Position numbers and translations under genes: made by a program
DNA from: Brachyspira sp.
Lineage (GTDB): Bacteria > Spirochaetota > Brachyspiria > Brachyspirales > Brachyspiraceae
Length of the DNA stretch: 35,672 bases
Assembly: GCF_029258575.1 (NCBI RefSeq)
Contig: NZ_JARHYI010000060.1
Location: forward strand, 1-35,672
Direction: 5' to 3'
Notes under the pieces: generated by a model
Told to the model about the DNA's origin: nothing
The model's database searches: none
Seen by the model: only the letters and a program-made list of their open reading frames with translations
Shown: piece by piece, positions 1 to 35,672 of the stretch
Layout of the letters: every line of letters starts with the position of its first letter
Numbering within the stretch: the stretch's first letter is position 1

Positions 1-421
1 TATATTTCATATTGTTAATATTTTCAGTTAAACAGCATTTATTGTATAAATAAATTATCATTTCATAAATGTTAATGTCTTTACTATCTTTTTTATCCAT
101 ACATATTTTTATTTTTATTAATGAAAAAAATACTATAGTGTCATAATATACTTTTCCACGCATAGCATCTTTATATTTTAAATGTTTTTTATACCTGATA
201 TTTATAATCTGGAGCATAGTTGAAATATCTATTTTATCTTTTTCGTACATATTGAAAATCATTTTGAGATCTTCGCATAATCTAATTACATTAGTTTTAT
301 AACAATCTATATAATTTACATTATTTAAGAAGTTTCTGTACTTTATTTCTGTATTGTTTTCAATAATTTGCAATATGTTATTCAGGCTACTTTTATCAAA
401 AGTATAATATAATTTTTCCAT
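1..421 (-). CDS. Unknown protein, 3' end cut off by window edge
   Basis: An open frame of 140 codons runs from an ATG at 421 leftward off the window without a stop. The start is preceded by a good ribosome site (GGAG, 9 nt before ATG). The product begins MEKLYYTFDKSS and is rich in Lys, Ile, Asn and Tyr, apparently mostly helical, with no signal peptide or membrane segment in the visible part. I do not recognise a family. It starts only 48 nt after the last recognisable codon of the decayed viperin-like gene on the same strand and no terminator lies between, so the two were probably one transcription unit. Whether it is a functional partner of that gene cannot be told from this fragment. Confidence 0.6.
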   Translation of the reverse strand, partial: MEKLYYTFDKSSLNNILQIIENNTEIKYRNFLNNVNYIDCYKTNVIRLCEDLKMIFNMYEKDKIDISTMLQIINIRYKKHLKYKDAMRGKVYYDTIVFFSLIKIKICMDKKDSKDINIYEMIIYLYNKCCLTENINNMKY

Positions 422-469
422 TTTTGTTTCTCCTTTTTTTAATTATAAACTTAAACTTCTCTATTTCAA

Positions 470-1072
470 TCAATTAACTTTTTTGTACCTATTATGATAT
501 TTATCTATGCTGTAATTCATTTAAAAAACTCTTCCTCTAAATCAACATTATTATCAAATAAACTATTTGAGTAAATTATTTATTATCAATGTTATTAAAG
601 AATCTTCCTTTAGCATCAAGCATTATATATGAAGAAGTCATGTTATCATTATTTTCACTGTATATTATTTTTTCATATATAGATATTCTTCTTCTGTTAT
701 AGGTTTGTTGTTTCCTACACTTCTTCCTATTTTTATGCATGTTTCTTTGTATAATGAATCTATTCTTAAACCAATACATCATAGCATTCTAAAGTTGCTT
801 TTAGGATAGAATTATACTTTAAAAAGATAGAACCATTGCTTACTATACTTAATATATGACCATGTGATTTTAGATAATGCAATAAATGAATATAGTTCTT
901 GTATATAGTCGTCACCACCTACTAAATTAATATACTTAAAAGGTTTAAGTTTTTCAGCTATTTTGAATGAATTTATATTGCATGAATCTTTTGAAGCATA
1001 ACAAAACTTGCAATGCATATTGCAGTTATTAATGAAATGCCAATTAAGTTTTAAACTATTAAAAATACTCAT
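470..1072 (-). pseudogene. Decayed prokaryotic viperin-like radical SAM gene
   Basis: The start (ATG at 1072) has a perfect GGAGG site 8 nt upstream and a strong promoter. The first frame reads NWHFINNCNMHCKFCYA, a CxxxCxxC radical-SAM cluster motif in the viperin setting, then INLVGG. Near 913 the frame changes; the next frame gives KNYIHLLHYLKSHGHI and LSIVSNGSIF. Near 778 it changes again to CIGLRIDSLYKET..IGR and PITEEEY. Near 675 another change leads to DNMTSSYIMLDAKGRFF, the viperin C-terminal signature, ending at 576. A last, doubly shifted stretch (DLEEEFFK, then MNYSIDKYHNRYKKVN) looks like the family's C-terminus. About 80-100 codons between IGR and PITEEEY are missing. At least four frame breaks plus the deletion make a working enzyme implausible. 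Viperins make 3'-deoxy-3',4'-didehydro nucleotides that block phage and virus polymerases. The family call rests on remembered motifs. Confidence 0.75.
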
Positions 1073-1146
1073 AATAAATACCTCCGAAATTAACTCGAAC
1101 ATATCAAAGATATTTTTTTACTAAGTATTTTTCAACTTATGATAAT

Positions 1147-1175
1147 AGTATAGTTTATTATTTGTTTTAAGTCAA
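1147..1175 (-). promoter_or_regulatory. Sigma-70 promoter of the viperin-like pseudogene
   Basis: On the minus strand, TTGACT (1175-1170) and TATACT (1152-1147) are separated by exactly 17 nt. The predicted start near 1140 gives a leader of about 68 nt. The promoter is intact although the gene it serves is broken; it probably still drives the downstream gene at 1-421. Confidence 0.65.
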
Positions 1176-1190
1176 GTAATATGCTATCAA

Positions 1191-1230
1191 AATAATAAAA
1201 AAGAGGATAATTAATAATAACTACCCTCTT
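1191..1230 (-). terminator. Rho-independent terminator after the DUF3298 lipoprotein gene
   Basis: On the minus strand AAGAGG (1230-1225) pairs with CCTCTT (1206-1201) across an 18-nt loop and is followed by TTTTATTATTTT. It lies about 26 nt past the stop codon of the lipoprotein gene and separates it from the pseudogene's promoter. Confidence 0.6.
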
Positions 1231-1256
1231 ATGAACTTTATAAATAAATATTTTTA

Positions 1257-2390
1257 TTATTCAAATATAGTTTTGTATTCGTCTTTTAAATAAGGTTTGA
1301 TTTCTTCTATCGGTATTAATACTCTGGTTTCGCCTATAACATAAGCTCCTATTTCATATATTCCCCAAGTGAATACTAAACCTTTTGATGTTAGACAGAA
1401 ATTATTATTTTCTAATGTAAGTTCATCTAATCCGAAATAAGAGTCAGCATTTCTGCCTTCTATTTTTACAAGTTTATCTTTTACTAAATTAAGTAAGTTA
1501 GCATCTTTTATATCTATTATTAAATCTGCTATAGTTAATTTATTTCCGTTTTCTAACGAGTATACGCTGTTTATTGTATTATAATTTCCATGTGCACCAC
1601 CTGTATATTCATAAACAAATTTATTTATAGAAACTACCTTCTCACTTAAATAGTCTATACAGAATTGAGATGAATAATTTTCTATATGTGGCATATAACC
1701 TGATTGTACCCATTCATCATATAGAGGAGTCATTTTATTGCTTATTATGCTTTGAGCACTTAATAATCTTGTTAAATCACTGAATATACTTGCATCAGTT
1801 ATACCAAATTCTTTATTTATGTCTAAATTGATTTTATTTATACTTTCTAAATTTTGATCGTTCTTTAAAGCAAATATAGCATTTTTAAATTGGAAAAATC
1901 TTTGACCATTAGTTGATTCAGGGGAAAGATTTGAATAAGCATATTCAATTACCATAGCACCTGTTACTGGAGTTTTTACTGCTTTGAAAGTCATTTCTTT
2001 TCCATCTATTTTAGCAACGAAAGGATATGAAATACTTGGGAAATTACCTTCTAAAGTTTTGTTGTCAAAAGAAGTTGCTGATATATTTCCTTCATCAATA
2101 TCACTTGCTTTTGTAACATTAAAAATATTCCAATCTTGATTAATATCTCTGTAATATATAAATCCAAAATTCTTATCTTCATTATAATCTATTTCAGAAT
2201 TGATATATTCTCCTGTGTCAGATACTAAATATACAACTTCATAATTATTAGCTTTTTCATTTTCGCTAAGTTGTAATTTTTCTACTGCCTCTGTATTATT
2301 AGAAGCGGATTCTTTTTGAGCATTATTTGAATTATTACATGATACTAAAATTAATAATCCCAATACTCCTGTTAAAAATATAGGTTTCAT
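1257..2390 (-). CDS. DUF3298-type (RsiV/PdaC-like) lipoprotein
   Basis: A 377-residue exported lipoprotein. The N-terminus MKPIFLTGVLGLLILVSC has a short basic start, a hydrophobic core and a lipobox with Cys18, followed by a Ser/Asn/Glu-rich linker to about residue 40. The C-terminal half carries the DUF3298-style signature YTGGAHGNY, then a segment on a gradient of Asn/Leu residues and a closing IGAYVIGETRVLIPIEEI, as in the extracellular domains of RsiV and PdaC. In that family the domain binds lysozyme or acts on peptidoglycan; here neither is shown. The ribosome site is GAGGATAGAT before the ATG. A weak promoter (TTTACA, 18 nt, TATATT) may lie about 50 nt upstream. It is probably transcribed alone: a terminator follows and the upstream glycosyltransferase genes end 104 nt before it. 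Confidence 0.7.
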   Translation of the reverse strand: MKPIFLTGVLGLLILVSCNNSNNAQKESASNNTEAVEKLQLSENEKANNYEVVYLVSDTGEYINSEIDYNEDKNFGFIYYRDINQDWNIFNVTKASDIDEGNISATSFDNKTLEGNFPSISYPFVAKIDGKEMTFKAVKTPVTGAMVIEYAYSNLSPESTNGQRFFQFKNAIFALKNDQNLESINKINLDINKEFGITDASIFSDLTRLLSAQSIISNKMTPLYDEWVQSGYMPHIENYSSQFCIDYLSEKVVSINKFVYEYTGGAHGNYNTINSVYSLENGNKLTIADLIIDIKDANLLNLVKDKLVKIEGRNADSYFGLDELTLENNNFCLTSKGLVFTWGIYEIGAYVIGETRVLIPIEEIKPYLKDEYKTIFE

Positions 2391-2494
2391 ATCTATCCTC
2401 TTTATAAATTATTTAACTCCCAAAAATATACTATAAATATAACAAGATATTATTTTTTTTGTAAAATTTATAATTTAGTATTTATAAAAATTAT

Positions 2495-3664
2495 TTATAA
2501 ATTTAATTTGATTTTTATAAATAGTATTTTTATATATTTATTTTTTCTATCATCAGTATTTATGGAGAATATATTTCTTAATATATTACTTAATGTTATT
2601 ACTATAGGTTCATCTATACATTTTTTATTTTTTATAATTATACGAATACCAAATAGCCTTACTGTAATATCAAAATCTTTAATTATAATAGAAAAGAAAT
2701 ACGGTTTTAATTTATTATTCAATTTTTCTATATTATCTTTTTCTATATTATAATAATTTTTTAATTTTAAATATTGATTTATAATTTCTTCATCAAAATA
2801 CTTATTTATAATATTTAAGTACCTTTGCTCATTATTTTCAATTTTTTCAAATAGATACATATATTGATTATAATACAATCTAGTATATTCATATCCATAA
2901 CTAATATTAGCATTTAATTTTATCAAAAAATTATAAAATTCATTTAAAGCTGATTTTACATTTTGACATATATATTCATATTTTTCTAAATTAATTTCAT
3001 CATTATTCTTTGTACTAATACTAATATCAGTATTATATATATAAAGATTATTATGCAAAATAAAAATAGATTTGGCATAATAAAGTCCAATTAAACATTG
3101 CAGCATATCTTCAGAATAAATTAATTTAATGTCTTTAGTATTTTCAACTATTTTATTTATTATTTCTTTATTAAAAAATTTTCCGCACATATTGTGTGGT
3201 ATTTTTTTATCTATAGCTTCATTCATCAGATAATCTGTATGAATATTATATCTGTTTGTAAGTAAAGACCATTGCATATCTTTAGAATTTCTATTAGAAA
3301 TTATTTTAACGCCAAAATATATTATATCATAATCATTGTTTTTAATGCATTCAAATACTTCCTTACAAGTATTAATATCTAATTCATCATCAGAGTCTAC
3401 ATAAGTTATGTATTTGCCATTTGCTTTTATACTGCCATTTTTTCTTGAAATCAAAGTACCTTTATTAATTTCATGTTCTATATAAATTAATCTATCATCA
3501 TTTTTTATATAACTTTTTATTATTTCACCTGAATTATCAGTTGAACAATCATTTACTACTATTATTTCTATATCTTTAAAAGTTTGACTGATTAAACTAT
3601 CTAAACATCTTTTTAAATATTTTTCAGTATTATATACTGGTACTATTATTGAAAAGAAAGGCAT
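2495..3664 (-). CDS. Family-2 glycosyltransferase (second of tandem pair)
   Basis: The N-terminal 110 residues are a GT-A catalytic domain: FFSIIVPVYNTEKYLKRCLDS, VVNDCSTDNS and the metal/nucleotide-binding TYVDSDDE. The rest (to about 390) is a lineage-specific helical region ending in FSINTDDRKNKYIKILFIKI. No membrane segment is evident. The predicted role is transfer of a sugar during surface lipo-oligosaccharide or other glycan assembly; the acceptor is unknown. A longer reading from an ATG at 3679 is possible, but the ATG at 3664 has GGAG 9 nt upstream and makes the N-terminus line up with the neighbour (MPFFSI versus MNKIPFFSI), so I prefer it. It follows the paralogue on the same strand with 23 nt between (8 nt with the longer start). 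An AT-only inverted repeat (2480-2502) overlaps the stop codon. Confidence 0.85.
   Translation of the reverse strand: MPFFSIIVPVYNTEKYLKRCLDSLISQTFKDIEIIVVNDCSTDNSGEIIKSYIKNDDRLIYIEHEINKGTLISRKNGSIKANGKYITYVDSDDELDINTCKEVFECIKNNDYDIIYFGVKIISNRNSKDMQWSLLTNRYNIHTDYLMNEAIDKKIPHNMCGKFFNKEIINKIVENTKDIKLIYSEDMLQCLIGLYYAKSIFILHNNLYIYNTDISISTKNNDEINLEKYEYICQNVKSALNEFYNFLIKLNANISYGYEYTRLYYNQYMYLFEKIENNEQRYLNIINKYFDEEIINQYLKLKNYYNIEKDNIEKLNNKLKPYFFSIIIKDFDITVRLFGIRIIIKNKKCIDEPIVITLSNILRNIFSINTDDRKNKYIKILFIKIKLNL
2502..2576. repeat. 3'-end repeat of glycosyltransferase pair, copy 1
   Basis: 75 nt matching 3692-3766 with 4 differences by eye. It encodes the shared C-terminal stretch (NIFSINTDDRKNKYIK and what follows) of both glycosyltransferases and is far more alike than the bodies of the two genes. 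Confidence 0.8.
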
Positions 3665-3687
3665 TATATTATACTCCATATTTTCTT

Positions 3688-4899
3688 TTATTTTAATTTT
3701 ATTTTTATAAATAATATTTTTATATATTTATTTTTTCTATCATCAGTATTTATAGAAAATATATTTTTAAGTAATGAATTAAATGATATTATTATATATT
3801 CATTAAATTGTTTTTTGCTTTTTATATTTATTTTTATTCCAAAAATTTTAATATTTATATTGTATTCATATATTATAATTGAAAAAAAGTATGGTGTAAG
3901 TTTATTAATAATTTTTTTATATTTATTTTCTTTTAATTCATTATATTCTTTTATTTTTAAATATTTATTTATGATATTTATATCAAAATGACTTATTAAT
4001 ATTTTTGTATATTCATTTTTATTTTCATTATCTATTATTTTTTCTTTTAAAAATCTGTATTGGTTATAATATATAGTATAATAGTAAAATCCATATAATA
4101 TTTCAGTACCTTGTTTTTTTAAAAATTCTAAAAATTCATTACATGCAATAGAAGAACATTCGCATAAATAATTATAAGAATCATAGCTTAAACTGGATGT
4201 ATTTTTATTGCTTTCCCCAATACTTATATAATAATAATATAATTGTTTGTTTATAGATAAATAAGACGAAGCAAAGTAGAAAATCATTAATGATTGTAGC
4301 ATATCCTCAGCATTCATTAGCCTTATATCAGGTATATATTCTGTAATTTTTTTTATTATATAGGCTTTATAAGCTTTACCCCACATATTATGTGGTATCT
4401 TTTCTTGCACAATTTCACTTAATAAATATTCTTCATCTATTAAACTTCTATTTGAAGATATATACCATTTAACTTTATTGATTGCTTTTATTTTTTCTTT
4501 TTTAGTTAGATTATTATTACCATCTAAAATTGCTTTTGAATTAAAATGTATAATATCTGCCTCTTTTATTTTATATGCATTATATATTTCTTGGCACATA
4601 TTTATATTAACTTCATCATCAGAATCTATATAAACAATATATTTTCCTGATGATTTTATATTACCTGTTTTTCTAGCTAATAATAATCCTCTATTTACTT
4701 CATGTTTAATATAAATTATTCTATTATCATTATTATATTGAGAAACTATTTCATCGCAGTTTTGAGGAGAACAATCATTTATTATTATTATTTCTATATC
4801 TTTGAATGTTTGATTAATTACACTATCTAAACATCTTTTTAAATATTTTTCAGTATTATATACTGGAATGATTATTGAAAAGAAAGGAATTTTATTCAT
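3688..4899 (-). CDS. Family-2 glycosyltransferase (first of tandem pair)
   Basis: A 403-residue paralogue of the next gene. The GT-A domain shows IPFFSIIIPVYNTEKYLKR, IINDCSPQN and VYIDSDDE; the shared IPHNMWGK and AEDMLQSL motifs in the middle are also present in the neighbour (IPHNMCGK, SEDMLQCL), so the two copies are alike over the full length, not only in the catalytic domain. The C-terminus FSINTDDRKNKYIKILFIKI is identical to the neighbour's. The likely role is surface glycan synthesis in the cytoplasm or at the membrane face, with donor and acceptor unknown. It heads a two-gene operon behind a near-perfect promoter; the ribosome site (AGAG) is weak. Confidence 0.85.
   Translation of the reverse strand: MNKIPFFSIIIPVYNTEKYLKRCLDSVINQTFKDIEIIIINDCSPQNCDEIVSQYNNDNRIIYIKHEVNRGLLLARKTGNIKSSGKYIVYIDSDDEVNINMCQEIYNAYKIKEADIIHFNSKAILDGNNNLTKKEKIKAINKVKWYISSNRSLIDEEYLLSEIVQEKIPHNMWGKAYKAYIIKKITEYIPDIRLMNAEDMLQSLMIFYFASSYLSINKQLYYYYISIGESNKNTSSLSYDSYNYLCECSSIACNEFLEFLKKQGTEILYGFYYYTIYYNQYRFLKEKIIDNENKNEYTKILISHFDINIINKYLKIKEYNELKENKYKKIINKLTPYFFSIIIYEYNINIKIFGIKINIKSKKQFNEYIIISFNSLLKNIFSINTDDRKNKYIKILFIKIKLK
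3692..3766. repeat. 3'-end repeat of glycosyltransferase pair, copy 2
   Basis: Partner of 2502-2576, 75 nt with 4 differences. The offset is 1190 nt, about one gene length, as expected from tandem duplication followed by divergence or by local gene conversion. Confidence 0.8.
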
Positions 4900-4929
4900 A
4901 AGAAACTCTAATATTAATTAATGTTATAA

Positions 4930-4957
4930 ATTATAAAATATGGAATTAAAATGTCAA
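4930..4957 (-). promoter_or_regulatory. Consensus promoter of the glycosyltransferase operon
   Basis: On the minus strand TTGACA (4957-4952) and TATAAT (4935-4930) both match the sigma-70 consensus fully, with a 16-nt spacer. The start near 4923 gives a leader of about 24 nt. Confidence 0.7.
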
Positions 4958-4984
4958 TATATTATTTTCTTATTTATCAATACC

Positions 4985-5013
4985 TTGTTATATTTATAAT
5001 TTCATATTAGAAT
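4985..5013 (+). promoter_or_regulatory. Candidate promoter of metH
   Basis: TTGTTA (4985-4990), 17 nt, TAGAAT (5008-5013). It is the best match in the 150-nt divergent gap. No SAM or cobalamin riboswitch fold is apparent; the leader would be only about 30 nt. Confidence 0.4.
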
Positions 5014-5049
5014 ATTTACTAAAATAATTTTATATACTTAGGGTATTTA

Positions 5050-7662
5050 ATGAAAAATATAAAAGAAAGATTAAAAGAACTTATAACAGAACAATATTTA
5101 ATCATAGATGGTGCCACAGGTACAGAATTACAGAAGAAAGAAATTAATAAAGAATCTTGGATTATAGATGGGAATAATGTAGAAGGCTGTAATGAAATAT
5201 TAAATATAACTGCTCCAAATATAATGAAAGAAATACATACGGATTATTTAAATTCTAATGCCAATATAATAAAAACCAATAGCTTTGGTGCTATACCTTG
5301 GGTTTTAAGTGAATATGATATAGCTGATAAAACTTATGAGCTTGCTAAAAGTGCAGTATTGATAGCGAATGAGGCAAGAGAAGAATATTTAAAAAATCCA
5401 AATTCAAAAGGAGATTTAAATAGAGATATTTTTGTTGCGGGAAGTTTGGGACCGGGAGTAAAACTTCCAAGTTTAGGGCAAATCTCTTTTGATGAGATGT
5501 ATGAAGGTTATGTTAAAGCTGCAAAAGGTTTAATTGATGGAGATGCTGATATAATCCTTTTAGAAACGGCACAAGATGTTTTGCAATTAAAATCAGCTAT
5601 ACTTGCATGTAATGATGTATCTAGAGAATTAAATAAAGAAATTCCAATAATGGTTTCTGTAACTATAGAAAAGGAAGGTACTATGCTTTTGGGTACTGAT
5701 ATAGAAACAGCATATACAATACTTTCTAATTTAGATATATTTTCTATAGGAATGAATTGCGGAACAGGTCCTGACATGGCAACTCGTCATATAAAGAAAC
5801 TTGCAGAAATATCATGTCTGCCTATATCAATGCATTGTAATGCTGGACTTCCAGAAAATAGAGGCGGAAAAGCATATTATAATATGACTCCTGAAGAATT
5901 TGCTAATATAAATAGTGAGTTTTTTAATTTGAATGGACTTTCATTTATAGGAGGATGCTGCGGTACTACCCCATTGCATATAGAGGCTTTATCAAAAAAA
6001 GTAGAAGGTGTAAAACCTAAAAAAACTGCATTAGATAAACCAAGAGCATATATAGCAAGTTTATTCAATATAGTTAGTATCAAACAAGAGCCTGCACCCT
6101 TGATGATTGGTGAGAGAAGTAATGCTAGTGGAAGTAAAATATTTAGAGAGCTTATGATAGCAAATGATATAGACGGTATACTTGATGTGGGAATAAAGCA
6201 AGTTAAAGCAGGAAGCCATGCCATAGATGTTAATGCTGCTTGGGCTGGAAGAAATGAAATAGAGGATATTAAAAAAATTATTTCAGCTTATGTTAAACAA
6301 ATTTCACTGCCTTTAGTTATAGATGCAATAAAACCTAATGTTATAGAATCAGCTTTAAAAGTATATGGAGGAAAACCAATAATAAATTCCGCTAATATGG
6401 AGCAAGGCGAAGAAAAATTTGATACTATATGTTCAATGGCTAAAAGATATGGTGCTTCTATTATGCTTCTTACAATAGATGAAAAATCAATGGCACTTAC
6501 ATGTGAAGATAAATTGAGGATGGCTGAAAGAATGTATAACCGTGCTGTTAATGTACATAAAATACTTCCTCATGATATAATATTCGATCCTCTTACATTT
6601 ACTTTGGCTAGTGGTGATGAAAAAAGTTTTGCTGCAGGTATTGAAACATTGAATGCTATTAAGGAACTTACAAAAAAATATCCTGAATGTTCTATAAGTT
6701 TGGGAGTATCTAATATATCTTTCGGACTTAAAGAAGAAGCAAGAAAAATAATGAATTCAGTATTCTTGTATGAGGCTATTAATCATGGACTTACTACTGC
6801 TATTGTTAATGTTGCCCAGATACTTCCGCTTTCAAAAATAAATGAAAATGAAATAGAATTAGCAAGAGCATTAATTTATAATAGAAGCAATACTAAAGAA
6901 CCTCTTATTAATTATATCAATCATTTCTCTGATAAAAAAGAAAAGAAAGAATTATTAAATAATGAAGAAAATATAAAGAAGCCTTTAAGAGAAGCTATAA
7001 GAGATGCTATGCTTGACGGTGAATGGAAAGATATGCAGAATTTGCTCAATGAAGTAAAAGAAAACAGTGAAGATTTTGGAGGAGAAAAGAAATTTGCACA
7101 AGTTATTATTGATGAAATACTTCTTCCTACAATGGCTGATATAGGAGTTAAATTTGGAGAAGGTACTATACAGCTTCCATTTGTTTTGGGTTCTGCTGAA
7201 GTTATGAAAAAAAGTGTTGATTTCTTATCTGAATTTTTAGAGAAAAAGAAACAGGATAAAACTGCTAAAATTATACTTGGTACTGTAGCAGGAGATGTGC
7301 ATGATGTAGGTAAAAATTTAGTAGAAATAATCATAAAGAATAATGGATTTGAAACAGTTAATCTTGGAACTAAAGTATCTATAGAAAAATTTATAGAAGC
7401 TTATAAGGAACATAATGCAGATTGTATAGGTATGTCTGGGCTTTTGGTAAAATCTACTGAAGTGATGAAAGATAATCTTGCTTATATAAGAGAAAAAGGA
7501 TTAAAGATACCTATTCTTCTTGGAGGAGCAGCACTTACAAGAGAGTTTGTTGAAAATGACTGCCAAAAAGTTTATGGGGATACTGAGCAAATATTTTATT
7601 GTAAGGACGGTTTTGATGGTATCTTGGCTATAAAAGAAGTAATAGCAGATAGAGATAAATAA
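5050..7662 (+). CDS. metH: Cobalamin-dependent methionine synthase lacking reactivation domain
   Basis: An 870-residue enzyme that moves a methyl group from methyltetrahydrofolate through cobalamin to homocysteine in the cytoplasm. Domains in order: homocysteine-binding barrel (about 1-320; DGATGTELQ, zinc ligands Cys237 in MNCG and Cys303-Cys304 in GGCCGTT), pterin-binding barrel (about 340-610; GERSNASGSK, DVNAAW), cobalamin cap (about 645-740), cobalamin domain (about 740-870; DVHDVGKN with the axial His751, then MSGLLVKS and LLGGAALT). It ends where this module ends. The roughly 330-residue SAM-binding reactivation domain of E. coli MetH is absent (E. coli enzyme is about 1,227 residues) but a separate gene for it lies 174 nt downstream. 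The ribosome site is AGGG 6 nt before ATG. Confidence 0.95.
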   Translation: MKNIKERLKELITEQYLIIDGATGTELQKKEINKESWIIDGNNVEGCNEILNITAPNIMKEIHTDYLNSNANIIKTNSFGAIPWVLSEYDIADKTYELAKSAVLIANEAREEYLKNPNSKGDLNRDIFVAGSLGPGVKLPSLGQISFDEMYEGYVKAAKGLIDGDADIILLETAQDVLQLKSAILACNDVSRELNKEIPIMVSVTIEKEGTMLLGTDIETAYTILSNLDIFSIGMNCGTGPDMATRHIKKLAEISCLPISMHCNAGLPENRGGKAYYNMTPEEFANINSEFFNLNGLSFIGGCCGTTPLHIEALSKKVEGVKPKKTALDKPRAYIASLFNIVSIKQEPAPLMIGERSNASGSKIFRELMIANDIDGILDVGIKQVKAGSHAIDVNAAWAGRNEIEDIKKIISAYVKQISLPLVIDAIKPNVIESALKVYGGKPIINSANMEQGEEKFDTICSMAKRYGASIMLLTIDEKSMALTCEDKLRMAERMYNRAVNVHKILPHDIIFDPLTFTLASGDEKSFAAGIETLNAIKELTKKYPECSISLGVSNISFGLKEEARKIMNSVFLYEAINHGLTTAIVNVAQILPLSKINENEIELARALIYNRSNTKEPLINYINHFSDKKEKKELLNNEENIKKPLREAIRDAMLDGEWKDMQNLLNEVKENSEDFGGEKKFAQVIIDEILLPTMADIGVKFGEGTIQLPFVLGSAEVMKKSVDFLSEFLEKKKQDKTAKIILGTVAGDVHDVGKNLVEIIIKNNGFETVNLGTKVSIEKFIEAYKEHNADCIGMSGLLVKSTEVMKDNLAYIREKGLKIPILLGGAALTREFVENDCQKVYGDTEQIFYCKDGFDGILAIKEVIADRDK

Positions 7663-7775
7663 AAATAATAATAAAAAAAGCCAGCTAGTGATTTATTCGC
7701 TAACTTATTATAGGAATGCATTATGAGATGTGCTTTGTGGGGAAGATAGTAATAAATAAAAAGTAAGCCTAATCC

Positions 7776-7795
7776 AGTAAATAAATTTATTTACT
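7776..7795. repeat. 20-bp perfect palindrome between metH and its reactivation gene
   Basis: AGTAAATAAA followed directly by its exact reverse complement. It lies 42 nt before the start of the reactivation-domain gene. It contains no G/C pairs beyond the ends and no loop, so it fits a dimeric-regulator operator better than a terminator, but chance is appreciable in such AT-rich DNA. Confidence 0.4.
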
Positions 7796-7836
7796 ATTAT
7801 AAGAGAAGGCAAATATAGAAATAATAAGGAATTTAT

Positions 7837-8649
7837 ATGCCTGAAATAAATCATAAAAATCATGAACATTATACAAATAAGCCACCATTTTATGGAAGGA
7901 AAATTTTTGAATTTAATAAAGATATAGAAAAAGAAGCTTTTGATATGATAAATAAAGTTAGACTTTTCAGAGCAGGATTTGGTTATTCTACTAAAAATCA
8001 GGATATGGAAAAATATAATGAAATGATAAAAACTAAAGTAGAGCCTAAATATGATGAAATGAAAAGTAATATCATGGAAAATAATTTACTTGAGCCTGTA
8101 ATGATTTACGGATTCTACAAAACTGTTACAGAGAATGATAAGCTTTATATTTATGATGTTGATTTTGAAACTAATGAATTAAAAACAGAAAAAATAGAAA
8201 TACCTTTAGAGCGTATGGAGAAAGAACCTTACAATTCTATAGTAGATTTTTTTGATAAGGAAAAAGATATTATTGGTTTTACATTGGTAAGCCTTGGAGA
8301 TAAGTATCATGAATTTTTAAAAGGGTTATATGATAATGATGATTATAAGGATTATTATTTTTATAATGCATTAGGTACTCATATAATAGAGAATTATGTT
8401 GATATACTTCAATCTCATATGGATAATTTACTTAATCTAAATAATAATGGTAAAAGACAGCATGTAGGATGCAGATATTCTTTCGGTTACAAGGCATTGA
8501 GCAATATGTATGGCAACAGAATAATTTTTGATAAATTAAAACCTGAAGAATTTAATGTTACTCTTACAGAAAGCTATATGATGAATCCAGAACTTAGTAC
8601 ATGTGCTATAGTTGCATTCTGTGAGAATTCTTATTACTTTGCTAATTAA
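7837..8649 (+). CDS. Stand-alone MetH reactivation (SAM-binding) domain protein
   Basis: A 270-residue protein resembling the C-terminal activation domain of methionine synthase (Met_synt_B12 family). Near residues 170-200 it has a helix like the domain's ALAEAFAEYLHE segment (ALGTHIIENYVDIL). Near 210-225 VGCRYSFGYKAL stands where the domain has RPAPGYPACPDH, the SAM-contacting loop, with Arg and GY kept. The end, LTESYMMNPELSTCAIVAF and NSYYFA, matches LTESFAMWPGASVSGWYF and KYYA. The protein would use SAM and an electron donor to rescue inactive cob(II)alamin on the separate MetH upstream. Thermotoga maritima has a similar split enzyme. The start is supported by AAGGA 7 nt upstream. It is probably co-transcribed with metH or driven from the gap, where no terminator is obvious. 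Confidence 0.8.
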   Translation: MPEINHKNHEHYTNKPPFYGRKIFEFNKDIEKEAFDMINKVRLFRAGFGYSTKNQDMEKYNEMIKTKVEPKYDEMKSNIMENNLLEPVMIYGFYKTVTENDKLYIYDVDFETNELKTEKIEIPLERMEKEPYNSIVDFFDKEKDIIGFTLVSLGDKYHEFLKGLYDNDDYKDYYFYNALGTHIIENYVDILQSHMDNLLNLNNNGKRQHVGCRYSFGYKALSNMYGNRIIFDKLKPEEFNVTLTESYMMNPELSTCAIVAFCENSYYFAN

Positions 8650-8869
8650 TTTTATTTATAATTTTTATGTTTTTTAATTTGTTTATTATAGTACTAAAGA
8701 GTATAGCTCTATTAAAACTATATAATTATTAAATATGATTTTTGATATGAATATTGGTTAGATATATTATTTAAATTAAATGTTCTGTATGTGAATGACA
8801 CTAGATTTTTGGAAAAAAATTTAATCATTCTTTAATTATAGATGATGTAAAATAAAAAAATATATAAAG

Positions 8870-9793
8870 TTAAATATTTTTTAATAAATTTACAACGAAC
8901 TCATAATTATTTAAACACATTATATGCATTTTCTTATGCATTTTTATCATATCATTAAATAAGTTAGTTGATAATTCTACAGCAGTTTTTTTCTCTTCTT
9001 CAGGAGATTTATCGCTTGCCTTTTTTAATTTATTAAGCCAAGTTTCAGGAATATAAGCTCCAGGAAGTTTATAGTATATAAAGTATGCAGTTTTATAAGT
9101 TAATACAGGAAAGAATCCCGGTACCAATATAGGTTTTTCTTTCAGAGGAAGCTCATCTATCCATTTTAATAAAAGTTCTAGCCTTTCAATTTCGTATATT
9201 GGCTGAGTGAATATTGCCCTAACACTAGAATTAGCCTTTTTAGCAAGTCTTAATTTTAAAGTATCATTATTTTTGGCATAACTATTTATTACACAGAAAG
9301 GATATATGTATTTTAATTGTTCTTTAAAAATAAAATCTCCTAAACTTTTTCCTTTATTTAAGTCTTTTATTATTTTTATTAAAAGTTCTGAGTTTCCTTC
9401 AAACACTGCTTTAGCTTGTTTTTGATTTCCATTGTTAATAGCATCACCTGTAACTGCAAGAACCATTCTTATATCAAAATAATTAGCTCCTATTAAATCA
9501 TTTTGTAAAGCTATTGAATTTCTATCTCTCATACTTTGAGTTGTAATGAAAGGTTTATTATTATTTAATCTTTGTTTTAATTGTAAAGCTGCAAGTATTG
9601 ATGATATTTTCAAATTGGCAAAAGGAGAATCTGTTACAACAAAACCATCTACATAATCAGATATATTTGAAGTATTGATTTTTTCTACCATATATTCCAA
9701 ATCATATTTTGCTTGTGGGGATATTTCTAATGTAAAAGTATATTCATTTTTGTTTTCTAATTTTTCTATAAAATTTTCTACATAATTATTCAT
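8870..9793 (-). CDS. metF: Methylenetetrahydrofolate reductase-like protein
   Basis: A 307-residue TIM-barrel protein of the MTHFR family. Diagnostic segments are FTLEISP near residue 20 (catalytic Glu region), ITTQSMRDRNSIALQNDLIGA near 85-105 (like TCRDRNRIALQSDLLGA), MVLAVTGD near 112 (like VLALTGD) and IFTQPIYEIERL near 195. It would make methyl-THF with FAD as cofactor, the methyl donor used by the MetH upstream. It is divergent from E. coli MetF, so a related corrinoid-pathway role is possible. It is transcribed toward the MetH block. AGGA lies 7 nt before the start, and a TTGACT box (9847-9842, minus) about 50 nt upstream marks the likely promoter, though its -10 is poor. Confidence 0.8.
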   Translation of the reverse strand: MNNYVENFIEKLENKNEYTFTLEISPQAKYDLEYMVEKINTSNISDYVDGFVVTDSPFANLKISSILAALQLKQRLNNNKPFITTQSMRDRNSIALQNDLIGANYFDIRMVLAVTGDAINNGNQKQAKAVFEGNSELLIKIIKDLNKGKSLGDFIFKEQLKYIYPFCVINSYAKNNDTLKLRLAKKANSSVRAIFTQPIYEIERLELLLKWIDELPLKEKPILVPGFFPVLTYKTAYFIYYKLPGAYIPETWLNKLKKASDKSPEEEKKTAVELSTNLFNDMIKMHKKMHIMCLNNYEFVVNLLKNI

Positions 9794-10031
9794 AATTTTA
9801 TCCTAAATATTATGTTAATATCCTACTAAAAAAACAAAAAAAGTCAATTAAAAAATAATGATACTAATAAGATATATTTGCATAAAATATTTTGTTATAA
9901 AAGGTATAGAAATATCAGATATTTTAAGATTTTTACTATCTCTAATAGTTACTGAAATTATGATAAATGAAATGAAAAGAAATTCATAACTATAAAAAGT
10001 CATTTAACATAATATATTTATTAAATTAGTC

Positions 10032-10059
10032 TTGAAGTTTTTGTATATAGATATATAAT
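10032..10059 (+). promoter_or_regulatory. Promoter of the 10066 gene, implying a leaderless message
   Basis: TTGAAG (10032-10037), 16 nt, TATAAT (10054-10059). Transcription should begin 6-8 nt after the -10 box, which is the ATG at 10066 itself. No ribosome site precedes that ATG. Confidence 0.6.
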
Positions 10060-10065
10060 GCTAAT

Positions 10066-10605
10066 ATGGAAATAAAAGATTCTACTAGAAGTGCATTGGT
10101 AAGAAAAGGTAATGAACTTTTCAATCAAAAAGATATAGAAGGTGCTTATAGATGCTATATTACAGCTTCTTATTATGGTGGTATAGAAAAAATAGCAGAT
10201 TATTATAATTTTGAAAAAAAAAATATAATAAAGGCTATGCAGCTCTATAAGTTTATAATGAAAGAAGATTCAAATCTGGGTGGAAATGTCAGAGCCAAAC
10301 AAAAATTGAATAAATTATCTGAATCTGTAGTTAAAGTGTTGAGAAAATGGCTTAAAGAAGATGAAACTTTTAATGATGATAAAAATGATAAATTAGAATT
10401 GTATGGTAAAAATGCATTTCTGTCAAATAATTATAATAAAAATAGTTTAGATGATATTTTAAATGCGAAAGAAGAATTAGAAAATAAAGATAATATATTA
10501 AAAATTAATAATAAAACAGTAAAATCAGATTTTTATTCAAAAGCTTCAAATATAAAGAAACCTGTATTTGAAAAAATATATACAAATAAACAAAATAAAA
10601 AATAA
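10066..10605 (+). CDS. Small unknown protein, TPR-like N-terminus
   Basis: 179 residues, hydrophilic, no signal peptide or membrane segment. Residues 8-70 form helix pairs reminiscent of tetratricopeptide units (ALVRKGNELFNQKDIEGAYR, then YYGGIEKIADYY and IIKAMQLYKFIM). The remainder is charged and probably disordered, ending in a Lys/Asn-rich tail. I do not recognise a named family. The gene is 23 nt ahead of glmU in the same direction and is the first gene of that transcription unit, so a scaffolding role near envelope-precursor synthesis is conceivable but unproven. Confidence 0.7.
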   Translation: MEIKDSTRSALVRKGNELFNQKDIEGAYRCYITASYYGGIEKIADYYNFEKKNIIKAMQLYKFIMKEDSNLGGNVRAKQKLNKLSESVVKVLRKWLKEDETFNDDKNDKLELYGKNAFLSNNYNKNSLDDILNAKEELENKDNILKINNKTVKSDFYSKASNIKKPVFEKIYTNKQNKK

Positions 10606-10628
10606 AACATTATAATCAGGAGTTATCT

Positions 10629-12164
10629 ATGGAAAAAAATGTAGTTGGAATTGAGAATGCTCTTGCTTCTTTATCATCAAAATTTTCAAAGAATGATACT
10701 TTAGTGATAATATTAGCTGCTGGTCATGGTAAAAGAATAAGAAGTTCTACATCTAAGATGCTTCACACAATATGGGGAGTTCCTAGTATAGAAAGAGTTA
10801 GACTTGCTGTTAGAAATGGCATGCCTAAAAGCAATATTACTATAGTAGTAGGAATAAAGGCATTAGATGTTGCAAATGCAGTGGGAAAACAATCCAATAC
10901 TAATTTTGCATATCAGGAAGAGCAGAGAGGTACTGGGCATGCTGTAAAGATAGGGCTTGATAAAAGTGATTTAAAAAATATAAAGTATTGTTATGTAATA
11001 TATGCAGATATGGGACTTATAGATTCTGATACTATGAAAGAGTTTCATGAAGAATTTTTAAAGTCAAAAACTGATATGATAGTTATGACTGCTATGTATG
11101 ATGGACCTAAGGGTAGCAACTATTATGGAAGGATTTTGAGAGGAAGAGGATTAACTTATGATGGTCAGAAAAGTAAATATAGACAAGGCTCTCAAGGTAA
11201 TGTTATAGGAGTTATAGAGTATAAAGATATACTTGCAATGAAAGAAGATGAAAAGCTTTATAAATTATATAAAGATGAAAAATTTTCTTATGAAAAAGAT
11301 GAGCTTTTAGATAATTTTAATGAATATGTGGCAGGTATTTATGGTTTTAAAATGAAGCCTTTAGAAGAGCTTATTCAAAAATTAGAGTCTAATAATGCAC
11401 AGAATGAGCTTTATTTAACTGATTTAATAGAAATTTTTATTAATAATAATTTATCAATATCAACTTATATGCCTAAAGATAGTAGGGTTGTTTTGGGTTT
11501 CAACGATAAAACAGTTCTTAAAGAAATGGAAGCTATTGCTAGATCTAATGTATATAATAAATTAAAAAATATAATTACTATATATGATGGAGAAGATTTC
11601 TTTATAGATGATAGTGTGGTAGAACAGATACTTGAAAGAGATAAAGATGAAAAGCCACTTGATATATATGTAGGTAAAGGTGCTTATATTGGAAAGGGAG
11701 TTACTCTTAATTATGGAGTTACAATATCTCATGGGGCAAAGATAGAGGGTAATGTATATCTTGGAGAACATGCATATATTGAAGATAATGTTCTGCTTTC
11801 TTGTTTAGAAAATCAGAAGCTTATATTAGATGATAATGTGAAAATATACTCTGGAAATCAGATTAAAGGAAATGTATATATAGGTAAAAATACAACTTTA
11901 GAGAGAGGAGTTAATGTTACAGGAAGTGATAATAACCCTGTTAATATTGGTTCTAATGTACTCATTAAAGGTGTAAGTTATTTATACGGCTCTATTGTTG
12001 ATGATAATGCCTATATAGAACATTGTATATTTTATTATTCACATATAAAGGCATTGCTTGATGATAAAGGAAATATAATAAAGTGCAGATTTATAAGACC
12101 TAAAGAGGAAGGTACAGAATCCGTTACTAAAATAGAAGATGTTAAAAAATCTAAAAAGAAATAG
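10629..12164 (+). CDS. glmU: GlmU-like UDP-GlcNAc pyrophosphorylase without acetyltransferase signature
   Basis: 511 residues. The N-terminal half is a sugar nucleotidyltransferase: LAAGHGKRIRSSTSKMLH (the LAAGxGxR...PKxLH signature), YQEEQRGTGHAV, NEYVAGIYGF and NELYLTDLIEIF, all in GlmU order. It should join UTP and GlcNAc-1-phosphate to give UDP-GlcNAc for peptidoglycan and LOS. From about residue 340 hexapeptide repeats form a left-handed beta-helix (IYVGKGAYIGKGVTLNYGVTI and on). The acetyltransferase residues of bifunctional GlmU (the NFVExKK/GH and CNYDG segments) are not seen, so acetylation of GlcN-1-phosphate is probably done elsewhere. The usual GDxPL metal motif reads ADMGL; the Asp is kept. 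AGGAG stands 8 nt before the ATG. The next gene overlaps its 3' end by 26 nt. Confidence 0.8.
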   Translation: MEKNVVGIENALASLSSKFSKNDTLVIILAAGHGKRIRSSTSKMLHTIWGVPSIERVRLAVRNGMPKSNITIVVGIKALDVANAVGKQSNTNFAYQEEQRGTGHAVKIGLDKSDLKNIKYCYVIYADMGLIDSDTMKEFHEEFLKSKTDMIVMTAMYDGPKGSNYYGRILRGRGLTYDGQKSKYRQGSQGNVIGVIEYKDILAMKEDEKLYKLYKDEKFSYEKDELLDNFNEYVAGIYGFKMKPLEELIQKLESNNAQNELYLTDLIEIFINNNLSISTYMPKDSRVVLGFNDKTVLKEMEAIARSNVYNKLKNIITIYDGEDFFIDDSVVEQILERDKDEKPLDIYVGKGAYIGKGVTLNYGVTISHGAKIEGNVYLGEHAYIEDNVLLSCLENQKLILDDNVKIYSGNQIKGNVYIGKNTTLERGVNVTGSDNNPVNIGSNVLIKGVSYLYGSIVDDNAYIEHCIFYYSHIKALLDDKGNIIKCRFIRPKEEGTESVTKIEDVKKSKKK

Positions 12165-13269
12165 TGCATTAATTGTTATTATAATAATATCAATATATTT
12201 AAGTTTAAATGCACAGTATCAGAAAGAAATTATAAAAGATGCCCCTCCAATTACGGGGCATTATGTTAGAATGAGCGGTTTTGAATCTCTTTCTACTTGG
12301 TCTATAGCCTCATTGCGGGAAGAACCATACATCAGTGGATTATTTATAGATAGTTGTAATAATGTTCATTTTTCATATTATGATAATCTATTAAATACCG
12401 CAGTATATGTTACTGGAAAAGATGGTAAATTCAGCAGAACCATATTAGACAATAATAGAGAATTAGGAAGCTTGATTACTACAGCACTTAATAATAGTCA
12501 TGTTCATGTATCTTATAATAAAGCGAATAAAATATTATATGTCAATAATAATTCTGGAACTTTTAATAATTATACTATGGATTTGAGACAAAATAGAAAA
12601 ATTATAGATTTGAAATTGGTAATGTCGGCATTCAATTATCCAACATTATTTTTTATAGACGATAGAGGAATATTATCTGTATCTAGATTTTATAGAGATA
12701 ATTTCTTTTCCGACTTTGTATATACAAATAAAATTGTCGATAGTGTTTATCCTATTGCAGAAAAAGATGGATATGCTTTATATATTCATGAGTATGAAAC
12801 TGGGAATATATTTTATGGTTCAAGAAAAACTAATACAGCATTCAAATTTTTTGATGATAGAGCAATAGTTACTAATTCTAGTATTTATTCTGTTAATTAT
12901 GAAGAGCATAATAGATTTAATATAATATATATCACAAAAGATAATCACAAAACTATTAATTATACAAGATTCTATGATGGTGTATTTACAAATGATATTA
13001 TAGTGTCAGAAGATGAAAATATAATTTCATTGGATTCGGATTTAGATTATGCATCACAAACTATGGTTTTATATACTAGAGAGAATGGGAATAAATATTT
13101 ATTCATAGATAATAGAATAATAGACTTATCTGTTTTGGGAACCAGCATTGGTAATGTAAGATTAAAATCAGCACAATATCCTTATTTTTACATACTATAT
13201 TATAATGATGTATTCGATGAATTGAGAATTACTAAACTGAATATAAGTGATATTGAAAAATTAAAATAA
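12139..13269 (+). CDS. Secreted protein of unknown function, possible beta-propeller
   Basis: 376 residues. A basic N-terminus (MLKNLKRNS) followed by a hydrophobic core (ALIVIIIISIYLSLNA) and AQ is a plausible Sec signal peptide cut after LNA. The mature part is a series of short beta-rich units of about 45-50 residues with aromatic-Tyr and Asp/Asn turns (VHFSYYDNLLNTAVYV, VHVSYNKANKILYVNN, YALYIHEYETGNIFYG, FNIIYITKDNHKTINY), the look of a propeller of six to eight blades. No catalytic motif is seen. The start lies inside glmU in another frame, 26 nt before its stop, so translation is likely coupled. A periplasmic or surface role is inferred from export alone. Confidence 0.75.
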   Translation: MLKNLKRNSALIVIIIISIYLSLNAQYQKEIIKDAPPITGHYVRMSGFESLSTWSIASLREEPYISGLFIDSCNNVHFSYYDNLLNTAVYVTGKDGKFSRTILDNNRELGSLITTALNNSHVHVSYNKANKILYVNNNSGTFNNYTMDLRQNRKIIDLKLVMSAFNYPTLFFIDDRGILSVSRFYRDNFFSDFVYTNKIVDSVYPIAEKDGYALYIHEYETGNIFYGSRKTNTAFKFFDDRAIVTNSSIYSVNYEEHNRFNIIYITKDNHKTINYTRFYDGVFTNDIIVSEDENIISLDSDLDYASQTMVLYTRENGNKYLFIDNRIIDLSVLGTSIGNVRLKSAQYPYFYILYYNDVFDELRITKLNISDIEKLK

Positions 13270-13337
13270 ACCGATAATTAATTTAACATTTTTTTATTAT
13301 AAATGTTTATAAAAATAAGGAAAAAGTAGGATTTTTT

Positions 13338-14219
13338 ATGAGTGATGAACAAGCAAAAGTATCTTTTATGGAGAAAAACCCAAGAACTTGTCCAGTATGT
13401 AAGAATGAATTTTATCATGAAATGCTTCTTACAGGAGGCGGAAGATTAATTGCTGGTAAATTAAGAAATGATTTAAGAAGAACTTATGAAAAAAGCAAAA
13501 AATATGGAACAGTTTATCCTTTAATATATGTAGTAGTTGTATGTCCTCATTGTTTGTATGCTGCTTTTCAGGAGGATTTTAATTTAATAGATCATAGACA
13601 AATAGAAGAGGCTTCAGATACAGCAAAACAGAGAAATAAATATATGTCAGAGTTTTTTGGAAATGATATAGATTTTACTAGACATAGAACCCTTTTAGAA
13701 GGTGCTGCTAGTTATTTTCTAGCATTAGATGGTTATCGTTATCATGGAAAGGATACCGCTCCTACTTTGAAAAAAGCTTTATGTGCTTTAAGATTAAGTT
13801 GGACTTTAGAAGATTTGGCAAGTATATATCCTAATGAAAATTATGATAGGCTTATTCCTTTCTTTCAATATAAGGCTAGCGAATTATATACTGCCTCTAT
13901 AGAATATATGCAAAATGGAAGAGAAAATTTTGAAAAATTAAAATCATTCGGACCTGATATAGATAATAATTTTGGATATGAAGGTATGCTTTATATGGGG
14001 GCATTACTTGGAATGGATGCTTCAAAATTTATTCCAGACCCTAAAGTAAAGGTTCAAACTTTAGTGCAGGCTAAAAGAAAAATAAGCAAGATATTTGGAT
14101 CTGGAAAAAGTAGTAAATCAAAGCCTTCTGCATTACTTGAAAAAATAAAAGAACTTCATGTTGCTATAGGGGAAGAATTAAATCATCTAAATGAGGAATA
14201 TGGTATAGATATAAGTTAA
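13338..14219 (+). CDS. DUF2225 family zinc-motif protein
   Basis: 293 residues. The N-terminal third fits DUF2225: two Cys pairs, CPVC near residue 18 and CPHC near 71, likely bind one zinc; between them stand RLIAGKLRNDLRRTYEKS and YPLIYVVVVCP. The rest is helical, with TPR-like segments around 120-220 (AASYFLALDGYR, ALCALRLSWTLEDLAS). No signal peptide; cytosolic. The function of the family is unknown. It has AGGA before the start and its stop shares one base with the start of the LptF/G gene (TAATG), so translation is coupled and a link to envelope assembly is possible. The 68-nt gap upstream holds a weak 7-bp hairpin (13285-13307) with no U-tract. Confidence 0.8.
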   Translation: MSDEQAKVSFMEKNPRTCPVCKNEFYHEMLLTGGGRLIAGKLRNDLRRTYEKSKKYGTVYPLIYVVVVCPHCLYAAFQEDFNLIDHRQIEEASDTAKQRNKYMSEFFGNDIDFTRHRTLLEGAASYFLALDGYRYHGKDTAPTLKKALCALRLSWTLEDLASIYPNENYDRLIPFFQYKASELYTASIEYMQNGRENFEKLKSFGPDIDNNFGYEGMLYMGALLGMDASKFIPDPKVKVQTLVQAKRKISKIFGSGKSSKSKPSALLEKIKELHVAIGEELNHLNEEYGIDIS

Positions 14220-15289
14220 TGAAGAAATTGAGTATTTATCTATTAAAAGAATTCTTATCTTTTTTCTTTGGATCTCTATTTCTATTTGTGGTATTAGTTA
14301 CAATAGCAGACTTGAGTAGTAGATTATCATTTTATACAGAGCACCCTGAATTAATTAACTATTTTATTACATACCATTTAGCAAGAGCTCCACATAATAC
14401 ATATTATATATTTCCTGTAGCTTTAATGTTTTCATCTACTTATGTATTGGGTAATTTTGTAAAAAACAAGGAAATGTTAGCAGTAGAGAATTCAGGTATT
14501 AGTTTATTCAAATTTTCTATGCCTATATTTACTATAGTTATAGTATTATGTCTTCTTTTAGTTTTCTTCTGGGAATTTGTAGCTGCCCCTTTGAATAAGG
14601 TATCTTTTGAGGCAAATGATGCAATGCGTGGAAATCAAAAAGCATCAAAAAGTGGTCCTTGGCAAATTTTTGGAGGAAATAATTATTTATATTTCATAGA
14701 AACTTATTTTTACAAAGAACAATATATGACAAATACAATAATCTTAAAAATAAATGATGATGGTGGAATAAAATTTAGAATATCAAGTCCATATATACAA
14801 TGGAGTACTAATGATAGAAAATGGTATGTTCAAAATGGAATATTAACAACATTTACAGATAATAAAGAAATAGATGTGAAAGAAATTAATAATTATCCAT
14901 TAGATGTTTTAGAAAGACCTGAGCATTTTTATGGAAGACCACCATTGGATTCTATGAGTATAAGTGAAGAAGCAAATATTATAAAATTACAAAAAGAAGT
15001 TAATATGAATACTTCTAGATTAGAAACAGATATGCATTATAGAATATCATATTGTTTTTCTGGATTTATTATTGTTTTACTTGCATCATTATTTTCAAAA
15101 TTTTCTACACAAAGTGTATTAGTTATTAGCTTAGTTATGGTTATAATAGTTGCACTTCTTTATTATTCTATAGTTATGATATTTAGATCTATGGGTGAGG
15201 CTGGAAACTTTAATCCTTTTATTGCAGCTTGGATGCCAAATATTATATTTTCTTTACTTTGTATATTAGCTTTCAAAAAATTCTATTAA
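14219..15289 (+). CDS. LptF/LptG family permease (lipopolysaccharide export)
   Basis: 356 residues with the YjgP/YjgQ layout: a first membrane helix after MKKLSIYLLKEFLSFFFGSL, helices near 60-80 and 98-125, a large periplasmic beta-rich region from about 125 to 270 (beta-jellyroll), then three helices near 280-300, 305-325 and 335-355. LptF and LptG form the inner-membrane channel that, with the LptB ATPase, extracts LPS/LOS and passes it to LptC. The sequence does not say which of the two this is; the partner and LptB are not in the window. It is translationally coupled to the DUF2225 gene. Its 3' end overlaps that of the opposing GNAT gene by 4 nt. Confidence 0.88.
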   Translation: MKKLSIYLLKEFLSFFFGSLFLFVVLVTIADLSSRLSFYTEHPELINYFITYHLARAPHNTYYIFPVALMFSSTYVLGNFVKNKEMLAVENSGISLFKFSMPIFTIVIVLCLLLVFFWEFVAAPLNKVSFEANDAMRGNQKASKSGPWQIFGGNNYLYFIETYFYKEQYMTNTIILKINDDGGIKFRISSPYIQWSTNDRKWYVQNGILTTFTDNKEIDVKEINNYPLDVLERPEHFYGRPPLDSMSISEEANIIKLQKEVNMNTSRLETDMHYRISYCFSGFIIVLLASLFSKFSTQSVLVISLVMVIIVALLYYSIVMIFRSMGEAGNFNPFIAAWMPNIIFSLLCILAFKKFY

Positions 15290-15729
15290 TTAATATATTT
15301 CTTTTCCATTATAATGGAATTAAATTTATTATTATAATATTTTTTTCTTATAGCTATTTCTTTTAATCCATTTCTTTGATAAAAGTTTTTAGCATTAATA
15401 TTATTTTCATGCAAATCTAATTTTATGCTTTTAATATTATTTTTTTGGGCATCATCAAATAAATATGACAATAGTTTTTTTCCATAGCCTAAATTATTTG
15501 GATATGAAGCTATAAATATTATATCTATATCAGGCTCTAATAAAAAATATATTAAAAAACCTGTAATTTGATCATCATTTTTAATTATAATTACTTTATG
15601 ATATTTATCTTCGATATAATGTTTGATATGAGTTTGAGATAAATTAATATACTTACTTTTTGAAGATATTAGAAGAATAGAATCTATTATGTTATCGTCA
15701 ATACTATTTACTATTTCTATATTTTCCAT
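15286..15729 (-). CDS. GNAT family N-acetyltransferase
   Basis: 147 residues with the GNAT order: a beta strand with DDQITGFLIYFLL, then IDIIFIASYPNNLGYGKKLL (the acetyl-CoA pyrophosphate loop; the usual QxxGxG/A is LGYGKK), then SIKLDLHENNINAKNFYQRNGL, the Asn/Tyr-rich helix typical of RimI-like enzymes. The substrate may be a protein N-terminus or a small amine. The ATG has only a poor ribosome site, and the gene sits behind the terminator of proS. Its stop codon interlocks with that of the LptF/G gene. Confidence 0.8.
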   Translation of the reverse strand: MENIEIVNSIDDNIIDSILLISSKSKYINLSQTHIKHYIEDKYHKVIIIKNDDQITGFLIYFLLEPDIDIIFIASYPNNLGYGKKLLSYLFDDAQKNNIKSIKLDLHENNINAKNFYQRNGLKEIAIRKKYYNNKFNSIIMEKKYIN

Positions 15730-15742
15730 AATTCAATGCAAA

Positions 15743-15791
15743 AATAAAGATGGATAAGAAATAGATAATTACTATTCTATTCATCTTTATT
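15743..15791 (-). terminator. Terminator-like hairpin between proS and the GNAT gene
   Basis: AATAAAGATG (15743-15752) pairs perfectly with CATCTTTATT (15782-15791), and the stem continues imperfectly inward (GATAAGAAATAG with CTATTCTATT). On the minus strand it is followed by TTTGC, a short U-tract. It lies 13 nt after the proS stop codon. Confidence 0.55.
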
Positions 15792-15803
15792 AAATTAATA
15801 ATA

Positions 15804-17540
15804 TTATAATTTACTATTTATCTCATCAAATAATTCTTTCTTTTTGTTTTTAACATATTCGATTATATCTTCAATTTTGACTTCAACACTTTCTGAAGAA
15901 CTTCTAAGTTTAAACTCAACAACATTTTTCTGAAGAGATTTTTTACCTACTATTATTCTCATAGGGATTCCTATTAAATCACTGTCATTTAATTTAACTC
16001 CAAATCTTTCTTTTCTGTCATCAAAGATAGTTTCTATACCAATAGAGTTTAAAGAATTATAAATCTCTTCTGCTTTTTTGAATGAATCTTCAGTTTCTTT
16101 ATCAATAGCAACTACTATAGCTTCATAAGGAGCAACACTTATAGGGAAAATAATTCCTTTATCATCATAATTCTGTTCTATAACGGAAGCCAAAGCTCTA
16201 TTAATTCCAATACCATAACAACCCATTATAGGAGTAATTTCTTTATTATTCTCATCTAATACTTTAAAATTGAAAGCCTCAGTGTATTTATCCCCTAGTT
16301 TGAATATATGCCCTAATTCTAAACCTTTTTTCTGATATAAAACTTCACCGCATTGAGTACATCTATCGCCTTCTTTTACCATTCTAAAATCTCCCCATAT
16401 ATCAACATTAAAATCTCTAGTAATATTAACATTTTTTATATGAGTGTCATCTTTATTACCGCCTGCTATTGCATCGGATACAGATTTTATAGAATTATCT
16501 GCAAATATTCTCACTTTCTTTTTCAATCCTATAGGAGAAGCAAAACCTACCCTAGCCCCTGTAACTTCTTTTACAGTATCTTCATTTGCAAGTTCTATAT
16601 CAAGTCCCCCTAATGCATTTGAAAGTTTTGTTTCATTAATTTCTAAATCTCCTCTTATGGCAACTAGTATAATTTCATCTTCCTCAGTTTTATAAATAAT
16701 GCTTTTAATAAAGTTCTTTGAAGAAGTGTTGAATAATTTTTCTAAATCATTAATAGTTTTTATATCAGGGGTATGAACTTCTTCTATAGATTTATCAGTA
16801 TAAGAAGATGGAACTTCATCATCTTTTGCATTTGCCTTTTCAATATTTGCTCTGTAATCACATTTAGAACAAAAAATGATTGTCTCCTCTCCTACTTCAC
16901 TTAATACCATAAACTCTTCGCTTCCTTCTCCGCCCATAGCTCCACTGTCCGCTTTTACACTTACAGTATCAAGTCCCATTCTTTTAAATATTTTTGTATA
17001 AGCTTTGCTCATATCATTATAAGTTTTATCAAGACATTCTTTAGTTATATGAAATGAATAAGCATCTTTCATAGTAAATTCTTTAGAGCGTATAACTCCG
17101 AATCTTGGTCTTATTTCATCTCTAAACTTCGTATGTATTTGATATAATGTAACAGGAAAATCTTTATATGACTGTATTTCATTTTGTACTGTTATAGTGA
17201 AAGCCTCTTCATGAGTAGGTCCCATAGCCATATCAACATCATTTCTATCTTTTAATCTAAATAACTCTTTTTTAAATCTTTCCCATCTTTCTGAAGGTGT
17301 TAATAATTCCTTTGAAACAAGTATGGGCATTATGCATTCATTAGAACCTATAGCATCCATTTCTTCTCTTACTATATTAGATATTTTATTTAATACTCTA
17401 ACTCCAAGAGGCAGATAAGAATAAAGTCCATTTGATATTTTTCTTGCAAGTGCTGCTCTTAACATTAATTTATTTGAAGCTATAACTGCATAGCTTGGAG
17501 TTTCTTTTAATGTTGGCATAAATAATTTTGATAAACGCAT
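15804..17540 (-). CDS. proS: Prolyl-tRNA synthetase, bacterial type with editing insert
   Basis: 578 residues, the usual length of bacterial ProRS. It charges tRNA-Pro with proline. Class II motifs: motif 1 region near 30-60 (LMLRAALARKISNGLYSYLPLG), motif 2 near 135-160 (TKFRDEIRPRFGVIRSKEFTMKDAYSF), motif 3 near 440 (GCYGIGINRALASVIEQ). The INS/YbaK-like editing domain lies at about 225-385 between motifs 2 and 3 and should clear Ala-tRNA-Pro. Cys pairs CSKC and CTQC flank it. The anticodon-binding domain is at about 465-565. AAGGG lies 8 nt before the ATG. Same strand as dxr, 94 nt after it, with its own possible promoter. Confidence 0.97.
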   Translation of the reverse strand: MRLSKLFMPTLKETPSYAVIASNKLMLRAALARKISNGLYSYLPLGVRVLNKISNIVREEMDAIGSNECIMPILVSKELLTPSERWERFKKELFRLKDRNDVDMAMGPTHEEAFTITVQNEIQSYKDFPVTLYQIHTKFRDEIRPRFGVIRSKEFTMKDAYSFHITKECLDKTYNDMSKAYTKIFKRMGLDTVSVKADSGAMGGEGSEEFMVLSEVGEETIIFCSKCDYRANIEKANAKDDEVPSSYTDKSIEEVHTPDIKTINDLEKLFNTSSKNFIKSIIYKTEEDEIILVAIRGDLEINETKLSNALGGLDIELANEDTVKEVTGARVGFASPIGLKKKVRIFADNSIKSVSDAIAGGNKDDTHIKNVNITRDFNVDIWGDFRMVKEGDRCTQCGEVLYQKKGLELGHIFKLGDKYTEAFNFKVLDENNKEITPIMGCYGIGINRALASVIEQNYDDKGIIFPISVAPYEAIVVAIDKETEDSFKKAEEIYNSLNSIGIETIFDDRKERFGVKLNDSDLIGIPMRIIVGKKSLQKNVVEFKLRSSSESVEVKIEDIIEYVKNKKKELFDEINSKL

Positions 17541-17582
17541 TATATTTCCCTTAAAAAAGATTTAAATTTTTATTGATTATTA

Positions 17583-17611
17583 ATGATATATTATAAAATT
17601 AAAATTATCAA
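17583..17611 (-). promoter_or_regulatory. Candidate promoter of proS
   Basis: Minus strand: TTGATA (17611-17606), 17 nt, TATCAT (17588-17583). Leader about 35-40 nt. Read-through from dxr is also possible, as no terminator is visible in the 94-nt gap. Confidence 0.4.
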
Positions 17612-17634
17612 CTATATTAACATTAAATAGATTT

Positions 17635-18789
17635 TTATTTACACATAGAATCAATTATACAAGTAGTTTCTTTTCTTATTTCACTATCCATATTGATAAT
17701 ATTATCTATTGTCAATGGTATATTTATTTCTCTATTTACAGCCTTTGAAACAATATCAAATATATCTGTAAATCCTATTTTTCTTTGTAAGAATGAATAC
17801 ACACATATTTCATTAGCGGCATTTAATATACAAGGATAAAGTCCTCCTTGCTTTCCGCATTCATAAGCTAATCTAAGCATAACAAATTTATCAAAATCCA
17901 TTTTATAAAAATTTATTTCCGAATGTTCATATAGTTTTAATTTTTCAAAAGGAGTTTCTCTTATTTCTGGATAAGTTAATGCATGCTGTATAGGAAGACG
18001 CATATCATTTTTACCAATCTGGGCATATATCTCTCCATCACTCATTTCTATCATAGAATGTATCAAACTTTGCGGGTGAATAATAGTTTCTATTTTATCA
18101 TAATCCAAATTAAATAAATGATGAGCTTCTATAACTTCAAAACCTTTATTCATCATTGTAGCACTGTCTATAGTGATTTTACTTCCCATAGACCAAGTCG
18201 GATGTTTTAAAGCCATTTCTACAGTAACATTTTTTAATTCTTCTTTAGGAGTTTTGAAAAAAGGTCCTCCTGATGCTGTTATTATTACTTTTGAAAGTGA
18301 AGTTTGAGGAAAATGCCTTAACATTTGAAATATTGCAGAATGCTCACTGTCTATAGGTATTAAACTTGCATTATACTCTTTTAATAATTTATTTATTATA
18401 TCTCCACCTACAACCAAAGTTTCTTTATTGGCTAATGCTATTATTTTTCCTTTTTTTATAGCTTCTATTGTAGGTAAGAATCCTGAATATCCAGTTAGAG
18501 CATTTACCAATATATCAAAATCTGTATCTCTTACAAAATCAGCTATGCTTCCTTCGTATATATTGATATTATTAGCACAATCATAATTTTTGAAAATATT
18601 TTCTGCATTTTTATCTGATATATTTATAGTTTTAGGTGTAAACTCCAAACATAAATCTTTTAATATTTCAACTCTGCTGTTTGCTGACATACCTATTATT
18701 TCAAAGTCATTATTAAACTCTCTAACTACTGAACATGTGTTTGTGCCAATAGAACCTGTAGCTCCCAATAAAAGAATTCTTTTTTTCAT
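17635..18789 (-). CDS. dxr: 1-deoxy-D-xylulose 5-phosphate reductoisomerase
   Basis: 384 residues, normal length. It converts DXP to MEP with NADPH in the non-mevalonate isoprenoid pathway. Visible are the NADPH loop LLLGATGSIG at residues 6-15, ANKETLVVGG near 120, the metal-binding DSEHSAIFQ near 150, ASGGPF near 180, and HPTWSMGSKITIDSATMMN and EVIEAHHLF near 205-235, all hallmark Dxr segments. The C-terminal helical domain is complete. It is read toward proS. A GAG ribosome site and a good promoter precede the ATG. Confidence 0.97.
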   Translation of the reverse strand: MKKRILLLGATGSIGTNTCSVVREFNNDFEIIGMSANSRVEILKDLCLEFTPKTINISDKNAENIFKNYDCANNINIYEGSIADFVRDTDFDILVNALTGYSGFLPTIEAIKKGKIIALANKETLVVGGDIINKLLKEYNASLIPIDSEHSAIFQMLRHFPQTSLSKVIITASGGPFFKTPKEELKNVTVEMALKHPTWSMGSKITIDSATMMNKGFEVIEAHHLFNLDYDKIETIIHPQSLIHSMIEMSDGEIYAQIGKNDMRLPIQHALTYPEIRETPFEKLKLYEHSEINFYKMDFDKFVMLRLAYECGKQGGLYPCILNAANEICVYSFLQRKIGFTDIFDIVSKAVNREINIPLTIDNIINMDSEIRKETTCIIDSMCK

Positions 18790-18824
18790 ATACTAACTCA
18801 ATTTATAAAATATTATTTTTATTT

Positions 18825-18853
18825 ATAATAGAGTTATTTTAAAATTATTTCAA
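18825..18853 (-). promoter_or_regulatory. Promoter of dxr
   Basis: Minus strand: TTGAAA (18853-18848), 17 nt, TATTAT (18830-18825), giving a leader of about 30 nt. Confidence 0.5.
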
Positions 18854-19240
18854 TTATAAAATATGTATAAATAAAAAATAAACTTGATTCAAAACAAATA
18901 TTTATATGTTTTATCTTTTGATTTAATTTCTTTTAAATGTATATCCTTTTTTGTGTTTGTAATAAATCACTTGAAAGCATCAAATACTTCTTTTCATTTA
19001 TTATGTTAATTTCGTAGTATTTTGAGCATTAATTTTATTTTGTACTACATATTCAAATATTGAAGTAAGTCTTTTATATTATTAAAAGTTTTTTATTTAG
19101 TATATATAATATGTTTTATATTATTATCGATGTTCTAAGCATATTTTTTATTATTTGTATTAGTATTGTTGATTATTTTTCTTATGTAGTTAATAAAATA
19201 ACCGATAATCTTTGAGAATAAGTATAACTAAACATAACTA

Positions 19241-19268
19241 TTGAAATTTATCGTTAATTATATATAAT
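19241..19268 (+). promoter_or_regulatory. Promoter of the GldG-type gene
   Basis: TTGAAA (19241-19246), 16 nt, TATAAT (19263-19268). Leader about 42 nt. No clear ribosome site precedes the ATG at 19317. Confidence 0.55.
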
Positions 19269-19316
19269 TCTTATTCAAATTAATTTAAAATTTATCAAAT
19301 AATGGATTTTTACTAA

Positions 19317-20945
19317 ATGTCAAATAAGAAATTTAATTTAAAAATAGTTACAATAGCGTCTTGGGTATTATTATTTTTTGCTTGGATTTTCTTTTATGCC
19401 GTAACTCAAACTCCAACACCAGTTTTTTGGGCGGTGCTTGTGATATCCTCTGTTATTACTATTATCACATTAATAGTTGATAGGAAGAATATAATATCTT
19501 TTTTGAAGATGCGTTTTGTTCATAAAGCTTTTTTTGGTATATTATCATTAATTATAATTTTAGCAATACTTGTAGGGCTTTATGTTATAAGTATAAACTT
19601 CCCTATAAGATTCGATTTAACTCAAAATAAGGCATTTACAGTATCTCAGCAAACTATGGATGTATTATCCAGAATAGACACTCCTCTCTCAATAGTAGTA
19701 TTAAGATCTCCTAGTACAGATCCTACTTCAGCAGATTGGAGAGCTGATTTATTATTAGAACAATATAAAAGAATAAATAAACATATAACTGTAGAATATA
19801 TTAACCCTATAGAAAAACCTTCTGCTAAAAGTAAATATCAAATGACTCAGGTTGGAGAAATAGTATTTACTTATGGACAGGGTAAACAAGTTAGAGTTTA
19901 TAGAAAAGATTTAACAACTCAATCTAAAGTAACTTCAGATCCTCTATTTGTAGGAGAAGAAAAATTTACTCAATCTATATATACCTTACTTGATACTGAA
20001 TCTTATACAGTATATTTCACAGTGGGACATGGTGAGAGACAATTACAAGATAGAGGCGGAGAAGGTTTATCATATGTTAAAACTTATTTGGAAAATGAAA
20101 ATTATAAAGTTAAAGATTTAAATATCATACTTGAAAATATACCTACAGATGCTTCATTAATAGTAATAGCTGCTCCTGTGGAAACATTTAGTGATTTTGA
20201 AATAGAAAAATTAAATAATTATGTAAAAACAGGAGGTAAGCTCTTAGTTTTATATGATAGTTTTTTGGATAGAAGTAAATTTAATAGTAATTTAGGAAAT
20301 TTCTTAGCAGATTGGGGATTTAAAACTAAAAATGACTATATAATAGATACTGCATCAAGTGTAGTTATACCTGTTAATATAGTACCTCAATATACTTCCC
20401 ACCCTATAACTCAAACACTTAAAGAAGGTAATGTATTTGCCTGCTTGGTTGTAGCAAGAAGTATATTAACAGGAGAAAACAAATATAATGGAAGTTTTGA
20501 AAATATAATCACTACTACACCTCAAGGTTATGGTAAAGAAGAGGCTACTTTTGATTTATCAAGAGCGAGATTCAATCCTAGAACCGATGTATCAGGACCT
20601 GTTCCTTTGGCTATAAGTGGTACTTATGAAATAGAAGGAAGAAAAGATCCAGCAAGAATAGTAGTATTTGGAGATGCAACATTTGTTTTGAATGCATATA
20701 TCAATCCAGAACAAGGACAGTCAGTAGATATTGCATTTGCTGGAAACAAAGATTTATTTATGAATACTGTTGCTTATTTATTAGAAGCAAGACAGAAAAT
20801 TACTATAAGACCTAAAGAGGCAAGCATTAAAAATCTAACGCTTACAACAACTCAAACTAATTTTATTAGATATGTTGCTCAAATAGGTTTGCCTTGTTTA
20901 TTTGGTATACTTGGTATATTGATATGGTTCTTAAGAAGAAGATAA
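19317..20945 (+). CDS. GldG-type ABC-transporter auxiliary protein
   Basis: 542 residues. Two N-terminal membrane helices (about 10-28 and 33-52), a third at about 67-92, a large extracytoplasmic domain, and a final helix at about 515-538 followed by RRR. The motifs fit the ABC_transp_aux/GldG family: FDLTQNKAFTVSQQT after the third helix, then VYFTVGHGERQLQ near 235, a Rossmann-like segment LIVIAAPVETFSDFEIEKL and GGKLLVLYD near 300. In Bacteroidetes GldG works with GldA and GldF in gliding or secretion; spirochaetes carry homologues with no assigned role. The ATPase and permease expected upstream are not in the window: the gene stands alone behind its own promoter. It lacks an obvious ribosome site. 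Confidence 0.8.
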   Translation: MSNKKFNLKIVTIASWVLLFFAWIFFYAVTQTPTPVFWAVLVISSVITIITLIVDRKNIISFLKMRFVHKAFFGILSLIIILAILVGLYVISINFPIRFDLTQNKAFTVSQQTMDVLSRIDTPLSIVVLRSPSTDPTSADWRADLLLEQYKRINKHITVEYINPIEKPSAKSKYQMTQVGEIVFTYGQGKQVRVYRKDLTTQSKVTSDPLFVGEEKFTQSIYTLLDTESYTVYFTVGHGERQLQDRGGEGLSYVKTYLENENYKVKDLNIILENIPTDASLIVIAAPVETFSDFEIEKLNNYVKTGGKLLVLYDSFLDRSKFNSNLGNFLADWGFKTKNDYIIDTASSVVIPVNIVPQYTSHPITQTLKEGNVFACLVVARSILTGENKYNGSFENIITTTPQGYGKEEATFDLSRARFNPRTDVSGPVPLAISGTYEIEGRKDPARIVVFGDATFVLNAYINPEQGQSVDIAFAGNKDLFMNTVAYLLEARQKITIRPKEASIKNLTLTTTQTNFIRYVAQIGLPCLFGILGILIWFLRRR

Positions 20946-20979
20946 TATTACAATGAAAGGTAGCATAAGTTAATATAGT

Positions 20980-22254
20980 ATGAGTAATATAAAAGTATTA
21001 TATAAAAAATATTCATATTATATTAACTATGCTTTATTAGTATTTATAAATGGTATTGCAAGTGTATTAAATTATGTATCTTCAATATATGTAAATAGAA
21101 GTTTATCAATATCAGATTTTGCACATTATAATGGTATAATAAATATATATTCAATAATAGTTCTTACAGTATCAAGTTTCAGTTATTATATTATGCATCA
21201 TTATAAAGATGATGAAGATGCTAAAATTTATTGGGCTTATGGTTATATTATAGCTTTTGTAATATTTGTATTGTATATATTTTCTATACCATTGATTGAT
21301 ATACTTTTTAATATAAAAAGCTACCCTTCTCTTTTTATAATTTCAATTGGAATATTTGCCACTATTTTGGGAATAGTTTCTCAGTCTATATTGAAAATAA
21401 ATAATTATATAGCCTATGATTATATAGCAAGCCTAATAGCAATATTAATATCTAAAATATTATTATTGGCATATTTCATTATAACAGGATTAACTTTATT
21501 TAAATCTATTATAACAGTTACATTATTCTGTGTACTTTATTTAACAATAAATTTGATAGAATTAAAGAAAGTGAATTTGACATACTTCATACCATTAAAT
21601 AAAATAAAATTATATTTCTCTAAACAAAATCTATCAGTATTTTTAAGTTATATAATTCATATTGTAATAATAAATTTTATATTCAATTGGATATCACTAA
21701 GCGATGTATTAATGGCAAATAGATATTTGGATAAAACAAGTGCAGGTTACTACTCTACTATATCATTAATAATAAAAATGTTTTTCTATATAGGTACCCC
21801 TATTGCCTCAGTAATGTTTTCCTATATTTTGATAGCCCAAAAAGATAATAATAAAAACAAAGAAAGAAAGATTATTTATTATTCTATTGCTCTTTTTGTA
21901 TTCGCATCTATTTGTTTATCAGCATTTTTGATTATATTCGCAAAACAAATAGTATTAATACAATTTACAAATAGATATGAAGCCATTATTCCATTAATTC
22001 CTCAGGCTGTAATTTTTGGATTCTCATTAGGCTTTACAGTCATTGCATTCAATTATGGACTTGCTTATAAACTATTTACACCATTTTACGGATACTTAAT
22101 TATATTTGCCTATATATATTTTTCATTAAGAAATGGGCTTAGAACCTTTGAAAATTTTATGTTTGTAATGAAAATATTTTTTATAGCATTACTTATATAT
22201 AATATTTTAATTATATTAATACATAGAATAATATTAAAAACTAATAAAAACTAA
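20980..22254 (+). CDS. Wzx-like polysaccharide export membrane protein
   Basis: 424 residues with about 12 hydrophobic segments spread over the whole length and a Lys-rich C-terminus, the layout of the Wzx/MurJ/MATE flippase fold. The N-terminal YYINYALLVFINGIAS followed by YVNRSLSISDFAHYNGIIN is typical of polysaccharide-biosynthesis flippases, where an early loop reads like LG.-EFG.Y. Such proteins flip lipid-linked sugars across the inner membrane. Assignment to the family is by topology and the N-terminus only. The ribosome site is weak. It lies 34 nt after the GldG-type gene on the same strand and is probably co-transcribed. Confidence 0.65.
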   Translation: MSNIKVLYKKYSYYINYALLVFINGIASVLNYVSSIYVNRSLSISDFAHYNGIINIYSIIVLTVSSFSYYIMHHYKDDEDAKIYWAYGYIIAFVIFVLYIFSIPLIDILFNIKSYPSLFIISIGIFATILGIVSQSILKINNYIAYDYIASLIAILISKILLLAYFIITGLTLFKSIITVTLFCVLYLTINLIELKKVNLTYFIPLNKIKLYFSKQNLSVFLSYIIHIVIINFIFNWISLSDVLMANRYLDKTSAGYYSTISLIIKMFFYIGTPIASVMFSYILIAQKDNNKNKERKIIYYSIALFVFASICLSAFLIIFAKQIVLIQFTNRYEAIIPLIPQAVIFGFSLGFTVIAFNYGLAYKLFTPFYGYLIIFAYIYFSLRNGLRTFENFMFVMKIFFIALLIYNILIILIHRIILKTNKN

Positions 22255-22286
22255 AATAAAAATAGTAATTTAAAAATATTATAAAT

Positions 22287-22316
22287 CTAGTTATAAAAAT
22301 TATTTTTATAATCTAG
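22287..22316. terminator. AT-rich hairpin downstream of the Wzx-like gene
   Basis: TTATAAAAA (22291-22299) pairs with TTTTTATAA (22303-22311) over a 3-nt loop, extended by CTAG at 22287-22290 and 22313-22316 with one bulged base. It sits in the 151-nt gap between convergent genes and could end transcription from either side, though a clean U-tract is lacking. Confidence 0.4.
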
Positions 22317-22405
22317 CAACTTTTAGTATAAAAAAGATAATTTAATATTAATGTTTGCACAAGCCTTTATTAATGTCGGTTAATTTATTCAAGTTTATTA
22401 TTAAC

Positions 22406-23041
22406 TTATGATTTCTTTCTCTTTAAATCGATTTGTCTTTGAATCTCTTTTAAGTTTTTAACATATATAGTATTAGTTCTAATATCTATTTTACCTGTTT
22501 TCACCAATGTATTTAAAACTTTCTGAACATCAACTACTTTTATACCGCACCAATTAGCTATATCATTAATTGTAGCATTCAATTCCTGAGGCTCATAATA
22601 ATGATCTCTAGGAATATTCTGAAGTTCTGCTAATAATAAAAGACAATCATAAACTCTCAAATCAGTTTCATTTAATTGAAGTATTAAAAGCCTTCTTTTA
22701 GCATCAAAAATTCTTTTAGCAAAAGTTTTTGAAAGTTTCAAAGCCATTATTGTATTATTAGCCAAAATATTCTGGAAATTTTCTTTTCTTAATTCTAATA
22801 AAACAGTAGGTTCATTTGCTATTGCTGATGCACTTCTTGTTGTATCTTCTAATATAGCCATTTCTCCAAAAAACTCGCCTGGATAAACTATGTCTAATAA
22901 TTTTTCAAGATCTTTAATAACCTTTGTAATTTTAACAGAACCGCTTTGAACTAAGTAAAACTTATCTCCTTTTTCATATTCTAGAAATATAACATCATCA
23001 GTATTGTATTTTTTTGTATGTGAAGCTAAATTATTATCCAT
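22406..23041 (-). CDS. Crp/Fnr family regulator with intact nucleotide-binding pocket
   Basis: 211 residues. The cNMP-binding domain spans about 15-120; its phosphate-binding cassette GEFFGEMAILEDTTRSASAIA keeps the Glu and the Arg-Ser pair that hold cyclic nucleotide in Crp. After a dimerisation helix (about 120-150) a winged-helix region TINDIANWCGIKVVDVQKVLNTLVKTG (165-195) fits HTH_Crp. It would bind DNA in response to cAMP or a related ligand; targets are unknown. AAGGA stands before the ATG, 32 nt after the upstream gene, which also carries a cNMP domain; the two form an operon. Confidence 0.8.
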   Translation of the reverse strand: MDNNLASHTKKYNTDDVIFLEYEKGDKFYLVQSGSVKITKVIKDLEKLLDIVYPGEFFGEMAILEDTTRSASAIANEPTVLLELRKENFQNILANNTIMALKLSKTFAKRIFDAKRRLLILQLNETDLRVYDCLLLLAELQNIPRDHYYEPQELNATINDIANWCGIKVVDVQKVLNTLVKTGKIDIRTNTIYVKNLKEIQRQIDLKRKKS

Positions 23042-23073
23042 ATTTATTTATTCCTTTTTAATTAAAAATCAAA

Positions 23074-24063
23074 TTATAATTGTGATATATTAGCATTTGC
23101 TTCTTTTGAAAAATTATCCATAGGAGGCATTGAAATAACCTTCTGATAATATGCTTTTGCTTTAGTTTTATCTCCATTTGCTTCGCAGCTTTTAGCTAAA
23201 AAGAGTATAGCCTCTTTAACATTTGAAGATTTGGGATATTTTTTAATTGCTGATAATAATACAGTAGAAGCATTATCATATTTATTTATATTAAAATAAC
23301 ATTTTCCCATATAGAATATTGAATTTTCTGCAATAGCAACATCTGTGCTTTTTATTAAAGTGTTAAATGTTTTTAAAGAATTAACATAATCGCTATTATC
23401 ATATAATTCAACGGCTTTATTATAAGTAGGATCTTTTATTTCACTTTTTGATGATTGAGTCTTTGATCTAGAAACAGGAGTATTTGAAACAGGAGGGGCT
23501 ATATCACTGTCATCAGTAATATCAAGTTCATCTTTACATTCTTCTATCTTTTCTTTTACTGTATTATAGAATGAAGAATCTTCATCAGCATATTGTATAT
23601 ATCTTTTATATGCATAAAGTGCATTTCTATATTTTTTATTTTTAAAATAAAACTCCCCTATTCCATATAAGCCTTCTAAAGGATCTAAACTTTCTTCGCT
23701 TATATCATTCTCAACAAGTTCACTTACTCTTTTATTTATTCTTCTAAGCTGATTAGAAAATACCTTTAACATTTTTATGATTATAGGTTTATTTTTCTCT
23801 ACCAAGCTTTCAAATTCTTCATAAGTAATAATAATAACTACACAATCCGTCAAGCATTGAACAGTATCTTCCTGCGGATAAGTACCAAGTATACTTTTTA
23901 CTCCGAAAAATTCTCCTATATTAATAAGTTCTCTAGTTTCATAACCTGTTTCCTCTGATAAGAATATGCTTTGAGCCTGACCTTGCTTTAAGATATAAAC
24001 TCTGTCTGAGGTGTCACCTGTAAAATATACTATAGAACCTGCTTTATATACTCTTGTTTGCAT
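23074..24063 (-). CDS. Cyclic-nucleotide-domain protein fused to TPR repeats
   Basis: 329 residues. The N-terminal 120 residues form a cNMP-binding beta-roll (VYKAGSIVYFTGDTSDRVYILKQG), but its cassette reads GEFFGVKSILGTYPQEDTV: the binding Glu is Val and the Arg-Ser pair is missing, so canonical cAMP binding is doubtful. A first TPR lies near 133-165 (YGIGEFYFKNKKYRNALYAY); a Ser/Pro-rich linker with PVSNTPVSRSKTQSSKSE follows (about 185-205), then two or three TPRs at about 207-320. It probably acts as a scaffold. No DNA-binding or membrane segment. GAGGG lies before the start, and it heads the operon with the Crp/Fnr-type gene. Confidence 0.75.
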   Translation of the reverse strand: MQTRVYKAGSIVYFTGDTSDRVYILKQGQAQSIFLSEETGYETRELINIGEFFGVKSILGTYPQEDTVQCLTDCVVIIITYEEFESLVEKNKPIIIKMLKVFSNQLRRINKRVSELVENDISEESLDPLEGLYGIGEFYFKNKKYRNALYAYKRYIQYADEDSSFYNTVKEKIEECKDELDITDDSDIAPPVSNTPVSRSKTQSSKSEIKDPTYNKAVELYDNSDYVNSLKTFNTLIKSTDVAIAENSIFYMGKCYFNINKYDNASTVLLSAIKKYPKSSNVKEAILFLAKSCEANGDKTKAKAYYQKVISMPPMDNFSKEANANISQL

Positions 24064-24137
24064 TAATTTTCCCTCAATTAATATTTATTCTTAATAAAAT
24101 TTTGTTAGAATAAATTAAAACATTATTTTGCTTTTTT

Positions 24138-24165
24138 ATTCTATCACTTATAATACTTTTTTCAA
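24138..24165 (-). promoter_or_regulatory. Promoter of the cNMP/TPR-Crp operon
   Basis: Minus strand: TTGAAA (24165-24160), 16 nt, TAGAAT (24143-24138); leader about 70 nt with GAGGG at its end. Confidence 0.5.
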
Positions 24166-24377
24166 GTTATTTTTTTATTTTCTTACTTTAATTTGTTATA
24201 TATATTCTTTATAAATTGATATATTTTAATATTATTTTTATATAATTGTCTATTATATTTTATTTAAGATATGTGTTATTCCATAATATTTAAAATACAA
24301 TCATTTAATATAAAAACTATAATTTAGAGTTATAATAAAAATATAATTTTTTTATAATATCGTATACTAATATATAC

Positions 24378-24406
24378 TAGACTAAATCAATAATTTTTAT
24401 TATAAT
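24378..24406 (+). promoter_or_regulatory. Promoter of nadE
   Basis: TAGACT (24378-24383), 17 nt, TATAAT (24401-24406). The start near 24413 leaves a leader of about 59 nt with GGAG 10 nt before the ATG. Confidence 0.45.
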
Positions 24407-24471
24407 ATATAACGGTTTATTATATTTTTTCTTTATAGCTTATTATTTAATATATTTGGAGTTATTTAAAT

Positions 24472-26364
24472 ATGAAAATAGCAATTTCACAATTAGAAAT
24501 AATACCTTCTATGCCTTGCGATAATGCGGTTAGAATTATAAGTTTCATAAGCAGGGCTAAAAAAGAAAATGCTGATATTGTAATATTTCCAGAATTATGT
24601 GTTACTGGATATATGATTGGAGATATGTGGGAAAGCGAGAGGTTTATAGCTGAATGTGAAGAGCTTGGAGATGAAATTATAAAATCATCTAAAGATATAT
24701 ATGTGATATTTGGAAATGTTGCTGCAGATAGAAATAAAAAGAATTTTGATGGAAGAATTAGAAAATATAATGCTATGTTTGTGGCTAAAGATGGTAAATT
24801 GATACATAATAATAGCACAGAATATCCTTTTATAATAAAATCATTACTTCCAAATTATAAAGAATTTGAGGATTCTAGACATTTTTTTAGTTTAAGAGAT
24901 TTAGCATTTGAAAATAAAGTTGATGTAAAAGAGTATTTAAAGCCTTTAGAAATAGAATGCAATGGTGAAAAAATAAAGTTAGGTTTAACTATATGCGAAG
25001 ATATATGGAGTAAAAATTATCTATATTCTCCTATGGATATTATTAATACAAATAAAGATGTAGATTTACTTATTAATATATCAAGCAGTCATTACTCATT
25101 GATTAAAGATACAGAAAGACATAATATGCATGGAGCAATTGCTTCTAAATATAATATGCCTTTCATATATGTTAATAATGTTGGAATACAAAATAATGGT
25201 AAGTCTGTATATACATTTGACGGAGTAAGTTCTGTTTATGATAATAATGGTAATTTACTATTTGCTGGTAATAGATATGAAGAAGATTTATATTTTATAG
25301 ATATGGATATAAAAAATAAGAAATTTTCAAAATCTATAGAAATAAAAGATGAAGATGAATATAAATCTATATATAATACTATTATTTATGGTATAAGGAA
25401 ATTTGTAAAATCTATTGGAGTTAATAAATTTGTTATAGGAGTTTCAGGGGGTATTGATTCAGCATTATCAGCAGTTATGTATGTTGATGCAGTAGGTAAA
25501 GATAATGTTTTACTTGTAAATATGCCTAGTAAATTCAATTCTGATACCACAAAAAATTTAGCAAAAACATTGGCTGATAATTTGGGTTGTGGTTATATGG
25601 TAGTACCGATACAGGAATCAGTGGATTATACTGTAAAACAATTGGAGAACTCCCCTATTATAAAAGACGGCAAAGAGAATAATCTTAAGTTATCATCTTT
25701 TGTTATAGAAAATATACAGGCAAGAGATAGATCTTCTAGGGTATTATCTGTTATTGCAGCTGGTTTTGGAGGCGTATTTACATGCAATGCTAATAAAACT
25801 GAAACTATGGTTGGTTATTCTACTATGTATGGAGATGGTGCTGGATTTTTTGCTTGTTTGGCTGATTTATGGAAATATCAAGTATACGGATTAGCCAATT
25901 ATGTTAACAATGAAATTTATAAGAAAGAAATTATTCCATATGGTACAATAAATATAATACCTAGTGCTGAACTTTCATTTGATCAGGCTGTAGATGAAGG
26001 AAAAGGTGATCCTATAAAATATGAATATCATGATTATTTATTTAAATTTCTAACGGAATCTTGGAATAGGTATATTTTAGAAAATATATTAGAGTTTTAT
26101 ATAGATGGAGTTTTAGAAAATAAGTTAGGCTGTAAGGCTGGTATATTAAATAAATATTTCAAAAATGGAATAGATTTTATAGATGATTTGGAAAGATGGT
26201 GGAAACAATTTATGGGTATGGGAATATCTAAAAGAATTCAAGCCCCTCCTATACTTTCTATAAGCAAAAGAAGTTTTGGTTTTGGAACTCGTGAATCACA
26301 AAACAGAGTATATTATACAGCAAGATATTTACATTTGAAAAATAAAATTATTGATTTAAGTTAA
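24472..26364 (+). CDS. nadE: Glutamine-dependent NAD+ synthetase
   Basis: 630 residues, the length of two-domain NadE. The N-terminal nitrilase-type glutaminase (1-280) shows the catalytic triad: Glu41 in FPELCVTGY, Lys123 in KSLLPNY, Cys175 in LTICEDIW. Ammonia then passes to the C-terminal synthetase, whose ATP-pyrophosphatase loop SGGIDS is at 325-330, followed by NANKTETMVGYSTMYGDGAG near 440-460. It completes NAD by amidating deamido-NAD with ATP. It is monocistronic by its own promoter and a hairpin downstream. Confidence 0.97.
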   Translation: MKIAISQLEIIPSMPCDNAVRIISFISRAKKENADIVIFPELCVTGYMIGDMWESERFIAECEELGDEIIKSSKDIYVIFGNVAADRNKKNFDGRIRKYNAMFVAKDGKLIHNNSTEYPFIIKSLLPNYKEFEDSRHFFSLRDLAFENKVDVKEYLKPLEIECNGEKIKLGLTICEDIWSKNYLYSPMDIINTNKDVDLLINISSSHYSLIKDTERHNMHGAIASKYNMPFIYVNNVGIQNNGKSVYTFDGVSSVYDNNGNLLFAGNRYEEDLYFIDMDIKNKKFSKSIEIKDEDEYKSIYNTIIYGIRKFVKSIGVNKFVIGVSGGIDSALSAVMYVDAVGKDNVLLVNMPSKFNSDTTKNLAKTLADNLGCGYMVVPIQESVDYTVKQLENSPIIKDGKENNLKLSSFVIENIQARDRSSRVLSVIAAGFGGVFTCNANKTETMVGYSTMYGDGAGFFACLADLWKYQVYGLANYVNNEIYKKEIIPYGTINIIPSAELSFDQAVDEGKGDPIKYEYHDYLFKFLTESWNRYILENILEFYIDGVLENKLGCKAGILNKYFKNGIDFIDDLERWWKQFMGMGISKRIQAPPILSISKRSFGFGTRESQNRVYYTARYLHLKNKIIDLS

Positions 26365-26419
26365 TAAAAAAGTAAGTTTATGTAAAAAATATTGTAAAAT
26401 TATTGTGTAATCAAATATT

Positions 26420-26436
26420 TTGCTTGCAAAAAGCAA
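26420..26436. repeat. Inverted repeat between nadE and the chemotaxis operon
   Basis: TTGCTT and AAGCAA around a 5-nt centre. It is one of the few GC-containing hairpins in the region, but has no U-tract on the plus strand, and it covers the -35 box of the operon promoter. It may be a weak nadE terminator or an operator. Confidence 0.45.
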
Positions 26437-26452
26437 TAATAAATGTTATATT
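26424..26452 (+). promoter_or_regulatory. Promoter of the chemotaxis operon
   Basis: TTGCAA (26424-26429), 17 nt, TATATT (26447-26452), leader about 38 nt with AGGA 10 nt before the GTG. It is sigma-70-like; a flagellar sigma-28 (TAAA/GCCGATAA) site is not seen here. Confidence 0.45.
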
Positions 26453-26496
26453 TATATAGTAATATAAAATTTATATAATGTTAGGAATCATATAAA

Positions 26497-28428
26497 GTGG
26501 CAACAGCTAATCTTATTGATAATAGTATAAAACAGAATATTCTTGATTATTCTGCAATATTGGAAACAACCATAAAAGATATACATTCTTTTCTAGAAGA
26601 AGTAGGACGAGTATATAGTTTTATAGGTGAAAAGTTTCCTCTTATTGAACAAGAAATGAAAAATGAAAATGAAAAAGCCAATAACTTGCTACTATATTTT
26701 ACTAACAAAGAAGAAGGTAACAAGAATTTTGCTAATGATTTGGAAGAAAATCAAGAAGATTTCTTTAGATCTTTTGACAGAATGCAAAGTTTTATATCTC
26801 AGGATAATGAGCTTTCTGATTCATTAGTAGAAGATGTTGGTAAAACAAGTAATATAATGGATTCCATTGAACAGATTAGAATGCTTGCGGATCAGATTAA
26901 GGTTTATTCATTAAACGCCATAATAATATCTTCTAAATATGGTGCAGGTGGTAAAGCTTTTGGAGAAATATCTAAAAATATAATTAAAATGTCTGAAACT
27001 TCAAATGAACAGGCAAATCAAATGAATAGAATCGGTAAGGAATTATTCGTTAGATTTGAATCATTTAAAACTGAAATATTAAAAACTAATGAACTTCAAA
27101 GACAGAATTTTGCAATTATGAGAGAACAGCTTGATAAAGAACATAATAATATGGTTAATTCTTTCGCTGTATTTTCTAATGTAATATCTGATATAATATC
27201 AAGGGTAGATAATACTTATGATTTTATATTTGAAGTAATGATGGTTCTTCCTAGAGAAGATATAGTTAGGCAGCAAACAGAACATATTATAGAATCTATA
27301 AATTCTATAGTATATGAAAATAGAAATTTTATTGATTATTATGGAAAAGAAGTTGAAAATATAGAGCCTGAAGATTTGGAAAAAGAAGAAAATCAAACAT
27401 TAGAACATAAACTATTAGATTTGCTTACTTTTGATGATGTTGTTTTAACATTAATCATAGAAAATTTTAAATCAATATATGAAGAGATAAATCTTACAAA
27501 CTCAGATATTTATAAAAGTCTTAAGGGGTTGAAAGATGCACTTGCTGATATTACATTAGATAGAACTACTATCGTAGAATATATGATAGGCGGTGAAACA
27601 GGAAAATCAGAGTTTCCATTTACAGTCTTAGAATCTTTGTTTAATGAATATATGGGCTTTATAAAATTATATTTGGAAAACTTTAAGTTGTTCTTAACTA
27701 ATAAATATAGAATATCAGATAGTAATATAGCAATAATAGACTCTATAGAAGAATTGGAAAGCATGTTCTTAGAAACTAAAAACATTGCTAAAACATTTAA
27801 CTCTATTAACTTTTTAGCTAAAATAGAATTGGAGAAAAATAGTAATATATTTAATAATTCTCAAACTTTCTCTATAGAAAGTGTAGAATCAATAGCTACT
27901 AACATAACAGAAACTGTTGATGCTTGTTTAGAGCAATTTCATAATATTAAATCTGCTATATTTAGTTCTATTAATAAATTTAAATCTAATATAAATCAGC
28001 AGTCAAGCGAACATGGTTATATAGAATCTATGACTGAAAGTGTCAGTAAACGTTTAGATGAATCGAAATTTATTATTAATAATAATATTAAAAGATTAGA
28101 TAGTTATGCTGATGAATTATTCGGACTTATAGATAAAACTTTGATAGATTTAAGTTCATTAAGTACTTTGCTTACAAAGATTAATGAGATAATAGAAATT
28201 TTTAATAGCATGAGAAATGTTATAAGAAATAAAAAGAGTGAATATTATAATTTATTGGGTATAGATAATTGGAAAATAGAAAGTGATAAATATTTGGATA
28301 TAGTTAATTCTTATACTATAAAGAAAGAAAGAGCTATTGCTAATAGTATTTTATCTGGTGAAGATGCACCAGATGTCGATATAAATATAGATGTAGGTGC
28401 TGACAGCGGCGATTTTACTATGTTTTAA
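26497..28428 (+). CDS. Cytosolic MCP-like chemotaxis protein with DxxxQ motif and C-terminal tether
   Basis: 643 residues, GTG start supported by AGGA. Almost wholly helical with coiled-coil stretches; no signal peptide, membrane segment or recognisable ligand domain. Residues about 122-180 resemble a worn-down receptor signalling tip (SIEQIRMLADQIKVYSLNA, then GAGGKAFGEISKNI and LS-like MSETS; the usual E-A-A-R-AGE is lost). A second similar segment (about 433-480, SINFLAKIELEKN) suggests internal duplication. At 251-264 LPREDIVRQQTEHI recalls the CheZ phosphatase helix (QDLTGQ), with Asp255 and Gln259 spaced alike. An acidic, probably flexible tail ends in DFTMF, which fits the x-aromatic-x-x-aromatic pentapeptide that binds CheR/CheB. 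As first gene of the che operon it probably links CheA/CheW to CheY, CheR and CheB. The family name is not known to me. Confidence 0.65.
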   Translation: MATANLIDNSIKQNILDYSAILETTIKDIHSFLEEVGRVYSFIGEKFPLIEQEMKNENEKANNLLLYFTNKEEGNKNFANDLEENQEDFFRSFDRMQSFISQDNELSDSLVEDVGKTSNIMDSIEQIRMLADQIKVYSLNAIIISSKYGAGGKAFGEISKNIIKMSETSNEQANQMNRIGKELFVRFESFKTEILKTNELQRQNFAIMREQLDKEHNNMVNSFAVFSNVISDIISRVDNTYDFIFEVMMVLPREDIVRQQTEHIIESINSIVYENRNFIDYYGKEVENIEPEDLEKEENQTLEHKLLDLLTFDDVVLTLIIENFKSIYEEINLTNSDIYKSLKGLKDALADITLDRTTIVEYMIGGETGKSEFPFTVLESLFNEYMGFIKLYLENFKLFLTNKYRISDSNIAIIDSIEELESMFLETKNIAKTFNSINFLAKIELEKNSNIFNNSQTFSIESVESIATNITETVDACLEQFHNIKSAIFSSINKFKSNINQQSSEHGYIESMTESVSKRLDESKFIINNNIKRLDSYADELFGLIDKTLIDLSSLSTLLTKINEIIEIFNSMRNVIRNKKSEYYNLLGIDNWKIESDKYLDIVNSYTIKKERAIANSILSGEDAPDVDINIDVGADSGDFTMF

Positions 28429-28451
28429 AAAAGTAATGGAGGTATTTATAT

Positions 28452-28715
28452 ATGTCAGTTTTAGAAATAAATGATAATCTTAATATAAGGACTATGAGTA
28501 AATATTTTAAGAATGTCATAAAGAATGCTGATTATAACAATGATATAACTGTAAAGTTTAATTGTGATGGTGATGCCCATGTGGATTTAGCAGGACTTCA
28601 AATATTATATGCAATGAAAAAAGAGCTTGCTAAAAATGGAAAAAACCTTATAGTAGAAGGTATGGATAATTTATTTAATGAGTATTTAAATATAATTAAT
28701 GATAAAAATAATTAA
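28452..28715 (+). CDS. STAS domain protein of the chemotaxis operon
   Basis: 87 residues, a single STAS fold: a beta strand with SVLEINDNLNIRTM, a helix, ITVKFNCDGDAHVDLAGLQIL and a final helix-strand. In anti-anti-sigma factors the loop reads DSxGL with a phosphorylated Ser; here it is DLAGL, so that Ser is absent and phosphorylation there is ruled out. STAS proteins are common beside cheY/cheA, with unclear function. GGAGG lies 9 nt before the ATG; the gene is 23 nt after the MCP-like gene and 18 nt before cheY. Confidence 0.8.
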   Translation: MSVLEINDNLNIRTMSKYFKNVIKNADYNNDITVKFNCDGDAHVDLAGLQILYAMKKELAKNGKNLIVEGMDNLFNEYLNIINDKNN

Positions 28716-28733
28716 TGAATAAGAGGTTAATGT

Positions 28734-29102
28734 ATGGCTAAAACAATACTAATTGTAGACGATTCTAATACAGCTAGAGCATCTGTTGAATATACTTTGA
28801 AGAAAGGCGGTTATACTGTAGTATCTGCAGATGATGGTACTACAGGCTTAGAAGTTTTGGGTAAAACTCCTAATGTTGATATGATAATAACTGACCTTAA
28901 CATGCCTAAAATGGATGGTATAGAATTTATCAAGCATGTAAGACAGGTGGATCAACATAAATATACCCCTATTCTTATGCTTACAACAGAATCTCAAGAT
29001 GAGAAAAAAATGGAGGGTAAAGCTGCTGGAGCAAGTGGCTGGCTAGTAAAGCCATTTAACCCAACTCAGCTTTTAGACGTAGTAAAACGTTTCTTAAGCT
29101 GA
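28734..29102 (+). CDS. cheY: Chemotaxis response regulator CheY
   Basis: 122 residues, a lone receiver domain. Acidic pocket VDDS at 8-11, phosphoacceptor Asp54 in ITDLNMP, Thr in LMLTTES near 84 and Lys in VKPF near 105 are all in place. Phosphorylated by CheA, it would bind the flagellar switch. With no effector domain it is a CheY, but the genome may have others and this one could serve as a phosphate sink. AAGAGG precedes the start. Confidence 0.93.
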   Translation: MAKTILIVDDSNTARASVEYTLKKGGYTVVSADDGTTGLEVLGKTPNVDMIITDLNMPKMDGIEFIKHVRQVDQHKYTPILMLTTESQDEKKMEGKAAGASGWLVKPFNPTQLLDVVKRFLS

Positions 29103-29157
29103 TTATCAATAATCTTATTTTTAAATAAGTATTTTATTAAAGGTAGAGGTGTGATAT

Positions 29158-31269
29158 ATGTTTGATAGCGATGAATTTATTTCGATATTTTTAAGTGAAG
29201 CTAATGAGATTGTTGAAGGTCTTGAAAATGACTTAGTACTATTGGAAGATAATAAAAGTGATGAGGATCTTTTAAATAAAATATTTAGAAGTGCTCATAC
29301 TCTTAAGTCTTCAGCAGGTACAGTTGGATTTGCAACTATGAGTGATTTGAACCATGTTGCAGAAAATTTATTGGAAAAAGTAAGAAGCGGTAAATTAGAT
29401 GTAACTCCTCAAATGATTACAGTATTATTAGAGTTCTTGGATACTGTGAAATTAATGCTTCAAAATATTGTAGATGGCAAAAGTGAAACTGAAGGTGTTA
29501 ATAATATAGATTCATTAAAAGCTAAAATAAAAGCAATAGCTGATGGTAATGATGTATCAAAAGCTGTAGCACCTGAACCTAAAAGTGAAGAACCAAAAAC
29601 TACTGAAGAAGTGAAAGGTGAAAAAACCGAAAACAGATCTGATTCTTCAGGAGGCAATAATTCATTCCACATAGATATGGGATTTAAAGCTACTATTTTT
29701 GATAATGGTATTGACCCTTTAATGTTTTTAAATGACCTTAGAGCAATAGGAAGTATTAGTAATTTAAAAATAGAATGTAATAGTTTACCTACAATTTTGA
29801 ACCTTGAAGATCCTTATATTTGTTATACTCAGTTTTCTTTAGATTTTACAACAAATGCTCTAGAAGAACAGGTACAGAATATTTTCTTATTTGTAATAGA
29901 TGATAATGATATTAATATTATCGGTATAAAAGATGATGATGCAGATAATAAAGATACTCAAGATAAAACTGCTGCTAAGCCTGCCGAAGAGGTTAAAGAA
30001 GAAACTACTAAACCAGAAGAAAAACAGAAAGCTGAAACAACAGCACCTGCTGCTAAGCCTAAAGCTGCTGCAAAAGTACAGGCTCCTTCAACAGTTAGAG
30101 TTGATACTAGAAAATTGGACAGCTTGATGAACCTAATCGGAGAGCTTGTTATTGCTCAGTCAAGAATAATGCAGCTTACTCAAAGTTTGGATATAGATAA
30201 TGGACTTAAAGAGGCGGTAAGTTCAATGGATAGAACTTCAAGACAGATACAGGAAGAAGTTATGAATATCCGAATGATGCCTGTCGGTCCTATATTCACT
30301 CAATTCCATAGATATGTTAGAGATTTGAATTTAGAATTAAATAAAGAAGTAAAATTAGTATTGAAAGGTGAAACAACAGAAATAGATAAAAATATGTTGG
30401 AGCAATTATCTGACCCTCTTAAGCATATTATAAGAAATTCTATGGACCATGGTATAGAAAAGACTAAAGAAGAGAGAATAGCTAGAGGAAAACCTGAATT
30501 TGGTACTATAACAATGTCAGCAGCTCATCAAGAAGGACATGTTGTTATAGAGGTATCAGATGATGGTAATGGATTGAATAAAGAAAGAATATTCAACAAG
30601 GCTGTTGAAAAAGGTCTTCTTTCTAAAGATGGTAAATATTCTGATATAGAAATATACAGAACTATATTCAGTCCAGGTCTTTCTACTGCTGAAAAAATAA
30701 CAGACATATCAGGAAGAGGTGTTGGTATGGATGTTGTTAGAGCGAATGTAGAAAAAATGAAAGGTAAGATAGAAATTAAATCTACTGAGGGTCAAGGAAG
30801 TACTTTCATAATCAAACTTCCTTTAACTTTAGCAATTATTGAAGGTATTACTTTTGCTTTAGGTAAGCAGATATATATTATGCCTTTAATATCTATCATA
30901 GAACAAATAAAAGTAAAAAATGAACAAGTTAAGCCTTTTGAAGGTAAAGGTGAAATGATAAAAATCAGAGATGAATATTTACCTTTAATTAGATTGCATA
31001 AAGTATTTGAAATAGACACTCAAGTAGATAATATAGATGATGGTATAGTTGTTGTTGTTGAAGCAGGATATAGAAAATGTGCTATATTTGTTGATGAATT
31101 ATTAGATCAGCAGCAAGTTGTTATTAAGTCTTTAGATTCAGCATTCAGTAAACATGCTGGTATAGCTGGTGGTACTATACTTGGAGACGGAAGAATAGCC
31201 CTTATTATAGATATACAAGGACTAGTTAATATGTCTTTACAAGGAAAAATAAACAACGGCGTAAAATAA
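29158..31269 (+). CDS. cheA: Chemotaxis histidine kinase CheA
   Basis: 703 residues with all five parts. P1 Hpt: His47 in RSAHTLKSSAGTVGF. P2-like domain at about 172-260 (FHIDMGFKATIFDNGIDPLMFL), between a charged linker and an Ala/Lys/Pro/Glu-rich linker (about 265-310). P3 dimer helices at 315-380 (RKLDSLMNLIGELVIAQSRI). P4 kinase: N box HIIRNSMDHG near 423, G1 VSDDGNGL near 470, G2 DISGRGVGMD near 517. P5 CheW-like domain from about 560 to the end. It autophosphorylates His47 and passes phosphate to CheY and CheB. AGAGGTG precedes the ATG; 55 nt separates it from cheY. Confidence 0.97.
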   Translation: MFDSDEFISIFLSEANEIVEGLENDLVLLEDNKSDEDLLNKIFRSAHTLKSSAGTVGFATMSDLNHVAENLLEKVRSGKLDVTPQMITVLLEFLDTVKLMLQNIVDGKSETEGVNNIDSLKAKIKAIADGNDVSKAVAPEPKSEEPKTTEEVKGEKTENRSDSSGGNNSFHIDMGFKATIFDNGIDPLMFLNDLRAIGSISNLKIECNSLPTILNLEDPYICYTQFSLDFTTNALEEQVQNIFLFVIDDNDINIIGIKDDDADNKDTQDKTAAKPAEEVKEETTKPEEKQKAETTAPAAKPKAAAKVQAPSTVRVDTRKLDSLMNLIGELVIAQSRIMQLTQSLDIDNGLKEAVSSMDRTSRQIQEEVMNIRMMPVGPIFTQFHRYVRDLNLELNKEVKLVLKGETTEIDKNMLEQLSDPLKHIIRNSMDHGIEKTKEERIARGKPEFGTITMSAAHQEGHVVIEVSDDGNGLNKERIFNKAVEKGLLSKDGKYSDIEIYRTIFSPGLSTAEKITDISGRGVGMDVVRANVEKMKGKIEIKSTEGQGSTFIIKLPLTLAIIEGITFALGKQIYIMPLISIIEQIKVKNEQVKPFEGKGEMIKIRDEYLPLIRLHKVFEIDTQVDNIDDGIVVVVEAGYRKCAIFVDELLDQQQVVIKSLDSAFSKHAGIAGGTILGDGRIALIIDIQGLVNMSLQGKINNGVK

Positions 31270-31281
31270 AAGGATTTTAAT

Positions 31282-31800
31282 ATGTTAGATAATCAAAAAA
31301 TAAATGCAGCTAATATACCTCAGGTTGGAGGCACATCTTTAGAACATGATGAAAACATTTCTATAGAACCTAGTCAGCAATTTTTGGTATTTAAAATTGA
31401 TAATGAGGAATATGCTCTTGATGTTTTAAGTATTGAAGGTATTGTGGGCGTTACTAATATTACTCCTGTTCCTGGAAGCCCTAAATTTATGAGAGGTTTA
31501 ATGAATTTAAGAGGAAATATTCTTCATATAGTTGATATAAGAATAAGATTCGGTCTTGATAGAAGAGATGATCATTCTATAGAAGACGATGTTATAATAG
31601 TAATATCTACTACTAATAGAAAATTTGGTATATTGGCAGATATGGTAAGTGATGTTATTACGGTTTATGAAAGTCAAATGACAGAAACACCTATAGATAA
31701 TATGAGAGGGCTTCAAATTTCTAATGTTATTAGATTAGAAAACAAAATTATTATGGTTCTTCCTATAGAAGAAATAATAAAATCTAATAATACAAATTAA
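31282..31800 (+). CDS. cheW: Chemotaxis coupling protein CheW
   Basis: 172 residues. After a roughly 30-residue polar extension it is a single CheW domain: FLVFKIDNEEYALDVLSIEGIV, VPGSPKFMRGLMNLRGNILHIVDIR (the conserved NLRG core) and FGILADMVSDVI. It bridges receptors and CheA P5 in the array. It begins 12 nt after cheA, so the two are likely made together. Confidence 0.95.
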   Translation: MLDNQKINAANIPQVGGTSLEHDENISIEPSQQFLVFKIDNEEYALDVLSIEGIVGVTNITPVPGSPKFMRGLMNLRGNILHIVDIRIRFGLDRRDDHSIEDDVIIVISTTNRKFGILADMVSDVITVYESQMTETPIDNMRGLQISNVIRLENKIIMVLPIEEIIKSNNTN

Positions 31801-31835
31801 TCAAAGAGTATAATAATATCGTTGAGGTATAAATT

Positions 31836-32687
31836 ATGGAAGATATAAATGAGCATATGCCAGCTCTGAGCGATTCTGAGTTTGCAGAATTAGTAAAAAT
31901 AATATATGATAAAACTCGTATACAGATGTCTAATCATAAAAGGGCATTGGTAACTTCTAGATTAAGTAAAAGACTCAGAGCTTTAAATATGGAATCTTTT
32001 AGAGAATATATAGATTTTGTAAAAAATGCTAGAGATGAAGAATTGACTAATTTCGTAAATGCTGTTACAACTAATAAAACAGATTTTTTTAGAGAAAATA
32101 AGCATTTTGAATATATGAAAAGCACATTTCTGCCAGATTGGGAGAAGAGTTTTAAAGCTGGAAAAGTCAAAAATCTTAGAATATGGTCAGCAGCATGTTC
32201 TACTGGAGAGGAACCTTATACTATTCAAATGACTTTACATGAATATTTCGGTTCTAATTATGATAGATATGATATAAAAGTTTTGGCTAGTGATATAGAT
32301 ACTAATGTACTTGCACATGGAAGAGCTGGAGTGTATAAGGAGGAATCAATTGATTCTATAGATGATAATATTTTAAGAAAATACTTCTTGAAAGGAACTG
32401 GGGATAAAGAAGGTTTATATAAAATAAAAGATGTTTTGAAGAAAAATCTCTTCTTTAGACAGTTAAATTTTAAAGACGAAGATTTTGATATTCATACACA
32501 ATTTGATCTAATATTTTGTAGAAATGTTATTATTTATTTTGATAAAGAATTCCAAAAGGAATTGTTTAATAAATTTCATAGATATTTAAAAGAAGATAGT
32601 TTAGTATTTATAGGACACTCAGAAACATTATTTGGGGTATCTGATAAATTTAAATATGTAGCAAGTAATATCTATAAAAAGATTTAA
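31836..32687 (+). CDS. cheR: Chemotaxis methyltransferase CheR
   Basis: 283 residues: N-terminal helical domain (1-75), then a SAM-binding domain with WSAACSTGEEPYTIQM near 117-132 and DLIFCRNVIIYFD near 227. It methylates receptor glutamates. The beta-subdomain loop reads FLKGTGDKEGLYKIK, very close to E. coli CheR FMRGTGPHEGLVRVR, where it docks the receptor C-terminal pentapeptide; this suggests that a tethering pentapeptide exists in this organism. It follows cheW by 35 nt. Confidence 0.96.
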   Translation: MEDINEHMPALSDSEFAELVKIIYDKTRIQMSNHKRALVTSRLSKRLRALNMESFREYIDFVKNARDEELTNFVNAVTTNKTDFFRENKHFEYMKSTFLPDWEKSFKAGKVKNLRIWSAACSTGEEPYTIQMTLHEYFGSNYDRYDIKVLASDIDTNVLAHGRAGVYKEESIDSIDDNILRKYFLKGTGDKEGLYKIKDVLKKNLFFRQLNFKDEDFDIHTQFDLIFCRNVIIYFDKEFQKELFNKFHRYLKEDSLVFIGHSETLFGVSDKFKYVASNIYKKI

Positions 32688-32703
32688 CTAGTGGGGTGTA
32701 ATA

Positions 32704-33297
32704 ATGATTGATTTTCCAGCAGCGGCTAATAGTAATTTTAAAAGGATCACTATATATATAGGTGGTTATTATGCTTCAAAAGAACCCTCTGTAATAAAAA
32801 CAGTTCTAGGTAGTTGTATATCTGTTTGTCTTTTTGAAAATAAATTGAAGTTCGGGGGGATGAATCACTTTATGCTTCCAGAAATGAGGGAATGGGAAAA
32901 TCCTGCTGAAGATTATAATAATACTAGATATGGTGTTTTTGCTATGGAGGTTCTTATAAACGAAATCATTAAATTAGGCGGTAAAAAAGAAAATCTTACT
33001 GCTAAAATATTTGGTGGGGGACATGTACTTTCTGGTATGACTACTAATATTCTTCAAGTACCAGATAAAAATATACAATTTGCTAAGAAATTTTTAGCTA
33101 ATGAAAAAATACCTATTGTTAGTGAAGATATCGGAGGTTCTTGGCCTAGAAAGGTATTCTTTTTCAATACTGAAAATAGAGTTCTTATGAAAAAATTAGA
33201 AGGTAAAAGTAAAGAATTTTCTGCTGAACAAGAAATTAAGTATTCTAAAAATTTACAGCATAAACTTGAAGAAAAATCAGACATCACTTTGTTTTAA
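32704..33297 (+). CDS. cheD: Chemoreceptor glutamine deamidase CheD
   Basis: 197 residues. The catalytic pair is in place: Cys38 in LGSCISVCLF and His55 in GGMNHFMLPE, with the family's YGVFAMEVLINEI and KIFGGGHVL further on. It deamidates receptor glutamines before methylation; in Bacillus it is controlled by CheC, which is not seen here. The tail beyond about 165 is charged and ends in DITLF, curiously like the DFTMF end of the MCP-like protein. It lies 16 nt after cheR, 24 nt before cheB. Confidence 0.93.
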   Translation: MIDFPAAANSNFKRITIYIGGYYASKEPSVIKTVLGSCISVCLFENKLKFGGMNHFMLPEMREWENPAEDYNNTRYGVFAMEVLINEIIKLGGKKENLTAKIFGGGHVLSGMTTNILQVPDKNIQFAKKFLANEKIPIVSEDIGGSWPRKVFFFNTENRVLMKKLEGKSKEFSAEQEIKYSKNLQHKLEEKSDITLF

Positions 33298-33321
33298 TAT
33301 ATTAATAATTAAGGATTTTTT

Positions 33322-34461
33322 ATGGCTACAAAAATTAAAGTATTGGCTATTGATGATAGCGCACTAATTAGACAGTTACTTACTAAAATTGTTAATTCAG
33401 ATCCTGCATTAGAGATGATAGGAACTGCAGCAAATCCAATTTTAGCTGAAAATAAGGTCAAAAATCTTAAACCTGACATTATTACTCTAGATATTGAAAT
33501 GCCTGAAATGGATGGTATTACATATCTAAAAAAGCTTATGCTTAATAATCCAATTCCTGTAATAATGTTTAGTTCTCTTTTAGATAAACATAGAGAATTA
33601 GCTTTAGATGCTTTAAATATTGGAGCTTTTGATTATGTAATAAAACCTTCTGCAAATGTTAGAGATGGTGTTGAAGAATTAGCTACAGATTTGGTAGAAA
33701 AAATTAAAAATGCTTATGCAAACAGAGCAAAATTCTATAGAAAACATGGAGTTTCTGTTCCTAGCGAGCCTGCAGCTGCTACTACTGTAGAAAAAAGTTC
33801 TATAAGTTTAGAAGCACCTAAAACTGCAGGATTTAAAGTTTATCAGAAAAATACTGCAGATGTTATACTTCCTCTTACACCTTCAAGAGAAACTCCTATG
33901 GATAAAATTATTCTTATAGGTTCTTCAACAGGAGGTACTGAAGCTTTAATAGAATGTCTCAAAAATGTTACTCCTTCTGCTCCTCCTATAGTTATAGCTC
34001 AGCATATGCCTGAACATTTTACAACTTCATTTGCTAAAAGATTGAATAGTATTCTTAAAATTGAAGTATTTGAATCTGAAGATGGTATGAGTGTAGGAAG
34101 AGGTCAGGCTATACTTGCAAGAGGTGCTAAACATACCATGATTAAAGTAAGAAATGGTAAATATTATGTTGAAGTAAGAGATGGAGAGCCTGTTACAAGA
34201 CATAAACCTTCTGTAGATGTACTTTTCAGAAGCGGTGCTGTTTATGCTAAAAATAAAGCTATTGGTATAATACTTACTGGTATGGGTGATGATGGAGCTA
34301 ATGGTATGAAAGAAATGAAGGATGCAGGTGCTTATAATATAGCTCAAAATGAAGAAACTTGTACTGTTTTCGGAATGCCTAGAGAAGCAATTGCTAGAGG
34401 TGGTGTAGATGAGATTTTACCATTAGATAAAATACTTGCTGCTGCTCTAAAAAAAGTATAA
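33322..34461 (+). CDS. cheB: Chemotaxis methylesterase/deamidase CheB
   Basis: 379 residues. Receiver domain 1-125 with DDS near 13, phosphoacceptor Asp57 in LDIEMPEMDG and KPS near 108. A linker (about 140-195) joins it to the esterase domain with its triad: Ser202 in GSSTGG, His228 in AQHMPEHF, and an Asp of GMGDDGANG (323-324). It removes receptor methyl groups when phosphorylated by CheA. The stop lies 5 nt before the next gene, so that gene is in the same operon. Confidence 0.97.
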   Translation: MATKIKVLAIDDSALIRQLLTKIVNSDPALEMIGTAANPILAENKVKNLKPDIITLDIEMPEMDGITYLKKLMLNNPIPVIMFSSLLDKHRELALDALNIGAFDYVIKPSANVRDGVEELATDLVEKIKNAYANRAKFYRKHGVSVPSEPAAATTVEKSSISLEAPKTAGFKVYQKNTADVILPLTPSRETPMDKIILIGSSTGGTEALIECLKNVTPSAPPIVIAQHMPEHFTTSFAKRLNSILKIEVFESEDGMSVGRGQAILARGAKHTMIKVRNGKYYVEVRDGEPVTRHKPSVDVLFRSGAVYAKNKAIGIILTGMGDDGANGMKEMKDAGAYNIAQNEETCTVFGMPREAIARGGVDEILPLDKILAAALKKV

Positions 34462-34466
34462 TACAA

Positions 34467-35282
34467 ATGAACAAAAACATAGATTTATATGAATATATAA
34501 ATAAATGGGTGAGCGGATTTACTGCTTACCCATATTATAAAATAGAAAATAACTTGGATTTCATATCCAAGTTAATAGCTGTGCATAAAAAGTTTAATAG
34601 TATTTCTATTATTCCATCTGGTTCAAAAAGAAATAGAACTGATATTAGTTATATGGAATATCTTAATGTATTTCTTATACTAGAAGATACTGATAATAGT
34701 ACTGATACTAGGAAATTTAAATCTTCTATTTTAGAATTGATTAAAGATAATGATTTATATTCAAACAAGGTGAATATTACATCATCTACTTTAATTTTAG
34801 AATATGAAAGTGAAAAGATTGTATTAACTCCAGCCTTTAAGAATTTTGATGATAATGTTGAAGGTGCATTGGTTACAAATACTGATGGAGTGAATGAAAT
34901 ATTTTATCCAAAATTGGACAATAAAAATTTTGATAAAAAAGAACATGATTGTGGAAGTAATTTTGTTAATTTAGTAAAGTTATTTAAGCATATATTTTTA
35001 ACATTTTCTTCTGAAATTAAATATATAAATCAGTTGACTCCTTCTATAGTGGAAGCTCTTGTTTGGAATTTACCTGATGAATATTTTAGATTTAATAATT
35101 ATGATGAAGCTATATTGAAGGGAATTGAGTATATTTATGAAATGATAGCAAGTGATGATTATATGAGTCTTTCAGAAATTAATGATATAAAAGTTCTATT
35201 TTCAACCAGAAATAATATTAATAGAAAAGAAACATTGAAAGCATTATATGAATTAAAGCAATTTATACGTAACAATGTATAA
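34467..35282 (+). CDS. CD-NTase/SMODS-like protein lacking catalytic acids, last gene of che operon
   Basis: 271 residues, not a known Che protein. Its outline follows the nucleotidyltransferase fold of CD-NTases (cGAS/DncV-like): helical start, then SGSKRNRTDI (51-60, the GSxxxxTxI loop), a strand VFLILED at 68-74, later KIVLTPAF at 117-124 (family: VDVVPAF), then NFVNLVKLFKHI near 165-180 (family: RLlKyW) and TPSIVEALVWNLP near 195-207. Aligned without gaps, the metal-binding DxD is Tyr65-Leu-Asn67 and the third acid is Val119, so nucleotide transfer is unlikely. It could be a nucleotide sensor, a binding or structural relic, or an unrelated fold that mimics the pattern. It begins 5 nt after cheB without a clear ribosome site, so its translation is probably coupled to cheB. 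Confidence 0.5.
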   Translation: MNKNIDLYEYINKWVSGFTAYPYYKIENNLDFISKLIAVHKKFNSISIIPSGSKRNRTDISYMEYLNVFLILEDTDNSTDTRKFKSSILELIKDNDLYSNKVNITSSTLILEYESEKIVLTPAFKNFDDNVEGALVTNTDGVNEIFYPKLDNKNFDKKEHDCGSNFVNLVKLFKHIFLTFSSEIKYINQLTPSIVEALVWNLPDEYFRFNNYDEAILKGIEYIYEMIASDDYMSLSEINDIKVLFSTRNNINRKETLKALYELKQFIRNNV

Positions 35283-35313
35283 ATTATTATTTTTATAACT
35301 TCTAATAGTAATC

Positions 35314-35341
35314 TTGAATTAATTTCAGCTAATGATATAAT
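35314..35341 (+). promoter_or_regulatory. Promoter of the glutamine synthetase gene
   Basis: TTGAAT (35314-35319), 16 nt, TATAAT (35336-35341); start near 35348, leader about 45 nt with GGAG 10 nt before the ATG. It separates glnN from the chemotaxis operon; no terminator is visible in the 110-nt gap. Confidence 0.6.
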
Positions 35342-35392
35342 GAGCAAAATTATATTATAACTTTTATAGTAATTTTTTGGAGAAATACATAA

Positions 35393-35672
35393 ATGAAAAA
35401 AATACCAGAAATTTTCGGCAGCATGGTTTTCAATGATAATGTTATGAAGGATAAACTTCCTAAAGACATTTATAAAAAGCTAATAAAAACTATAAAAAAT
35501 GGTGAGCGTTTAAATTTAGAAGTTGCAAATGTAGTGGCTCATGCTATGAAAGAATGGGCTATAGAGAAGGGTGCTACACATTTTACTCATTGGTTTCAGC
35601 CTATGACAGGTGTAACAGCTGAAAAACATACAAGCTTTATAACCCAAACTGATGATGGTTCCATTCGTATGG
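35393..35672 (+). CDS. glnN: Type III glutamine synthetase (GlnN), 5' part only
   Basis: The first 93 codons, cut by the window edge. It starts MKKIPEIFGSMVFNDNVMKD; then VVAHAMKEWAIEKGATHFTH, WFQPMTGVTAEKHTSF and DDGSIRM follow, the N-terminal signature of the large GSIII family (about 700 residues), not of GSI or GSII. It forms glutamine from glutamate, ammonia and ATP. GGAG precedes the start, and a good promoter precedes that. The catalytic half lies outside the window. Confidence 0.88.
   Translation, partial: MKKIPEIFGSMVFNDNVMKDKLPKDIYKKLIKTIKNGERLNLEVANVVAHAMKEWAIEKGATHFTHWFQPMTGVTAEKHTSFITQTDDGSIRM

Follow-up and report, generated by a model that had tools for sequence, protein, structure and literature searches.

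A decayed prokaryotic viperin gene in Brachyspira and the large TPR-type partner gene beside its intact relatives

The viperin remains and their surroundings

The window analysed in this work is a stretch of 35,672 nucleotides (contig NZ_JARHYI010000060.1, read on the forward strand) from a genome that was placed in Brachyspira, a genus of gut spirochaetes, by its nearest named relatives. Close to the beginning of the window, the minus strand carries the remains of a prokaryotic viperin (pVip) gene, with the start of a second gene downstream and a lipoprotein gene upstream (Table 1). Upstream of the lipoprotein gene, two similar glycosyltransferase-like genes are arranged in tandem (2495-4899), in a stretch that varies between species. 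A putative chemotaxis cluster (cheY, cheA, cheW, cheR, cheD and cheB) was recognized by eye in the ORF list at 28734-34461.

Table 1. Features at the viperin locus of the window
Feature	Position	Strand	Remarks
First 140 codons of the partner gene (TPR/HEPN-motif protein)	1..421	-	Open to the contig end
Degenerate prokaryotic viperin (pVip) gene	470..1072	-	ATG start at 1072, stop remains near 470
C-terminal part, two short deletions breaking the frame	470..676	-	NNDNMTSSYIMLDAKGRFFNNIDNK ... FDNNVDLEEEFFK, MNYSIDKYHNRYKK
Junction of the 217-nt internal deletion	676..677	-	KINTVVNRYN...KWKIFQVLP region gone
Radical-SAM half, two short deletions breaking the frame	677..1072	-	CxxxCxxC (CNMHCKFC), INLVGG, SIVSNGS, IDS..ET..IGR, PITEEEY
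GGAGG ribosome-binding site	1081..1085	-	Conserved in all nine copies (alignment)
Sigma-70-like promoter (TTGACT, 17 nt, TATACT)	1147..1175	-	Conserved with intact loci (alignment)
DUF3298/PdaC-like lipoprotein	1257..2390	-	Usual upstream neighbour of Brachyspira viperin; Pfam match on the G022 orthologue

An earlier note on this DNA had described pieces of a viperin scattered over several reading frames. Translation of the minus strand of 470-1072 recovered all of these pieces, spread over three frames and in the order given. When the pieces were joined, with X at the breaks, and used in a profile search, they matched NF038283, the NCBIfam model for prokaryotic viperins, at 2.2e-27 and the PADLOC pVip model that is not kinase-associated (PDLC02903) at 8.6e-30. 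The best family unrelated to viperin reached 1e-3. Viperin profiles were ahead of all other families by approximately 20 orders of magnitude, and both halves of the remains were covered by viperin models only. The N-terminal single-frame piece alone matched NF038283 at 1.2e-7 and pVip at 1.8e-10, and the C-terminal single-frame piece alone matched NF038283 at 3e-8. Because single open pieces each matched viperin, the family result did not depend on the joining. The score of the joined remains was below the curated cut-off of 180 bits because the gene is truncated.

The conserved blocks of the family were also considered. The CxxxCxxC [4Fe-4S] motif is present as CNMHCKFC in the first open frame, and the SNGS, IDS..ET..IGR and C-terminal SYxMxDxxGRFF blocks were all found. 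The radical-SAM half shares 90% DNA identity with the intact locus of congener G022 over 677-1154. The KxNTVVNxYN and [KR]WKxFQ blocks, present in 8 of 8 intact orthologues, were absent from this copy because of the 217-nt deletion, which fits a pseudogene and not another family. Weak matches to the SbtM, NirJ and GeoRSP models, each located at the CxxxCxxC stretch, could indicate that the remains derive from a different radical-SAM family. However, these matches were at 1e-3 or worse versus 2e-27 for viperin, and the orthologues of the gene are full-length viperins; this origin was ruled out by the profile scores and has practically no chance of being correct. Judged by its sequence, the gene at 470-1072 belongs to the prokaryotic viperin family, and the viperin claim was borne out.

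Decay of the viperin gene

In an alignment to eight intact Brachyspira orthologues, the window copy showed gaps of 2, 1, 217, 1 and 1 nt, that is, four frame-shifting deletions of 1-2 nt and one internal deletion of 217 nt (~72 codons). The earlier note had correctly anticipated several indels, but its estimate of 80-100 codons for the internal deletion was slightly too high. This deletion has clean flanks and removes KINTVVNRYN and KWKIFQVLP, blocks that are present in every intact copy. Since conserved blocks were taken out, sequencing error cannot rescue the gene. The promoter and the GGAGG site, which had been claimed to be intact, both align with those of the intact loci.

The aligned DNA is 92% identical to the nearest intact copy (8% different), and the differences are still biased to third positions. 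Among the private changes of the window copy, 5 of 9 fall on codon positions 1-2; in most intact copies, private changes are found mainly at codon position 3. Taken together, the identity, the third-position bias and the pattern of private changes indicate that the decay is real and young, in agreement with the recent loss proposed earlier. The sequence is known from a 155-contig assembly alone and several of the breaks are single-base, so assembly or sequencing errors in an active viperin were weighed as an explanation of the frame breaks. This explanation is most improbable, because base-calling errors do not produce a 217-nt deletion with clean flanks and loss of conserved blocks, open frames are found for other large genes of this contig, and the private changes lean to codon positions 1 and 2. 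It is also very unlikely that a truncated or recoded product is still made from the gene and retains some function: although the promoter and GGAGG site were kept and the first frame is open for 86 codons, four frame breaks and the loss of ~72 conserved codons stand against such a product, and its split architecture was found in none of the intact relatives.

No second viperin was found by profile search in the same genome (2.66 Mb, 99% complete). The remaining matches, considered as candidates for an intact second copy, were long open frames far below the viperin cut-off and were rejected; such frames were also found in all 14 control genomes. From its sequence, 470-1072 in this Brachyspira species is a prokaryotic viperin gene that has become a pseudogene, and this copy, as read in the assembly, cannot be active. 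By itself, a dead viperin represents expected defence-gene turnover; its family is known and the pseudogene is an ordinary one.

Intact relatives and the downstream partner gene

Intact relatives, whose existence had been predicted, were found in 8 of 25 congeners, mostly at the same locus. Each carries a full-length single-frame viperin (~274 aa) that scored 245-255 bits in the profile search against the cut-off of 180. A DNA search returned the same nine genomes only and no viperin remnant in the other congeners. The intact orthologues matched the solved viperin-like enzyme 7n7h at 2e-33, and with dN/dS values of 0.07-0.16 they are under purifying selection. The viperins of Brachyspira fall into a single clade (100/100), and the carriers are scattered among non-carriers on a tree of ProRS genes, whose resolution is weak. 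Between some clades, viperin is closer than ProRS at synonymous sites (for example, 0.35 versus 0.97 for G022 and G017), and this is suggestive of transfer between members of the genus. In the phylum, pVip was found in 21 of 393 genomes.

In 7 of the 8 intact loci, viperin is directly followed on its own strand by a gene for a TPR-superhelix protein of ~650-770 aa; this gene runs into the contig end in G021 and is partly masked in G016. One congener, G020, has viperin without this partner. A relative of the partner was detected in 2 of 17 viperin-less congeners (G003 and G015), giving a Fisher p of 5e-4 for presence. The start of the partner in the window has 72% amino acid identity to the G017 partner, and the rest of the gene was searched for in the same assembly and not found. 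In G004, the situation of the window is inverted: the partner is frame-broken near its start (L097, about 7319), and viperin is intact. It may be concluded that viperin and a large TPR/HEPN-motif protein are encoded together in a two-gene cassette; the earlier note had missed this partner.

Viperin lies beside the same DUF3298 lipoprotein gene in 6 of 8 intact genomes, with only a lipoprotein fragment in the short contig of G021. The exceptions are G014 and G017, where viperin adjoins a helicase with a JAB-like domain instead of the lipoprotein. This helicase is DinG-like and has the JAB-like domain at its N-terminus (L094:3701-6238, minus strand; L096 in G014). The position of the cassette beside the helicase in two congeners indicates that it moves as a unit. 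In G015, viperin is gone and a 27-codon tail of the partner gene is left beside the lipoprotein gene (L063, G015:C1:63512-63592); this tail is a trace of a deleted cassette and a second sign of cassette loss.

The organization of the partner protein was studied with structure models. In the full-length model, the long N-terminal part (two thirds) was modelled as a TPR-type alpha superhelix, for which Foldseek returned 98 matches at E<=0.001, with TPR proteins (Ctr9, OGT and Ski3 among them) at the top. The Pfam TPR_19 match was weak (4e-4) and below the cut-off. The C-terminus carries the conserved motif IxQ[IL]R[DN][ST]LxH (R-[ND]-x3-H; RDSLAH), in which R160, L163 and H165 are invariant in 10 partner homologues, down to 35% identity, with D or N after R. 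The model of the C-terminal domain (pLDDT 78) places helices around the motif, and a fold search of this model against PDB gave no solved-structure match. No Pfam HEPN model matched the C-terminus, and at E 10 only noise was obtained; DUF3644, which is listed as HEPN (PMC3710099), appeared in one member at 0.43, within the noise of that search. The motif agrees with the rule for HEPN domains, which requires Rx4-6H and a polar residue after R (PMC3710099). Based on the motif and the modelled helix layout, the partner C-terminus is probably an HEPN-type RNase. No homologue of the partner domain was found in the viral contigs searched, and none of the partner in the plasmids searched.

Large downstream genes were also found beside viperins outside Brachyspira. 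In five Treponema-like genomes (G043, G167, G054, G368 and G421), a different large protein (835-1570 aa) is encoded downstream of viperin, no more than ~15 nt away or overlapping it slightly. These five partners align at 21-52% identity with an invariant RNxxxH. G495 contains only the start of such a protein and G430 a 279-aa fragment. Treponema-like partner loci were recorded at L155:6194-8740, L157 (minus strand, 3197-5713), L164:6367-11064 and L178 (minus strand), with no Pfam family. Other spirochaete viperins, of the INFAGGEP type, occur without the Treponema-like partner. Profile comparison detected no homology between the Brachyspira and Treponema-like partners. An RNxxxH-type motif is shared by these two families without detectable sequence similarity.

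It must be considered whether the TPR/HEPN-motif gene simply occupies the same hotspot as viperin and does no joint work with it. Its relatives also occur alone, between the gapA/pgk and gatB genes (G006 and G004) or beside gatB (G014), and the viperin without a partner in G020 and the broken partner in G004 point the same way. In contrast, the partner follows viperin immediately and in the same orientation in 7 of 8 loci, and this holds for the moved cassettes of G014 and G017 as well. Independently, a large gene with an invariant RNxxxH lies downstream of the Treponema-like viperins. A mere neighbourhood is therefore rather doubtful, though it retains considerable weight. A distant partner relative in G015 (L143, G015:C119) lies downstream of phosphoribosyltransferase-like and DprA-like genes, as recognized by eye, and may belong to a further defence operon.

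Proposed function and comparison with known systems

Intact pVips are radical-SAM enzymes that convert an NTP to a 3'-deoxy-3',4'-didehydro (ddh) nucleotide, which stops phage RNA synthesis. By analogy, an intact Brachyspira pVip would make a ddh-nucleotide that halts phage transcription. From its anatomy, the partner superhelix could sense infection or stalled transcription, and the partner C-terminus could, once activated on infection, cut RNA as a second defence arm. In the genome studied here, the viperin arm would have been lost by at least five deletions, while the promoter, the ribosome-binding site and the partner start stayed open.

Overall, with a probability of about 0.88, the locus is a viperin pseudogene produced by at least five deletions, whose live relatives pair viperin with a TPR-superhelix partner that is probably an HEPN-type RNase. 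The broader proposal that spirochaete viperins are two-component systems, in which a chain-terminator enzyme is combined with a large helical sensor bearing an HEPN-type RNase end, and that the window holds such a system with the enzyme arm dead, is tentative and falls somewhat short of even odds. The conserved partner was less expected than the dead viperin. Should this HEPN-motif protein cooperate with viperin, then some viperins of bacteria would be neither solo enzymes nor kinase pairs, and abortive infection through RNA cleavage may be coupled to an antiviral mechanism based on nucleotides.

Compared with the viperins described by PDLC02903 and NF038283, the Brachyspira remains have the same CxxxCxxC, SNGS, IDS..IGR and SYxMxDxxGRFF blocks, and both the remains and all intact Brachyspira orthologues score best with this family. 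The differences are that the window copy is dead and that the live copies have a large downstream partner outside the PADLOC models. The partner matched no PADLOC model, although the library may not include the archaeal TPR partner. The type consisting of viperin and a TPR protein has been reported only from Archaea (PMC12988326, citing Bernheim 2021). By description, the Brachyspira cassette has the same composition, but it occurs in a bacterial host and its partner has a C-terminal R-[ND]-x3-H domain. In LA2681-type HEPN proteins, an HEPN domain with Rx4-6H is fused to TPRs (PMC3710099, Table 1). The Brachyspira partner likewise combines TPRs with Rx4-6H and a polar N or D after R, whereas it has neither a Pfam HEPN match nor a fold-search match. 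In the literature searched, no description of a bacterial viperin with a TPR/HEPN-motif partner was found. The pseudogene in the window probably marks a new bacterial viperin variant.
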